Shown here: positions 1 through 64,000 of the stretch, one piece after another
How positions within the stretch are numbered: the first letter of the stretch is position 1
How the letters are laid out: each line of letters opens with the position of its first letter
Assembly: GCA_018336015.1 (NCBI GenBank)
Contig: JAGXQZ010000071.1
Location: 124,001-188,000 of the forward strand
Source of the DNA: Algoriphagus sp.
GTDB lineage: Bacteria > Bacteroidota > Bacteroidia > Cytophagales > Cyclobacteriaceae
Reading direction: 5' to 3'
Length of the DNA stretch: 64,000 nucleotides
Position numbers and translations under genes: made by a program
The notes under the pieces: generated by a model
The model's database searches: none
Told to the model about the DNA's origin: nothing
The model's input: only the letters and a program-made list of their open reading frames with translations

Positions 1-1
1 T

Positions 2-1165
2 TTACCACAAATGATTTCCCGCAAGGATGATGTGGTAAAGCAAAATGTAGATGGTATTCAGTTTTTAATGAAAAAGAACAAAATCGATGTGCATCATGGA
101 TTGGGCTCTTTTGTGGATGCCCACACGGTGAAAGTGACCAAAGAAGACGGTACATCGACAGACATTCAGGGGAAAAACATCATCATCGCTACTGGTTCTA
201 AACCTGCTTCTTTACCTTTCATCAAGTTGGATAAGCAAAGGGTAATTACCTCTACCGAAGCACTCAAGATGAAAGAAATCCCCAAACACCTCATCGTCAT
301 TGGTGGTGGTGTGATCGGGATGGAGTTGGGATCGGTTTATGGTCGATTAGGAGCCAAAGTGTCGGTGGTTGAATTTATGGATTCTATCATCCCGACTATG
401 GATAAAACCATGGGTAAAGAACTCCAAAAGTCTTTGAAGAAGCTTGGATTTGAGTTTTATCTGAAGCATAAGGTCACTGCAGTAGAAAATCTTGGTGACG
501 AAGTAGTCGTGAAGGCTGATAATGGAAAAGGCGAGGTAGTGGAAATCAAAGGGGACTATGTCTTGGTTTCTATTGGAAGAAAGCCTTACACTGATGGACT
601 TAATGCTCAAGCAGCTGGTGTGAAGGTTACGGAGAGAGGTCAGATCGAAGTAAATGATCACCTTCAAACTTCCGTATCACACATTTACGCGATAGGTGAT
701 GTGGTGAAAGGAGCCATGCTTGCTCACAAAGCAGAGGAAGAGGGGGTATATGTAGCTGAAACCATTGCTGGACAAAAGCCTCATATCAATTACTTACTTA
801 TTCCAGGTGTAGTATATACTTGGCCAGAAGTGGCAGCGGTAGGATATACCGAAGAGCAGCTGAAGGAGCAAGGAAGAAAATATAAGGCGGGCAAATTCCC
901 ATTCTTGGCTTCAGGACGTGCACGTGCCTCGATGGATACAGACGGATTGGTTAAGGTTTTGGCTGATGCTGAGACTGACGAGATCTTGGGTGTTCACATG
1001 ATAGGTCCTCGTACAGCCGATATGATTGCCGAGGCAGTTGTTGCTATGGAGTTCCGTGCCTCTGCTGAAGATATTTCCAGAATGTCACACGCTCACCCTA
1101 CTTATACAGAAGCATTCAAGGAAGCTTGCTTAGCTGCTACCGATAATCGTGCTCTTCACGTATAA
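2..1165 (+). CDS. lpdA: Dihydrolipoyl dehydrogenase (E3), 5' end outside window
   Basis: FAD- and NAD-dependent disulfide oxidoreductase that reoxidises dihydrolipoamide in 2-oxoacid dehydrogenase complexes or the glycine cleavage system. The reading frame is open to the left edge, so about 80 N-terminal residues, including the FAD-binding GxGxxG and redox-active CxxxxC, lie outside the window; the first ATG at 11 is internal. Visible are the NAD-binding GGGVIGMELG near residue 97 counted from that ATG, the second FAD segment (YAIGDV), and the C-terminal dimerisation domain with the catalytic His-Glu pair in AHPTYTE (H362, E367). A hairpin with a T tract follows 18 bases after the stop. Thioredoxin reductase and glutathione reductase are less likely, given the strong E3-type C-terminus. 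Confidence 0.95.
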   Translation, partial: LPQMISRKDDVVKQNVDGIQFLMKKNKIDVHHGLGSFVDAHTVKVTKEDGTSTDIQGKNIIIATGSKPASLPFIKLDKQRVITSTEALKMKEIPKHLIVIGGGVIGMELGSVYGRLGAKVSVVEFMDSIIPTMDKTMGKELQKSLKKLGFEFYLKHKVTAVENLGDEVVVKADNGKGEVVEIKGDYVLVSIGRKPYTDGLNAQAAGVKVTERGQIEVNDHLQTSVSHIYAIGDVVKGAMLAHKAEEEGVYVAETIAGQKPHINYLLIPGVVYTWPEVAAVGYTEEQLKEQGRKYKAGKFPFLASGRARASMDTDGLVKVLADAETDEILGVHMIGPRTADMIAEAVVAMEFRASAEDISRMSHAHPTYTEAFKEACLAATDNRALHV

Positions 1166-1182
1166 ATTTTAAATGATAATTG

Positions 1183-1216
1183 AAAAGGCCATTCTCTTTG
1201 CGGAGGATGGCTTTTT
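1183..1216 (+). terminator. Rho-independent terminator after lpdA
   Basis: The arms at 1188-1196 and 1203-1211 form a 9-bp stem with one G-T pair and a 6-base loop, followed by five T residues. The position implies that the next gene starts at 1248, not at an ATG inside the hairpin region (1173). Confidence 0.75.
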
Positions 1217-1247
1217 CGTTTTCTCAAAAAAATGGCTTAATTCCCGA

Positions 1248-2021
1248 ATGAAGTTCAAAATAGCAATCTTGGGAGCTGGAAATGTAGCTTGGCACTTGGC
1301 TCCAGCATTGGAAGATGCTGGGCATGAGATTACGGAAGTTTATGCTCGGGATATTCAAAATGCGATTGGAATCACCGAGAGAGTCTATTCTGCGGAGCCA
1401 AAAGATGATTTGGACTTCTCGGAAAGCCGGGCAAAAATCTTTATTCTGACGGTAAAGGATTCGGCGATCTCTGAATTAGCTGACCAGGTGATTTTGCCAG
1501 AAGATAGTATTTTGGTCCATACTTCAGGCACCATGTCTTTGGAGATTTTGGGTTATAGCTCGGCCAGTTATACAGGGATTCTTTATCCTTTACAATCCTT
1601 CACAAAAGGGAAAAAGGTAGAAATGGATGAGGTTCCTTTTCTCATAGAGTCAGAGGATGAGGGTACATTGCAAAAGCTAAAGAAGCTTGCGAAAACCATA
1701 TCTCCTTTGGTTTACCAAGTGCGATCCAGGGATCGGAAAGCTGTACACGTAGCGGCTGTATTTGGAAGTAATTTTACCAATCACATGATTCGCATCGCAG
1801 AGGAAATCATGCAAAGACAAGGTTTGGACTTCGAAATGCTAAAACCTTTGATTATAGAAACCTTATCTAAAAGTCTGCAGATTGGGGCAAAAAAAGCACA
1901 GACAGGACCTGCCATTCGAGAAGATTACGAAACCCTCGATGAACATCATCGGTTTTTAGCTTATAATGAACAGCTGGCAGAAATCTATCGCCTGATCTCT
2001 CAGGATATCATTGATTCTTGA
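1248..2021 (+). CDS. DUF2520/Rossmann-like oxidoreductase-type protein
   Basis: A 257-residue cytoplasmic protein. The N-terminus carries a nucleotide-binding GAGN motif (residues 9-12) at the end of a first beta strand, as in NADP-binding Rossmann folds of the F420-dependent NADP reductase/pyrroline-5-carboxylate reductase type. The C-terminal half (VHVAAVFGSNFTNHM and the following helices) matches the helical DUF2520 domain. Substrate and reaction are unknown. The ATG at 1248 is preferred over the upstream in-frame ATG at 1173 because the Rossmann strand starts immediately after it and the longer start would lie in the lpdA terminator. It is followed by a 210-base non-coding gap before the DUF2589 cluster. 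The family call is from recognised motifs; function is unassigned. Confidence 0.85.
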   Translation: MKFKIAILGAGNVAWHLAPALEDAGHEITEVYARDIQNAIGITERVYSAEPKDDLDFSESRAKIFILTVKDSAISELADQVILPEDSILVHTSGTMSLEILGYSSASYTGILYPLQSFTKGKKVEMDEVPFLIESEDEGTLQKLKKLAKTISPLVYQVRSRDRKAVHVAAVFGSNFTNHMIRIAEEIMQRQGLDFEMLKPLIIETLSKSLQIGAKKAQTGPAIREDYETLDEHHRFLAYNEQLAEIYRLISQDIIDS

Positions 2022-2043
2022 CTGTAATTTTCAAATATTACCT

Positions 2044-2067
2044 AAAAAAACAAGCTTGTCTTTTTTG
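2044..2067 (+). terminator. Weak hairpin with T tract
   Basis: An A-rich arm, the palindrome ACAAGCTTGT and a run of six T residues lie just after the DUF2520 stop. The stem is mostly A-T and the loop is minimal, so this is only a plausible terminator. Confidence 0.4.
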
Positions 2068-2103
2068 AAGAAAAATTTTGTAAAATTCTAATAATCTGAA
2101 ATT

Positions 2104-2111
2104 TACCTTTG
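2104..2111 (+). promoter_or_regulatory. Candidate -7 element of the DUF2589 cluster promoter
   Basis: TACCTTTG is an exact match to the Bacteroidota -7 consensus TAnnTTTG. The nearest TTG (2078-2080) is 23 bases upstream, longer than the 19-21 seen at other promoters in this window, so the assignment is tentative. The predicted leader would be about 115 bases and contains a small hairpin (arms 2167-2172 and 2179-2184). Confidence 0.45.
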
Positions 2112-2231
2112 TAAAAATTTGACTTTCAGGATTTTTATAACTTAAATTCATCAATGTATCGGTGGACAGTGTTGGCAGACACTGCTTGATTTTTGAATTT
2201 CTTTTTTCTCACACTATAAACAATTTTGATT

Positions 2232-2906
2232 ATGAGTTATGCAAATCGCACTCTCCGGTCCCTTCCTTTTGGCAGAATTATAAGCGGACCCATGGTAGCA
2301 GCCATTCAGGCGCAGGCACTGGCAGCCCAGTCTACAGTAAACTTCATCAAAGAAGTAGGATTCAAACGAACAGACGCAACCGCGGCTGCTGGCGAAACAG
2401 CAGATGCTGCAGGTGATATCGGGGAGATTCGAAATGTCACCTTTAAGTTTAAAAGAAAAACTTCTGATGGAAGCAGTGCTAGTGGTACTACATCAGGTGC
2501 AGGAGAAGAGGTGGTAGAACTGACGGTCCCTTTGTTGACCATAGTTCCGATTCCTTATATCCGGATTGACGAGATGACAATCCAGTTTACAGCGAATATT
2601 ACCGAACAGCAGGAGTTCAAAACCTCTGCATCAACGTCAAATAGTGTTTCTACAGACACGACTGTCAATTTTAAGGCTGGTTCATTCCTATCACCCGTAT
2701 CAGTTAGTATGAATGCCAAAGTGTCTACAAGACACAATAGCAACGTGAATACTAGCTCCAGGGTGAATAACTCTACGCAATTTACCATTGATATCAATGT
2801 GAAGGCAGTTCAGGATGAAATGCCGGCTGGTTTGGCCAAAATTCTACACATCATGGAGCAAGCAATCCTAGAGCGTCCTGCTTCTTCCACTCCTCCTGCT
2901 TCCTGA
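2232..2906 (+). CDS. DUF2589 family protein, larger paralog
   Basis: A 224-residue protein recognised as DUF2589, a family without known function. The N-terminal helix has the family pattern SGPMVAAIQAQALAAQST then NFIKEVGF (residues 18-44). A strand with RNVTFKF follows, then TVPLLTIVPIPYIRI (residues 98-112), then an inserted Ser/Thr/Asn-rich stretch (about 130-182), and finally a beta strand with the amphipathic end MPAGLAKILHIMEQAI (197-212). There is no signal peptide or membrane span, so it is probably cytoplasmic. ATG 2232 is chosen over an upstream TTG at 2226. It is the first gene of a four-gene cluster and is about 44 residues longer than its paralog at 4094 because of the central insertion and linkers. 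Confidence 0.85.
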   Translation: MSYANRTLRSLPFGRIISGPMVAAIQAQALAAQSTVNFIKEVGFKRTDATAAAGETADAAGDIGEIRNVTFKFKRKTSDGSSASGTTSGAGEEVVELTVPLLTIVPIPYIRIDEMTIQFTANITEQQEFKTSASTSNSVSTDTTVNFKAGSFLSPVSVSMNAKVSTRHNSNVNTSSRVNNSTQFTIDINVKAVQDEMPAGLAKILHIMEQAILERPASSTPPAS

Positions 2907-2927
2907 TTTTTTAAACGTACTATTTCT

Positions 2928-4082
2928 ATGAGTCAAATGAATCAGATCATTGCTTCATTGCTTAGTGATATTAATGAGGCTAAATCAAAAGCAGATGAGT
3001 CGTCAAGAAATCTCGCGCAGCTATATGCAGCAGATGAAATTTTGAGGTATTTCCCAGTGCCAAAAATCGGGATTCAAAATCTTGAAGTGGAAATCAAGTA
3101 TGCCATAGAATCAGTCGAAGAAAAACCTGTACAAAGCAGTCAGTCTCAACAAAGGCTGACTGCCTTTATTCAAACTTTTTCGAATGATACAGCAAAAGAA
3201 ATCCGAGCTGGCATAAGAAAAGCTATTCAAGAAAATGAATTGTACAAGAGCCTTGGTACTGCTTATCCTCCAGAAGCATGGGAAAAAAGCCTTTCCCAGT
3301 CAATAGAGGATGGATTTATGGGGATTTCAAGGGCTTCGGGTGATTTACAAAAAGCGATCAAAACTTCTTTTGAATCATTCGGTAAAGTTTTGCCTCAGTT
3401 TCTTCCGGTTGCTTATAAATCAGAATCTCTCGCGGCCATACCAAAGGTTTCTGGTGAATATCAACTAGTGGGATTGGCGAAGGATGGTACTCCGGAATTT
3501 ACAGTATCCAAATTATATACTTCAGAAAAAGAAGCATTGATCGATGCAAAAATCCTGAATACTTCGATTTCAACAAAGAAGCTTGAAATCGTTGAAACTA
3601 GGAAAGATACAGTAGCAAAAGTGGATCTGGCCAGGATCAAAACCGGAAATCAGGAGTTCATGATAGAAATGGATAGCCAAAAGGTAGGGGCAGTTCAGCC
3701 CAAAGCCTTTTTTGAAAGATCATTCTCTGAAAAAAGTACAGCTCTGAATACACCCATACGTATCGCACCTTCTTGGTTGAGTGGTAGGATTCCAACAGTA
3801 GGAACTCCCACTCCACCCAGTAGTTCACAGCCTAGTGTCGAATTGAAAGAGGACGATGCATTAAAGGTCATTTCTGAAACAATTATGAAGAAACGCTTAG
3901 CTGATTTGGAGTTTGGGATATCTAAAATTTTGAATGAAAATAAAGCTACCACTATACAAGTAATGGTAGAAAGTGAAAAGTTGAAGCAACTGAAGCCGGA
4001 AAATTTAGCCACTATCAAGTTTTCTCTCAGTGCCCAAGACTTTACCATGATGGATGATGAAAGTAAAAAATCAATTCTTTAA
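2928..4082 (+). CDS. Unknown 384-residue protein of the DUF2589 cluster
   Basis: No named domain is recognised. The N-terminal 30 residues are predicted helical (LLSDINEAKSKADESSRNLA), followed by FPVPKIGIQNLEVEIKYAI (42-60), which resembles the P[IV]P segment of the two DUF2589 neighbours. The middle is mixed alpha/beta. A Pro/Ser-rich linker (TPTPPSSSQPS) precedes a C-terminal alpha/beta section. There is no signal peptide, transmembrane helix or catalytic motif visible. It lies 21 bases after the first DUF2589 gene and 11 bases before the second, so co-transcription is very likely. It may be an accessory or scaffold partner of the DUF2589 proteins; this is inference from context and the shared motif. 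Confidence 0.8.
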   Translation: MSQMNQIIASLLSDINEAKSKADESSRNLAQLYAADEILRYFPVPKIGIQNLEVEIKYAIESVEEKPVQSSQSQQRLTAFIQTFSNDTAKEIRAGIRKAIQENELYKSLGTAYPPEAWEKSLSQSIEDGFMGISRASGDLQKAIKTSFESFGKVLPQFLPVAYKSESLAAIPKVSGEYQLVGLAKDGTPEFTVSKLYTSEKEALIDAKILNTSISTKKLEIVETRKDTVAKVDLARIKTGNQEFMIEMDSQKVGAVQPKAFFERSFSEKSTALNTPIRIAPSWLSGRIPTVGTPTPPSSSQPSVELKEDDALKVISETIMKKRLADLEFGISKILNENKATTIQVMVESEKLKQLKPENLATIKFSLSAQDFTMMDDESKKSIL

Positions 4083-4093
4083 CCTTACTTCCT

Positions 4094-4624
4094 ATGATTA
4101 CTCCACGTTTTATTTCTGATCTTTTGGGTGCCCCAATGGCGGCAGTTGTTCAGGCGGAAGCTATTGCGGCAAGAGCCACTGCAGACTTTATCAAGGAGGT
4201 TGGGTTTTCTAATGGAGGAGATGCTACTTCTTCAGATTACGGCACCGTAAGAAATATTTCTTTTACTTACAACCGAGTGAATCCGGATGGAACTTCCCAA
4301 AATGCAAGTATCACTGTCCCACTTTTAACCATCATTCCTATTCCTTCCTTAAGAGTTGCTGAGGCTGAAATAGAATTTGACTTAGCACTTACTCAGCCTG
4401 ATATCCATACGAATGGCGGAGGAAGCTCCTCCTCAGGCAACCAGATTTTTGACCTTAGAAATCAGCTTAAGTTAAAAGGTATTTTGGCTAAAAAGCCTGT
4501 TCCAAATGCTCCTGCAACTTCCACGACAGCAAATATGACAGTCAAGATTAAGCTCGCTCAGGCAGAACCTACCCTAGGAATGGTACAGCTGCTCAATATT
4601 TTGGATGGTGCAAAAAAAGAATGA
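4094..4624 (+). CDS. DUF2589 family protein, shorter paralog
   Basis: A 176-residue protein with the same architecture as the product at 2232: the N-terminal GAPMAAVVQAEAIAARATA and DFIKEVGF (13-38), RNISFTY (53-59), the core TVPLLTIIPIPSLRV (74-88), a short Gly/Ser loop (107-116), and the C-terminal LGMVQLLNIL. It lacks the long Ser/Thr/Asn insertion of the larger paralog. No export signal is seen. Its stop codon overlaps the next start in an ATGA junction, which suggests translational coupling with the small double-CxxC protein. The function of the family is unknown. Confidence 0.85.
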   Translation: MITPRFISDLLGAPMAAVVQAEAIAARATADFIKEVGFSNGGDATSSDYGTVRNISFTYNRVNPDGTSQNASITVPLLTIIPIPSLRVAEAEIEFDLALTQPDIHTNGGGSSSSGNQIFDLRNQLKLKGILAKKPVPNAPATSTTANMTVKIKLAQAEPTLGMVQLLNILDGAKKE

Positions 4625-4953
4625 TCATGTGGAATTGGTTGATAAAAATCAAAAACTGGATATCCGGTTTCTTTCAAAAGAAAGAAATTGGAGCTGTCAA
4701 ATCAGCTGCAATTTCAGAGCGAACGCCAGAAGTAGAGATTTCAAGAGCTCCAGGCATCAATTGTCCAGAGTGCACTACCAGACTTGTAGTGAGTATCCAG
4801 CATCTTATCAGTCTTGAGCCAGTTATTTGTCCTTCTTGCGGGCTTGAATTGCAGATCGATGCCCAAAAATCTCAAGGAGCTCTCGAATCCTTACGAAAGC
4901 TCCAGTCTGGGCTCAACCAAGCGGCAAAGGTCCGTCAAGAATCTCAATTGTGA
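4621..4953 (+). CDS. Small double-CxxC (zinc-ribbon-like) protein of the DUF2589 cluster
   Basis: A 110-residue protein. The Trp/Lys-rich N-terminus (WNWLIKIKNWISGFFQKK) could form an amphipathic helix. A CPEC...CPSC pair (C48, C51, C70, C73) separated by 18 residues looks like a zinc ribbon, and the C-terminus is a polar helix. It starts 4 bases inside the DUF2589 gene (ATGA), or alternatively at ATG 4627. Its stop codon directly abuts the stop of the convergent pirin gene: TGA and the complementary TCA form TGATCA with no spacer. Zinc binding is inferred from the cysteine spacing; partner and function are unknown. Confidence 0.8.
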   Translation: MIMWNWLIKIKNWISGFFQKKEIGAVKSAAISERTPEVEISRAPGINCPECTTRLVVSIQHLISLEPVICPSCGLELQIDAQKSQGALESLRKLQSGLNQAAKVRQESQL

Positions 4954-5835
4954 TCAGTGCTCCCAAGTACCAAACTTACCAGCTTGGTAATCTTGGTAAG
5001 CTTCATAAATCTGCTGTTGCGTATTCATTACAAATGGGCCTTGGGCAACCATAGTTTCGTTGAATGGCTTAGCATGGCCCAAGATCAAAATAGAATCTTC
5101 TAAGGCTTCTATTTCGATTGTATCTCCTGAATTGTCAAACTCTACCAAGTGGCGGAACATGATTTCCTCGCCGTTGACTTTCAATTCGCCTCTGACGATA
5201 TAGAAAAATACGTTCTCATTACTAGTTATTTTTTTGTTGAACATACCGCCTTTTTCCAGATATATGGTACTCATCGTCAGCGGAAAAGTCCCTTCAAATG
5301 CACCATTGACCCCATTCCATTCCCCAAATAGTTGCTGGACCTTTATTTTGCCGCCAGCCATTTCAAATGCGGGAATTTCATCCTTTTGTAAGCCGATGTA
5401 GTTTGGGCTTACCATCTTTTTGGCTGCGGGCAGATTGAGCCATAGCTGAAGAATCTCGAGGTCTCCACCTTTTCGCTTGAATTCACTGCTGGAAACCTCT
5501 GCATGGATCAATCCTCGTCCTGCAGTCATGTACTGTACTCCTCCCGGGCCAATCACGGATTCATGCCCGGAAGAGTCTTTGTGCATGATATCGCCTTCCA
5601 AAATAAATGTGACCGTCTCCATTCCTCTATGTGGATGAGGTCCAAACGGAAGGCCTTGGTTTCGTTCAGGATACGTTTGAAAACCATGGTGATTTAAAAA
5701 AATAAAAGGATCAATCTGCTGAAGTGAACGTGTCGGAAGCGGGCTGTAGGTCACCAAATCGGCAATGGGGCGGTATTCAGCTTTATGGATTCGTTTGATT
5801 GGTCTCATGGTTATGGCAAATGATTGTATAGACAT
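4954..5835 (-). CDS. Pirin family protein
   Basis: A 293-residue bicupin. The N-terminal cupin has the pirin metal-site pattern GPHPHRGMET (H67, H69) and HAE (H111, E113), with a GxGxVQYMTAGRGLIHAE type segment between. The C-terminal cupin is recognisable near residues 185-265. Pirins bind iron, and some bacterial members have quercetin dioxygenase activity; the substrate here cannot be told. The start MSIQSF is used; MRPIKRI (residue 10) is an alternative that loses nothing conserved. It lies 42 bases from the end of the amidohydrolase gene upstream of it on the same strand and could be co-transcribed with it. Confidence 0.92.
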   Translation of the reverse strand: MSIQSFAITMRPIKRIHKAEYRPIADLVTYSPLPTRSLQQIDPFIFLNHHGFQTYPERNQGLPFGPHPHRGMETVTFILEGDIMHKDSSGHESVIGPGGVQYMTAGRGLIHAEVSSSEFKRKGGDLEILQLWLNLPAAKKMVSPNYIGLQKDEIPAFEMAGGKIKVQQLFGEWNGVNGAFEGTFPLTMSTIYLEKGGMFNKKITSNENVFFYIVRGELKVNGEEIMFRHLVEFDNSGDTIEIEALEDSILILGHAKPFNETMVAQGPFVMNTQQQIYEAYQDYQAGKFGTWEH

Positions 5836-5877
5836 TTAATGTAAAATGAGCCAAAAAGGTTTGGATTCGATGAGATT

Positions 5878-7170
5878 TTACTTCAGTCTTTTATCTAACT
5901 CTAAAATGGTTTGCAATAAAACATTTGCTCCATTTGCGATGTCTTCTTTGCTCGAAAATTCTTCTGGGGCATGACTTATGCCGTCTTTACTCGGGATAAA
6001 AATCATCCCCATTGGAGCAATTCTTGCCATTTCTTGTGCGTCATGACCAGCACCACTGGGAAGGCTTTTGGTCGAAAGTCCCATTTTTTCAGCTTGATTT
6101 TTGATTATTTCCCTGATCATAGGATCTGCTAAGGCAGGTTTGCTTGCTACTTCAATGTGCTTGATTGCCAATTCGATTCCTCCTTCTGATGCAAGTTCTT
6201 TGGCTCTCTGCTCTAGATCTTCATAGATTTTCCAGATTTTTTCAGAAGAAAGGTCCCTTATTTCCACATTCACCTTGACTTCCCCGGGGATTACATTTCC
6301 AGCACCGGGAAATGCTTGAATTTTTCCTACGGTGCCCACTTGACGGCCTTCGTAGCTCGTTACGATTTCATTTACCGCCAAAACCAATTTGGCAGCGGGA
6401 AGCATGGGGTCTTTTCTCATATTCATTGGCGTGGTACCCGCGTGGTTTGCTTTTCCTTTGAAAGTAAACTCCCACCACTCAATGGCTACAATACCTTCTA
6501 CGACCCCAATGTCCAGTTTTTCATTGTAAAGATTTCCCCCCTGTTCGATGTGCAATTCCAGAAAGGCTGCTACATCACCAGGGTTTCTTTTCATTTCGCT
6601 GATTCTACTTGGGTCTCCTCCTAGCAGCTTGATTCCTTCAGCCTGCGTTACTCCGGCATTACTTTTTACCTGAAGGGCTTCTTCGCTCAATGCGCCTACG
6701 ATTGCCCGACTACCGACGACTCCGCCTTCCTCATTGGTAAAGATGATCACTTCCAAGGGGTGGTCTGTTACTATTCTGTTTTCTGATAGCGTATGAATTA
6801 CTTCTATGGCCCCCAAAGAACCAACAGGGCCATCATAATCTCCTCCATTAGGCACTTCGTCGATATGCGATCCAAATGAAATGGGTTTCATTGATGGGTT
6901 TTTTCCAGACTTTTTACCAATAATGTTTCCTGCAAAGTCTACCGAGATTTCAAGACCAGCTTTTTGCATCAAATCTTTGATAAATTTTCTAGCCTCCACA
7001 TCATGAGTGGAATAAGCCACTCGATCCGATCCACCCTGAGCGTTTTTGCCAAAAGAGGCGAGCGTCATCAAGTTACTATGAAGACGATCAGGGTTAGCCC
7101 TTGGAGTTTGGGCCAGCAGATTTTCCGTTAAGAAAAGGGATACTGCAGTAGCAAGGAGGAAATATTTCAT
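5878..7170 (-). CDS. Exported M20 family amidohydrolase (hydantoinase/carbamoylase type)
   Basis: A 430-residue zinc hydrolase related to allantoate amidohydrolase, N-carbamoyl-L-amino-acid hydrolase and ureidoglycolate-type enzymes. Visible motifs are GSHIDEVPNGG with DYDG (H102 and D113 as metal ligands), TNEEGG (E147/E148), LELHIEQGG, the lid-domain sequence GKANHAGTTPM, and the C-terminal SGAGHDAQE and HAPEE. The N-terminus MKYFLLATAVSLFLTENLLAQ is a signal peptide, so it probably acts in the periplasm, unlike most members of the group, which are cytoplasmic. ATG 7170 is chosen; the longer start at 7203 falls on the T tail of the terminator of the preceding gene and would extend the signal sequence by 11 polar residues. 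Confidence 0.88.
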   Translation of the reverse strand: MKYFLLATAVSLFLTENLLAQTPRANPDRLHSNLMTLASFGKNAQGGSDRVAYSTHDVEARKFIKDLMQKAGLEISVDFAGNIIGKKSGKNPSMKPISFGSHIDEVPNGGDYDGPVGSLGAIEVIHTLSENRIVTDHPLEVIIFTNEEGGVVGSRAIVGALSEEALQVKSNAGVTQAEGIKLLGGDPSRISEMKRNPGDVAAFLELHIEQGGNLYNEKLDIGVVEGIVAIEWWEFTFKGKANHAGTTPMNMRKDPMLPAAKLVLAVNEIVTSYEGRQVGTVGKIQAFPGAGNVIPGEVKVNVEIRDLSSEKIWKIYEDLEQRAKELASEGGIELAIKHIEVASKPALADPMIREIIKNQAEKMGLSTKSLPSGAGHDAQEMARIAPMGMIFIPSKDGISHAPEEFSSKEDIANGANVLLQTILELDKRLK

Positions 7171-7205
7171 TGGGGATGAATGATTGTTTTTTAAAGAATG
7201 CATTA

Positions 7206-7233
7206 AAAAAGTCCTTCTGTAAAGAAGGACTTT
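7206..7233 (-). terminator. Terminator of the acyl-ACP desaturase gene
   Basis: Read on the minus strand: perfect 11-bp arms (7223-7233 and 7208-7218), a 4-base loop, and a run of six T residues. It lies 6 bases after the desaturase stop. Confidence 0.85.
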
Positions 7234-7238
7234 GGTAT

Positions 7239-8237
7239 TTATTTAAGCCAAGCAAGCCGGACTTCGTCAGGGGCTTTCATTCGATCGGCGAGCCTCATGT
7301 AGCGGTCTGCAAGATTTGCCAAGTAATCTTGAGCTTTTGCCGCCACAGCGTCTAGACCGGTAAGTGTTTCTATTTTCCAAAACTCTACCAAGTGCTCAAT
7401 GATTCTGGCATAATCCCAACCCGTATAGATTCCTACTTTTTGAGTGATTTCCGAAAAATCCTTGTAAATGCCTGGCTTAGGACCGCCTTCACCCATCAAG
7501 ACCGCGGGCATTACGATTTGCTTTCTCATCATTTTTTCAAATGCTTTGATCGCACCGCTAGGGTCAATGTCGAAGATATTGGACATAAAAGTCTTGTAGG
7601 CCTTTTCGTGTCGAGCCTCATCACCTGCTATCGTCTTACAAATTCTTGAAAGGACATGATCTCCGGCTTTATCAGCTAGTTTCCCAGTATTGACATGGGA
7701 GATTTTGGTTGCTCTTTCTTGAAAAGAAGTGTAGATCATAGCCTGGTAAGGATCTGCATCGGTGTTAGCATCAAATCCATTTGCGATGAGTCTATGAATG
7801 GTTCGCTCTACTGCACCCATGTCAACTCTTCCTGTGAGGTAAAGATACTTGTTGAGTAAGTCTCCGTGTCTGTTTTCTTCCGCTGTCCAAGTTCTTGACC
7901 ATCTTACCCAACCCGAAGGAGAAATGAGAGAACGCTCTTCATTTATCCCTTCAAGTAAGTTGAAATAAGTTTGATAGGAGGGGAGTGCTTCCTCTGTGAT
8001 CATATTGCCGATCAATGAAGTCAGAACTGTATCGGGAATGCCCTCTGCTCTTTGTTGCAGAAGTTTAATATCTTCAAATGCTTCAGGATTGGAAAGGTCT
8101 GGTAAAAAATCAGAAGGTTGCCAACACTTTTCCGGATCGACCAAAATGTTATCCACCGCATCTCCAACCAGTTGATCTAGTTGGGAGATGACTTCCATGT
8201 TTTTTTCTAATTCGTAATTGATTTCGCCTGATTTCAT
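7239..8237 (-). CDS. Acyl-ACP desaturase, ferritin-like diiron enzyme
   Basis: A 332-residue soluble fatty-acid desaturase that would introduce a cis double bond into acyl-ACP using O2 and reduced ferredoxin. The diiron ligands are seen in two EExxH-like pairs: E120-E121-N-R-H124 and D-E207-A-R-H210, with additional Glu at E82/E83 and E174. Length and motif order match the plant stearoyl-ACP desaturase/mycobacterial DesA family. It implies aerobic synthesis of unsaturated lipids. A perfect 7-bp inverted repeat with a 6-base spacer lies 15-34 bases before the ATG and may be an operator. It is monocistronic, with its own strong terminator. Confidence 0.92.
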   Translation of the reverse strand: MKSGEINYELEKNMEVISQLDQLVGDAVDNILVDPEKCWQPSDFLPDLSNPEAFEDIKLLQQRAEGIPDTVLTSLIGNMITEEALPSYQTYFNLLEGINEERSLISPSGWVRWSRTWTAEENRHGDLLNKYLYLTGRVDMGAVERTIHRLIANGFDANTDADPYQAMIYTSFQERATKISHVNTGKLADKAGDHVLSRICKTIAGDEARHEKAYKTFMSNIFDIDPSGAIKAFEKMMRKQIVMPAVLMGEGGPKPGIYKDFSEITQKVGIYTGWDYARIIEHLVEFWKIETLTGLDAVAAKAQDYLANLADRYMRLADRMKAPDEVRLAWLK

Positions 8238-8252
8238 GCGGGTACTGGTTAA

Positions 8253-8272
8253 TCCAAGTGGAAATACTTGGA
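8253..8272. promoter_or_regulatory. Inverted repeat upstream of the desaturase gene
   Basis: The arms TCCAAGT and ACTTGGA form a perfect 7-bp inverted repeat around a 6-base centre, 15-34 bases upstream of the desaturase start. It lacks a T tract, so it resembles an operator or a leader hairpin rather than a terminator. No regulator gene is nearby. Confidence 0.5.
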
Positions 8273-8380
8273 CAGTTTGATTTTAATATCCAGAAAGGTA
8301 AGGACAAATCCTCGCATTAAGTTTATAAATATTTGGACTTATGGATTCGATTCCATGAATGGCATTTTTTCTAACCCATA

Positions 8381-8403
8381 AAAAAACCTCCCGAAGGAGG
8401 CTT
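8381..8403 (-). terminator. Terminator of the beta-propeller lipoprotein gene
   Basis: On the minus strand CCTCC-TTCG-GGAGG, a stem closed by a stable TTCG tetraloop, is followed by a run of six or more T residues, 15 bases after the stop. Confidence 0.8.
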
Positions 8404-8417
8404 GGTGCTGAAGTCGC

Positions 8418-9296
8418 TTAGTAATCAAGTTTGTACGCGGCGACTTTATTTTTATAAAATGTGGGCACATAGACAATTTTTTCAGCAGCGTTGTACCCAA
8501 TGTCGGCCGTGTTGGATTCAGCAGCTTTAGTGTCAACCATTATGGTTTGGGTAGAATCGTTGGCAAACCAAATTTCTCCTACCCATCTGGAAGCTACAAA
8601 ATTTCCATCTTCCAAAATTACCAAACCGTCTCCATCGGATACTTGATTATTTACCACAGTGGTTGTTCCATCTGCATTCCACTTTTTCAGTCCGCTGGCA
8701 TCCAAGCCGTAAATCGTTCCGTCAGCAGCAACAGCTATTCCATTGATTGATTTATTTCCTTCGGAAATAGTAGAAATAGTTCCATTTGCAAAGGAGTGAA
8801 CTTTGCCGGTATTCATATCTGTGAAATACACGGTACCGTTGTGAGCAGCGACATCATTCAGGAATTGAGCTCCATCTACTTTCCACTTGTTTGAAATCTT
8901 AGCCGTAGCGATGTCGATTTCCACCAATTCATCGATATCCGTCACATACAGTTTGCCATTGGAAATAGCCATTCCCTTGGGGGCATTCAGTCCCGTGACC
9001 CAAGCTGGATTGAGGATTTTGCCCGCTTTCGAAAGAATAGCAATCGACCCTTTGCCATCTTTTTGCAGGGGATCTTGTCCTTCAATATTGGATACATAGA
9101 GATTTCCGGATTCGGCATCAAACAACACGGATTCATTGGTCATGAGCGAATCCGCCGACTCCCAAAGTAAAGTGAGTGTAGGAGTTTTTACCTCTTCCAC
9201 GATTTCTACAACTTCTGGCTTTTGAGGGCCGCATCCCACGGTTAGGATTGCAGCAGATAAGAATGCGACGAGAGAAAATTGAATGTTTGTTTTCAT
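8418..9296 (-). CDS. Lipoprotein with SMP-30/NHL-like beta-propeller
   Basis: A 292-residue exported lipoprotein. The signal peptide ends in a lipobox LTVGC (C22). The rest consists of repeated short segments of the type GNLYVSNIEG, GKLYVTDID, GTVYFTDMN, GTIYGLDASG and ADIGYNAAEKIVYVPTF, the blade repeats of a six-bladed propeller as in gluconolactonase/SMP-30-like or NHL proteins. No specific activity can be assigned; ATP/GTP-binding protein is a common but unfounded label for relatives. The start MKTNIQF at 9296 is chosen because it begins the signal peptide; the longer open frame upstream (to 9491) overlaps the divergent dipeptidase region and is not credible. Confidence 0.85.
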   Translation of the reverse strand: MKTNIQFSLVAFLSAAILTVGCGPQKPEVVEIVEEVKTPTLTLLWESADSLMTNESVLFDAESGNLYVSNIEGQDPLQKDGKGSIAILSKAGKILNPAWVTGLNAPKGMAISNGKLYVTDIDELVEIDIATAKISNKWKVDGAQFLNDVAAHNGTVYFTDMNTGKVHSFANGTISTISEGNKSINGIAVAADGTIYGLDASGLKKWNADGTTTVVNNQVSDGDGLVILEDGNFVASRWVGEIWFANDSTQTIMVDTKAAESNTADIGYNAAEKIVYVPTFYKNKVAAYKLDY

Positions 9297-9523
9297 GAGC
9301 ATTGCGATTGGTAATGTTGTTGGTCTGATATTTAAGATGAATTTCAGAATAAAATCCTGAAGGATTCCATTATGTTTTTTGAATGTTTCAAAAATTAGTC
9401 TGAAGGGCAAGTCTTGCCGATTAAAATTAGGTTTTGTGAGTTGTGAAAATTTGCCATCAGTGGATTTTTCTAGAATCATTTTTCGGAACACGCTATATTC
9501 CCACTAGATTATTTTACACGACT

Positions 9524-10774
9524 ATGAATAGAAATTTTATTCTCGCGGCTCTCCTAGCACTTACTGCTTCATGCAGTCAAAAAGTGAATGCTCCCGATTA
9601 TACCAAAATGTCGGATGAAGAACGGCTAAAGGCTGCAATAGAAATAGCCCAATCCACCATCATGGTAGATGGTCACGTGGACCTTCCCTATCGGATGAAA
9701 GTCGGAGGATTTACCCTTCAGCGTGAAATACTGGATGTTTCTGTCAGGACTCCTGACGGAAATTTTGACTATCCTAGATCCAAAGAAGGGGGACTCGATG
9801 CGCCTTTTATGTCAATTTATATTCCTGCAGGCAATCAGGCAATCCCAGGCGCTTCAAAAGCCTTGGCGGATTCCTTGATTTTGATGACTGAGCGATTGGC
9901 AAGCACGTTTCCGGACAAGTTTGCCATGGCATACAGCCCGGCAGATATTGAAGCCAATTTTGCCAAAGGGCTGATTTCCCTCCCTATGGGAATGGAAAAT
10001 GGCGCTGGGATAGAGGATGATTTATCGAATGTGGAATACTTTTACAAAAGAGGTATTCGATACATTACCCTTACCCATGGAAAGGATAATCTCATTGGGG
10101 ATGCAAGCTATGATACCACAGGTACACATGGTGGTTTAAGTGACTTTGGAGAAAAGGTAGTGGCAGAAATGAATCGGGTGGGAATAATGGTCGATTTGAG
10201 TCACGTTTCTGACAATACCTTTCGTGATGCTTTGGCGATAACCAAAGTTCCCGTGATAGCTTCACATTCTTCTGTCCGAAAATTCACACCGGGCTTTGAG
10301 CGAAATATGAGCGATGAACTGATTCAGGCTATGGCCAAAAACGGTGGAGTCATGATGATCAATTTCGGCGGTTCTTTTATTGATTCAGCGTATGCGGCAG
10401 GCTCAGCCAAAGTGCGTGAGCATATTGTAAACTGGCTTGCTGAAAACAATCTTTCCAGAAGTGATTCCGCAGCACAGGCTTATATCCAGGATTATTCAGA
10501 AAAGAATAATCCTTTTCCCACCGTTCAGAGAGTGGCGGATCATTTTGACCATGTGGTCAACTTGGTAGGGATTGATTATGTGGGCTTGGGCTCAGACTTC
10601 GATGGCGTAGGAGATTCCCTTCCTACTGGGCTGAAGGATGTTTCCATGTTTCCCAACTTGATTGCCGAATTGCTCAAGCGAGGTTATTCTCGAGAAGACA
10701 TCGAGAAGATTTGTTATAAAAATGTATTCCGGGTCTGGAAGGCCGTGGAGGACTATGCGGCTAGTCAGAAGTAA
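9524..10774 (+). CDS. Membrane dipeptidase (peptidase M19), lipoprotein
   Basis: A 416-residue zinc dipeptidase of the renal dipeptidase family, hydrolysing dipeptides, including D-amino-acid-containing ones in some members. The lipobox LTASC (C17) indicates a lipid-anchored periplasmic or outer-membrane protein. Metal-site motifs seen: DGHVDLP (H51, D53), the bridging Glu in MGMENG, THGKDN, the SHSS segment, and GLGSDFDG near the C-terminus. The start at 9524 begins the signal peptide; the frame extends upstream only by chance. It is divergently arranged with the beta-propeller lipoprotein gene and followed by a strong terminator. Confidence 0.92.
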   Translation: MNRNFILAALLALTASCSQKVNAPDYTKMSDEERLKAAIEIAQSTIMVDGHVDLPYRMKVGGFTLQREILDVSVRTPDGNFDYPRSKEGGLDAPFMSIYIPAGNQAIPGASKALADSLILMTERLASTFPDKFAMAYSPADIEANFAKGLISLPMGMENGAGIEDDLSNVEYFYKRGIRYITLTHGKDNLIGDASYDTTGTHGGLSDFGEKVVAEMNRVGIMVDLSHVSDNTFRDALAITKVPVIASHSSVRKFTPGFERNMSDELIQAMAKNGGVMMINFGGSFIDSAYAAGSAKVREHIVNWLAENNLSRSDSAAQAYIQDYSEKNNPFPTVQRVADHFDHVVNLVGIDYVGLGSDFDGVGDSLPTGLKDVSMFPNLIAELLKRGYSREDIEKICYKNVFRVWKAVEDYAASQK

Positions 10775-10791
10775 GGTCTAATTCTAGCTTG

Positions 10792-10834
10792 AAAAGCTCC
10801 CGGCATTTCTAAAGACCGGGAGCTTTTGTTTTTT
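10792..10834 (+). terminator. Strong terminator after the dipeptidase gene
   Basis: Perfect 12-bp arms (10792-10803 and 10816-10827) around a 12-base loop, followed by T-rich sequence with a run of six. Confidence 0.85.
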
Positions 10835-11018
10835 GGGCTTGAAAGGCAAAGGCTGACTTAAGGGCGTACTTGAGTAATAAATACTTACTTTTTTCTGTCA
10901 AATTTTCAGAAAATCCTTTCAAAAAGTCGTTTTTTAAGCCATTCTGACTTGGAAATCGCCTTGGCTGAGCATTTGATCCAATGGGAAGAAAGAAACTAAC
11001 TAACCACTATCAACCACT

Positions 11019-13640
11019 ATGGATTTCAAGCAATTTACCATCAAATCTCAGGAAGCGATACAAAAGGCTGCCGAGCTTGCGACGAGTGCAGGTCAGCCAA
11101 ATATCGAGACTGCCCATTTGCTGAAGGGGATTTTCGCTGAAGACGAAAACGTTACCGATTTTCTCTTCAAGAAACTTGGAGCAAATAAGCAATTGATCGA
11201 GCAAAAGCTGGACGAGCAACTCGCCAAGTTTCCCAAAGTAAGCGGAGCCAATCAGCAGCCCTATCTCTCTGGAGCGACCAATCAAGCCTTGACAAAGGCG
11301 AAAGATTACCTCAAGACTTTTGGGGATGAATACGTCGCCATCGAGCATTTGCTTTTGGGGATTTTAGCTGGAAGTGATGCAGTCGCCCAGCTCTTAAAAG
11401 ATCAGCGTTTGGCTGAAAAGCCCCTGATCGAAGCTATCAAGGAATTAAGAAAAGGAAATAAAGTGACTGATCCCAACGCAGAAAGCAAGTACAGGGCTTT
11501 GGAAAAGTATTCCAAAAACCTGAACGAATTGGCCAAAAAGGGTAAAATCGACCCAGTAATCGGCCGTGATGAAGAAATCAGACGAGTACTTCAAATCCTC
11601 GCGAGGCGTACCAAAAACAACCCCATTTTGCTCGGTGAGCCTGGTGTGGGTAAAACTGCCATTGTCGAAGGTTTGGCTCAGCGAATCGTCTCCGGTGACG
11701 TGCCGGAAAACCTAAAGTCAAAAACTTTGATTTCCCTGGATATGGGCTTGCTCGTGGCAGGCGCCAAGTACAAAGGAGAGTTTGAGGAGAGACTTAAAGC
11801 CGTAATCAAAGAAGTGACGGACTCAGATGGAGAAATTATTCTCTTTATCGATGAAATCCATACACTGATCGGAGCCGGAGGTGGAGGAGAAGGAGCAATG
11901 GATGCTGCCAACTTGCTCAAACCAGCCTTGGCACGTGGGGAACTCCATGCTATCGGTGCGACGACGCTGAAGGAATATCAAAAGTACATCGAGAAGGACA
12001 AGGCATTGGAGCGTCGATTCCAAGCGGTCATCGTGGACGAACCCGATGCGGCGGATGCGATTTCCATCCTTCGAGGAATCAAAGACAAGTACGAGCTTCA
12101 CCATGGGGTGCGAATCAAAGACGATGCGGTCATTGCAGCGGTCGAGCTTTCGCAGCGGTACATTTCTGACCGTTTCTTGCCGGATAAAGCCATCGACTTG
12201 ATGGATGAGGCAGCTGCCAAACTGAGAATGGAGATCGACTCCCTTCCACAGGAATTGGATGAGCTGAACAGGCGAATCATGCAGCTTGAGATTGAGCGGG
12301 AAGCGATTCGAAGAGAAAACAACAAAGACAAGGAAGCGATTCTGAGCAAAGAGATTGCAGAATTGGGTGAAAAAAGACAGTCCGTCAAAGCCAAATGGGA
12401 AAGCGAAAAAGCGGTGATCATGGGGATTCAGCGGGAAAAAGAAGCTATCGAAAAGCTGAAACTTGAAGCTGAACAGGCAGAACGTGCCGGCGACTTTGGG
12501 AAAGTAGCTGAGATCCGATATGGAAAAATCGGCGAATCGGAGAAGAAGCTGGAATCCTTCAAATCCCAGTTGGCGGAAATGCAGGCTGGTTCGCCGTTGC
12601 TCAAAGAGGAAGTGGACAATGAAGACATCGCAGCGGTAGTCTCCAAGTGGACAGGAATTCCAGTCATCAAGATGATCCAATCCGAGAGGGAAAAATTGCT
12701 GCATCTCGAAGACGAGTTGGGCCGAAGAGTAGCGGGTCAACGGGAAGCGATTGCCGCACTTTCGGATGCGGTAAGAAGAAGTCGTGCCGGATTGCAGGAC
12801 CCTAAGCGTCCAATCGGGAGCTTTATCTTCATGGGTACTACCGGTGTGGGTAAAACCGAATTGGCCAAGGCCCTCGCCGAATACCTCTTCAATGACGATA
12901 ACGCCATGGTGCGGATCGATATGTCCGAGTACCAAGAGCGACACTCCGTCAGCCGATTGGTGGGAGCACCTCCGGGCTACGTGGGTTACGATGAAGGCGG
13001 TCAATTAACTGAAGCAGTTCGTAGGAAGCCATACTCAGTGATCCTTTTGGATGAAATTGAAAAGGCTCACCCGGATGTCTTCAACATCTTGCTTCAGGTC
13101 TTGGATGATGGTCGTTTGACCGACAATAAAGGCCGAATCGCCAATTTCAAGAATACCATCATCATTCTCACTACCAATATTGGTTCGCACCTGATTCAGG
13201 AGCGATTTGCCGAGATGGAAGAGTGGAATAAGGAAGAGATCTTGGAAAAGACCAAAGTCGAGGTCTATGAGATGCTGAAAAAATCTGTAAGACCAGAATT
13301 CCTGAACCGTATCGACGAAACAATCATGTTTGAGCCTCTGAATAAGCAGGTGATTCGCAAGATCGTAGATATTCAGTGGAGAGAAATTCAGAAGCGACTA
13401 GCTGATTCCAACATTGAGATCGAAGCAACCACAGAAGTCTTAGATTACTTGGGAGAAGTGGGATTTGATCCAAATTTTGGTGCTCGACCACTCAAGCGTA
13501 CCATGCAGCGATTGATCTTGAATGAACTTTCCAAGCAGATCTTAGCAGGCTATATTAAAAATGATTCAGCTGTTTTGGTTGACTTGGATGCAGATAAGCA
13601 GGTTTATTTCAAGAATATTGATGCGGTAGTGGAGGTTTAA
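11019..13640 (+). CDS. clpB: ATP-dependent disaggregase ClpB
   Basis: An 873-residue AAA+ Hsp100 chaperone that extracts polypeptides from aggregates together with DnaK. Domains in order: N-terminal Clp repeat domain (1-150); AAA1 with Walker A GEPGVGKT at 206 and the IDEIHTLIGAG region; the long coiled-coil M domain (about 410-525, with LEIEREAIRRE, EKLKLEAEQAERAGDF) that separates ClpB from ClpA/ClpC; AAA2 with Walker A GTTGVGKT at 606; and the C-terminal D2 small domain with NFGARPLKRTMQ. The length is typical. The region upstream (10835-11018) is A/T-rich; I do not recognise a CIRCE element or a clear TAnnTTTG promoter. Confidence 0.98.
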   Translation: MDFKQFTIKSQEAIQKAAELATSAGQPNIETAHLLKGIFAEDENVTDFLFKKLGANKQLIEQKLDEQLAKFPKVSGANQQPYLSGATNQALTKAKDYLKTFGDEYVAIEHLLLGILAGSDAVAQLLKDQRLAEKPLIEAIKELRKGNKVTDPNAESKYRALEKYSKNLNELAKKGKIDPVIGRDEEIRRVLQILARRTKNNPILLGEPGVGKTAIVEGLAQRIVSGDVPENLKSKTLISLDMGLLVAGAKYKGEFEERLKAVIKEVTDSDGEIILFIDEIHTLIGAGGGGEGAMDAANLLKPALARGELHAIGATTLKEYQKYIEKDKALERRFQAVIVDEPDAADAISILRGIKDKYELHHGVRIKDDAVIAAVELSQRYISDRFLPDKAIDLMDEAAAKLRMEIDSLPQELDELNRRIMQLEIEREAIRRENNKDKEAILSKEIAELGEKRQSVKAKWESEKAVIMGIQREKEAIEKLKLEAEQAERAGDFGKVAEIRYGKIGESEKKLESFKSQLAEMQAGSPLLKEEVDNEDIAAVVSKWTGIPVIKMIQSEREKLLHLEDELGRRVAGQREAIAALSDAVRRSRAGLQDPKRPIGSFIFMGTTGVGKTELAKALAEYLFNDDNAMVRIDMSEYQERHSVSRLVGAPPGYVGYDEGGQLTEAVRRKPYSVILLDEIEKAHPDVFNILLQVLDDGRLTDNKGRIANFKNTIIILTTNIGSHLIQERFAEMEEWNKEEILEKTKVEVYEMLKKSVRPEFLNRIDETIMFEPLNKQVIRKIVDIQWREIQKRLADSNIEIEATTEVLDYLGEVGFDPNFGARPLKRTMQRLILNELSKQILAGYIKNDSAVLVDLDADKQVYFKNIDAVVEV

Positions 13641-13660
13641 TCTTCGTGTAGAATAATTTA

Positions 13661-13700
13661 AATCCCTCGAGATCTCAGATTTCGAGGGTTATTTTATTTA
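13661..13700 (+). terminator. Terminator after clpB
   Basis: Arms CCCTCGA (13664-13670) and TCGAGGG (13682-13688) with an 11-base loop, followed by a T-rich stretch interrupted by A. Confidence 0.65.
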
Positions 13701-13815
13701 AAGTTTTTTGAGAATGGATGATTTTCTGATTGATTTAATCAGTTTTTAATTCCTCCGGTTTTTATTTTGCTTGAACTTGATTTTCAAGTTTGAGTTATCG
13801 GATAAACTATTCATC

Positions 13816-14376
13816 ATGCTCTTTTCCCATTCAGACTCTCCATCCGGAATTTGGCAGTCCATCAAGCATGAATTGCATCGCGGTGCGTTGGATCCCAAGC
13901 ATCCGTTTCGTTATGTGAATTTGGGAACCATTGGAAAAGGTTTTCCAAAGGTTCGGACGGTGGTTTTGCGAGAAGTTACCCAGGAATTAGATTTCTTGGT
14001 ATTCACTGATTATAGATCTGAAAAAGTGAGAGAAATCCAAAGCTCACCGATGATCGCAATTCATTTTTATCATCCCAAAAAAATGCTTCAGATCCGAGTG
14101 GAGGCAAAGGGAGAAATTCATTTTCAAAATGAGCTTTCTGAGCAGTATTGGAAAAAGATACCTGATGGTAGGAAGTCTGAATATACTGGAAGCTTAGCTC
14201 CTGGAACTCCCATATCAAATCCTGACTTTGGCTGGGAGTGGAGCGAAAAATCCTTTTTCACAGTTCTTAAAATCAGTCCTCAACGAATCGAGGCCCTTCA
14301 ATTGAGCAAAGAAGGTCACCTTCGAATCCAATTTGAAAAAGAAAAAGACTGGGAAGGTCAATGGTTGGTCCCCTGA
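13816..14376 (+). CDS. Pyridoxamine 5'-phosphate oxidase-like FMN-binding protein
   Basis: A 186-residue split-barrel flavoprotein of the PNPOx-like class. Supporting segments are the KVRTVVLREV strand, the FTDYRSEKVREI loop that contacts FMN phosphate, MIAIHFYHPKKMLQIRVEA, and FSEQYWKKIP-like spacing (here LSEQYWKKIPDGRKSE) before a WEW motif. Such proteins bind FMN; many are not true PdxH, and the substrate here is unknown. ATG 13816 is preferred over the TTG at 13771. It is convergent with frr and stands alone. Confidence 0.8.
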   Translation: MLFSHSDSPSGIWQSIKHELHRGALDPKHPFRYVNLGTIGKGFPKVRTVVLREVTQELDFLVFTDYRSEKVREIQSSPMIAIHFYHPKKMLQIRVEAKGEIHFQNELSEQYWKKIPDGRKSEYTGSLAPGTPISNPDFGWEWSEKSFFTVLKISPQRIEALQLSKEGHLRIQFEKEKDWEGQWLVP

Positions 14377-14386
14377 CCTATTTTCA

Positions 14387-14417
14387 ATAAAAAAAGCTCT
14401 GAATTTCTCCAGAGCTT
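14387..14417 (-). terminator. Terminator of the pyrH-frr transcript
   Basis: On the minus strand, 8-bp arms AAGCTCTG and CAGAGCTT (14410-14417 and 14394-14401) with an 8-base loop, followed by seven T residues, just after the frr stop. Confidence 0.8.
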
Positions 14418-14423
14418 GTGGTA

Positions 14424-14984
14424 TCAGACTTTCATGATATCAGCTTCTTTTTTGATCAGAAGCTCGTCGATTTTTGCGGAGTAGTTGTCCGTGAATTTTT
14501 GAACTTGCTCTTCGGCACGCTTGATCGCGTCTTCAGAAGCGCCTTCTTTTTGAAGTTTTCTCAGGGATTCGTTAGTTTCTTTTCTGACGGATCGGATAGA
14601 AATTTTACCGGTTTCACATTCAGATTTTGCCTGCTTTACGAGTTGAACTCTTCGCTCTTCAGTCAAAGCTGGAATAGTGAGAATGATGATTTCCCCATTG
14701 TTTTGAGGAGCAAGTCCAAGGTCAGAATTGATAATTGCTTTTTCGATTTGGGAAATCAGATTTCGCTCAAATGGCTTAATCGCAAGAGTCCTTGCGTCTG
14801 GAGTAGTTACCGATGAAACCTGATTTAAGGGTGTAGGGGATCCGTAATATTCAACAAAAATGCCATCCAGGAGGTTTGGCATTGCTTTGCCCGCTCTGAT
14901 TTTTACTAACTCTGCCGCAGTGTGATCCACTGCTTTCTGCATTAATTCTTTGGCTTCGTCTAAGAATAATTCGATTTCTTCCAT
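14424..14984 (-). CDS. frr: Ribosome recycling factor
   Basis: A 186-residue two-domain protein that, with EF-G, splits the post-termination ribosome. The typical sequences are RAGKAMPNLLDGIFVEYYG (the hinge region), PLNQVSSVTTPDARTL, PFERNLISQIEKAI, and the long C-terminal helix with RSVRKETNESLRKL. Length is normal. It lies 14 bases after pyrH on the same strand; the pyrH-frr pair is conserved in many bacteria. Confidence 0.98.
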   Translation of the reverse strand: MEEIELFLDEAKELMQKAVDHTAAELVKIRAGKAMPNLLDGIFVEYYGSPTPLNQVSSVTTPDARTLAIKPFERNLISQIEKAIINSDLGLAPQNNGEIIILTIPALTEERRVQLVKQAKSECETGKISIRSVRKETNESLRKLQKEGASEDAIKRAEEQVQKFTDNYSAKIDELLIKKEADIMKV

Positions 14985-14998
14985 GAGTATATTCTTGG

Positions 14999-15706
14999 TT
15001 ATGCGGTGATCAATGTTCCGATAGTTTCCCCTTGTACCAATTTGAACAGGTTATCTTCTTTATTCATGTCAAATACAATGATAGGAAGGTTGTTCTCTTG
15101 GCAAAGTGTGAAGGCGGTCATATCCATGACGTTGAGGTTTTTCTTATATACCTCGTCAAAAGAAATGTTTTGATATTTGGTAGCAGTGGCATCTTTTTCT
15201 GGATCGGCTGTGTAAACGCCATCCACTCTGGTTCCTTTTAATACCACATCCGACTCAATCTCGATAGCACGAAGCGCAGCAGTAGAATCGGTGGTGAAAT
15301 AAGGGTTTCCAATACCTGCACCGAAAATCACGATTCTGCCTTTTTCAAGATGTCGAATAGCTCTTCGACGGATAAATGGCTCGCAAACACTTTCTATTTT
15401 GATCCCTGACATCAATCGGGTATACATGCCGTTTTGCTCAAGTGCACTTTGTAATGCCATCGCGTTGATCAGTGTGGCCAGCATTCCCATGTAGTCTCCT
15501 TGCACTCTGTCAATTCCTGATTTTTCAGCCTGAACTCCCCTAAAAATATTTCCGCCACCGATGACTATGGCTATTTCCACACCCATTCCTTTCACTTTTT
15601 TGATTTCATCGGCGTATTGCTGAAGAATGGCAGGGTCAATGCCGTATTTCTTTTCTCCCATGAGGGATTCTCCACTGAGTTTGAGCAGAATTCTTTTGTA
15701 TTTCAT
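14999..15706 (-). CDS. pyrH: UMP kinase
   Basis: A 235-residue amino-acid-kinase-fold enzyme phosphorylating UMP to UDP for pyrimidine nucleotide synthesis. Seen are the N-terminal LLKLSGESL, the glycine-rich GGGNIFRG, the conserved [26 protein letters not shown]-like sequence ([17 protein letters not shown]), and [12 protein letters not shown]. The length is that of hexameric bacterial UMP kinases. It is the first gene of the pyrH-frr pair. A perfect TTCTCCC/GGGAGAA repeat lies 28-44 bases upstream of the start. Confidence 0.98.
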
Positions 15707-15733
15707 CGGTTGGCGAATAGTTTCTAAAGTTTA

Positions 15734-15750
15734 TTCTCCCTACGGGAGAA
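15734..15750. promoter_or_regulatory. Inverted repeat upstream of pyrH
   Basis: Perfect 7-bp arms TTCTCCC and GGGAGAA around TAC, 28-44 bases upstream of the pyrH start. On the minus strand there is no T tract after it. It could be an operator or a short leader hairpin. Confidence 0.4.
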
Positions 15751-15902
15751 AATTTGGGGTGCTATAATTTCAAACCTGGATTGGAAAGACTCTCCTCAAG
15801 CCAAAACAATCCGGCAAATATAAATTCTTCAATTCAGAATGCCAGAATCGATTCGGAAAATGCTTGGTTAAAATTCACTTTCATACTTTACCATAGGCAC
15901 TC

Positions 15903-15934
15903 AATTAAAAAAAAGTGACCAAGGCCACTTTTTC
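15903..15934 (-). terminator. Terminator of the biotin-carrier gene
   Basis: On the minus strand a 7-bp stem (CACTTTT with AAAAGTG, 15926-15932 and 15911-15917) and an 8-base loop are followed by T residues. It overlaps the end region of the gene at 15933. Confidence 0.65.
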
Positions 15935-16427
15935 AAAACTGGATCAATACCTGGTTTTTTTCTACACTCTGTTTGAGATTGACTTTGACCTCCTTTACCA
16001 CTCCGTCGCCAGGGGATTTGATGATATTTTCCATTTTCATAGCTTCCAAAATCAACACCACATCACCTTTTTTTACCACATCTCCAGCGATTACTTTCAG
16101 GTCCAAAATCAAACCCGGCATAGGTGCTTTGATCTCCTTTAGACTACCAGTGCCTGAATTGGTCATCCCCATTTTCTCAAGCAAAAGATCAAATCTATCC
16201 TTCAATTCGAGCGTTGCCGTTTGGTAGCCAAGTCGTACTTGGAGACTTTTTGTATCGTGATCGATAGAAATCAGTTCAGCCTCAATTGACTCATTTCCTT
16301 TAATTAGATGAATCCGTCGGTCATCAATCCATTTGATATCCCAAGTCAATGGTTGATGGTTGACCAAAATATCATGATGTGATTTTTCGACCGTGTAAGT
16401 GCTATTTTGAAGGTTTACTGAAAACAT
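15933..16427 (-). CDS. Biotin/lipoyl carrier protein (biotin carboxyl carrier-like)
   Basis: A 164-residue protein with an N-terminal beta-rich section and a C-terminal biotinyl domain containing the biotinylation motif EAMKMEN (the lysine of AMKM near residue 132) and upstream PMPGLILDLKV. This matches carrier subunits of propionyl-/methylcrotonyl-/pyruvate-type carboxylases more than AccB, whose linker differs. No carboxylase or carboxyltransferase gene is adjacent in the window, so the partner is unknown. It is divergent from the M1 aminopeptidase gene, with 63 bases between the start codons. Confidence 0.88.
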   Translation of the reverse strand: MFSVNLQNSTYTVEKSHHDILVNHQPLTWDIKWIDDRRIHLIKGNESIEAELISIDHDTKSLQVRLGYQTATLELKDRFDLLLEKMGMTNSGTGSLKEIKAPMPGLILDLKVIAGDVVKKGDVVLILEAMKMENIIKSPGDGVVKEVKVNLKQSVEKNQVLIQF

Positions 16428-16490
16428 TCCTGCTAATTTGGATTTACTTCTTTAATTATTACCGGTAAGGTCCGTTAGATTATCCCAAAT

Positions 16491-19115
16491 ATGAGTCAAA
16501 ACCCAACCAGTCCAAAGCGAAATTTGATGTTCCTTCTTAGATTATTTCTACTTACAGGGATTTTCATGGTAGCATATGCATGCAAAACTCCGAAGTCTGC
16601 TACAGATGCCTCTGATATCCCAGGCATAAGTAAAGGAGCTGCAGAAGTAAGCCTAGCTGTAGATCAATCTATACTAAGGCTTCAGAAGGAGAAAGAGATC
16701 AAATCCTATCAGCCCAGCGCGAGACGAGATTTTGACATCTTGCATACCGATCTAGACCTGGAATTTGACTGGAAAAACCAGTCTGTCTTGGGGAAAGCCA
16801 GGATTCAAGCAAAACCTCATTTTTCACCGGAAAAAATATTGGTATTGGACGCTAAAGATTTTGAGTTGGGGGCAATTTCTTTAGTAGCAGCAGATTCCAT
16901 TCAAAAACTCTCCTACCGGTATGATGAAAAACAAATCAGTGTTTTTTTACCCCGTGAGTTTACTTCCAAGGATACTTTTGAGATAGAAATCAACTACAAA
17001 GCGTTTCCAGAGCGAAACTCTGGTCGTGGAAGTGATGCGATTACAGATACAAAAGGGCTTTACTTTATCGATCCATTGGATACTATACCCAGTAAGCCTA
17101 CTATGATTTGGACACAAGGTGAGACAGAGCATAATAGCAAGTGGTTTCCGACCATTGATAAGCCAAATGAAAGATTTACGCACTCGATAAGGCTCACTGT
17201 GCCGGACTCCATGGTTTCTGTCAGCAATGGAAAACTAGTCAAACAGGAGAACCTGGGGAATGGATCAAGGAAGGATTATTGGGAGATGAATTTGCCCCAT
17301 GCACCGTATTTGGTAGCAATAGCTATTGGTGATTTTGGTAAGGTAGAGGCAACTCATGGGGATGTTCCATTGGGATACTATGTGGAAAAAGGCTTTGAAA
17401 AAGGTGCGTCAAAGGTTTTTGAGAACACGCCTAAGATGATGTCTTTTTTTGAGAAAAAGCTCGGAGTCCCTTTCCCCTGGCAGAAATACGATCAAATTGT
17501 AGTTCGTGATTTTGTTTCAGGAGCTATGGAAAATACCACTGCTTCTATTTTTATGGAGGAGTTGAGGTTGGATGAAAGAGAAGCTTTAGATTCCGAATGG
17601 GATTACATCATCGCCCACGAGCTCTTTCATCAATGGTTTGGTGATCTTGTTACAACTGAATCTTGGGCGAATCTTACCCTCAATGAAGCTTTTGCGAATT
17701 ACAGTGAATACTTATGGAATGAGCATTATTACAGCTCTGACCAAGCAGCGTTGAAGCTCGTGGCAGAGATGGAAGGCTATTTTGCCGAGTCGGAAGAAAA
17801 GAAAGTAAACCTTATTCGTTTTGACTATAATGATTCCGAAGACATGTTTGACGCCCATAGCTACAATAAGGGCGGGGTCGTTCTTCATATGCTTAGAAAA
17901 TACCTAGGTGATGAGGTGTTTTTCAGGTCACTTCATGAATATTTAAAGAAGCATGCGTTTCAATCCGTGGAAGTCCACGATCTCCGCCAAGCTTTTGAAA
18001 GGGTTAGTGGAGAAGATTTGAATTGGTTTTTCAATCAATGGTTTCTATCTAAAGGTCATCCGGAAATTGCTATAGAGATAGATTATTCGGAGCCAGAAAA
18101 CATCCTGATAACGATTAATCAACTTCAAGATTTAACCGATTATCCTCTTTTTCAATTTCCTATTGAAATAAGTTGGTATGAAGGAAAAGATCGCAGAACC
18201 AAGCAGTTTATAGTCAAAGAAGGGCAACAGTCTTTTGCCATCGAAAATGGTACTCCTGTGGATTTGGTCTATGTTGATGAAGGAAAAAACCTTTTGGCTA
18301 GAAGAACTCAAAATTTATCCAACTCACAATTTTTAAAGCAATTCAAAGAATCCCAATTGGGTGTGGCTCGTTATGAAGCTTTAGACAGTCTTGCATCAAG
18401 GGAAGCAAAGGGAGAATTATCGGAAGTTTTGCCACTTGCTCTTAAGGACCCATTTTGGCCTATAAGAGAAACTGCTCTCGGTTATTTGCAATCCGATCCT
18501 GAATGGAAAGAGAAGATTCAAGGTATTGAAGAGTTGGTTTATGATTTAGTGGAAAACGATCCAAAGAACTCGGTCAGATCTGCTGCAATAGATTTGTTGG
18601 GACAATGGGCATCGGATAAATACTTTTTGACGTTCAAGAGGTTAACAAATAATCCTTCTTACTTGATTGCAGGGTCTGCGCTGATGGCGATGATTCAGGC
18701 AGAAGAGGTTTCAGTCGATTCCGATTTGATAAATAGCTTGGCAAGCATTAGGAATTTCAGGATAGTCATCCCTGTAGCTGAATATTACTTAAAAGAACAT
18801 GTATCAGGCAAAGGTGGATGGTTTAATGAAAATCTTACCCATTTGACTGGAGAAGGCCTCTATTATTTTTTGGGGTATTATTCAGAATATTTCGTGAGGC
18901 TTCCTGCGGAAGGAAAGACCCAAGCGATAACTAATCTAATGGCGATTCTACAGAATAATTCCAAGGATTACTTGCGTATGGGCGCATTCCAAGCCTTACT
19001 TGGGTTTGCGGAAGACCCTGAAACCATAAAGTTGCTTGAAAAAGCTGCAGAGAAAGAGACCTCCACAGAATTGCGCAATTACTTTAATTATTTTCTGGAA
19101 ATGCTCAAGGAATAA
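16491..19115 (+). CDS. M1 family aminopeptidase, lipoprotein
   Basis: An 874-residue zinc metallopeptidase of the aminopeptidase N/LTA4 hydrolase family. The N-terminus has a hydrophobic signal ending in a lipobox VAYAC (C31), so it is probably lipid-anchored in the envelope. The catalytic parts are the exopeptidase motif GAMEN and HELFHQW (H376, E377, H380) with the third ligand E399 in NEAF, giving the standard HExxH-x18-E spacing. The C-terminal third looks like helical HEAT-type repeats. It probably trims peptides taken up or produced outside the cell. An alternative start is the Met at residue 13. No terminator is seen before the tRNA promoter. Confidence 0.93.
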   Translation: MSQNPTSPKRNLMFLLRLFLLTGIFMVAYACKTPKSATDASDIPGISKGAAEVSLAVDQSILRLQKEKEIKSYQPSARRDFDILHTDLDLEFDWKNQSVLGKARIQAKPHFSPEKILVLDAKDFELGAISLVAADSIQKLSYRYDEKQISVFLPREFTSKDTFEIEINYKAFPERNSGRGSDAITDTKGLYFIDPLDTIPSKPTMIWTQGETEHNSKWFPTIDKPNERFTHSIRLTVPDSMVSVSNGKLVKQENLGNGSRKDYWEMNLPHAPYLVAIAIGDFGKVEATHGDVPLGYYVEKGFEKGASKVFENTPKMMSFFEKKLGVPFPWQKYDQIVVRDFVSGAMENTTASIFMEELRLDEREALDSEWDYIIAHELFHQWFGDLVTTESWANLTLNEAFANYSEYLWNEHYYSSDQAALKLVAEMEGYFAESEEKKVNLIRFDYNDSEDMFDAHSYNKGGVVLHMLRKYLGDEVFFRSLHEYLKKHAFQSVEVHDLRQAFERVSGEDLNWFFNQWFLSKGHPEIAIEIDYSEPENILITINQLQDLTDYPLFQFPIEISWYEGKDRRTKQFIVKEGQQSFAIENGTPVDLVYVDEGKNLLARRTQNLSNSQFLKQFKESQLGVARYEALDSLASREAKGELSEVLPLALKDPFWPIRETALGYLQSDPEWKEKIQGIEELVYDLVENDPKNSVRSAAIDLLGQWASDKYFLTFKRLTNNPSYLIAGSALMAMIQAEEVSVDSDLINSLASIRNFRIVIPVAEYYLKEHVSGKGGWFNENLTHLTGEGLYYFLGYYSEYFVRLPAEGKTQAITNLMAILQNNSKDYLRMGAFQALLGFAEDPETIKLLEKAAEKETSTELRNYFNYFLEMLKE

Positions 19116-19186
19116 AATTAATTGGTTGATTTTGAAAAGATTGAAAGTTTATTCAGTAAAAAGTTTCCAATTTTCGAAGTCACCCT

Positions 19187-19216
19187 TTGATACTTTGTCA
19201 AAAGGCTATAATTTTG
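19187..19216 (+). promoter_or_regulatory. Promoter of the tRNA-Tyr gene
   Basis: TTG (19187-19189), 19 bases, then TAATTTTG (19209-19216), an exact match to the Bacteroidota -33/-7 consensus. The tRNA starts 51 bases after the -7 element. Confidence 0.8.
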
Positions 19217-19267
19217 CCATCCGTTAACGTTACAAGGGTATCAGATCAATGAAATGTTAACTCAGTT

Positions 19268-19350
19268 GGGGGAATACCAAAGCGGCCAACTGGGACGGAC
19301 TGTAAATCCGTTGACTTATGTCTTCACAGGTTCGAATCCTGTTTCCCCCA
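19268..19350 (+). tRNA. tRNA-Tyr (GTA)
   Basis: An 83-base class II tRNA: acceptor arms GGGGGAA and TTCCCCC, anticodon stem ACGGA/TCCGT with loop CTGTAAA (anticodon GTA), a long variable arm, and the T loop GGTTCGAATCC. The CCA end is not exactly encoded. First of three tRNA genes leading to tuf. Confidence 0.95.
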
Positions 19351-19355
19351 CCCAG

Positions 19356-19387
19356 TTGCCTAATTGCAAAATTTTTTTCTAGTTTTG
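19356..19387 (+). promoter_or_regulatory. Second tRNA promoter, before tRNA-Gly
   Basis: TTG (19356-19358), 21 bases, then TAGTTTTG (19380-19387). It lies between tRNA-Tyr and tRNA-Gly and would drive tRNA-Gly, tRNA-Thr and tuf. Confidence 0.7.
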
Positions 19388-19419
19388 CAGGGCCAAAATA
19401 TCCGGGTTACCGGAAATAA

Positions 19420-19492
19420 GCGGGAGTAGCTCAGTTGGTAGAGCGGCAGCCTTCCAAGCTGCAGGTCGCGGGTTCGAGCCTCGTCTCCCGCT
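19420..19492 (+). tRNA. tRNA-Gly (TCC)
   Basis: 73 bases. Acceptor GCGGGAG/CTCCCGC; anticodon stem GCAGC/GCTGC with loop CTTCCAA gives anticodon TCC; standard D arm (AGCTCAGTTGGTAGAGC) and T loop. Discriminator T. CCA is not encoded. Confidence 0.96.
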
Positions 19493-19524
19493 CTGTGCTT
19501 TTATAAGTACACTGCGTAGTGCAA

Positions 19525-19596
19525 GCCGACGTAGCTCAGGGGTAGAGTACTTCCTTGGTAAGGAAGGGGTCACGGGTTCAATTCCCGTCGTTGGCT
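19525..19596 (+). tRNA. tRNA-Thr (GGT)
   Basis: 72 bases. Acceptor GCCGACG/CGTTGGC with one G-T pair; anticodon stem CTTCC/GGAAG with loop TTGGTAA gives anticodon GGT. It ends 57 bases before the tuf start with no terminator, so tuf is probably transcribed with it. Confidence 0.95.
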
Positions 19597-19653
19597 CAAC
19601 ACAGAAATTATTATCTAAACATATCTTTAAACTTAAACTGAGGATTTTCACGC

Positions 19654-20841
19654 ATGGCAAAAGCAACCTTCGACCGTTCCAAGCCGCACGTTAACATCGG
19701 TACGATTGGACACGTAGACCATGGCAAAACTACCCTGACTGCCGCCATCACTACCGTTTTGGCTAAAAAAGGTCTTTCTGAATTGAGAGATTTCTCTTCT
19801 ATTGACAACGCTCCTGAAGAGAAAGAAAGAGGTATTACTATCAATACTTCTCACGTAGAATATCAGACTGAAAACAGACACTACGCTCACGTAGACTGTC
19901 CAGGTCACGCTGACTACGTTAAAAACATGGTTACTGGTGCTGCTCAAATGGACGGTGCTATCCTTGTTGTAGCTGCTACTGACGGTCCAATGCCACAGAC
20001 TCGCGAGCACATCCTTTTGGCTCGTCAGGTAGGTGTACCTCAGCTTGTAGTTTTCTTGAACAAAGTCGACATGGTTGACGATCCAGAATTGTTGGAACTT
20101 GTTGAAATGGAAGTTAGAGAGCTTCTTTCTTTCTATGAATTTGACGGTGATAACATTCCTGTGATTGCTGGTTCTGCTCTTGGAGCTTTGAATGGTGAAG
20201 AAAAGTGGGTTGAGACTGTAATGCAGTTGATGAACGCAGTTGATACTTACATTCCTCTTCCTGAGCGATTGATCGACAAAGACTTCTTGATGCCAGTTGA
20301 AGACGTGTTTTCAATCACTGGTCGTGGTACAGTTGCTACAGGCCGTATTGAAAGAGGTGTTATCAACTCTGGTGATCCAGTTGAAATCATCGGTATGGGT
20401 GCTGAAGGACTTAAGTCTACAGTTACTGGTGTTGAAATGTTCCGTAAGATCCTTGACAGAGGTGAAGCTGGTGATAACGTAGGTTTGTTGTTGAGAGGTA
20501 TCGAAAAATCTCAAATCAAGCGTGGTATGATTATCTGTAAGCCAGGTTCAGTGAAGCCACATGCTCACTTCAAGGCTGAAGTTTATGTGCTTTCAAAAGA
20601 AGAAGGTGGACGTCACACTCCTTTCTTCAACAAATACAGACCTCAGTTCTACCTGAGAACAACAGACGTAACTGGAGAAATTAAACTTCCAGCTAACGTT
20701 GAAATGGTTATGCCAGGTGATAACGTAACTATCGAGGTTACTTTGTTGTCAGCAGTAGCTCTAGAGAAAGGTTTGAGATTCGCTATCCGTGAAGGTGGTC
20801 GTACAGTAGGTGCCGGTCAGGTTACTGAAATTCTCGACTAA
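19654..20841 (+). CDS. tuf: Elongation factor Tu
   Basis: A 395-residue GTPase that delivers aminoacyl-tRNA to the ribosome. G-domain motifs [17 protein letters not shown] and NKVDMVDD are present; domains II/III contain [13 protein letters not shown] and [18 protein letters not shown]. Normal length. It is preceded by tRNA genes in probable co-transcription and followed by a strong hairpin, then tRNA-Trp and secE. Confidence 0.99.
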
Positions 20842-20861
20842 TCAATCTTAATCATATAATT

Positions 20862-20900
20862 AAATGCGATCCCGAAGAATATTTTGGGATCGCATTTGTT
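20862..20900 (+). terminator. Terminator after tuf
   Basis: A perfect 12-bp stem (20862-20873 with 20886-20897) and a 12-base loop. Its distal arm overlaps the -33 TTG of the next promoter (20896-20898). Confidence 0.75.
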
Positions 20901-20925
20901 TCTAAAGACATTATTTCTAATTTTG
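20896..20925 (+). promoter_or_regulatory. Promoter of tRNA-Trp/secE/nusG and downstream genes
   Basis: TTG (20896-20898), 19 bases, then TAATTTTG (20918-20925); the tRNA-Trp gene begins 27 bases later. Exact consensus in sequence and spacing. Confidence 0.8.
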
Positions 20926-20952
20926 CGTTCCGTTTTCGGGCGTACATTTTAC

Positions 20953-21023
20953 ACGGGCATAGTTCAATGGCAGAATAGCGGTCTCCAAAACCGTTGATGG
21001 GAGTTCGAATCTCTCTGCCCGTG
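20953..21023 (+). tRNA. tRNA-Trp (CCA)
   Basis: 71 bases. Acceptor ACGGGCA/TGCCCGT, anticodon stem GCGGT/ACCGT with loop CTCCAAA (anticodon CCA), discriminator G, standard T arm. It lies between tuf and secE, a common bacterial arrangement, 17 bases before the secE start. Confidence 0.96.
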
Positions 21024-21040
21024 CAGTAAGAAGATAGACT

Positions 21041-21229
21041 ATGAATCTCAAAAACTTTGTCCTCGAGTCTTATGACGAAATGAAAAATAAGGTCACTTGG
21101 CCTAAGTTTTCTTTTCTTCAAAATAGTGCCGTATTGGTGTTGGTTGCTTCCCTGATCTTTGCATTGTTTATCGGTGTGGTCGATTTAGGGTTCGAGAACA
21201 TTATGACATGGTTTTATGATTTATTCTAA
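21041..21229 (+). CDS. secE: Preprotein translocase subunit SecE
   Basis: A 62-residue membrane protein of the SecYEG channel. The cytoplasmic amphipathic part contains SYDEMKNKVTWPKF, including the conserved K-VTWP motif, followed by one transmembrane helix (about 30-52). This is the short, single-span form. Its partner SecY is at 45223. It lies 13 bases before nusG. Confidence 0.97.
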   Translation: MNLKNFVLESYDEMKNKVTWPKFSFLQNSAVLVLVASLIFALFIGVVDLGFENIMTWFYDLF

Positions 21230-21242
21230 TTGAAATTACAGA

Positions 21243-21800
21243 ATGGCTGAACATAAGTGGTACGTACTCAGAGTAGTTGCAGGTCAGGAGAAAAAGACTA
21301 AAACCTACCTGGAGAATGAAATCTTCAGACAGAAGTTGGACGAATTTATTCCTGAAGTGCTGATTCCGTCTGAGAAGGTATACGAGATGCGTAATGGAAA
21401 AAAGCGAGTCAGAGAAAGAAATTTCTTTCCTGGTTATGTTTTGGTCAATGCGGATCTTTCCAATGGTGAAGCCAATCACGTAATAACTAGCATTCCGGGA
21501 GTAATCGGTTTTCTTGGATCAAACCAGGGGGGAGCTTCCAAAACCCCTGAGCCATTACGACAATCAGAAGTCAACCGTATTTTAGGTAAGGTTGAGGAGA
21601 TTGATGAGTTTGCCGAGAAGCAGGATACACCATTTATAGTCGGAGAGGCCGTTAAAGTAATGGACGGTCCTTTTAGTGGGTTTACCGGGACTATTGAGGA
21701 GATATTTGAGGAAAAGAAAAAGCTTAATGTTATGGTTAAGATCTTCGGCCGAAATACTCCTGTTGAATTAAACTTTATACAAGTAGAAAAACAAGACTAA
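21243..21800 (+). CDS. nusG: Transcription termination/antitermination factor NusG
   Basis: A 185-residue protein binding RNA polymerase, modulating pausing and coupling to the ribosome. The NGN domain starts with [14 protein letters not shown] and contains FFPGYVLV; the C-terminal KOW domain has [19 protein letters not shown]. Normal length. It lies 3 bases before rplK. Confidence 0.98.
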
Positions 21801-21803
21801 GCA

Positions 21804-22247
21804 ATGGCTAAGGAAATCACTGGTTATGTAAAACTACAGGTGAAAGGTGGCCAGGCTAACCCGTCTCCTCCAGTAGGTCCAGCTCTTGGTTCCAAGGGTT
21901 TGAATATTATGGAGTTCTGTAAACAGTTCAATGCGCGTACTCAAGATAAAATGGGTACAGTTTTGCCTGTTCTGATTACGGTGTATTCTGACAAATCTTT
22001 TGACTTTGTAGTAAAAACTCCTCCTGCAGCTAATATGCTGTTGGAAGCTGCAAAAGTTAAAAGTGGTTCTGCGGAACCTAACAGAAAAAAAGTAGGATCT
22101 GTTACCTGGGATCAGGTAAGAGTGATTGCTGAGACTAAAATGCCTGACCTTAATGCTTTCAAAGTAGAATCTGCCATGAAAATGGTAGCTGGTACGGCGC
22201 GAAGCATGGGTATCACAGTATCTGGTAAAGCCCCTTGGGAAGTATAA
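21804..22247 (+). CDS. rplK: 50S ribosomal protein L11
   Basis: A 147-residue rRNA-binding protein of the GTPase-associated centre. Seen: [20 protein letters not shown], the N-terminal proline-rich hinge that binds thiostrepton-type drugs, and [24 protein letters not shown] at the end. First of the rplKAJL series, 10 bases before rplA. Confidence 0.99.
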
Positions 22248-22257
22248 ATAAAATAAA

Positions 22258-22956
22258 ATGGCTAAGTTAACAAAAAAGCAAAAAGAAGCTCTTTCTAAGT
22301 ACGACCCAAGCCAGATGTACTCCCTTGAGGCTGCTTCTTCACTGGTTAAGGAAATTACCATGACCAAATTTGACGCTTCTGTGGATGTAGACGTTCGTTT
22401 GGGCGTTGATCCTCGAAAGGCAGATCAAATGGTAAGAGGGGTTGTTGCCCTTCCTCATGGTACAGGCAAAGACATCAAGGTATTGGTGCTTTGTACTCCT
22501 GATAAAGTGGCGGAAGCAACCGAAGCGGGTGCAGACTACGTAGGTTTGGACGATTATATTGCCAAGATTGAAGGCGGTTGGACTGATGTTGATGTGATCA
22601 TCACCATGCCAAACGTCATGGCAAAAGTAGGTAGGTTGGGTAGAGTATTAGGTCCTAGGGGCTTAATGCCAAATCCTAAATCTGGAACAGTAACCCTTGA
22701 GGTGGGTAAGGCAGTTAAAGAAGTGAAAGCTGGTAAAATCGACTTTAAAGTTGATAAGTTCGGAATTATTCACGCCGGTATTGGTAAAGTTTCTTTCACC
22801 CCTGAACAAATTCAGGACAATGTGAAGGAACTAATCATGACTATCTCAAAATTGAAGCCTTCGTCTTCAAAGGGTACTTATTTTAGAAGCATTCACATTT
22901 CCAGCACAATGTCTCCTGGTATCTCGGTAGACAAGGGTAGCATTCAAGGTATTTAA
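22258..22956 (+). CDS. rplA: 50S ribosomal protein L1
   Basis: A 232-residue L1-stalk protein. The family signature [18 protein letters not shown] is seen near residues 125-142. In other bacteria L1 represses its own operon by binding the L11-L1 leader; no such leader site was identified here. It ends 2 bases before rplJ. Confidence 0.99.
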
Positions 22957-22958
22957 TC

Positions 22959-23501
22959 ATGACTAGAGACGAGAAAAAAATAATTATCGACAGTCTGACT
23001 GAGAAATTGAAAGAAAGCCCTTTCTTCTATATCACAGATGCAGGCGGATTTACAGTTGCAGAAGTTAACGCATTCAGAAGAACTTGTTTTGAAAGAGGTG
23101 TTGAGTACAAAGTTTACAAAAACACTTTGATCGCTAAAGCTCTTGAGAATCTGGATGCGGACTATTCTAAACTGGTAGGTGGTGCATTGAAAGGGTTCTC
23201 AGGTATTATTTTCTCAAAAGAGACAAGCAATTTGCCTGCTAAAGTTCTTCTGGATTTCCGGAAGAAAATGGGCAAAAAAGAGACTAGACCGGTATTTAAA
23301 GGGGCTGGTATTGATTCAGATGTAATTCTGGGTGAAAACAACCTTGAGATGCTCTCTAATCTCAAATCTAAGCAAGAATTGTTGGGTGATCTTATCGGAT
23401 TGCTACAGTCTCCTGCTAAAAATCTCGTATCTGCTTTGCAGTCTGGACAGAACAACATTACAGGTGTTCTTAAAACTTTGGCAGAAAGAGATTCAAAATA
23501 A
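22959..23501 (+). CDS. rplJ: 50S ribosomal protein L10
   Basis: A 180-residue protein that anchors L7/L12 dimers to the ribosome. The N-terminal domain has GGFTVAEVNAFRR and EYKVYKNTLIAKAL; the C-terminal helix carries the L12-binding segments (LVSALQSGQNNITGVLKTLAER). 41 bases separate it from rplL. Confidence 0.99.
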   Translation: MTRDEKKIIIDSLTEKLKESPFFYITDAGGFTVAEVNAFRRTCFERGVEYKVYKNTLIAKALENLDADYSKLVGGALKGFSGIIFSKETSNLPAKVLLDFRKKMGKKETRPVFKGAGIDSDVILGENNLEMLSNLKSKQELLGDLIGLLQSPAKNLVSALQSGQNNITGVLKTLAERDSK

Positions 23502-23542
23502 TCTTATCAAATCATTCAAAAAACAATTAAATAATTAATACA

Positions 23543-23923
23543 ATGGCAGATCTTACGCAACTTGCAGAACAGTTGGTAAACTTGACTGTAAAAGAAGTAA
23601 AAGAATTGACAGATATCCTTAAGGATCAGTACGGCATTGAGCCTGCTGCAGCTGGTGCTGTAGTAGTTGCTGCTGCTGGTGGTGCTGGTGATGCTCCTGC
23701 AGAAGAGGAAAAAACTTCATTCGATGTAATCTTGAAAGCAGCAGGCGCTCAGAAGCTAGCTGTAGTGAAATTGGTAAAAGAATTGACTGGTCTTGGCTTG
23801 AAAGAAGCTAAAGATCTTGTTGATGCTGCTCCAAAGCCTTTGAAAGAAGGTGTAGCTAAGGATGAAGCTGAGGCTTTGAAGAAGTCTTTGGAAGAAGCTG
23901 GCGCTGAAGTAGAGATTAAATAA
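23543..23923 (+). CDS. rplL: 50S ribosomal protein L7/L12
   Basis: A 126-residue stalk protein recruiting translation factors. It has the dimerising N-terminus, an Ala/Gly-rich hinge (36-52), and the C-terminal domain with [20 protein letters not shown]. Two hairpins follow before rpoB, which probably lowers readthrough into the polymerase genes. Confidence 0.99.
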
Positions 23924-23932
23924 TTTGCTGAT

Positions 23933-23992
23933 CCTTAACCCTTTAGGTTAGGGATTAAGCCGAAGACCTGACTTTTTTAGTCAGGTCTTTTC
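23933..23992 (+). terminator. Tandem hairpins between rplL and rpoB (partial terminator)
   Basis: Hairpin 1 has 8-bp arms (23933-23940 and 23946-23953) with one G-T pair. Hairpin 2 has perfect 11-bp arms (23963-23973 and 23979-23989) around a T5 loop and ends in four T residues. No consensus promoter is seen in the remaining 88 bases to rpoB, so this is probably an attenuator or a processing site rather than a full stop. Confidence 0.7.
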
Positions 23993-24080
23993 CTGTTTAT
24001 GCGCGGGATAAAAATTGCATTATTTCAAGCGACAATTGTCGCTTTCTAATATTTAATTTAACTATAAACTATACACTACC

Positions 24081-27000
24081 TTGGCTATCAAGAATCAAAC
24101 CGAAAGGAAAAGCTTCTCCTCCATTAAGGTGGTCAAAGACTATCCTGATTTTCTCGATATTCAATTGCAGTCTTTCAAGGACTTTTTCCAATTGGATACT
24201 CCGGCAGAGAAACGCAGGGCAGATGGGTTATTTAAGGTTTTTGCTGAAAATTTCCCCATCAGTGATTCCAGAGAAAATTTTACTCTAGAATTTATTGACT
24301 ATGCAGTAGATCCTCCAAAATATAGCGTTGAGGAATGCATTGATCGTGGTCTCACCTATTCTGTTCCGTTAAAGGCTAAATTGAGATTGCTTTGTCATGA
24401 TGAGGATAATGAAGATTTTGAAACTATTGAACAAGAAGTGTTCTTAGGAAATCTTCCTTACATGACCGAAAAGGGCTCTTTTGTGATCAATGGAGCAGAA
24501 AGAGTAATCGTTTCTCAATTGCATAGATCTCCTGGTGTATTCTTTGCCCAAAGCAAACATACCAATGGAACTAAGCTTTATTCAGCGAGAATCATTCCTT
24601 TTAAAGGTTCTTGGATCGAGTTTGCAACAGACATTAATAATGTGATGTATGCTTACATTGATCGTAAGAAAAAGTTTCCTGTAACCACACTTCTTAGAGC
24701 TATTGGTTATGGTTCCGATAAAGACATTCTTGATTTGTTCGGTTTGTCTGAAGAAGTACCTGCTACTAAATCTGCACTTAAAAAAGCAGCTGGAAGAAAG
24801 TTGGCGGCGAGAGTTCTTAGAAGCTGGGTAGAAGATTTCGTGGATGAAGATACCGGTGAGGTAGTTTCTATTGACAGAAATGAAGTATTGCTTGAGCGTG
24901 ATACGGTATTGACAGATGAAGACATAGAAATGATTTTGGATTCCGGTTCAAAGTCCATCATTCTCCATAGAGAAGATGTGAACGTGGCGGATTTCTCAAT
25001 CATCTACAATACACTACAAAAAGATAATTCTAACTCAGAGAAGGAAGCGGTTGAGGTAATCTATCGCCAGCTTCGTAATACCGAAGCTCCTGATGAGGCT
25101 ACTGCTCGCGAGGTAATCCAAAGCTTGTTCTTCTCTGACAAGCGTTATGATCTCGGTGAGGTTGGAAGATATAGAATTAATAAAAAATTAGGTCTCGAAA
25201 TAGAACCTGATAAGATTGTATTGACGAAGGAAGACATTATTTCCATCGTTAAATATTTGATTGGATTGATCAATTCTAAGGCGGTAGTCGATGATATTGA
25301 TCACCTTTCCAATAGAAGAGTTAGAACAGTTGGAGAACAATTATACAGCCAATTTGGTGTTGGCCTTGCTCGAATGGCTCGTACTATCAGGGAGCGTATG
25401 AACGTTCGTGATAATGAAGATTTCAAACCGGTTGATTTGATCAATGCAAGAACCCTTTCTTCTGTTATCAATTCCTTCTTTGGAACTAACCAGCTTTCTC
25501 AGTTTATGGATCAAACCAATCCACTTGCTGAGTTAACCCACAAGCGTAGACTTTCTGCATTGGGTCCAGGTGGTCTTTCCCGAGAAAGAGCAGGTTTCGA
25601 AGTTCGAGACGTTCACTACACACACTATGGACGACTTTGTACGATTGAAACTCCAGAAGGTCCTAACATTGGTTTGATTTCTTCACTTTGCGTTCACGCT
25701 AAAGTCAATTCTATGGGTTTCCTAGAAACTCCTTACAGAAAGGTGGAAAATGGGAAGGTTGCCATGAATGCTGAGGATATTGTTTTCTTGACTGCAGAGG
25801 AAGAAGATAATAACAACATTGCCCAGGCTAATGCGAGATTAGAGGCTGACGGTACATTCGTAAATGAGAAAGTAAAAGCGAGATTTGAAGGCGATTTCCC
25901 AGTCCTAGATCCTAGTGAGATCTCATACATGGATGTTGCTCCTAATCAAATTGTATCTGTTGCAGCTTCTTTGATTCCTTTCTTGGAGCACGATGATGCA
26001 AACAGAGCATTGATGGGATCAAACATGCAGCGTCAGGCAGTGCCACTTTTGAAGCCAGAAGCACCTATTGTTGGTACGGGGCTTGAAGCTAAAGCTGCAA
26101 TTGATTCTAGAGCTTTGATTATAGCTGAAGCTGATGGTGTAGTAGATTATGTAGATGCGAAAAAAATCAGAGTTAAGTATGATTTAACCTCAGATGAATT
26201 GCTTGTCAATTTCTCAGATGAGTATAGATCATATGATTTGATCAAGTTTAGAAGAACTAACCAAGATACCACCATTAACCTTACTCCTTTGGTACTAAAA
26301 GGTGAGAAGGTTAAAAAAGGCCAAGTGCTGGTAGAAGGTTATTCTACAAATAAAGGAGAGCTTGCTCTAGGTAAAAATCTTAAAGTGGCATACATGCCAT
26401 GGCAAGGTTACAACTTCGAAGATGCAATTGTAATATCAGAGCGAGTAGTTCGTGAAGATATCTTCACTTCTATTCACGTTGAAGAATTCCAATTAGAGGT
26501 TCGTGATACCAAACGTGGAGAAGAAGAACTGACATCTGAAATTCCAAACGTTTCGGAAGAAGCGGTGAAGCATCTTGATGAGAATGGTATCATCCGTGTT
26601 GGTGCCGAAGTGAAAGAAGGTGATATTATCATTGGTAAAATCACTCCTAAAGGAGAAACTGATCCAACTCCAGAAGAAAAGCTCCTTAGAGCAATTTTTG
26701 GCGATAAAGCCGGAGACGTTAAGGATGCATCTTTGAAGGCTTCACCATCATTGAACGGTGTGGTTATTGAAACCAAGCTTTTCTCTAGACCTAAGAAAGA
26801 CAAAGACAACAGAGCTAAATCTAAGGCTGAAGTTGAAAAACTGAAGGCGAAATATTCCAAGGACTTACTTGGTATCCGTGCCCGAATGATCAGCAAGCTT
26901 GTGACGTTGCTTGATGGTAAAACTTCTCAGGGAGTTAAGCACAAGTTTGGCGATGAGATCATTAGCAAGGGTGTTAAGTTCAATTTGAAGAATATTGAAA

Positions 27001-27956
27001 ATAACCTTTTCCCTGCTAAGAATCCTTACAGAGACGAGTCTAACTACAACGTACCTGAAGAGGCAAACTTGATTTCGGACATCATTTTGGATGACTGGAC
27101 TGAAGACGCACATACCAATGGTCTGATTGTGAAATTGGTTAAGAATTATACCAATTCAAGAAATGAGATCTCCGGTAGATTCAAGCGTGATCGATTTACT
27201 CTAGAAGTTGGTGATGAATTGCCAGCAGGTATAGTTCAACTTGCTAAGGTTTACATCGCCAAGAAGCGTAAGCTCAAGGTAGGTGATAAAATGGCGGGTC
27301 GTCACGGTAACAAAGGTATTGTTGCGCGAATTGTAAGAGACGAGGACATGCCTTTCTTGGAAGATGGAACTCCAATGGATATTGTTCTTAACCCACTAGG
27401 TGTACCTTCTCGAATGAACATTGGACAGATTTTCGAAACTGTCCTTGCTTGGGCCGGCCAAAAAATGGGTAAAAAGTATGCTACTCCTATTTTCGATGGG
27501 GCTTCTTTGGAAGAGGTATCTGCAGAACTGGAAGCAGCTGGAGTACCTGCATATGGAAGAACATACCTCTATGATGGCTTGAGTGGAAACAGATTTGATC
27601 AGCCAGTTACAGTGGGTGTGGCTTACATGTTGAAGCTAGGTCACTTGGTGGATGATAAGATGCACGCCCGTTCTATCGGTCCATACTCTCTTATTACTCA
27701 GCAGCCGCTTGGTGGTAAAGCTCAATTTGGAGGTCAAAGATTCGGAGAAATGGAAGTTTGGGCACTGGAAGCATTCGGTGCATCTCATGTCCTTCAGGAA
27801 ATCTTGACAGTGAAGTCTGATGACGTAATCGGTAGAGCGAAAGCTTATGAAGCGATCGTGAAAGGTGAAAACCTTCCTAAGCCAAATATCCCTGAATCAT
27901 TCAATGTATTGGTTCATGAATTGAGAGGCTTGGCTCTTGAAATTACCCTTGATTAA
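24081..27956 (+). CDS. rpoB: RNA polymerase subunit beta, TTG start
   Basis: A 1291-residue catalytic subunit. The start codon is TTG: no in-frame ATG or GTG exists between it and an in-frame stop at 24054-24056, and the product begins (M)[15 protein letters not shown] as in relatives. The rifampicin region [26 protein letters not shown] is present; the position equal to E. coli S522 is Ala while Q513, D516, H526 and S531 equivalents are unchanged, which suggests a rifampicin-sensitive form. [16 protein letters not shown] and [14 protein letters not shown], parts of the catalytic core, are intact. (The segments quoted are scattered over the protein.). Confidence 0.98.
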
Positions 27957-27967
27957 TTTGGCTCAAA

Positions 27968-27983
27968 GGGCGGGTAACCGCCC
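27968..27983 (+). other. GC-rich hairpin with GTAA loop between rpoB and rpoC
   Basis: GGGCGG-GTAA-CCGCCC: a perfect 6-bp all-G/C stem closed by a GNRA-type tetraloop, in the 47-base gap between rpoB and rpoC. There is no T tract, so it is not a terminator. It may be an mRNA processing or stability element. Confidence 0.6.
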
Positions 27984-28003
27984 TGAACATATCTCAAAAA
28001 ATT

Positions 28004-31000
28004 ATGTCGTTTAGAAAAAATAAAAAACTCAACAACGATTTCTCCCGAGTTACCATCAGCTTGGCCTCTCCGGAATCTATTCTGGATAGCTCAAACGGTG
28101 AAGTAACCCAGCCAGAGACTATCAACTATAGAACGTATAAGCCTGAAATGGGTGGTCTGTTCTGTGAGCGAATCTTCGGTCCGGTGAAGGATTGGGAATG
28201 TCATTGTGGTAAATACAAGCGAATCAGATATAAAGGCATCATCTGCGACCGTTGCGGTGTGGAAGTGACTGAGAAGAAAGTACGTCGTGAGCGTATGGGC
28301 CACATCGAATTGGTGGTGCCTGTAGCACACATCTGGTACTTCAAATCTCTTCCTAACAAAATTGGTTACCTCCTAGGTCTACCAACTAAGAAGCTGGATC
28401 AGATTGTATATTATGAGCGTTACGTGGTAGTTCAGGCTGGCATCAAAGCTGAGGAAGGGGTTCAATACCTTGACTTCTTGACTGAAGATGAATATCTGGA
28501 CATCATGGACAAGCTTCCAAAGGAAAATCATATGCTTGATGATGACGATCCAAACAAATTCATCGCCAAAATGGGCGCTGAAGCTTTGGAAATGTTGTTG
28601 GCAAGATTGGATTTGGATGATCTTTCCTACTCTCTACGTCACCAGGCAGCTACCGATACTTCTCAGCAGCGTAAGGCAGAAGCCTTGAAGCGTCTGAAAG
28701 TAGTAGAAGCATTCCGTGATGCTAGAACCCGTATCGAAAACCGTCCTGAGTGGATGGTAGTCCGCATGGTTCCTGTTATTCCACCGGAATTGCGTCCATT
28801 GGTTCCTTTGGACGGAGGTCGTTTTGCAACTTCCGATTTGAATGATCTTTACAGAAGAGTAATCATCAGAAATAACCGTCTCAAGAGATTGATCGATATC
28901 AAGGCTCCTGAGGTGATTTTGAGAAACGAGAAGCGAATGTTGCAGGAAGCTGTGGATTCACTTTTTGATAACTCCAGAAAAGTAAATGCGGTAAGATCCG
29001 ATGGTAACCGTGCTTTGAAGTCCCTTTCTGACATGCTGAAAGGTAAGCAGGGCCGTTTCCGTCAAAACTTGCTCGGTAAGCGTGTGGATTACTCCGGTCG
29101 ATCTGTAATCGTCGTAGGTCCAGAATTGAAGCTTCACGAGTGTGGCCTTCCTAAAAATATGGCTGCTGAGCTTTTCAAGCCATTTATCATCAGAAAACTG
29201 ATTGAAAGAGGCATTGTAAAGACGGTAAAATCTGCCAAGAAAATTGTAGATCGCAAAGATCCTGTGGTATGGGATATTTTGGAAAATGTGTTGAAAGGAC
29301 ACCCAGTGCTCCTCAACCGTGCCCCAACTCTTCACAGATTGGGTATCCAAGCTTTCCAGCCTAAATTGATCGAAGGAAAAGCGATTCAGCTTCACCCGTT
29401 GGTGTGTACAGCGTTCAACGCCGACTTTGACGGTGACCAAATGGCGGTACACGTACCACTAGGTCATGAAGCAATTTTGGAAGCTTCGACATTAATGCTT
29501 TCTGCTCACAATATCCTAAACCCTGCCAATGGAGCTCCAATTACGGTGCCTTCGCAGGACATGGTTTTGGGTCTTTATTATGTGACCAAAGGCAAGAAGT
29601 CTACTCCTGAAGAACCAGTAGCTGGTGAAGGAATGACTTTCTACAGCACTGAAGAAGTGATTATTGCACTGAATGAAGGTAAGATTTCTAAGCATGCCAA
29701 CATCAAGTGTAAAGTCAAAGTAAGAACTTCTGAAGGCGAGATAAAAGAACAAATTATTGAGACAGTTGCTGGTCGATTGATTTTCAATCAGTTTGTTCCT
29801 GAGGAAGTTGGTTATGTTAATGAGCTATTGACTAAGAAAAAGCTACAGCAAATCATCGCTGAAGTTGTGAAAGTTTGTGGCATTGCCAGAACAGCTCAGT
29901 TCCTTGATGACATCAAGCACCTAGGTTTCCAGATGGCATACCAAGGGGGGCTTTCTATGGGATTGAATGACGTAATCATTCCTGAAGAGAAAGAACCGAT
30001 GATCGCCAAGGCCAAAGAGGAAGTAGACCAAGTTTGGAATAATTACCTTATGGGTCTGATCACAGACAACGAACGTTACAACCAAGTAATTGATATTTGG
30101 ACTCGTACCAATTCTCATTTGACTAATAATCTGATGAAGAAGATGGAGGAGGACAAGCAAGGATTTAATGCTATCTATATGATGATGCACTCAGGAGCTA
30201 GAGGTTCTAGAGAGCAAATCAGGCAGTTGGGTGGTATGAGAGGTCTAATGGCTAAGCCTCAAAAAAATCTTCAAGGTTCGGTAGGTGAAATCATTGAAAA
30301 CCCAATCCTTTCCAACTTCAAAGAAGGTTTGGATGTATTGGAATACTTTATTTCTACTCACGGTGCTCGTAAAGGTCTTGCTGATACAGCATTGAAAACA
30401 GCCGATGCGGGCTATTTGACTCGTCGACTAGTAGATGTTGCTCAGGATATGATCATTACTGAGGAAGACTGTGGTACATTGAGAGGTCTTGTAGTTCAAC
30501 CTTTGAAAGACAACGATGAAATCGTTGAACCACTTTCTGAAAGAATCTTGGGCAGAGTTTCCGTTCATGATGTTTACGATCTTGCAACTGATGAATTGAT
30601 CATTCCCGCAGGAGTTGAAATCACAGATGAAATTGCCAAGCGAGTAGATGAATCCTCAATTGAAGAGGTAGAAATCAGATCGGTATTGACCTGCGAAACA
30701 AGAAGAGGCGTTTGCTCTAAATGTTATGGACGAAATCTTGCAACAGGCAAGATGGTTCAGGCAGGTGAGTCTGTTGGGGTTATTGCAGCACAATCCATTG
30801 GTGAACCTGGTACTCAGCTTACTTTGAGAACCTTCCACGTAGGTGGTACAGCTTCTAACATGGCTGTAGACGCCAGCATTAATGCTAAGTTTGATGGTGT
30901 AGTTGAATTTGATGAAGAACTAAGATACCTAGAAACAACCAACAGAGACGGGGAACCAGTAACTGTGGTAATGGGTAGATCAGGTGAAATCAAGATCAAC

Positions 31001-32317
31001 GAAGCTAAGACAGGCAAAACTCTAGTTTCTAACCACGTTCCTTATGGAGCGATCTTGAATGTCAAGGATGGTCAGAAAATTTCAAAAGGCGAATCACTTT
31101 GCACTTGGGATCCATATAACGCTGTTATTCTTTCAGAATTTGACGGTTCTGTAGAGTTTGAAGCGATCGTAGAGGGTATCACTTACAAAGAAGTTGCTGA
31201 TGATCAGACTGGTTTCCGTGAAAAAGTTATCATTGAAACAAAAGATAGAACCAAGAACCCTGCGATTGTAATCAATCATGGAGAAGATTCTAAAGGTTAC
31301 AACATTCCGGTAGGAGCACACTTAGCAGTTGAAGCTGGTGAGAAAGTGAAAGCTGGACAGATTTTGGTTAAAATCCCAAGATCTGTGGGTAAAACGCGAG
31401 ATATCACAGGTGGTCTTCCTCGAGTTACAGAATTGTTCGAAGCTCGAAATCCATCCAATCCTGCAGTCGTTTCTGAAATTGACGGTGTGGTTACTTATGG
31501 TGGTATCAAGAGAGGTAACCGTGAGATCATCATCGAATCAAAAGACGGTGTGATCAAGAAATACATGGTTTCTTTGTCCAAGCACATTCTTGTTCAAGAA
31601 AATGACTTTATCCGTGCAGGTGAACCCTTGTCAGATGGTGCTATTACGCCAAGCGATATTCTGGCGATCAAAGGACCAACAGCTGTTCAAGAATATCTTG
31701 TAAATGAAATTCAGGAAGTTTACCGACTTCAGGGTGTGAAAATCAACGATAAGCACATCGAGGTAATAGTATCTCAGATGATGCAAAAAGTTGAAATCCT
31801 CGATGCGGGTGATACTAATTTCTTGCAAGGTCAAGTTGTTGACAAGTGGGCTTTCCGTGAGGAAAACGATAACATTCTTGATAAGAAAGTAGTGATGGAT
31901 GCCGGAGATTCTTCTACCCTCAAGCCAGGCATGATCATTTCTTCAAGAAGATTAAGAGATGAAAATTCCAGCTTGAAGCGAAAAGATTTGAAACTTGTAC
32001 AAGTAAGAGATGCAGAGACCGCCGTTTCCGCTCCTACTCTTCAAGGTATCACGGCGGCTTCTTTGGGTACTGAAAGCTTTATTTCTGCCGCGTCTTTCCA
32101 AGAGACAACAAAAGTTCTTTCAGAGGCAGCGATCAGAGGTAAGAGAGACGAGCTTTTGGGATTGAAGGAAAACGTAATTGTAGGCCACTTGATTCCAGCA
32201 GGTACTGGACAGAGAAGATTCCAAAATATGATCGTTGGATCTAAGGAGGAGTACGAAAAGCTCTCTGAAAATATGGAAAGAACAACTTCCAAAAGATCAA
32301 GTGAAGCTATTCTATAA
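28004..32317 (+). CDS. rpoC: RNA polymerase subunit beta'
   Basis: A 1437-residue subunit with the active-site motif [12 protein letters not shown] near residue 470 and the N-terminal zinc site [21 protein letters not shown]. The second zinc cluster with [14 protein letters not shown] and the bridge-helix/trigger-loop region ([25 protein letters not shown], in two parts) are present. The C-terminus ends SSEAIL. Length fits Bacteroidota. It is followed by a strong terminator, which closes the secE-to-rpoC unit. Confidence 0.99.
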
Positions 32318-32337
32318 ATCAATTTCATAATAAAATG

Positions 32338-32370
32338 AAAGGCCTGTATGTCATGTACAGGCCTTTTTTT
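32338..32370 (+). terminator. Terminator after rpoC
   Basis: Perfect 11-bp arms (32338-32348 and 32356-32366), a 7-base loop and seven T residues. The following DUF3467 ATG is only 15 bases beyond it. Confidence 0.9.
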
Positions 32371-32384
32371 AATCCGAATATTCC

Positions 32385-32699
32385 ATGGAAGATCAAAATA
32401 GAAACGATCAGCAAATTAATGTTGAGCTTTCAGAAGAAATCGCTGAAGGTGTTTATTCCAATCTTGCGATGATTGCTCACTCCAACTCTGAGTTTGTAAT
32501 TGATTTCATCAGACTTATGCCAGGTGTACCAAAAGCAAAAGTTAAATCAAGAATCATTGTTACTCCTGATCATGCAAAAAGATTGCTTTCCGCCCTCAAG
32601 GATAATATTGAAAAATATGAAGCTGCATTTGGCAAAATCAACCAAGGAGGAGGTGCTCCGACATTCCCTATTTCGTTTGGAACTCCAGGTGAGGCCTGA
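32385..32699 (+). CDS. DUF3467 protein
   Basis: A 104-residue protein of the DUF3467 family of unknown function. Conserved features visible are YSNLAMIAHSNSEFVIDF, PGVPKAKVKSRIIVTPDHAKRL and the C-terminal ALKDNIEKYEAAFG. No catalytic motif or membrane span. It sits between rpoC and rpsL, a position it often has in Bacteroidota. Its start is immediately after the rpoC terminator, so expression would depend on readthrough or on a promoter overlapping the terminator; none was recognised. Confidence 0.9.
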   Translation: MEDQNRNDQQINVELSEEIAEGVYSNLAMIAHSNSEFVIDFIRLMPGVPKAKVKSRIIVTPDHAKRLLSALKDNIEKYEAAFGKINQGGGAPTFPISFGTPGEA

Positions 32700-32720
32700 C
32701 AAAAATATAACTGCTTAATT

Positions 32721-32750
32721 TTGTTACTCTTATTACTTTCTATACCTTTG
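32721..32750 (+). promoter_or_regulatory. Promoter of the str operon
   Basis: TTG (32721-32723), 19 bases, TACCTTTG (32743-32750). It lies just after the DUF3467 stop and 47 bases before the rpsL ATG. Confidence 0.85.
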
Positions 32751-32797
32751 CAGTCCAAAATTTAACAGTTTACAGGAAAACTAAATTTTATCAGTTA

Positions 32798-33211
32798 ATG
32801 CCTACTATTCAACAGCTAGTAAGAAAAGGTAGAAATACACTGGAAATCAAATCAAAATCTCGTGCATTGGACGCATGTCCTCAGCGTAGAGGTGTTTGTA
32901 CCAGAGTATATACTACGACCCCTAAAAAGCCTAACTCTGCGATGAGAAAGGTGGCAAGGGTAAGATTGACTAATGGAAAAGAAGTGAATGCTTACATTCC
33001 AGGTGAAGGTCACAATCTTCAGGAGCACTCTATCGTATTGATCAGAGGTGGTCGTGTAAAGGACCTTCCAGGTGTAAGATACCACATCATCCGAGGTGCA
33101 TTGGATACTGCAGGAGTAAAAGACCGTAAGCAAGGTCGCTCCAAGTACGGTGCTAAAAGACCTAAAGCTGGCAAGGGTGCACCTGCTGCAGCTCCAGGCA
33201 AGAAGAAATAA
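32798..33211 (+). CDS. rpsL: 30S ribosomal protein S12
   Basis: A 137-residue decoding-centre protein. [19 protein letters not shown] and the [10 protein letters not shown] region are unchanged from the streptomycin-sensitive form, with Lys at both usual resistance positions. A short Lys/Ala-rich tail ([15 protein letters not shown]) extends the C-terminus. First gene of the rpsL-rpsG-fusA-rpsJ unit. Confidence 0.99.
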
Positions 33212-33230
33212 CAAAATACTTTAAGAAGAA

Positions 33231-33698
33231 ATGAGAAAAGCGAAACCAAAGAAGAGATATATTCTTCCTGACCCAAAGTTCAATGATACTTTGGTAACCA
33301 AGTTTGTAAACTGTCTGATGATCGACGGGAAGAAGAGTATTGCTTACAACATTTTCTACGATGCAGTGGCAAAGGTAGAATCCAAAGTAGGTGAGAATGG
33401 TCTTGAGGTTTGGAAAAAAGCGCTTAACAATATTGCTCCATCCGTAGAGGTGAAGAGTCGTAGAGTTGGTGGTGCTACATTCCAGGTTCCTATGGAAGTA
33501 AGACCTGAAAGAAAGATGTCCCTTGGAATCAAGTGGATGATCACCTATGCTCGTAAGAGAGGTGAGAAGACCATGATGGACAGACTTGCTGGTGAAATCA
33601 TCGCAGCTGCAAAAGGCGAAGGTGCCGCAGTGAAGAAAAAAGATGATACGCACAGAATGGCAGAAGCTAACAAAGCGTTCTCACACTTTAGATTTTAA
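33231..33698 (+). CDS. rpsG: 30S ribosomal protein S7
   Basis: A 155-residue primary 16S rRNA-binding protein that nucleates the 30S head. [23 protein letters not shown] and the [19 protein letters not shown] segment identify it (in parts). It lies 19 bases after rpsL and 5 before fusA. Confidence 0.99.
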
Positions 33699-33703
33699 TT
33701 AGG

Positions 33704-35824
33704 ATGGCAAGAGATTTAAAATTTACCAGAAATATTGGTATTGCGGCTCACATTGATGCGGGTAAAACTACCACTACCGAGCGTATCCTATTCTACTCTG
33801 GAAAGTCCCATAAAATTGGAGAAGTACACGAAGGTGCCGCTACAATGGACTGGATGGCTCAAGAGCAAGAAAGAGGTATTACAATTACTTCAGCAGCCAC
33901 TACCGTTTTCTGGAATTACAGAAGCAATCAATATCAAATCAACATCATTGATACTCCTGGGCACGTTGACTTCACCGTAGAAGTAAACAGATCCTTGAGA
34001 ATTCTTGATGGTCTTGTTTTCCTGTTCAGTGCTGTGGATGGTGTTGAACCACAGTCTGAGACCAACTGGCGATTAGCTGATAATTATAAAGTTGCCCGTA
34101 TCGGTTTTGTTAACAAAATGGACCGTGCTGGTGCAAACTTTTTGGCAGTATGCAAGCAAGTAAAAGAAATGCTCGGTTCGTATGCAGTTCCTTTGCAGCT
34201 TCCAATCGGTGCTGAAGATAAATTTCGTGGTGTAGTTGACTTGATCAACAATCGCGCAATGATCTGGAATGAGCACGATATGGGTATGACCTATGAAGTA
34301 GTTCCTATTCCAGAAGATATGGAAGAGGAAGTAGCTCAATACAGAGAGCACCTTCTGGAGGCAGTTGCTGAATACGATGAATCATTGATGGAGAAATTCT
34401 TTGATGATCCAAATTCAATCACTGAGGCTGAGATTTTGAAGGCATTAAGAGCAGCTACAATTGACATGAAAATTGTTCCAATGGTATGCGGTTCTTCTTT
34501 CAAAAACAAGGGTGTTCAAACCATGCTAGACTTGGTAATGGAATTGCTTCCTTCACCACTAGATAAAGATGATATTATTGGTCACTCTTTGGATAATGAG
34601 GATGAAGAGGTTAGAATCTCTCCAAGTGAAGCTGAGCCGTTTACCGGTCTTGCATTTAAAATTGCTACAGATCCTTTTGTTGGTCGTCTCTGCTTCGTAA
34701 GAGCTTACTCTGGCGTTTTGGAGTCTGGTTCTTACGTATTCAATAGCCGTTCTGGAAATAAGGAGCGTATTTCTAGAGTATTCCAAATGCACGCTAACAA
34801 GCAAAACCAAATTGAAAGATTGGTTGCAGGCGATATTGGTGCTGTAGTAGGATTCAAAGACATCAAAACAGGTGATACACTTTGTGATGAGAAACGCAAG
34901 GTGGTTTTAGAATCCATGGTTTTCCCAGAGCCAGTTATTGGCTATGCTATTGAGCCAAAAACACAGGCTGACGTTGATAAGTTAGGTATGGCAATCGCCA
35001 AGTTGGTTGAAGAAGATCCGACACTTCAAGTGAACACTGATCACGAAACTGGTCAGACGATTCTGAGAGGTATGGGAGAACTCCACTTGGAAATTATCAT
35101 CGACCGCTTGAAGAGAGAATTCAAGGTTGAAATTAACCAAGGTGCTCCTCAGGTGGCTTACAAAGAAGCTTTGTTTGGTTCAGTAGAACATAAAGAAGTT
35201 TATAAGAAGCAGACTGGTGGTAAAGGTAAATTTGCTGATATCGTATTCGAATTGGGTCCAAAGGATCCAGATCCCGAGACTGGCGAAATAAAACCAGGGC
35301 TTGACTTCGTAAATGGTATCGTGGGTGGTGTTATTCCAAAAGAATTTATCCAACCTGTTCAGAAAGGTTTCCAAGAGGCAATGAAAAATGGTCCTTTGGC
35401 CGGCTATCCAATCGAAGCCATGAAAGTTAGATTGTTCCATGGTTCTTACCATGATGTTGACTCTGACGCTCTTTCTTTCGAATTGGCAGCTAGAATTGGT
35501 TTCAAAGAGGCAGCTAAAAAGTGTAAACCTCAATTGCTTGAGCCTATTATGGCTGTAGACGTGGTAACTCCAGATGAATATACTGGTCCTATTACAGGTG
35601 ACTTGAATAGAAGACGAGGATTGATGAAAGGAATGGATACAAAAGGTACTTCCACAGTTGTGAAAGCTTCTGTTCCATTGTCAGAACTGTTTGGCTATGT
35701 AACTGATTTGAGAACCATCACTTCAGGTCGTGCAACAGCTTCGTTGACATTCTCTCATTATGAGCCAGTTCCAAGTAACATTGCTGAAGCAGTGATCGCG
35801 AAAGTAAAAGGTGACAAAGCCTAA
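33704..35824 (+). CDS. fusA: Elongation factor G
   Basis: A 706-residue translocase GTPase. Motifs: [15 protein letters not shown] (P loop), the switch II sequence DTPGHVDFT, and NKMDRAGAN. Domain IV has the conserved SYHDVDSD loop. The length and the position within the str operon indicate the main EF-G rather than a paralog. Confidence 0.99.
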
Positions 35825-35835
35825 TTGAAAAGAAC

Positions 35836-36141
35836 ATGAACCAGAAAATCAGAATAAAATTGAAATCATACGATCACAGCCTGGTGGATAAGTCATCAGA
35901 GAAGATCGTGAAGGCGGTAAAAGCGACTGGCGCTGTGGTAGTTGGTCCTATTCCGTTGCCAACAAAGAAGGAAAAGTTTACGGTGTTGAAATCCCCACAC
36001 GTAAACAAGAAGGCAAGAGATCAGTACCAGCTTTGCACTTACAAAAGATTGGTTGATATCTACTCTAATTCTTCTAAAACTGTGGATGCCTTGATGAAAA
36101 TTGAGCTTCCAAGTGGAGTGGATGTTGAGATCAAAGTCTGA
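35836..36141 (+). CDS. rpsJ: 30S ribosomal protein S10
   Basis: A 101-residue protein of the 30S head, also the NusE partner of NusB in antitermination. [11 protein letters not shown] at the start and [20 protein letters not shown] in the middle are diagnostic. It ends the str unit here: a terminator and then a new promoter separate it from rplC, with which it is co-transcribed in many bacteria. Confidence 0.99.
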
Positions 36142-36165
36142 CCGGACCATAAATCTTAATGAAAG

Positions 36166-36194
36166 AAGACCTGCATGGATTGCAGGTCTTTTTC
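36166..36194 (+). terminator. Terminator after rpsJ
   Basis: Perfect 10-bp arms (36166-36175 and 36181-36190) around a 5-base loop, followed by T residues. Confidence 0.85.
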
Positions 36195-36286
36195 ATTTAC
36201 AGGGTAATTAGGATTTGGCCAGTTTCATACTGGATGCTTTCTCAAATACTTTTTTCCTAATTGTTTGAAAATATTAGAGTTGGGAT

Positions 36287-36316
36287 TTGCTGCCAAATAT
36301 TATTTCAGTAACTTTG
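36287..36316 (+). promoter_or_regulatory. Promoter of the rplC-to-rplQ ribosomal protein operon
   Basis: TTG (36287-36289), 19 bases, TAACTTTG (36309-36316). The leader to the rplC ATG is about 55-60 bases. Confidence 0.85.
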
Positions 36317-36378
36317 CAGTCCTTAAAAAGGGCCCAAGTGTATAAACTCTTGTGGATTATCAAATTATCTTATTTAAG

Positions 36379-37011
36379 ATGTCTGGTATTATAGGTAAAA
36401 AAGTAGGTATGACTAGCATCTTCAGTGCCGATGGACGTAACGTCGCATGCACGCTAATAGAAGCTGGTCCTTGCGTAGTGACGCAAGTAAAAAACGTTGA
36501 AACAGACGGGTACAACGCAGTGCAGTTGGCATTCGGTGAGCGAAAGGAGAAAAACACTCCCAAGCCATTGATCGGTCATTTTAAGAAGGCCGGCACCACG
36601 CCAAAGCAGAAAGTTGTTGAGTTCCGTGACTTCAGGGTCGAATTTGAAGGCCAAGTGGAGCTCGGAAAAACAGTAAGTGCTGGAGAAGTTTTCGTAGAAG
36701 GTGACTTCGTAGATGCTATCGGTACTTCAAAAGGTAAAGGCTTCCAAGGTGTTGTGAAGCGTCATGGTTTTGGTGGTGTGGGTGGACAAACTCACGGTCA
36801 GCACAACAGACAGAGACACCCAGGTTCCATTGGTGCTTGTTCTTGGCCATCCAGAGTATTCAAAGGCATGAGAATGGCCGGTAGAACTGGTGGTGACAGA
36901 GTAAAAGTGATCAACCTAAAAGTGTTGAGAGTTTATCCTGAGCAAAACCTTCTTTTGGTTTCTGGTTCAGTACCTGGTCCTAAAAATTCTTTTGTAATTC
37001 TTGAGAAATAA
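36379..37011 (+). CDS. rplC: 50S ribosomal protein L3
   Basis: A 210-residue early-assembly protein near the peptidyl transferase centre. It begins [15 protein letters not shown]; the GTG at 36352 upstream is rejected because it adds unconserved residues. The loop [21 protein letters not shown] carries the Gln that is methylated in many bacteria. First gene after the promoter at 36287. Confidence 0.99.
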
Positions 37012-37014
37012 GCC

Positions 37015-37644
37015 ATGGAATTAGCAGTAATCAATCATAAAGGACAAGAAACAGGTAGAAAAGTGACTCTTTCTGACGATATCTTCGCGATCGAGCCGAA
37101 CGATAACGCAATCTACTTGGATGTAAAGCAGTACCTGGCTAATCAAAGACAGGGAACTCACAAATCAAAAGAAAGAAACGAAGTAGCAGGTTCTACTAAA
37201 AAGATCAAAAAGCAAAAAGGTACCGGCGGTGCCCGTGCAGGATCTTTGAAGGCTCCTAACTTCCGTGGAGGAGGTAGAGTGTTTGGCCCTAAGCCAAGAG
37301 ACTATTCCTTCAAGTTGAATAAGAAAGTAAAGCAGCTTGCTCGTAAATCTGCTCTTTCATATAAAGCAAAAGAAAACAGCTTATTGGTATTGGAAGATGT
37401 GTCTTTCGACGCTCCAAAAACCAAAAACTACATCGCATTGCTGAATGGCCTTTCTTTAGCTGATAAGAAAACCTTGTTGGTACTTTCCGAAGAAAACAAG
37501 AACGTATTCTTATCAAGCAGAAATTTGCCAAAGGCAAAAGTAGTTACTGTAAATGATGTGAATACTTACCAACTCCTCAATGCTGACCATTTGGTACTGT
37601 GCGAAGGATCTGTAAGTAAGTTAGAAACCATTTTATCGAAATAA
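37015..37644 (+). CDS. rplD: 50S ribosomal protein L4
   Basis: A 209-residue protein lining the exit tunnel. The tunnel loop contains [19 protein letters not shown] and [16 protein letters not shown]. In gamma-proteobacteria it represses the S10 operon; no matching leader was seen here. 3 bases after rplC. Confidence 0.99.
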
Positions 37645-37648
37645 GACA

Positions 37649-37936
37649 ATGGATATTCTGAAGCAGCCTTTGATCACAGAAAAGATCTCTGCACTTAATG
37701 AAAAGGGAGTTTACGGCTTTATTGTCGAAAAGACTGCCGATAAGGAGCAGATCAAATCCACTGTGGAGAAAAAATATGGTGTAAAAGTAGTGTCAGTTCG
37801 TACCATGAGATATGCTGCGAAACAAAAGACCCGATACACCAAGAATAAAATAGTATCAGGCTTTACCAATGCTTATAAAAAAGCAATCGTACAAGTAGCT
37901 GATGGTGAAGTAATTGATTTTTACGGAGAAATTTAA
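37649..37936 (+). CDS. rplW: 50S ribosomal protein L23
   Basis: A 95-residue protein at the tunnel exit that contacts trigger factor and SRP. It starts MDILKQPLITEKISAL and has the KYGVKVVSVRTMR segment. 4 bases after rplD. Confidence 0.99.
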   Translation: MDILKQPLITEKISALNEKGVYGFIVEKTADKEQIKSTVEKKYGVKVVSVRTMRYAAKQKTRYTKNKIVSGFTNAYKKAIVQVADGEVIDFYGEI

Positions 37937-37949
37937 TTGAATCAATATC

Positions 37950-38774
37950 ATGGCAATTAAAAAGTTAAAGCCTGTAACTCCGGGAACACGATTCAGAGTA
38001 GCTCCTGCATTTGACGAGATTACCAAGTCAAAGCCAGAAAAGTCACTCCTCGCTCCTGCGAAGAAATCAGGCGGTAGAAATAATGAAGGCAAAATGACTG
38101 CTCGCTATATCGGCGGTGGTCATAAGAGAAGACTCAGAATTGTAGACTTCCAAAGAAACAAGTTTGGTGTACCAGCTACCGTAAAGGCTATCGAGTACGA
38201 TCCAAACAGAACAGCCCGTCTTGCCCTACTTTACTATGCAGATGGTGCTAAGGCCTACATTATCGCTCCGGAAGGTTTGCAAGTAGGACAAACAGTGATT
38301 TCCGGTGAGCAAGTTGCTCCAGAAGTGGGCAACGCCATGCCTATGGCTAATATCCCAATGGGTACGATTGTACACAATGTGGAATTGAAGCCAGGTAAAG
38401 GTGGTGCATTGGCTAGAAGTGCGGGTGGATATGCCCAGATCGTAGCTAGAGATTCTAGATATGTGACGGTTAAACTTCCTTCTGGTGAAATGAGACTTAT
38501 CCTTGGGGCATGTATGGCTACAGTAGGTACTGTATCTAATGCAGACCATATGAACGTTGTCCTGGGTAAAGCTGGTCGTAAAAGATGGCTTGGTATCAGA
38601 CCTCGTACACGAGGTGTAGCGATGAACCCAGTAGATCACCCAATGGGTGGTGGTGAAGGTCGTTCTTCAGGTGGTCATCCAAGATCACGTAAAGGTCTTC
38701 TTGCTAAAGGTAAGAAAACCAGAACACCTAAGAAGTATTCAAACAAATTCATCATCAGCAAAAGATCTAAGTAA
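37950..38774 (+). CDS. rplB: 50S ribosomal protein L2
   Basis: A 274-residue protein essential for peptidyl transferase assembly. [19 protein letters not shown], the conserved [17 protein letters not shown] (with the His near the active centre) and the basic C-terminus are all present. Confidence 0.99.
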
Positions 38775-38776
38775 TT

Positions 38777-39055
38777 ATGGCACGTTCATTAAAAAAAGGT
38801 CCTTATATCGAACACCACCTGGTGAAGAAAGTAGATGCCATGAACGAGTCAGGCAAGAAATCTGTCATCAAGACTTGGTCAAGAAGATCCATGATATCTC
38901 CGGATTTCGTGGGACATACCTTCGCAGTGCATAACGGAAACAAGTTTATTCCAGTATTTGTAACTGACAACATGGTAGGTCACAAATTGGGTGAATTTGC
39001 ACCAACCAGAAACTTCCGTGGCCACATTGCTAAAAAAGATAAAGGAAAGAGATAA
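38777..39055 (+). CDS. rpsS: 30S ribosomal protein S19
   Basis: A 92-residue 30S-head protein. [19 protein letters not shown] at the N-terminus and the [16 protein letters not shown] signature near the C-terminus identify it. 2 bases after rplB. Confidence 0.99.
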
Positions 39056-39057
39056 TC

Positions 39058-39450
39058 ATGGAAGCAATAGCAAGATTACGTAACGTTCCTACTTCCCCTC
39101 GCAAAATGCGTTTGGTGGCTGACCTCGTGAGAGGTAAGAGAGTAGGATTGGCCCTTAGCATTTTGAAATTCACTCCAAATCATGGAGCTATCAAATTGGA
39201 GAAGCTTCTGCTCTCCGCTGTGGCCAACTGGCAAGCAAAAAATCCGGATGCCAAACTTGAGGACGCCGATCTATTTGTTAAAACCATTATGGTTGATGAA
39301 GGTCGTTCACTCAAGAGACTTAGACCTGCTCCACAAGGAAGAGGTCATAGAATCCGCAAAAGATCCAATCATGTAACTCTCGTAATTGATGCATTCAATT
39401 CCGGTGATGTTACCGCTGAGGTAGTAGAATCAAACGAAAAGGCAAATTAA
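39058..39450 (+). CDS. rplV: 50S ribosomal protein L22
   Basis: A 130-residue protein whose beta-hairpin reaches the exit tunnel. [19 protein letters not shown] and [21 protein letters not shown] are visible; no deletion in the hairpin of the kind that gives macrolide resistance. Confidence 0.99.
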
Positions 39451-39459
39451 GAAAAGACT

Positions 39460-40197
39460 ATGGGACAAAAGATTAACCCAATAGGATTTAGACTTGGTGT
39501 AATCAAAGGCTGGGATTCCAACTGGTATGGTGGAAAAGACTTTGCCGAAAAGTTATACGAAGATCAACAAATCCGTAAGTACGTCCTTGCCAGAATACCA
39601 AAAGGCGGTATTGCCAAAGTGATTATTGAGCGTACGCTTAAAAGAATCACACTGACAATCCATACAGCCAGACCAGGTGTTGTTATTGGTAAAGGTGGAG
39701 CCGAAGTAGACAAGCTTAAAGAAGAACTCAAGAAGATCACCAACAAGGATATCCAGATTAATATCTTTGAAATTAAGCGTCCTGAATTGGATGCTAAATT
39801 GGTCGGTGAATCTATCGCACAGCAGCTTCAAGCTAGAATTTCCTTCCGTCGTGCCATGAAGCAGGCGATTGCTGCAACCATGAGAGTGGGTGCTGAAGGA
39901 ATTAAAGTTAAACTTTCTGGTCGTCTAGGTGGAGCCGAAATGGCCCGTTCTGAAATGTACAAAGAGGGACGTATTCCTCTTCATACCCTTAGAGCCGATA
40001 TCGATTATGCGATCTCTGAAGCACTTACTGTGTACGGAATCATCGGTATCAAAGTATGGATCTTCAAGGGTGAAGTTTATGGAAAGAGAGACCTTTCTCC
40101 GAACCAAGGAGCAGCTAATGAGCCGAAAGGTCAGCGTCCTGCAGCCCCTAAAGGCAGAGAAAAAGACGGTCCAAGACGCAGAAAAAGAAATAACTAA
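39460..40197 (+). CDS. rpsC: 30S ribosomal protein S3
   Basis: A 245-residue protein at the mRNA entry. It starts [20 protein letters not shown], has the KH domain with [15 protein letters not shown], and a basic C-terminal extension ([14 protein letters not shown]). Confidence 0.99.
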
Positions 40198-40222
40198 TTT
40201 TCACCTTTCTAAGTGAGAAATC

Positions 40223-40642
40223 ATGTTACAGCCGAAAAGAACTAAATATAGGAAGATGCACAAGGGCCGTGTCAAAGGTCTTGCTACAAGAGGCGCAGAG
40301 CTCTCTTTTGGTAACTTTGGCATCAAATCCCTTGAGCCAGGATGGATTACTTCTCGCCAGATCGAGGCAGCTCGTATTGCCATGACAAGAGCGATGAAGA
40401 GAGAAGGACAGGTTTGGATCAGAATTTTCCCTGACAAGCCGATCACTAAAAAGCCCGCAGAGGTACGTATGGGTAAAGGTAAAGGAGCTCCAGAATATTG
40501 GGTGGCTGTTATCAAACCAGGTACTATCCTTTTCGAAGCTACAGGCGTGAGCCTGGAGACCGCTCAAGAGGCGTTGAGACTTGCGCAGCAGAAGCTACCC
40601 GTAAGTACAAGATTTGTTGTAAGAAGAGACTACGCTGAATAA
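40223..40642 (+). CDS. rplP: 50S ribosomal protein L16
   Basis: A 139-residue protein positioning the A-site tRNA. It begins [16 protein letters not shown] and has the [17 protein letters not shown] motif. 25 bases after rpsC. Confidence 0.99.
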
Positions 40643-40651
40643 TCAGGAACT

Positions 40652-40834
40652 ATGAAAAACACTGAAATCAGATCACTTTCTGCAAGTGAAATCGCCGAGC
40701 GCCTTGTCGCTGAGCAGGAGAATCTAGGCAAATTGAAATTTGCTCATTCGATTTCTCCAATTGAGAATCCTAACAGAATCAGAGAGTCGAAGCGTCTTGT
40801 CGCAAGATTGAAGACAGCTTTGCACTCCAAATAA
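40652..40834 (+). CDS. rpmC: 50S ribosomal protein L29
   Basis: A 60-residue two-helix protein at the tunnel exit. It contains LGKLKFAHSISPIENPNRIRE, the central loop region of the family, quoted here in part as landmark. It lies between rplP and rpsQ as in nearly all bacteria. Confidence 0.98.
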   Translation: MKNTEIRSLSASEIAERLVAEQENLGKLKFAHSISPIENPNRIRESKRLVARLKTALHSK

Positions 40835-40853
40835 CTAGCTAACAGAAAAGAAA

Positions 40854-41117
40854 ATGGCTACGATTGAGAGAAATCTTCGCAAAGAAAGAATTGGGAAAGT
40901 CGTAAGCAACAAAATGGACAAGTCCATAACTGTAGCTGTAGAACGTAAGGTAAAGCACCCTATCTACGGTAAGTTTGTTGCAAAGACAACCAAATTTATG
41001 GTTCATGACGAGAAGAATGAGTGTAACCCAGGTGACTTGGTTAAAATCAGCGAAACTCGTCCGCTGAGCAAAAATAAGCGTTGGAGATTAGTTGAAATTA
41101 TTGAAAGGGCTAAGTAA
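40854..41117 (+). CDS. rpsQ: 30S ribosomal protein S17
   Basis: An 87-residue OB-fold rRNA-binding protein. [19 protein letters not shown] at the N-terminus and [18 protein letters not shown] near the end are diagnostic. Confidence 0.99.
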
Positions 41118-41119
41118 TC

Positions 41120-41488
41120 ATGATACAGCAAGAATCCAGACTAAGCGTTGCAGATAATTCCGGTGCCAAAGAGGTATTGGTAATCCGCGTGTTGGGAGGA
41201 ACTGGTAAGCGTTATGCTTCAATCGGTGATAAAGTAGTCGTGACTGTAAAGTCAGCCCTATCTTCCAGCAATATGAAAAAGGGTACCGTCTCTAAAGCGG
41301 TAATTGTAAGAACCAAGAAAGAAATTCGTAGAAAAGATGGTTCTTATATCAGATTCGAAGACAATGCTGCCGTGTTGCTTAATAACAACGATGAGCCTAG
41401 AGGTACCCGTATTTTCGGTCCAGTAGCTAGAGAGCTTAGAGAAAAGCAGTTTATGAAAATCATTTCCTTGGCCCCTGAAGTACTTTAA
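41120..41488 (+). CDS. rplN: 50S ribosomal protein L14
   Basis: A 122-residue protein at the subunit interface. [19 protein letters not shown] and the C-terminal [15 protein letters not shown] are typical. 2 bases after rpsQ. Confidence 0.99.
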
Positions 41489-41490
41489 TC

Positions 41491-41835
41491 ATGGAAAGAA
41501 AATTCAATAAGCAGCCCAAGCTGCATATAAAAACTGGTGATACCGTCAAGGTAATCTCCGGTGATGAAAAAGGAAAAACCGGGAAGGTTGTTTCAGTTGA
41601 TACTGAAAATAGAAAGGCCATCGTAGAGGGATTAAACATGATCACAAAACATGTGAAGCCAACTGCAGCTAAGCCACAGGGAGGTATTGAGAAAAAAGAA
41701 GCTTCACTTCACATCAGCAATCTTATGCTTGTTGATCCTAAGACAGGTGAAGCGACTCGTACTGGCCGTAAAGTAGGTGAAAATGGTAAACTTGTAAGAT
41801 TTTCAAAGAAAACTGGGGAGGTGATCAATGGCTAA
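41491..41835 (+). CDS. rplX: 50S ribosomal protein L24
   Basis: A 114-residue assembly-initiator protein with a KOW motif: [21 protein letters not shown]. Its last 8 bases overlap the start of rplE, which suggests coupled translation. Confidence 0.99.
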
Positions 41836-42388
41836 TCCAAGAATTAAAGAAAAGTATTTGAACGATATCGTTCCTGCTTTAAAGGAGAAGTTTCAGTACT
41901 CCTCTGTAATGCAAGTGCCTAAGTTGACAAAGATCGTCCTTAACAAAGGTATCGGAGCAGCGGTAGCCGACAAGAAATTGGTAGATCAAGGGGTAGAAGA
42001 ACTTTCTTTGATCACTGGTCAAAAAGCTGTAGCAACTAAAGCTAAGATTGCAGTCTCTAACTTTAAATTAAGAGAAGGCATGCCAATTGGTGCTAAAGTT
42101 ACACTTAGAGGCGAAAAAATGTATGAATTCCTTGACCGTTTGATGACTGTTGCTTTGCCTCGTGTTCGTGACTTCAAAGGAATTTCCGATAAAGGTTTTG
42201 ATGGAAGAGGTAATTATACGCTGGGTGTTACTGAGCAGATTATCTTCCCTGAAATCTCAATCGAGAAAGTAAATAGAATCTCTGGCATGGATATCACGTT
42301 TGTGACTACAGCCGGTACAGATGAGGAGGCTTTTGCTCTGCTTAAAGCTTTCGGTATGCCTTTCGTCAACAAAAATAATCAAGAATAA
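41828..42388 (+). CDS. rplE: 50S ribosomal protein L5
   Basis: A 186-residue protein binding 5S rRNA and the P-site t[37 protein letters not shown] and the C-terminal [16 protein letters not shown] are typical. It overlaps rplX by 8 bases. Confidence 0.99.
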
Positions 42389-42390
42389 CC

Positions 42391-42660
42391 ATGGCAAAAG
42401 AGTCCATCAAAGCTCGTGAGAGAAAAAGAGAAAGACTGGTAGCCAAGTATGCCAAGAAAAGATCTGAGCTGAAAGCTGCAGGTGATTACGAAGCTCTTGA
42501 CAAATTACCAAAAAATGCCTCTCCAGTGAGACTTCACAATAGATGTAAGTTGACTGGTCGCCCTAAAGGATACATGAGAAAGTTTGGTATCAACAGGGTA
42601 ACCTTCAGAGAAATGGCATCTGCAGGAAAGATCCCGGGTCTGACTAAGTCTAGCTGGTAA
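42391..42660 (+). CDS. rpsN: 30S ribosomal protein S14, zinc-free form
   Basis: An 89-residue protein. [20 protein letters not shown] is present, but only one Cys remains, so the CxxC zinc site of the short S14 type is absent. This is the long, zinc-independent form, usable under zinc limitation. The last gene before an intergenic gap with a candidate promoter. Confidence 0.98.
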
Positions 42661-42697
42661 AATAACGACAGTAGTTTTTATTCTAAAAATCAATTCG

Positions 42698-42705
42698 TAA
42701 CTTTG
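42698..42705 (+). promoter_or_regulatory. Candidate internal promoter before rpsH
   Basis: TAACTTTG is an exact -7 match in the 80-base gap between rpsN and rpsH, the longest gap between rplC and infA. At the expected -33 position the sequence is TTT instead of TTG. The match extends to flanking bases (TAACTTTGCA is shared with the rplC promoter). Confidence 0.55.
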
Positions 42706-42740
42706 CACGCCCAATTTGGGTGCTGCTAGACTATATTAAT

Positions 42741-43136
42741 ATGACTGATCCAATAGCTGATTATCTAACTCGTTTGAGAAATGCCATTAAAGCATCTCAT
42801 CGAATAGTTGAGATACCTGCTTCTAACATCAAGAAGGAGATCACAAAAGTATTGCATGATAAGGGATATATCCAGAACTATAAGTTTGAAGATAATGGTC
42901 CTCAAGGTGTTATAAAAATAGCCTTGAAGTACAATCCTACTACCAAGCAAAATGCAATTGTGAGTCTGGAGCGAGTTAGTACACCAGGTTTAAGAAAATA
43001 TGCCAAGCATGACGAACTCCCAAGAGTCATCAATGGACTTGGTATAGCAATCGTATCCACCTCGAAAGGTGTGATGACAGACAAAGAAGCCCGTACCGAA
43101 GGTATAGGAGGCGAAGTACTTTGCTACGTATACTAA
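42741..43136 (+). CDS. rpsH: 30S ribosomal protein S8
   Basis: A 131-residue 16S rRNA-binding protein and, in E. coli, repressor of the spc operon. It starts MTDPIADYLTRLRNA; the upstream GTG at 42720 is rejected. The C-terminus has STSKGVMTDKEARTEGIGGE. Confidence 0.99.
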   Translation: MTDPIADYLTRLRNAIKASHRIVEIPASNIKKEITKVLHDKGYIQNYKFEDNGPQGVIKIALKYNPTTKQNAIVSLERVSTPGLRKYAKHDELPRVINGLGIAIVSTSKGVMTDKEARTEGIGGEVLCYVY

Positions 43137-43145
43137 TTTACTATC

Positions 43146-43703
43146 ATGTCTAGAATAGGTAAAAAACCAATAAATATACCCAGCGGTGTTACTGTAGACG
43201 TGTCAGCTCATGGAACTGTCACTGTTAAAGGTCCAAAGGGTACTCTGACTCAGGATGTGAATCCGGATATTCAGGTAAAAGTGGAGGGAAAAGAGATCGT
43301 TCTTACTAGACCTACTGACTCTAAGCGTCATAAATCTTTACATGGACTTTATAGAGCCCTGATCAATAACATGGTCACTGGTGTCTCTGAAGGTTATAAA
43401 AAAGACTTAGAACTTGTTGGTGTAGGTTATAAGGCTTCCAATCAAGGTCAAGTACTTGAGCTTAGTTTAGGCTATTCTCACAGTATTTTTATGGCATTGC
43501 CTAACGAAATATCTCTAAAAACAGATACTCCGAAAGGTAAAAATCCAGTGATTACTCTGGAAGGAATTGATAAAGAATTGATCGGTCAAGTTGCTGCAAA
43601 AATCCGTTCTCTGCGTAAGGTTGAACCTTATAAAGGCAAAGGAGTGCGCTTCACTGGTGAAGTTGTTAGACGTAAGGCTGGTAAAACTGCCGGTAAAAAA
43701 TAA
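43146..43703 (+). CDS. rplF: 50S ribosomal protein L6
   Basis: A 185-residue protein near the GTPase centre. It begins MSRIGKKPINIPSGVTVDV and has the C-terminal signature EPYKGKGVRFTGEVVRRKAGK. 9 bases after rpsH. Confidence 0.99.
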   Translation: MSRIGKKPINIPSGVTVDVSAHGTVTVKGPKGTLTQDVNPDIQVKVEGKEIVLTRPTDSKRHKSLHGLYRALINNMVTGVSEGYKKDLELVGVGYKASNQGQVLELSLGYSHSIFMALPNEISLKTDTPKGKNPVITLEGIDKELIGQVAAKIRSLRKVEPYKGKGVRFTGEVVRRKAGKTAGKK

Positions 43704-43709
43704 TAGGTT

Positions 43710-44060
43710 ATGGCATTTAATAAGAATTCCAGAAGACTTAGAATCAAGCAGGGCATCAGAAGAAAAATTTCTGGTACTGATTCCAGACCTCGTTTGTCAG
43801 TTTTCAAAAGTAATACTGGCATTTATGCACAGCTGGTCGATGACCTTAAGGGTATCACGGTAGCTCAAGCTTCCTCTAAGGAGCTTGGATCTAAAGCAAA
43901 TACCAACGTTTCTGTTTCTAAGGAAGTTGGTAAAAAGCTAGCAGAGAGAGCGGTTGCTAACGGTGTATCTGAAGTAGTATTTGACCGTAATGGCTACTTA
44001 TATCATGGTAACGTAAAAGCTTTGGCCGATGGTGCCAGAGAAGGAGGCCTTAAATTCTAA
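43710..44060 (+). CDS. rplR: 50S ribosomal protein L18
   Basis: A 116-residue 5S rRNA-binding protein. Seen: [33 protein letters not shown] and the C-terminal [20 protein letters not shown]. Confidence 0.99.
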
Positions 44061-44065
44061 TCATT

Positions 44066-44584
44066 ATGTCTCAAGTAAGAAGAAAACCCATTAGGGCTAC
44101 AGATACAGAATTAAAAGAAAAAGTAGTTGCTATCAACCGAGTTGCCAAAGTGGTAAAGGGTGGTAGAAGATTCTCTTTCTCTGCTATTGTTGTTGTTGGA
44201 GATGGCCAAGGTATTGTAGGTTATGGATTGGGTAAAGCCAATGAGGTAACTGATGCAATCACAAAAGGTATCGAAGATGCTAAAAAGAATCTAGTTAAAG
44301 TTCCGGTTTTGAAAGGTACAATTCCTCATGACCAAATTGGTAAATTCGGTGGTGGTCTTGTTCTAATCAAACCTGCAGCTGCAGGTACTGGTGTAATTGC
44401 CGGTGGTGCTATGCGTGCAGTATTGGAATCTGCTGGCGTTACAGACGTTTTGGCAAAATCGAAAGGTTCTTCAAATCCTCACAACGTGGTTAAAGCAACT
44501 ATTGATGCTTTGGTCCAACTGCGAGATGCTATTTCTGTCTCTCAGCAAAGAGGAGTGAAAATGTCTAAAGTCTTTAACGGATAA
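44066..44584 (+). CDS. rpsE: 30S ribosomal protein S5
   Basis: A 172-residue protein for decoding accuracy. The family signature [19 protein letters not shown] lies in the N-terminal domain, followed by [14 protein letters not shown]. 5 bases after rplR. Confidence 0.99.
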
Positions 44585-44589
44585 TCATC

Positions 44590-44769
44590 ATGGCGAAGAT
44601 AAAGATTACTCAAACGAAAAGTATAATCGATAGACCGAAGGATCAAAAAGCTACAATTGTAGCTTTAGGCCTAGGTAGAATTAGTAAGTCTGTGATTGTC
44701 GAAAATACCCCACAGATTGCTGGTATGGTAAATAAAGTGAATCACCTTGTAAAAGTGGAGGAAGCTTAA
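44590..44769 (+). CDS. rpmD: 50S ribosomal protein L30
   Basis: A 59-residue protein, found by reading the gap between rpsE and rplO. It begins [20 protein letters not shown], then [20 protein letters not shown], and ends [11 protein letters not shown]. The length and the LGLGRI core fit L30. It starts 5 bases after the rpsE stop and ends 2 bases before rplO. Confidence 0.97.
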
Positions 44770-44771
44770 TT

Positions 44772-45218
44772 ATGAAATTATATACATTAACTCCAGCCGA
44801 CGGTTCAACAAAGAACCGAAAAAGAATTGGTCGTGGTACTGGTTCTGGTAGAGGCGGTACGTCCACAAGAGGTCATAAGGGAGCTAAATCTAGGTCAGGT
44901 TATAAGTCAAAAATCGGTTTTGAAGGTGGTCAAATGCCACTTCAGAGAAGAGTTCCGAAGTTTGGCTTTAAATCTTTGAATAAGGTTGAGTTCAAACCGG
45001 TAAATTTGGATACCTTGCAGGCCCTTGCTGAGCAATATAACCTTTCAGCTATCAACTTAGAAGCTTTAGTATCTCATGGATTAGCTTCCAAGAACGATAA
45101 AATAAAGGTGCTTGGTGGTGGGGAACTAAAAGCCAAATTGGAAGTAAGTGCACACGGATTTTCAGCTTCTGCAGTAGCAGCAATTGAAGGTCTTGGTGGT
45201 ACGGTAAACAAGATTTAA
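44772..45218 (+). CDS. rplO: 50S ribosomal protein L15
   Basis: A 148-residue assembly protein. The N-terminal glycine-rich region RIGRGTGSGRGGTSTRGHKG and GFEGGQMPLQRRVPKFGFK identify it. 4 bases before secY. Confidence 0.99.
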   Translation: MKLYTLTPADGSTKNRKRIGRGTGSGRGGTSTRGHKGAKSRSGYKSKIGFEGGQMPLQRRVPKFGFKSLNKVEFKPVNLDTLQALAEQYNLSAINLEALVSHGLASKNDKIKVLGGGELKAKLEVSAHGFSASAVAAIEGLGGTVNKI

Positions 45219-45222
45219 ATAA

Positions 45223-46542
45223 ATGAAAAAGTTTATTTCAACAGTAAAGAATATTTTCTCGATCGAAGATTTGAGAGTCAGAATTGTTAATACAATTGGC
45301 TTTCTTATCATCTTTAGATTAGGTTCATTCATCGTTTTACCTGGTGTAGATCCTTCAAAACTTGGAGGTGCACCCGAAGGTATTTTCGGTTTAATTGATA
45401 CCTTTTTGGGAGGAGCATTTAGCAATGCGTCCATCTTCGGTCTTGGAATAATGCCATACATTTCTGCATCTATCGTTTTGCAGTTACTTACTGTTGGAGT
45501 TCCATATTTTCAAAAAATGCAAAAGGAGGGTGAATCTGGGCGCAAGCGGATTAATCAGATCACTCGTGTACTAACCATTCTGATTACTATTGCTCAGGGA
45601 ATTGGTTATGTTACAGCTACCATCTTACCTACAGGTGCCGTAATGGTTAGTACCTCTCTTTTTATGTTTAGTTCTTTGGTCCTTCTATCTGCGGGTACAA
45701 TGTTTTGTATGTGGTTAGGAGAAAAAATTACCGAGAAAGGTATTGGTAATGGTATTTCAATGTTGATTATGATAGGCATCATATCAAGATTCCCGGGTGC
45801 CATTATTGCTGAAGGATTGGAAAAAGGTTCGTCTGGTTTGCTTTTGTTGATTATTGAAGCAGTCGTTTTATTCTTTGTAGTAGTTGGAGTGATTGCATTG
45901 ACCGAAGCTACTAGAAGGATACCTGTTCAATATGCAAAACAAGTTGTTGGAGGAAAAGTATATGGGGGGCAACGTCAATACATTCCTATAAAGGTGAATG
46001 CTTCAGGTGTAATGCCAATCATATTTGCTCAATCTTTAATGTTTGTTCCTGCTTTGATTGCTCAGATTTGGGCTACCGAAAGTGATATTGCCAATTATAT
46101 TGGTACTACTTTTTCGGATTTCACTTCCTGGCAATACAATTTGTTGTTCGCTTCCTTGATCATTATTTTCACTTTCTTCTACACGGCTATTACTGTTAAT
46201 CCAGAGCAAATTGCAGAAGATATGAAACGTAACGGAGGTTTTGTGCCTGGTATAAAGCCTGGTGCACCTACTTCGGATTTCATCGATAGCATCATTTCTA
46301 AAATTACCCTTCCAGGTTCAGTCTTGTTGGCTGCTGTAGCAATTCTGCCTGCTTTGGCAATTATTGCTGGTGTTGGTAGTGAATTTGCCCAGTTTTATGG
46401 TGGTACATCTTTACTTATCATGGTAGGCGTCATAATGGACACTCTGAGACAGATTGAAAGTTATTTGCTTATGAGACACTACGAAGGGATGATGAAGAGT
46501 GGTAATGTGAAGAACAATCCTTCTAATTATCAGGTTGCTTAA
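45223..46542 (+). CDS. secY: Preprotein translocase subunit SecY
   Basis: A 439-residue, ten-helix channel of the Sec translocon. Seen: FRLGSFIVLPGVDP in the first helix region, the family pattern GIMPYISASIVLQLL, EKGIGNGISMLIMIGI, the RRIPVQYAKQVVGG loop, and the cytoplasmic loop NPEQIAEDMKRNGGFVPGI. Partner SecE is at 21041. Confidence 0.99.
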   Translation: MKKFISTVKNIFSIEDLRVRIVNTIGFLIIFRLGSFIVLPGVDPSKLGGAPEGIFGLIDTFLGGAFSNASIFGLGIMPYISASIVLQLLTVGVPYFQKMQKEGESGRKRINQITRVLTILITIAQGIGYVTATILPTGAVMVSTSLFMFSSLVLLSAGTMFCMWLGEKITEKGIGNGISMLIMIGIISRFPGAIIAEGLEKGSSGLLLLIIEAVVLFFVVVGVIALTEATRRIPVQYAKQVVGGKVYGGQRQYIPIKVNASGVMPIIFAQSLMFVPALIAQIWATESDIANYIGTTFSDFTSWQYNLLFASLIIIFTFFYTAITVNPEQIAEDMKRNGGFVPGIKPGAPTSDFIDSIISKITLPGSVLLAAVAILPALAIIAGVGSEFAQFYGGTSLLIMVGVIMDTLRQIESYLLMRHYEGMMKSGNVKNNPSNYQVA

Positions 46543-46544
46543 AA

Positions 46545-47318
46545 ATGATTTATTACAAGACTTCGGAAGAAGTTTTAAAAATTAAAAATAGTGCTGATAT
46601 ACTTGGTAGGGCTCATGGAGAGGTTGCCAAGTATGTTAAAGAAGGGGTAAAGACCTCTTTGTTAGATAAAATTGCTGAAGAGTTTATTAGGGATCACGGT
46701 GCTGTACCTTCCTTTAAAGGGTATAACGGTTTTCCCTCTTCACTTTGTATTTCTGTGAATGAAGTTGTCGTTCATGGATTTCCTAGTGATTATGAATTGA
46801 AAGATGGCGATATAATCTCGGTAGATTGTGGAGTCTTTCACCAAGGTTTTCATAGCGATTCCGCTTATACATACCCCGTCGGTGAGGTTTCTCCTTCTGT
46901 TCTTGCATTACTTCGTACCACCAGAGATTCACTCTATTTAGGAATTGATCAGGCAATATTTGGTAATCGTATTGGTGATATTGGTCATGCGATTCAAAAG
47001 TTTGTCGAGGCGAAAGGCTATACCGTGGTTCGTGAGTTAGTAGGTCATGGACTCGGTAAAAAGCTTCATGAAGCTCCTGAGGTTCCTAATTATGGCAAAA
47101 AAGGAAGTGGCCCCTTGTTGAAACAAGGGATGGTGATTGCGATTGAGCCCATGATCAATCTTGGATCTAGAAATATTGTTCAAGAGAGAGATGGTTGGAC
47201 TATTCGAACTGCAGATCGAAAACCTTCAGCTCACTTTGAGCATACAATCGCGATATTTGAAGATAGAACAGAGGTCTTAACGACCCATAAATACATAGAA
47301 GAGATAGTTAAATTCTAA
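46545..47318 (+). CDS. map: Type I methionine aminopeptidase
   Basis: A 257-residue metalloprotease removing the initiator Met. Metal ligands are visible in ISVDCGVF and [12 protein letters not shown] (two Asp), [17 protein letters not shown] (His), AIEPMINLG (Glu) and the C-terminal FEHTIAI (Glu). No N-terminal zinc extension. It lies between secY and infA, as in many Bacteroidota. Confidence 0.98.
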
Positions 47319-47319
47319 G

Positions 47320-47538
47320 ATGGCCAAACAGACATCAATCGAGCAGGACGGTACCATTACTGAAGCATTGTCAAATGCTATGTTTAAAGTGGAACTGGAA
47401 AATGGGCATCAGTTGATTGCGCACATTTCTGGTAAAATGAGGATGAATTATATCAAAATCCTACCCGGAGATAAGGTTAAATTAGAATTGTCTCCCTATG
47501 ATTTATCAAAAGGCAGAATTGTTTATCGGTACAAGTAA
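47320..47538 (+). CDS. infA: Translation initiation factor IF-1
   Basis: A 72-residue OB-fold factor occupying the ribosomal A site during initiation. Seen: [23 protein letters not shown] (in part), [29 protein letters not shown]. It lies 1 base after the map stop. Confidence 0.98.
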
Positions 47539-47615
47539 TCTTGAGTTTACTCGAGGTGAAGCTTACGATAAGATTATGCCAGTAACATATGGCCGAAAAG
47601 TAAAATAATAATCAT

Positions 47616-47732
47616 ATGAAAGTAAAGGCATCTATTAAAAAAAGAAGTGCTGACTGTAAGGTGATCAGAAGAAAGGGAAAACTTTACGTCATCAATAAGA
47701 AAAATCCTAAGTATAAACAAAGACAAGGTTAA
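47616..47732 (+). CDS. rpmJ: 50S ribosomal protein L36, zinc-free form
   Basis: A 38-residue protein read directly from the sequence: [20 protein letters not shown] followed by [18 protein letters not shown]. The zinc-binding C-C-C-H set of classical L36 is reduced to one Cys (C14): the others are Ser11, Asn27 and Tyr33. It is a zinc-independent form. 77 bases separate infA from it; it ends 2 bases before rpsM. Confidence 0.97.
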
Positions 47733-47734
47733 TC

Positions 47735-48112
47735 ATGGCTAGAATTGCAGGTGTAGACATACCAGACAATAAGCGCGGCGAAATTGGACTTACCTATATT
47801 TTCGGTATCGGTAGAAGCGCCGCCAAAGCGATCCTGAGCAAGGCCGGTATCTCTTTTGACAAAAAAGCAGGAGAGTGGAATGATGAAGAATCGACCGCTA
47901 TCCGTAATATCATCGCTGAGGAATATAGAACAGAGGGTGTGCTTAAGTCAGAAATCCAATTGAACATTAAGCGTTTGATGGATATTGGATGTTATAGAGG
48001 TTTGAGACACAGAAAAGGACTTCCGGTTCGTGGTCAAGGCACAAAAAACAATGCCAGAACAAGAAAAGGAAAGAGAAAGACTGTTGCTAACAAGAAAAAA
48101 GCAACTAAATAA
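47735..48112 (+). CDS. rpsM: 30S ribosomal protein S13
   Basis: A 125-residue 30S-head protein contacting the P-site tRNA and 50S. Seen: [20 protein letters not shown], then the C-terminal [20 protein letters not shown] with the basic tail. Confidence 0.99.
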
Positions 48113-48127
48113 AATCTGATTTAGATC

Positions 48128-48526
48128 ATGGCTCAGAAAAGAAACGATAAAGCAAAAGGTAAAAAAAGAGTTGTAAAGGTAGAAGCTGTAGGTCAAGCTC
48201 ATATTAAGGCTTCCTTCAACAATATCATTATATCTATTACCAATAATGCAGGTCAGGTAATCTCGTGGGCTTCTGCCGGTAAAATGGGATTCAGAGGCTC
48301 TAAGAAAAATACTCCATACGCTGCTCAAATGGCCGCTCAAAACTGCGGTCAAGTAGCTTTCGACCTAGGTTTGAGAAAAATCGAGGTATTTGTAAAAGGT
48401 CCGGGTGCAGGTCGTGAATCAGCGATCAGAACTTTGCAAAATGTTGGTTTGGATGTAACTACCATCATTGATGTTACTCCGATGCCGCACAACGGTTGTC
48501 GTCCTCCTAAGCGTAGAAGAGTTTAA
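48128..48526 (+). CDS. rpsK: 30S ribosomal protein S11
   Basis: A 132-residue platform protein. [35 protein letters not shown] and the C-terminal [16 protein letters not shown] are typical. Confidence 0.99.
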
Positions 48527-48544
48527 TTTTAAAAAAGTTACAGA

Positions 48545-49150
48545 ATGGCAAGATATACAGGTCCTAAAGCGAAAATCTCCAGAAGATTTGGAGAAGCTAT
48601 CGAAGGTCATAGCAAAGCGCTTCAGAAGAAAAACTACCCTCCAGGAATGCATGGTCGTGGTAGAAGAAAGAAGCAGTCTGAATATGCAGTTCAGCTTTCT
48701 GAAAAGCAAAAAGCAAAATACATCTACGGAGTTTTGGAAAGACAATTCGCCAAGATGTTTGACATTGCTTCTAGAAAATCAGGTATTACCGGTGAAATCC
48801 TTCTTCAATTGCTTGAAGCGCGTTTAGATAACACCGTTTATAGATTGGGAATTTCTCCTACTCGTCGTGGCGCTAGACAGCTTGTGGGTCACAAGCATAT
48901 CTTAGTAAACGGTGAAGTGGTTAATATTCCTTCATACACCCTCAAGCCAGGTGATGTGGTTTCGGTAAGAGAGCGTTCCAAGTCTCTTGAAGCGATCACA
49001 AATAGCCTAGCTGGAAAAGCAGCAAATAGATATCCTTGGTTAGAGTGGGATAATGCTTCTTTGACAGGGAAATTCGTCAGTGTTCCAGGCAGAGATGATA
49101 TTCCAGAGAATATCAAGGAGCAACTCATTGTCGAACTTTACTCTAAGTAA
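48545..49150 (+). CDS. rpsD: 30S ribosomal protein S4
   Basis: A 201-residue primary 16S rRNA binder with an S4 domain ([20 protein letters not shown]). The N-terminus lacks zinc cysteines and has [14 protein letters not shown]. 38 bases before rpoA. Confidence 0.99.
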
Positions 49151-49188
49151 TATTTTACTATTTTCAGCTAAAAAACAGAACGAGATAT

Positions 49189-50178
49189 ATGTCCATACTA
49201 GCATTTCAAATGCCCGAAAAAGTGGTGATGGAGAAAGCCGACGACTTTCATGGCTTGTTCACCTTCAAACCGCTAGAAAAAGGCTATGGAGTTACCATCG
49301 GTAACGCTCTCAGAAGAATTTTGCTTTCTTCTTTGGAGGGATACGCCATCACTTCTATCAAAATCCCAGGAGTGGTTCACGAATTCTCTACCATTGAGGG
49401 CGTAGTAGAAGACGTGACTGATATTATTTTGAACCTTAAGCAGGTTAGATTCAAAAAAGTGCATGATGCATTTGATGGAAAGATAACTGTCGAGATCAAA
49501 AATCAATCCGTGTTTACCGCAGGGGACATTGCGAAGTTCACTTCTTCTTTCGAAGTCTTGAATCCAGAGTTGGTCATTTGTCATATTGATGAGACTAAAA
49601 ACTTTGAAATCGAGATTACCATCGAAAAAGGAAGAGGGTATTTGCCAGCTGAAGAATCCAAACCAAAGGAGCAGGTTTTCGGTCAGATTTCTATTGATGC
49701 TATTTTCACTCCTATTAAGAATGTAAAATACAGCGTAGAAAATACTCGAGTTGAGCAAAAGACTGACTTTGAAAAATTGATCCTTGAAGTGACGACGGAT
49801 GGTTCGATCCACCCAGAAAAAGCGCTTCAGGAATCTGCTAAAATTTTGATTCAGCACTTTATGTTGTTCTCAGACCAGACTATGGTTCTAGATTCTACAG
49901 GAGTTGCCGAGCCTGAACCAATCGATGAGGAATTCCTTCATATGCGTAAACTTTTGAAGACTTCCTTAAGCGATCTTGATCTTTCAGTTCGCGCTTTCAA
50001 CTGTCTTAAAGCTGCTGATGTGAGGACTCTTGGTGACCTCGCAAGACTTGAAATTTCAGATATGATGAAATTCAGAAATTTCGGTAAAAAGTCTCTAGCA
50101 GAATTAGAGCAGCTCATTCAGGAGAAAGGTCTGACCTTCGGTATGGACATCTCTAAGTACAAACTTGACGAAGAATAA
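49189..50178 (+). CDS. rpoA: RNA polymerase subunit alpha
   Basis: A 329-residue assembly platform of RNA polymerase. The N-terminal domain has the conserved [21 protein letters not shown] (quoted in part: [18 protein letters not shown]) and the C-terminal domain has [20 protein letters not shown] and [15 protein letters not shown], which bind UP elements and activators. Co-transcribed with rpsD and rplQ. Confidence 0.99.
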
Positions 50179-50184
50179 TTAAAA

Positions 50185-50664
50185 ATGAGACACGGTAAGA
50201 AAATTAACCACCTTGGTAGAACTGCCTCTCACAGGAAGGCAATGCTTTCCAACATGGCAGCTTCCCTGATTCTTCACAAGCGTATTTCAACGACGCTTGC
50301 CAAGGCTAAAGAATTGAAGAAGTTTGTTGAGCCTCTGGTGACCAGAGCGAAAGAAGATTCTACACATAATAGACGTATTGCTTTCTCCTACCTAAAAAGC
50401 AAAGAGGCTATCAAAGCTCTTTTTGGCGAGGTAATTGAAAAAGTAGGTACTCGTCCAGGAGGATACACCAGAATTATTAAGACTGGTTTTCGTCTAGGCG
50501 ATAATGCTGAAATGTGTATCATCGAATTGGTAGATTTCAATGAGTTGATGTTGAAGGATGCTAAACCAGCTAAGAAAACCACCAGAAGATCCAGAAGATC
50601 CACTGGAAAGGCTGCTGATGCTCCTGCTGCAACAGCTACTGAAACCGACAATGGAGAACAGTAA
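50185..50664 (+). CDS. rplQ: 50S ribosomal protein L17
   Basis: A 159-residue protein. It starts [20 protein letters not shown] and contains [20 protein letters not shown]. The final 35 residues form an extension beyond the conserved core, first basic ([14 protein letters not shown]) then acidic/Ala-rich. Last gene of the ribosomal protein operon. Confidence 0.99.
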
Positions 50665-50688
50665 ATTGAAAGTTTACCTTCAAATATC

Positions 50689-50722
50689 AAAAGGATTGGA
50701 CGCCCGTTCAATCCTTTTTTTT
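50689..50722 (+). terminator. Terminator after rplQ
   Basis: 10-bp arms AAAAGGATTG (50689-50698) and CAATCCTTTT (50709-50718), followed by further T residues. It closes the rplC-to-rplQ unit. Confidence 0.85.
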
Positions 50723-50757
50723 ATACCCGAGCCTAATTTCCCCTCCCCAAGAATTAT

Positions 50758-50765
50758 TAACTTTG
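50758..50765 (+). promoter_or_regulatory. Candidate -7 element for carA
   Basis: TAACTTTG, an exact -7 match, 16 bases before the carA ATG. The -33 position has TTT (50737-50739) rather than TTG. The predicted leader would be only about 10 bases. Confidence 0.55.
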
Positions 50766-50781
50766 GGCAATCTTCAATGAA

Positions 50782-53185
<2,404 letters not shown>

Positions 53186-53208
53186 TTCTCACACCGAATG
53201 TTCATTCC

Positions 53209-53242
53209 AAGACAGCCTCCTAATTGGGGCTGTCTTTTTTTT
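53209..53242 (+). terminator. Terminator after eno
   Basis: 9-bp arms AAGACAGCC (53209-53217) and GGCTGTCTT (53228-53236), then a run of T residues. Confidence 0.85.
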
Positions 53243-53283
53243 GCATCATTTTTGTACCTTCAGACCGAATCTGATCTATTCTT

Positions 53284-53571
53284 ATGAAGAAAATCTTCAA
53301 GTACGCAGGCAATTTTTACTTCCTTTCCATTGTGTTTTTTCTCTTCTGGATGATATTTATCGATTCTAACAGTGTGATAATCCATCTCAGACTTACCAAG
53401 AAACTTTGGGATCTAGAAAATCAAAAGGAATATTACCAGGAGAAAAAACAGCAGATCAAAGCCGAAAGGGAAGAATTGATGAGTAATGCTGAACTTTTGG
53501 AAAAGTTTGCTCGTGAACGTTACCTGATGAAGAAACCAACCGAAGATCTTTATGTCGTTGTGGAGAAATAA
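53284..53571 (+). CDS. Septum formation initiator (FtsB/DivIC family)
   Basis: A 95-residue bitopic protein of the division machinery. One transmembrane helix (about 10-27) is followed by a coiled coil (about 38-72, with LENQKEYYQEKKQQIKAERE) and the family's EKFARERYLMKKPTEDLYVV end. The position right after eno is the classical location of ftsB/divIC. Its last 20 bases overlap the next gene. Confidence 0.9.
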   Translation: MKKIFKYAGNFYFLSIVFFLFWMIFIDSNSVIIHLRLTKKLWDLENQKEYYQEKKQQIKAEREELMSNAELLEKFARERYLMKKPTEDLYVVVEK

Positions 53572-54103
53572 ATTCTGGATCTCTTTGACTTTTGTATGGG
53601 TCCTTTTCCAGTCCATAGCTTTTGGACAACGAGAAATTGACCCCGATGAGAATCCATCTTTCAAAGACAGGATGTATTTTGGAGGAAATTTGGGGTTGCA
53701 ATTTGGTACGGTTACACTCATTGATGTTTCCCCTCTAGCTGGAGTAATGATTACCCCGAAGTTTTCATCTGGCATCGGTGCCACTTATCAGTATTATGAT
53801 GACAACCGATTTCAAGGATCAGCCGGATCATCCTACGGTGGAAGGGTTTTTACCCGCTACAATGTCCTGCCTAACATCTTTGCCTATTCCGAATTTGAGT
53901 CGATCAACTGGAATGCCTACAACTTTTTCAATGATAGATTTCAGCGTACTTGGACGGATGCCTTCTTTTTAGGAGCGGGCTATTTTGCGCCTTTTGGGCC
54001 AAGAGGTGGCGCGAATTTTACTTTTCTCTATAATCTGATGCATGACAACCGCAATTCCTATTACAATGAACCTTATGTAATACGGGTTGGTTTTGTGATG
54101 TAA
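53552..54103 (+). CDS. Small outer-membrane beta-barrel-type protein
   Basis: A 183-residue exported protein. The signal peptide is MSLWRNKFWISLTFVWVLFQ followed by SIAFGQ. The mature part alternates aromatic and glycine residues in segments such as MYFGGNLGLQFG, SSGIGATYQYYDD and GGRVFTRYNVL, and ends in YVIRVGFVM, resembling a barrel with C-terminal aromatic strand. No named family is certain. It starts 20 bases inside the divIC-like gene, so translation may be coupled. Confidence 0.75.
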   Translation: MSLWRNKFWISLTFVWVLFQSIAFGQREIDPDENPSFKDRMYFGGNLGLQFGTVTLIDVSPLAGVMITPKFSSGIGATYQYYDDNRFQGSAGSSYGGRVFTRYNVLPNIFAYSEFESINWNAYNFFNDRFQRTWTDAFFLGAGYFAPFGPRGGANFTFLYNLMHDNRNSYYNEPYVIRVGFVM

Positions 54104-54121
54104 TTGCTCCTCTTTTCCTCC

Positions 54122-54967
54122 ATGAACTCTCTGGTATCAAAAATATTTCGCACTCATCAAGAGTGCTCGGATTGCCCTTCGCCGAAAGTGATTCAGCAGT
54201 TTTTTGAAGAATTGCTGGGTTTGTTATTTCCCGAATATGCGGTGCAGAAGGCCAAAAGTCAAGAAGAAGTGGCTGCTAGGCTGATTCTTTTGCGCGAACA
54301 ATTGGCTTCGATTTTATCAAGAAACCACCATTTGCATTCAGGGATAGGTTCAATATTGGCGAAGGATTTTTTTGATCGGCTTGAGCTAGTTTTTGATTGG
54401 GTTCATCAGGATGTGGATGCCATGTATGCAGGTGATCCTGCAGCCAAGTCCAAAACAGAGATTTTGAGAAGCTATCCCGGGTTTTATGCTATTTCGGCCT
54501 ATCGAATTGCCAATCTTCTTCATCAGTTGGGGATTAAATTGATCCCAAGGATGATCACCGAAATCGCTCATAGTCGTACCGGTGTGGATATTCACCCTGG
54601 AGCTACAATTGGTCAATTTTTTTGCATAGATCACGGTACAGGAGTGGTGATTGGTGAAACTACCGTGATTGGCAACCATGTGAAAATCTATCAGGGTGTT
54701 ACACTAGGTGCACTCAGTGTGGACAAAGCTGATGCGGATGTAAAACGGCACCCAACAATCGAAGACAATGTAATCATTTACGCAGGAGCGACGATTTTGG
54801 GAGGAAAGACGGTTATTGGTAAAGATTCCGTGATTGGAGGAAATGTCTGGTTGACCAAATCAGTGCCGGCTAATTCCAAAGTCTATTACCAAACCCAAAT
54901 TCACCATGAAGATGGATTGGTGACAGATCGATATGTATTCAAAAATGATTTCGATGCGACTCTTTGA
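54122..54967 (+). CDS. cysE: Serine O-acetyltransferase
   Basis: A 281-residue enzyme producing O-acetylserine for cysteine synthesis. The C-terminal left-handed beta-helix has hexapeptide repeats (TGVDIHPGATIGQFF, HGTGVVIGETTVIG, VKIYQGVTLGALS) and the catalytic His in IDHGTG. The long helical N-terminus is of the EpsC type. The ATG at 54122 is preferred to the TTG at 54104. Its end overlaps the cysteine synthase gene, which supports a coupled two-step pathway. Confidence 0.93.
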   Translation: MNSLVSKIFRTHQECSDCPSPKVIQQFFEELLGLLFPEYAVQKAKSQEEVAARLILLREQLASILSRNHHLHSGIGSILAKDFFDRLELVFDWVHQDVDAMYAGDPAAKSKTEILRSYPGFYAISAYRIANLLHQLGIKLIPRMITEIAHSRTGVDIHPGATIGQFFCIDHGTGVVIGETTVIGNHVKIYQGVTLGALSVDKADADVKRHPTIEDNVIIYAGATILGGKTVIGKDSVIGGNVWLTKSVPANSKVYYQTQIHHEDGLVTDRYVFKNDFDATL

Positions 54968-55832
54968 ACTGATTGGAAATACTCCCCTCGTGGAGCTTGA
55001 GCATATTCCTACCCATCCCAAGGTAAAAATCTTCTGCAAGATGGAAGGTCAAAATCCCGGAGGAAGTGTCAAGGATCGTGCAGCTTACAATATGTTGCGA
55101 TCTGCCTTGGATCGAGGTGATATCACAAAAGGAGATAAGCTTGTAGAAGCAACCAGTGGAAATACTGGAATTGCTTTGGCTATGGTAGCTAAAGTGCTGG
55201 GTCTGGAAATGACCTTGATTATGCCTGACAATTCCACAAAAGAGCGCGTACTCTCCATGGAAGCTTACGGTGCCAAAGTAATTCTTACTCCTGCGGCAAA
55301 GACTATTGAATATTCCCGAGTATTGGCTGAGCAAATGCGCGATGAGGAAGGTTACTTCATGCTCAATCAGTTTGGCAACCCGGACAATTACCTCGCACAC
55401 TACAAGACCACAGGGCCGGAGATCTGGAGAGATACGGAAGGAAAAGTCACCCATTTCGTTTCTGCCATGGGTACTACGGGTACGATCATGGGAGTATCTC
55501 GGTACTTAAAGGAAATAAATCCTTCGATTCAGATTGTTGGTACTCAACCTACAGACGGGTCAAGTATACCTGGAATTCGACGTTGGTCCCCGGAATTTTT
55601 GCCGGAGATATTTGAAAGAGAAAGAGTAGATCGGGTGATAGATGTCAGTCAACAACAAGCGACTGAAATGACTCGACGGATGGCAAAAGAAGAAGGAATC
55701 CTCGCCGGAATGAGCAGTGGGGGAGCACTTCATGCAGCTATAGAGCTTTCCAAAGAACTCGATGAAGGTCTCATCGTCTGCATCACCTGCGACAGGGGAG
55801 ATCGATACCTGAGCTCGGATTTGTTTGGGTGA
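54954..55832 (+). CDS. cysM: Cysteine synthase (CysM/CysK type)
   Basis: A PLP enzyme of 292 residues converting O-acetylserine and sulfide to cysteine. It starts MRLFELIGNTPLVEL (starts at 54933 or 54945 are possible). Seen: GGSVKDRAAYNM with the PLP lysine K40, the TSGNTG substrate loop, and the GTTGTIMG phosphate-binding loop. Resemblance is closest to CysM. It overlaps cysE by 14 bases from the chosen start. Confidence 0.93.
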   Translation: MRLFELIGNTPLVELEHIPTHPKVKIFCKMEGQNPGGSVKDRAAYNMLRSALDRGDITKGDKLVEATSGNTGIALAMVAKVLGLEMTLIMPDNSTKERVLSMEAYGAKVILTPAAKTIEYSRVLAEQMRDEEGYFMLNQFGNPDNYLAHYKTTGPEIWRDTEGKVTHFVSAMGTTGTIMGVSRYLKEINPSIQIVGTQPTDGSSIPGIRRWSPEFLPEIFERERVDRVIDVSQQQATEMTRRMAKEEGILAGMSSGGALHAAIELSKELDEGLIVCITCDRGDRYLSSDLFG

Positions 55833-55841
55833 AAAAATGAT

Positions 55842-55876
55842 GTGGCCCACGAGTTAACTCGTGGGCCACTCTTTTT
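55842..55876 (+). terminator. Bidirectional terminator between cysM and the convergent isomerase-like gene
   Basis: A perfect 12-bp stem (55842-55853 with 55858-55869) and a TTAA loop. T residues follow on the plus strand, and six T residues follow on the minus strand, so it can serve both convergent genes. Confidence 0.85.
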
Positions 55877-55895
55877 AATCTTTAATCAGGACAGT

Positions 55896-56837
55896 TTAGA
55901 AAAACCGTTTCATCTTCTCCAATCCCTCTTTCACCACCATACTTGCGTCCATGGCATAGTAAGTGGGATTGAAAAGCTCCAGAGAGAGGATAATTTGTCC
56001 ACCTTTCGACTTTAATGTCTCTGCCAATTCTTTCATCGGAGCACCCCCGTCACCAGGCATCACTCTATCTTTATCTTGTTGTTCTGTTCTGGGGATGCTG
56101 GCAGGGAAATCATTCATGTGAAAGATATCTATCGCATGCCCATCCAGCATTTTCATTCCTTCAAAACCGGAACCTCCTCGGAATAAGTGATAGACATCTG
56201 CGAGGATTTTGGCATCCTTGTCATCTGCGGCTGCTGCCACTGCCATGGCTTGCCCGAGATGGAAGAAAGAAGGAAAGGCCCCCCAAAATTCCAATTGAGG
56301 CATAACCCCAGTTTTTCTGCCCAACTCAAGGAGTTTTTTATAGCGTTCACCTGCCTTTAGCAAGTCTAGTGGGGCCTCGGTTCCGATAGCCGGTGCAGCT
56401 ACTCGCGCACATCCCAATTCGGCAAGGATTCCCATTTCCTTTTCCATTTGAGCAAAACCAGCCTTGCTTTTCTCTTCGTCTTGGGCCATCCACGTCGGAA
56501 AACCGATGCAGTCGAAAAACTCAAGCCCAGCATCCGAAGCCAGCTTCTTTAGGGATGCAATGGTCTTACCTTCTTTTACATAGGCTTCGATTTCCATCAT
56601 CCAAGGTTCAAATCCATCATAACCAGAACGAGCTGCCAATTCGATGATCTGGGGGAGGCTCAGTTTTTGACCTCGTATCGTGCTGGTGTTGAGAGAAAAT
56701 TTAAACTGTGTCGATTCCTTGGAAGTAGTGGCAGCCTGCACAGAAGTGGCTGTCGCAGCGAGTGGTGCGAGGGCTAGTGTTTTTAGGAGTTGTCTTCTGG
56801 ATGTCATAGGAGCTTTGTTTTTATCCGCTGAAAACAT
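55896..56837 (-). CDS. Tat-exported sugar phosphate isomerase/epimerase-like protein
   Basis: A 313-residue protein with a twin-arginine signal (TSRRQLLKTLALAPLAATAT, Ala-rich cleavage region near VQA). The mature part is an AP-endonuclease-2-type TIM barrel: LSLPQIIELAARSGYDGFEP, the conserved IEAY, KLASDAGLEFF, VMPQLEFWG and ILSLELFNPTYY-like strands with metal-site Glu/His/Asp (ADVYHLFRG, DIFHMND). Sugar isomerase or epimerase activity is inferred from the fold only. The start at 56837 is given; MTSRRQ at 56807 is equally possible. It is divergent from the envelope operon. Confidence 0.88.
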   Translation of the reverse strand: MFSADKNKAPMTSRRQLLKTLALAPLAATATSVQAATTSKESTQFKFSLNTSTIRGQKLSLPQIIELAARSGYDGFEPWMMEIEAYVKEGKTIASLKKLASDAGLEFFDCIGFPTWMAQDEEKSKAGFAQMEKEMGILAELGCARVAAPAIGTEAPLDLLKAGERYKKLLELGRKTGVMPQLEFWGAFPSFFHLGQAMAVAAAADDKDAKILADVYHLFRGGSGFEGMKMLDGHAIDIFHMNDFPASIPRTEQQDKDRVMPGDGGAPMKELAETLKSKGGQIILSLELFNPTYYAMDASMVVKEGLEKMKRFF

Positions 56838-56904
56838 CTTGAATCCGTTTAAACATATTTTGAATAAATGGTTTCAATAAGAATTTTCAATCGTATTTTT
56901 CAAG

Positions 56905-57609
56905 ATGCTTAAAATAGTGTTTTTCCTGAGTCCAGTTTTCTTTTTTCTGAGTAACGGAATTTCTGCACAAGTAGCGGGCGAAAATTTGCCCTATATCCCA
57001 GCCTATCGGGAGCAAATTCCCTATTTCCAGGAACTGATCACTGGCGGGCAATTTGCAGAACCATCTTCTCTGATCAAGGGCGAACCCTACTATGGTACCC
57101 GTCAGTTTGAGTCAGGCACACTAAGGATCAACGGAATTACCTATCCCGCTGTGCCCCTTGTTTATGATTGCTTCCGAGATCAGTTGGTTACTTTCCATCC
57201 CATTTTCAATCAGAAGATCTTGATCAAGCCGGAGAAAATCGATGGCTTCTCTCTTTCCAATGGAGACTTATTCAGACACTTTTCTGGTAATGAATCCTAT
57301 TCCCGACACGGAAATGGGATCTATCAAGTAGTCGGAGAGGGGAAAGCAATTGCACTGGCAAAGCGCTATAAGACCACGAAGGCGCTCAGAGAAATGTCCC
57401 GATTTGACGAAGAATATCTCGAAAAAGTAGATTTCTTTATCCTAAATGATGGAGTATTTACAGTAGTGAAAAAGGCTTCAGATGCTTACTTGGCTTTGGG
57501 CTTGGAGCCAAAAGTCCTAAAGAAAGAACTGAAAGCTAAAGGTCTTCAATTCAAACCAAATCCAGAGGGATTTTTGAGTTTTCTAGTTTCTCACCCCAGC
57601 GTGGATTGA
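56905..57609 (+). CDS. Exported protein of unknown function, upstream of the TonB-dependent receptor
   Basis: A 234-residue protein with a signal peptide (MLKIVFFLSPVFFFLSNGIS then AQ). I do not recognise a domain. It contains segments like ESGTLRINGITYPAVPLVYD, DQLVTFHPIFNQKILIKPEK and a Lys-rich C-terminal half (KRYKTTKALREMSRFDEEYL, VLKKELKAKGL). No lipobox or catalytic motif is seen. It ends 5 bases before the receptor gene, so co-transcription is very likely; it may be a periplasmic partner of the receptor. Confidence 0.85.
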   Translation: MLKIVFFLSPVFFFLSNGISAQVAGENLPYIPAYREQIPYFQELITGGQFAEPSSLIKGEPYYGTRQFESGTLRINGITYPAVPLVYDCFRDQLVTFHPIFNQKILIKPEKIDGFSLSNGDLFRHFSGNESYSRHGNGIYQVVGEGKAIALAKRYKTTKALREMSRFDEEYLEKVDFFILNDGVFTVVKKASDAYLALGLEPKVLKKELKAKGLQFKPNPEGFLSFLVSHPSVD

Positions 57610-57614
57610 TACAG

Positions 57615-60341
57615 ATGAAGGGATTTTATAAAAGTTTGGTATTGCTGATGGCTTCTTTTTTCTTAAGCCAATTGGCCTTTTCCCAAGAGGAAAACAGGAT
57701 TACAGGATTCTTTCCGGGGGTTACCTTTGATCGATTCGCTGAATTGGTGGAAAAAGAGACTTCTTATCGATTTTTTTTCAAGGAAAGCGATGTGGCAGGA
57801 CTGACAGTCAATCTCCAAGCGAATAAGGACAAATTGGAAGATGTGCTTGCAGTGATTTTTCTGAAGACGGATTTGAAATTTTCCATTTCCGCCCAAAAAG
57901 AGGTCTTTGTTTCCAAAGGTGAAAAACTCCAGGTCGATTTTCTGCCAAATTATTTTCAGGCTCCAACTTCAAGTTTTTCCTCCTCAGGGGCTCAAGATGA
58001 ATTTGTGCGCAATAGACGTTATGTAATCGGGATTCCAGGTGCAGGAAATGAAGCCAAACTCGTTGGGGTGGTTAAAAGTCTGGAAAATAATCAGCCCATA
58101 GAAGGAGCCATCGTCTATGAAAAAGAATCGATGCAACAAACCATCACGGATAAGGAGGGAAAATATGAAATCACTATTCCCAAAGGATACAAAACACTCC
58201 TCGTCCAGAATATCGGAGGATATACCGAGCAGCGACTTTTGGATGTTCAGGGAAATGGTACGCTTGACCTGAATATCGGTGAAGGAGTGTTTGCTCTGAA
58301 TGAAGTAGTGGTTAGATCAGGAGCGTTGACCAATGTATCCCGGCCTGAAATGGGCGTTCAGTCTCTTTCTGTCCAGCAGATGCGTAAACTTCCTGCGGTC
58401 ATGGGAGAAGTGGACATCATCAAAGGTATCCTGACCATGCCTGGTGTGAATACGGCAGGCGAGGCAAGTGTGGGCTTCAATGTGCGAGGCGGTGCTGCAG
58501 ATCAAAACTTGATTCTTTTGGATCAAAATACCCTATTTAATCCCTCTCACTTATTCGGCTTTTTCTCTGCAGTCAATTCTGATATGGTACAGGGCGTGGA
58601 GTTGTACAAAGCGGGAGTTCCGGCTAGCTTAGGTGGAAGACTTTCCTCTGTTTTACAAGTGACTCCAAAAAAAGGCAGGACTGACAAAATCGGGGGCTCG
58701 GGTGGTATTGGTCCCATGACCAGTAGATTGAGTATCGATGGGCCGATAGGAGCTAATACGACCTTTATCTTAGGGACTCGACTGACTTATTCAGATTGGT
58801 TGTTGGATGCTTTGCAGGACAGGATTGACTTAGGTGCAAGCCGTGCATTTTTCGCGGATTTCAATGGATCGGTAGAGCACCGATTCAGTGAAAAGGATGC
58901 GATTCGAGTTTCCGGATACTTTAGCAGGGATGAATTCCAGTTTGATCCGGATACGGTTTACAGCTATTCCAATCAGAATTTTGCGGTGTCATGGACACAC
59001 TATTTCAATGATGAGTTGGAGGCGACTTTTTCAGCAGGTCAGGATGGTTACGATTTTTTGGTGGAAGGAGAAGACAATCCTCTCAATTCCTATCAGTATC
59101 GCTTCGATATCAAGCAACAGTTTTTGAAGGCACAGTTTAGACAGGAAAAAGGAGACAGGCATATATTGACTTATGGTGTCCATGGGATTTACTACCAGTT
59201 AAATCCAGGAAAAATCAATCCATTTGGTACCCAAAGCATTGTCATTCCAGACCAGGTAGCTTCGGAAAAAGCCATGGATTGGTCGCTATTTATCGGAGAT
59301 GAATTTGAAGTGAATGAGCAACTGACGATGAGTGGAGGACTCAGGTATAATTTTTACCGGTTCCTTGGGCCACAGACTTTGCCAGTATATGCTGCCGGAG
59401 AGCCTTTCCTTTCGGAAAATATTACGGGAGAAACCGTCTTCGGAAATGGGGAAAATGTCCAAACTTACCATGGTCCGGAGTTTCGGTTCTCGGCTAGATA
59501 CGCACTTTCCAATTGGTCCTCTATCAAAGCAGGAGTCAACTCCATGAGGCAAAATATCCACTTACTGAGCAATTCTTCCGTGATTACTCCTACAGACACT
59601 TGGAAGCTTAGTGATCCATTCCTGAAGCCTCAGCGTGGGATCCAGTATGCTTTGGGCTTTTTCAGAAACATGAAGCAGGGGATGTATGAGCTTTCGACAG
59701 AAGTCTATTACCGAACCATGCAAAATCTCCTGGATTACAAGTCAGGAGCGCAGATCGTGCTGAATGATCGAATCGAACAGGACGTATTGGTAACTCAAGG
59801 CAAAGCTTATGGGGCAGAATTTTACCTGAGAAAACTCCAGGGTAAGCTGAACGGTTCGATTGCTTATACTTACAGCCGATCGCTACTTCAAACTGATCCT
59901 ACAGAGAGAAAGGAGCAGATCAATCGCTCCGAATGGTATCCCAGCAACTTTGATCAGCCACACAATGCGAATGTGGTCATCAATTATGAACTCAGCCGTA
60001 GGCTAAACATGACCATGGCGGGTAAATACAGCACGGGAAGACCGGTCACATTACCGATCGCTAAGTTTGAATATGGTGGAGCTGAGCGAGTATATTTCTC
60101 TGACCGAAATTCCTTCCGCGTACCGGATTATTTCCGAATGGACTTTTCCATCAACTTGGAGGGAAATCATAAAGTCAAAAAGCTTGCTCATGCATCTTGG
60201 TCTTTTGGTGTTTATAATATTCTGGGAAGAGACAATGCCTATTCGGTCTATTATGTGCCGGAGGGAGGAAAGCTTCAAGGCTATCAGCTGGCGATTTTTG
60301 CTGAACCTATTCCTTTTATCACTTATAATTTCAGATTCTGA
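57615..60341 (+). CDS. TonB-dependent receptor with STN and carboxypeptidase-like domains
   Basis: A 908-residue outer-membrane transporter. After the signal peptide (ending near LAFSQ) come an STN/secretin-like domain (about 30-100), a carboxypeptidase-like regulatory domain (about 145-230, with EGAIVYEKESMQQTITDKEG), a plug (GVQSLSVQQMRKLPAVMG; GFNVRGGAADQNLILLDQ), and the 22-strand barrel ending in YNFRF. STN domains often relay a signal to a FecR-type anti-sigma factor, but no fecI/fecR genes are in the window. The substrate is unknown. The ATG at 57615 is chosen; a TTG lies 9 bases upstream. Confidence 0.93.
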   Translation: MKGFYKSLVLLMASFFLSQLAFSQEENRITGFFPGVTFDRFAELVEKETSYRFFFKESDVAGLTVNLQANKDKLEDVLAVIFLKTDLKFSISAQKEVFVSKGEKLQVDFLPNYFQAPTSSFSSSGAQDEFVRNRRYVIGIPGAGNEAKLVGVVKSLENNQPIEGAIVYEKESMQQTITDKEGKYEITIPKGYKTLLVQNIGGYTEQRLLDVQGNGTLDLNIGEGVFALNEVVVRSGALTNVSRPEMGVQSLSVQQMRKLPAVMGEVDIIKGILTMPGVNTAGEASVGFNVRGGAADQNLILLDQNTLFNPSHLFGFFSAVNSDMVQGVELYKAGVPASLGGRLSSVLQVTPKKGRTDKIGGSGGIGPMTSRLSIDGPIGANTTFILGTRLTYSDWLLDALQDRIDLGASRAFFADFNGSVEHRFSEKDAIRVSGYFSRDEFQFDPDTVYSYSNQNFAVSWTHYFNDELEATFSAGQDGYDFLVEGEDNPLNSYQYRFDIKQQFLKAQFRQEKGDRHILTYGVHGIYYQLNPGKINPFGTQSIVIPDQVASEKAMDWSLFIGDEFEVNEQLTMSGGLRYNFYRFLGPQTLPVYAAGEPFLSENITGETVFGNGENVQTYHGPEFRFSARYALSNWSSIKAGVNSMRQNIHLLSNSSVITPTDTWKLSDPFLKPQRGIQYALGFFRNMKQGMYELSTEVYYRTMQNLLDYKSGAQIVLNDRIEQDVLVTQGKAYGAEFYLRKLQGKLNGSIAYTYSRSLLQTDPTERKEQINRSEWYPSNFDQPHNANVVINYELSRRLNMTMAGKYSTGRPVTLPIAKFEYGGAERVYFSDRNSFRVPDYFRMDFSINLEGNHKVKKLAHASWSFGVYNILGRDNAYSVYYVPEGGKLQGYQLAIFAEPIPFITYNFRF

Positions 60342-61489
60342 TGAATAGAAGTTGGTTATTGTTTTGTGTTTTGATTGGGATCTTGAGTAGTTGCCGGACT
60401 CCTTTTGATCCAGAGGTTCCCGATACTGAACTTCGAATTTTGGTAGTGGAAGGCTATTTGGATACGGAGGGTAGGAAAAGCGAACTTAAGCTTAGCAGGA
60501 CCGTGCCACTTTCCTCTTCAGCCTCCATGCTTCCCGAAATTGGCGCAACAGTACTCCTCCGAAGTCAAAATGGTCAACAGTTTTCCCTTTCTGAAAAAGG
60601 AAAGGGTATTTACCTCTTCGAGAGAAACATAGACGAAAAACAAACTTACACACTCGAAATAGTACTGAAGTCAGGTGAGCGGTATGCTTCTGAAGTACTC
60701 AAGCCTATCAACACTCCGGAGATCATCGATGGAGGCTTCAAGAGGGACCAAGATGGTGTGGAAATTTTTGTATCTACTCAGGGGAATGCAGAGGCAGATG
60801 ATTTCCTTTGGACTTTTGAAGAAACTTGGATTTACAGGCCTAGAATCAGAACTCCCTATATCTACGACTCCCGATTGAGAGATGTGAGGCAAAGAACTGA
60901 GGCTGAGCAAAACTCTCTTTGCTTCAAGACCGAACCCAGCCCTGATATCGTTATTGAGACCAGCTCGAGGTTTCAGGATCAGGTAGTTTTTGAAAAAACT
61001 GTGACTGAAATTCCCGAAGGAGATGAGCGGATCATGGAGCGTTACAGTATTCTGATCTCCCAAAAGGGAATTGCCTCCAAGGATGTTCAGTTTTGGGAGA
61101 TTTTAAAGAAAAACACGGAAGATATTGGGTCTATTTTTAGCCCTTTGCCTTCCCTGATTGGAGGAAATATCAAAAGCTTGGACAACGCCTCCAGCCCGGT
61201 GATCGGTCAAGTGAGTCTAGGCGTAATCCGACAAAAACGAATCTATGTCAATCGAGCTGAGGTAAGCCCTTGGAACTACATAGATCCTCAGTTTAATGAT
61301 TGTGTAATCGGAGAGGTGGCGGTACTGAGAGCTGCATACCCTGAGACTTTTGGTAATGGTGCTACTGTGCCCGCTCGAGAATTAATGCAGGGAACTACCA
61401 TCATTGGTTATTATCCTTCCTCTCGCCGATGTACGGATTGTACCCTATATGCATCTCCCATTCGACCGGATTTTTGGGAAGACAATTGA
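60341..61489 (+). CDS. DUF4249 lipoprotein
   Basis: A 382-residue lipoprotein with lipobox LSSC (C18). It matches DUF4249, a Bacteroidota family often next to TonB-dependent receptors. Seen: the N-terminal RILVVEGYLD, KSELKLSRTVPLS, VLLRSQNG, KQTYTLEIVLKSGERYASEV and the C-terminal cysteine-containing YYPSSRRCTDCTLYASP. It shares one base with the receptor stop (TGATG), which suggests coupled translation, and may act as a surface or periplasmic partner; function is unproven. Confidence 0.92.
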   Translation: MNRSWLLFCVLIGILSSCRTPFDPEVPDTELRILVVEGYLDTEGRKSELKLSRTVPLSSSASMLPEIGATVLLRSQNGQQFSLSEKGKGIYLFERNIDEKQTYTLEIVLKSGERYASEVLKPINTPEIIDGGFKRDQDGVEIFVSTQGNAEADDFLWTFEETWIYRPRIRTPYIYDSRLRDVRQRTEAEQNSLCFKTEPSPDIVIETSSRFQDQVVFEKTVTEIPEGDERIMERYSILISQKGIASKDVQFWEILKKNTEDIGSIFSPLPSLIGGNIKSLDNASSPVIGQVSLGVIRQKRIYVNRAEVSPWNYIDPQFNDCVIGEVAVLRAAYPETFGNGATVPARELMQGTTIIGYYPSSRRCTDCTLYASPIRPDFWEDN

Positions 61490-61496
61490 TTTCTCT

Positions 61497-63107
61497 ATGC
61501 TGTTAAAAACTTCAGATACTCATTTCCTCAAAATTTCCAGCTATTGGCTTGTCATCCTGACCATCTGGCTGGGCAATCAATCGGTCTTTGGTCAATCAAT
61601 GACCAATCCAGTGGAACAGGTCAGTTTTCAAACCCCCAAAACCCTTTACTTCTCAGGGGAGAAAATCTGGTTTGATGCCAAAGTCACCATAGGAACGGAG
61701 CCCTCGGCCTCTCAAGTCGTTTATGCCGAGTTGGTTGACCGAAATGCTGTTTCCATCATTCACGCCAAAGTCCCTTTACAAAAAGGCGAGGCCGTCAATT
61801 ACCTCAAAATTCCGGAACAGACCCCATCGGATCATTATTTACTGAGAGTTTACACCCGCATCAGTCCTTATTTGGATATCAATGCTGGTATTTCTCAGCA
61901 GTTTGTGACCGTGATCAATCCAAGAATACCACCCAAGTCATCCAATAATTCTCAAAAAGCAGTTATTCAAGCAAGTCAGCAAGTCGCTAAAGGCGCTACA
62001 GTTGAATTCCCTGCTTCAGTAGGTGGAGTTGCTATGGCGAACGCTTCGGGGATTTCAATTGCCAACCCTTTTCTTCCTGAGGAGCAGCATCAATGGAAAT
62101 CAGATGAAGTTTATACCGATTTAGTAAAAGAAAATCTCTTGCCCGAGCTATTTGGTCATGTGGTCAAAGTAAAAGTCCCCACCGCAGATACCACCTTAAC
62201 CTATTTTCTTTCGGTACATGGTGTCCAAAGTGCGCTATTTACAGACCATCCCGATCGAAACGGAAATTTGGTTTTTGACATAGGTGGCTTACGACATTGG
62301 GATCGATTGATCGTGCAGCTCGAAAATGGTCAGGAAATGCCTGGATTGGAGGTCATTTCCCCTGTAATTAAAACCACCTTTCGAAAGGAGTTTGACTTCC
62401 CTGAGCTGACCATCCAGGAATCCCAATTGGAAGAACTCAGCCGGCTGCTGAAGGCTTCCATGATGCAAACTTATTTTTTGGAGCGCTTCGAAAACGACTC
62501 CTTGGAAGTGGTGACTGGATTCGTGGCAGATTATACTTATAACCTGGATGATTATACCCGTTTTGAAAATGTAGAGACAGTGTTAAGGGAATACGTACCA
62601 AGTGTAGCCGTTCGCACCAGAGAGAAAAAGAAGGAGTTTCGATTGCTCAATGAGGCTAACAAAACAGCTTTTGAAGCTAATCCCTTGATCGTAGTGGATG
62701 CCATGCCTGTCTTTGATTCGGATTTGTTGGCTTCCTTTAATCCAAAATTGCTGCAACGATTGGAAGTACTTAATCGGGAGTTTTACCTCAATGATCGAAC
62801 CTATCCCGGAGTATTGAGTTTTTCCAGTTACACCAATAATTTCGGACTGTTTCCGCTGGCGCCCTCTGCGCGCTTTTTTGATTACCATGGACTTCAGCCA
62901 TTTATCGAATTGGACAAGAAGCAGTTTTCTTCGTCAGCTGCCAATGACCGGTTTCCGGATTGGAGAACCGTCTTGTTTTGGGGAGAAAATGAGAATAAAA
63001 TCAGCGTACAAGCTCCTGACTTAGCTGGAATATTTGTCTTCTGGGAGCGAGAAATTCAAAATGGGGTTCCTTCGGTGAAGCGAACCTATTTCCAAGTCAA
63101 AAATTGA
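61497..63107 (+). CDS. Exported alpha-2-macroglobulin-like (MG-domain) protein
   Basis: A 536-residue protein with a signal peptide (about 1-33, ending FGQS). The N-terminal part resembles macroglobulin MG1/MG2 domains: VSFQTPKTLYFSGEKIWFDA, VVYAELVDRNAVSIIHAKVP, DHYLLRVYTRIS. The remainder is beta-rich without a thioester motif or bait region. Related proteins often lie beside DUF4249 and TonB receptor genes in Bacteroidota. It starts 7 bases after the DUF4249 stop and is the last gene of the unit. Its stop is 3 bases from the stop of the convergent channel gene. Confidence 0.8.
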   Translation: MLLKTSDTHFLKISSYWLVILTIWLGNQSVFGQSMTNPVEQVSFQTPKTLYFSGEKIWFDAKVTIGTEPSASQVVYAELVDRNAVSIIHAKVPLQKGEAVNYLKIPEQTPSDHYLLRVYTRISPYLDINAGISQQFVTVINPRIPPKSSNNSQKAVIQASQQVAKGATVEFPASVGGVAMANASGISIANPFLPEEQHQWKSDEVYTDLVKENLLPELFGHVVKVKVPTADTTLTYFLSVHGVQSALFTDHPDRNGNLVFDIGGLRHWDRLIVQLENGQEMPGLEVISPVIKTTFRKEFDFPELTIQESQLEELSRLLKASMMQTYFLERFENDSLEVVTGFVADYTYNLDDYTRFENVETVLREYVPSVAVRTREKKKEFRLLNEANKTAFEANPLIVVDAMPVFDSDLLASFNPKLLQRLEVLNREFYLNDRTYPGVLSFSSYTNNFGLFPLAPSARFFDYHGLQPFIELDKKQFSSSAANDRFPDWRTVLFWGENENKISVQAPDLAGIFVFWEREIQNGVPSVKRTYFQVKN

Positions 63108-63110
63108 AGA

Positions 63111-64000
63111 TTACTCTACCTTTTTACCCAATTCCATTTTGAAAAACTTTTGGAGTAGGTTTTCATAAACCTGGCTATCGAGTTGCTCTTGTCCTAACCC
63201 CTTTTTCTCGGGAAATGTCTCCATGTGCAAGGTTTGGGTAGGAAAGGCAAATCGTACCCCAAGCGTATGCGCCAGTTTGACGATCTGAATTAAGATTTCG
63301 TGCCTGGACTGGAGTTCTTCCTGAATGTTTGGGACCTCAAAGAAAATGTAAAACATCACATCCTGACTATAGCTCGAAAGGTTGTTGAAGTAGACATGAT
63401 AAAGGTCTTTTCTGGTCTTGGGATGGCTTTTGATAATTTCACGCAAGCCTATGACAAACTGTTCTATCAATGCCGGAGGCGTGTCGTAGGTGATGGTCAG
63501 CGTAGTGGTAAATCTTCTGTATTGTCTCAGCCCGTGGTTGTCGACGACGGCATCTGCGATTTTTCCGTTTGGGACGTACATCAGGGAGTTCCTGAAAGTT
63601 CTGATTCGCGTGGACCTAAAGCCGACTTCTTCGACAGTCCCGTCGATTTCTCCCGAAGTCACCCAATCCCCTACCTGGAAAGGCTTATCGATAAAGATCA
63701 TGATCGAGCCGAAGAAATTTTTGATGGTGTCCTGGGCAGCAAGTGCGATGGCCACACCGCCGATCGATAATCCGGTCAAGAAAGGAATGATATCCAAATC
63801 GAGTCCATCTCTCAGAATGAAAAGTGTGCCCACGATGATGACGAGTGCCTTGAGTGTTTTGCGAAGCAGCGGAACAAGTTGATCATCCAGCGTGGAGGCA
63901 GTTTTGGCGGCGAGACTGGCAAAATAGGCGGCAATGACATCTACTATTTTGTAAAAAATCACCATGATCAAGAAAGGCTTCAGCGTATTGAAGACCACTA
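63111..64000 (-). CDS. MscS-family mechanosensitive channel, N-terminus outside window
   Basis: At least 296 residues, with the frame open to the right edge; the GTG at 63998 is not necessarily the start. Visible are two or three hydrophobic helices, the pore-region glycine pattern (LSIGGVAIALAAQDTIKNFFGS), and the beta domain with PFQVGDWVTSGEIDGTVEEVGFRST and VPNGKIADAVVDNH. This matches MscS-type channels that release solutes on osmotic downshift. No terminator is visible in the 3-base gap to the convergent gene. Confidence 0.9.
   Translation of the reverse strand, partial: VVFNTLKPFLIMVIFYKIVDVIAAYFASLAAKTASTLDDQLVPLLRKTLKALVIIVGTLFILRDGLDLDIIPFLTGLSIGGVAIALAAQDTIKNFFGSIMIFIDKPFQVGDWVTSGEIDGTVEEVGFRSTRIRTFRNSLMYVPNGKIADAVVDNHGLRQYRRFTTTLTITYDTPPALIEQFVIGLREIIKSHPKTRKDLYHVYFNNLSSYSQDVMFYIFFEVPNIQEELQSRHEILIQIVKLAHTLGVRFAFPTQTLHMETFPEKKGLGQEQLDSQVYENLLQKFFKMELGKKVE

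What the first reader, a model, noticed from the sequence alone, without database searches (positions are those of the whole stretch)
2232..4953. Four-gene DUF2589 cluster with a double-CxxC partner: candidate undescribed system
Two DUF2589 paralogs bracket a 384-residue protein without a known domain, and a small CxxC-x18-CxxC protein is coupled by an ATGA overlap. All are co-oriented with gaps of 21, 11 and -4 bases. The tight packing and two diverged paralogs suggest a multi-subunit assembly. Families and gene order are seen; assembly is inference. I know of no assigned function for DUF2589.
Basis: partly seen in the sequence, partly recalled or inferred. Interest (0 to 1): 0.75.

Follow-up and report, generated by a model that had tools for sequence, protein, structure and literature searches.

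The report
Undescribed DUF2589 four-gene module
Four neighbouring genes in an Algoriphagus-type bacterium form one unit whose core recurs, in the same order, in very different bacteria and in archaea, sometimes beside cell-wall-cutting enzymes, yet it has no known function.

Summary
In detail: W1-W2-W3-W4 (2232-4953), co-oriented, spaced +21, +11 and -4 bases; W1 and W3 match PF11655/DUF2589. W2 is not unrelated: its N-terminal part is a distant DUF2589 relative and its middle resembles YegP/UPF0339 in fold. W4 is a four-cysteine ribbon (cysteines invariant in 13 of 13 aligned sequences) with an amphipathic start. The genes behave as one cassette, present or absent at one site in the genus. 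Outside the genus the order persists: A-B in 106 of 131 collected loci, always on one strand, followed by a helical C protein (69 loci) or by a second DUF2589 plus a W4-like ribbon (18 loci, some fetched twice); the tree mixes phyla and archaea. In 9 of 53 dereplicated loci a phage-type peptidoglycan hydrolase lies nearby; none was found in the other 44 or beside the window's genes. Best reading: a paralogue-built, membrane-docked complex that in some lineages handles signal-less lytic enzymes. Complex: likely, unproven. Function: a guess (0.35). One open paper mentions DUF2589, without a function.

The parts
2232..2906 (+). W1 = A, DUF2589 protein (224 aa)
   Evidence: PF11655 E 2.2e-30; low-confidence model: N-terminal helices, long strands, C-terminal helix, pLDDT 62
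2268..2360 (+). W1 long N-terminal helix (residues 13-43), strongly conserved (IxGPxxAAIxAQxxAAxxTxxFI)
2928..4082 (+). W2 = B, distant DUF2589 relative with a large insert (384 aa)
   Evidence: hhalign A3 vs A4 prob 76, E 2.2e-5; model pLDDT 86.9
3423..3854 (+). W2 residues 166-309: YegP/UPF0339-like fold
   Evidence: VIA-align Z 8.2, rmsd 3.2, 106 residues to 2k49; Z 7.6 to 2k8e; next row Z 5.3 (the tool warns that best Z of 7-8 is common without true kinship); Foldseek prob 0.99 but E 0.08-0.10; not seen by sequence
4094..4624 (+). W3 = A', second DUF2589 protein (176 aa)
   Evidence: PF11655 E 1.3e-22
4621..4953 (+). W4 = Z, four-cysteine ribbon protein (110 aa; the start may be 4627)
   Evidence: C48, C51, C70, C73 invariant in 13 of 13 aligned sequences, window included (13 of 19 detected were aligned); no family over its cut-off
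4627..4680 (+). W4 amphipathic, aromatic-rich N-terminal segment (residues 3-20)
   Evidence: helical moment 0.55, reached by 42 of 500 shuffles of its own first 40 residues; the median of 12 Z sequences is reached by 4.3% of 1417 background N-termini
2022..4953 (+). The presence/absence cassette between the DUF2520-like gene and the pirin-like gene (flank names recalled)
   Evidence: Of 30 genus loci: 6 with the module, 14 with pirin-like and 6 with M20-like gene directly after the flanking gene, 4 with neither; aligned ends of the flanking and pirin-like genes are 2-9 bases apart in the 14

Best explanation
W1, W2 and W3 are three related subunits (A, B, A'), each with a long N-terminal helix and beta strands, that co-assemble into a cytoplasmic hetero-oligomer; the ribbon protein W4 docks it on the membrane through its amphipathic N-terminal helix. 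The core is an exchangeable platform spread partly by horizontal transfer. In a minority of lineages it is paired with a cargo gene, most often a phage-type peptidoglycan hydrolase without an evident signal peptide, which it would hold, position or help across the membrane. Shown: gene unit, conservation of order, A/B kinship (distant), presence or absence as a cassette, lysin-type genes near 9 of 53 loci. Inferred: oligomer, membrane docking, cargo handling, and that the window's copy, which has no recognised lysin beside it, acts on something encoded elsewhere.
For: A-B adjacency in 106 of 131 loci, 106 of 106 on one strand, median gap 55; B-C 69 of 69, median gap 7; A-Z 19 of 19, median gap -1 (A is present in every locus by the way they were collected). 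A/B kinship. A and B distances correlate over 68 loci, Mantel r 0.88, 0 of 1000 permutations as high. Cassette behaviour. Ten peptidoglycan-hydrolase-type genes among 390 genes within 3.5 kb against 0 of 266 farther ones (one-sided Fisher p 0.005), with varied domains: LysM, Amidase_2, M15, CHAP, PG_binding_1, GH108, Muramidase, Amidase_3. Nine of the ten have N-termini that by eye do not look like signal peptides. The window-like A-B-A'-Z form is followed, one gene on, by an endolysin in L221 and directly by LysM and amidase genes in L073. Z amphipathic N-terminus; in L221 Z lacks it and the next gene carries a similar one (moment 0.56, 48 of 500 shuffles).
Against: No such gene was found near 44 of 53 dereplicated loci, and none was noticed beside the Algoriphagus-type or archaeal modules; archaea lack bacterial peptidoglycan. 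The count is biased: near genes were found by reading and Pfam, far genes only by phmmer with the near lysins as queries; the control family scans show only 25 of 112 Pfam and 25 of 58 PHROG families. L060 and one L073 protein match only wall-binding domains, and L159 and L221 are similar to each other. L048's longest frame starts with a hydrophobic stretch, so it may have a signal. W1's model is poor. No complex was modelled. The amphipathic segment of W4 is unremarkable against its own shuffles.
Confidence: 0.35

Rival explanations
1. A conserved intracellular complex with a general function (chaperone-like, stress or storage), unconnected with lytic enzymes; the lysins are incidental passengers of mobile regions.
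For: No lysin found near 44 of 53 loci; present in archaea. Weak SecB-like ranking for W1 (Foldseek E 0.029, TM 0.2; VIA Z 4.0).
Against: The lysin-type genes carry several different domains in unrelated phyla, which accidental hitch-hiking explains poorly; the SecB match is within the noise of the search.
Confidence: 0.3
2. A defence or abortive-infection module whose effector varies (patatin, trypsin-like, subtilase, lysin).
For: Patchy presence (12 of 59 genomes of the genus); a patatin upstream in Chryseobacterium matches PADLOC phospholipase effector models, E 2.4e-61; trypsin and subtilase neighbours.
Against: None of W1-W3 matches PADLOC, and W4 only at E 0.0041. 119 operon-like neighbours match 13 PADLOC families, 118 distal controls 16, so no excess.
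Confidence: 0.15
3. A holin-endolysin type release cassette (type 10 secretion-like), the DUF2589 proteins replacing the holin.
For: Endolysin-type genes beside some modules, and large toxin-like genes near a few; holin/endolysin secretion of folded proteins is reviewed in PMC9527704 (abstract and outline seen) and reported in PMC10847048 (search listing with start of abstract).
Against: No clear transmembrane helix: the median best 19-residue hydropathy of 179 A proteins is 1.34; 26 exceed 1.6 and were not examined one by one; W1 peaks at 1.62 at residue 94, modelled as strand. No lysin found at most loci.
Confidence: 0.12
4. A contractile-injection or tailocin accessory.
For: A long tail-fibre-like gene (label by eye) downstream in Chryseobacterium L139 with a sub-threshold BppL_N match; the third structural row for W2 is an Anabaena injection-system baseplate, Z 5.3.
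Against: No sheath or tube family among the neighbour families shown (25 of 124); the Z is within the noise.
Confidence: 0.05

Closest known systems
PF11655 (DUF2589)
   Same: W1 and W3 are members well above the cut-off
   Different: The Pfam entry is described as of unknown function; here the family is part of a multi-gene module with a related B protein
Archaeoglobus AF0414-AF0417, 'DUF2589 related' short genes (PMC3949148, one passage read)
   Same: A cluster of short DUF2589-related genes, upregulated with lactate in that study
   Different: Whether these are the A-A'-B form seen here in 7 archaeal loci was not tested
YegP / UPF0339 (2k49, 2k8e)
   Same: Fold of W2 residues 166-309
   Different: No sequence match; embedded in a DUF2589-like protein
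Holin-endolysin (type 10) secretion cassettes
   Same: Endolysin-type genes near some modules
   Different: No clear membrane-spanning subunit in the module
LysW-type zinc ribbons
   Same: CxxC...CxxC arrangement in W4
   Different: Score 18.5 against cut-offs of 27 and 75

Membership tests
PF11655 DUF2589 | Score over the curated cut-off of 23 bits (W1, W3) | tested here: met
   W1 106.5 bits, W3 81.2 bits
PF11655 DUF2589 | W2 is itself a PF11655 member | tested here: not met
   No PF11655 hit at E up to 1; only distant profile similarity
Holin / type 10 secretion cassette | Membrane-spanning holin | tested here: inconclusive
   Best 19-residue hydropathy of W1-W4: 1.62, 0.73, 1.53, 1.41; the W1 peak is modelled as strand in a weak model; 26 of 179 A proteins exceed 1.6 and were not examined
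Holin / type 10 secretion cassette | Adjacent endolysin | tested here: inconclusive
   Found near 9 of 53 dereplicated loci; none recognised beside the window's genes
Known anti-phage defence systems (PADLOC) | W1-W4 match a defence model | tested here: not met
   W1, W2, W3 no match; W4 only E 0.0041
YegP / UPF0339 | Fold of W2 166-309 | tested here: inconclusive
   Z 8.2 and 7.6, Foldseek prob 0.99, but E 0.08-0.10 and no sequence match
SecB-like chaperone | SecB fold in W1 | tested here: inconclusive
   Foldseek best E 0.029 with TM 0.20; VIA Z 4.0 on a pLDDT 62 model
Contractile injection system | Sheath, tube or baseplate genes with the module | tested here: inconclusive
   Not among the families shown (25 of 124 shown)
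Hetero-oligomeric complex | Physical interaction of W1-W4 | not testable with these tools
   No multimer prediction available; gene-level evidence only
R-body (Reb) proteins | RebB homology | not tested
   Considered from recall only

The most novel reading that the evidence does not exclude
DUF2589 proteins are the founding subunits of a new, non-membrane-spanning class of effector-handling machine, built from related A, B and A' subunits, docked on the membrane by a ribbon adaptor and shared by bacteria and archaea, into which lineages plug different signal-less lytic or toxic enzymes.
Probability: 0.2. Interest if true: 0.85.

Novelty: categorically new. Interest (0 to 1): 0.6.

Why it matters
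A gene module kept in the same order across bacteria and archaea, with related subunits and, in several unrelated lineages, cell-wall hydrolases beside it, fits none of the systems tested. If it handles such enzymes it would be a new answer to how proteins without export signals reach the envelope. If it is something else, the conserved gene set and the clean present/absent genomes of Algoriphagus still make a function-unknown family directly testable.

Tried and rejected
Phage origin: no PHROG match for W1-W3 and only weak unknown-function matches for W4, best E 8.5e-5; two distinct viral contigs in two viral scans. One unverified faecal 'phage' record (MT839761.1) carries the module with an endolysin, but 4 kb cannot show whether it is phage DNA. 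Defence: PADLOC scans gave no excess. Pore-forming toxin: one NCBIfam match at E 0.54, treated as noise. SecB: not above noise. Csm1_N for W2, E 0.11: noise. Profile matches of the W2 insert to DAAM1 (E 0.004) and of B to designed proteins (E 0.03): not followed. A Bacteroidetes-type promoter pattern (recalled motif) was not found upstream of W1. The module and flank trees of 10 loci share 4 of 7 splits; of the rest, one conflict is well supported on both sides (0.998 against 0.994), so plain vertical descent within the genus is not shown and gain against loss is open. One of the 12 positive genus genomes (G1582) has a single partial DUF2589 match instead of two. Plasmid and phage searches with W1 found 0 and 1 records; plasmids with two other queries found 5 each, the same five records. 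A search for UPF0339/DUF1508 papers gave 7 listings, none opened. The A tree has two very long branches (L138, L084) that may be misplaced; phylum labels are more clustered than shuffled ones (0 of 200 as low), so transfer is partial. Gene calls in fetched loci are longest open frames, not curated starts. Bulk family scans used alignments A5 (119) and A6 (118) of unrelated proteins only as containers. L089, with a papain-type neighbour, fell out of the 53 by dereplication; L206's neighbour looks M15-like from recall but matched no Pfam family and was not counted.

Full report
THE OBSERVATION. Four co-oriented reading frames at 2232-2906, 2928-4082, 4094-4624 and 4621-4953 are present as described, spaced +21, +11 and -4. 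W1 and W3 match PF11655 at E 2.2e-30 and 1.3e-22; W2 and W4 match no family over its cut-off. pN is far below pS in 20 of 20 gene-by-relative comparisons, though most dS values are saturated. Most relatives of W4 start at the window's third W4 codon, so the coupled start is not certain.

ONE CASSETTE. Four relatives fetched from the genus carry the same four genes after the same upstream gene; downstream is the pirin-like gene in three and the M20-like gene in the fourth, L012. Nine Algoriphagus or Cyclobacteriaceae contigs of the genome collection also carry A-B-A'-Z; four of them are the same genomes. In a sample of 59 genomes of the genus 12 have DUF2589, 11 of them twice, one (G1582) as a single partial match. 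Among 30 loci centred on the upstream flanking gene, 6 show W1 and W2 directly after it; in 14 the convergent pirin-like gene follows at once (aligned ends 2-9 bases apart), in 6 the M20-like gene, and in 4 neither. These loci are too short to show W3 and W4. Flanking gene names other than the lipoamide-dehydrogenase-type one (Pyr_redox_2 among the scanned neighbours) are recalled from sequence, not scanned.

BEYOND THE GENUS. The genome scan kept 80 loci of 150 confirmed. With loci from whole-genome searches, plasmids and viral contigs, 131 loci were classed: A-B-C 69, A-B-A'-Z 18, A alone 9, A-A'-B 7, A-A 5, A-B-A' 5, A-B 5, A-A-S 4, A-S 2, A-S-A 2 and five single forms. Some loci end at a contig end, some genomes were fetched twice, and A is present by the way the loci were collected; dereplication at 70% identity leaves 53. 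All adjacent module genes lie on one strand. DUF2589 is uncommon: 20 of 296 genomes sampled from the window's phylum, and 7 of 299, 13 of 196, 1 of 296, 5 of 148 and 2 of 299 in the phyla of five other loci (each count includes the centre, itself positive), with 0 of 14 control genomes. The A tree of 68 rows (near-copies left out) needs 31 changes of phylum label against a minimum of 15 and a shuffled mean of 42.5; archaeal rows lie among gammaproteobacterial ones. This fits transfer on top of inheritance but is no proof.

PROTEINS. The A and B profiles align over the N-terminal helix and the PIPxIRIxE strand (prob 76, E 2.2e-5). The W2 model is good (pLDDT 86.9); its residues 166-309 resemble YegP/UPF0339 (Z 8.2 and 7.6, next row 5.3), a level the tool calls common without kinship, and without sequence support. 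The W1 model is poor (62.3) and its matches are noise-level. W4 has four cysteines invariant in 13 of 13 aligned sequences and an aromatic amphipathic start; the median moment of 12 sequences is reached by 4.3% of 1417 other N-termini, though single rows, the window's included, are less striking against their own shuffles: 0 to 87 of 500 as high, the window 42.

NEIGHBOURS. In 9 of 53 dereplicated loci (L048, L060, L073, L105, L130, L143, L159, L203, L221) a peptidoglycan-hydrolase-type gene lies within 3.5 kb: 10 of 390 near genes, 0 of 266 far genes (p 0.005). For operon-like neighbours it is 9 of 119 against 0 of 266 (p 2e-5). The comparison is biased because the queries came from the near genes; family scans of 118 control genes list no peptidoglycan hydrolase among the 25 families shown but do not show the rest. 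L060 and one L073 protein match only wall-binding domains. By eye nine of the ten begin without a signal peptide; L048's longest frame starts with a hydrophobic stretch and is ambiguous. Other neighbours: patatin with M15 peptidase in Chryseobacterium (10 loci including one viral contig), subtilase, trypsin, papain, ricin-type lectin, a Tle1-like phospholipase and an SpvB-type protein. No lysin was found near the other 44 loci, and none was noticed by the Algoriphagus-type or archaeal modules; those genes were not all scanned one by one.

READING. Conserved order, related subunits and cassette behaviour make a complex the simplest reading; its job is not shown. Handling of signal-less lytic enzymes is the best-supported guess (0.35), with a general-purpose complex a close rival (0.3). 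Classical holin function is disfavoured by the lack of a clear transmembrane helix, known defence systems by the PADLOC scans.

LITERATURE. 'DUF2589' occurs in one paper of the held library, in a passage on Archaeoglobus genes AF0414-AF0417 raised with lactate (PMC3949148); 'PF11655' in none. A search for the AF gene names gave no further relevant title among the 10 of 26 papers listed. Most subscription journals and preprints are not in that library. PMC9527704 was seen as abstract and outline, PMC10847048 only in the listing.

Noticed in passing
L157 (NZ_CP117031.1) and L160 (NZ_OY808999.1): DUF2589 genes with a ~91-aa partner (S) on two Vibrio plasmids lie within about 9 kb of genes annotated as TcdA/TcdB-domain proteins; only the annotation was read.
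   Followed up: no
L095:6901-7737 and L096:312-866: Recombinase-like genes (label by eye) beside A-B-C modules in Treponema and Lachnoclostridium, with DUF261 downstream (and in L096 a ricin-type lectin), suggesting mobile units.
   Followed up: partly
L105, L112, L119, L122, L124-L127, L139, L142: Chryseobacterium DUF2589 loci are preceded by an M15 peptidase and a CapV-like patatin, with no cyclase noticed in the stretch.
   Followed up: partly
L080:10193-10744, L108:10055-10606, L081:2048-2305: A family (about 183 aa in two loci, QVNVNTGTxxSPxIVAAN) follows A-B-C in gammaproteobacteria and a methanogen; no Pfam match for L080.
   Followed up: partly
L077:9844-10356, L138:1728-2285, L084:7464-7949: A small helical-looking protein follows A-B-A' in Nocardioides and a Prolixibacteraceae bacterium and precedes the module in a Pirellulaceae bacterium (clustered together).
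   Followed up: no
window 19267-21024: Four tRNA genes (Tyr, Gly, Thr, Trp) in the same orientation.
   Followed up: no
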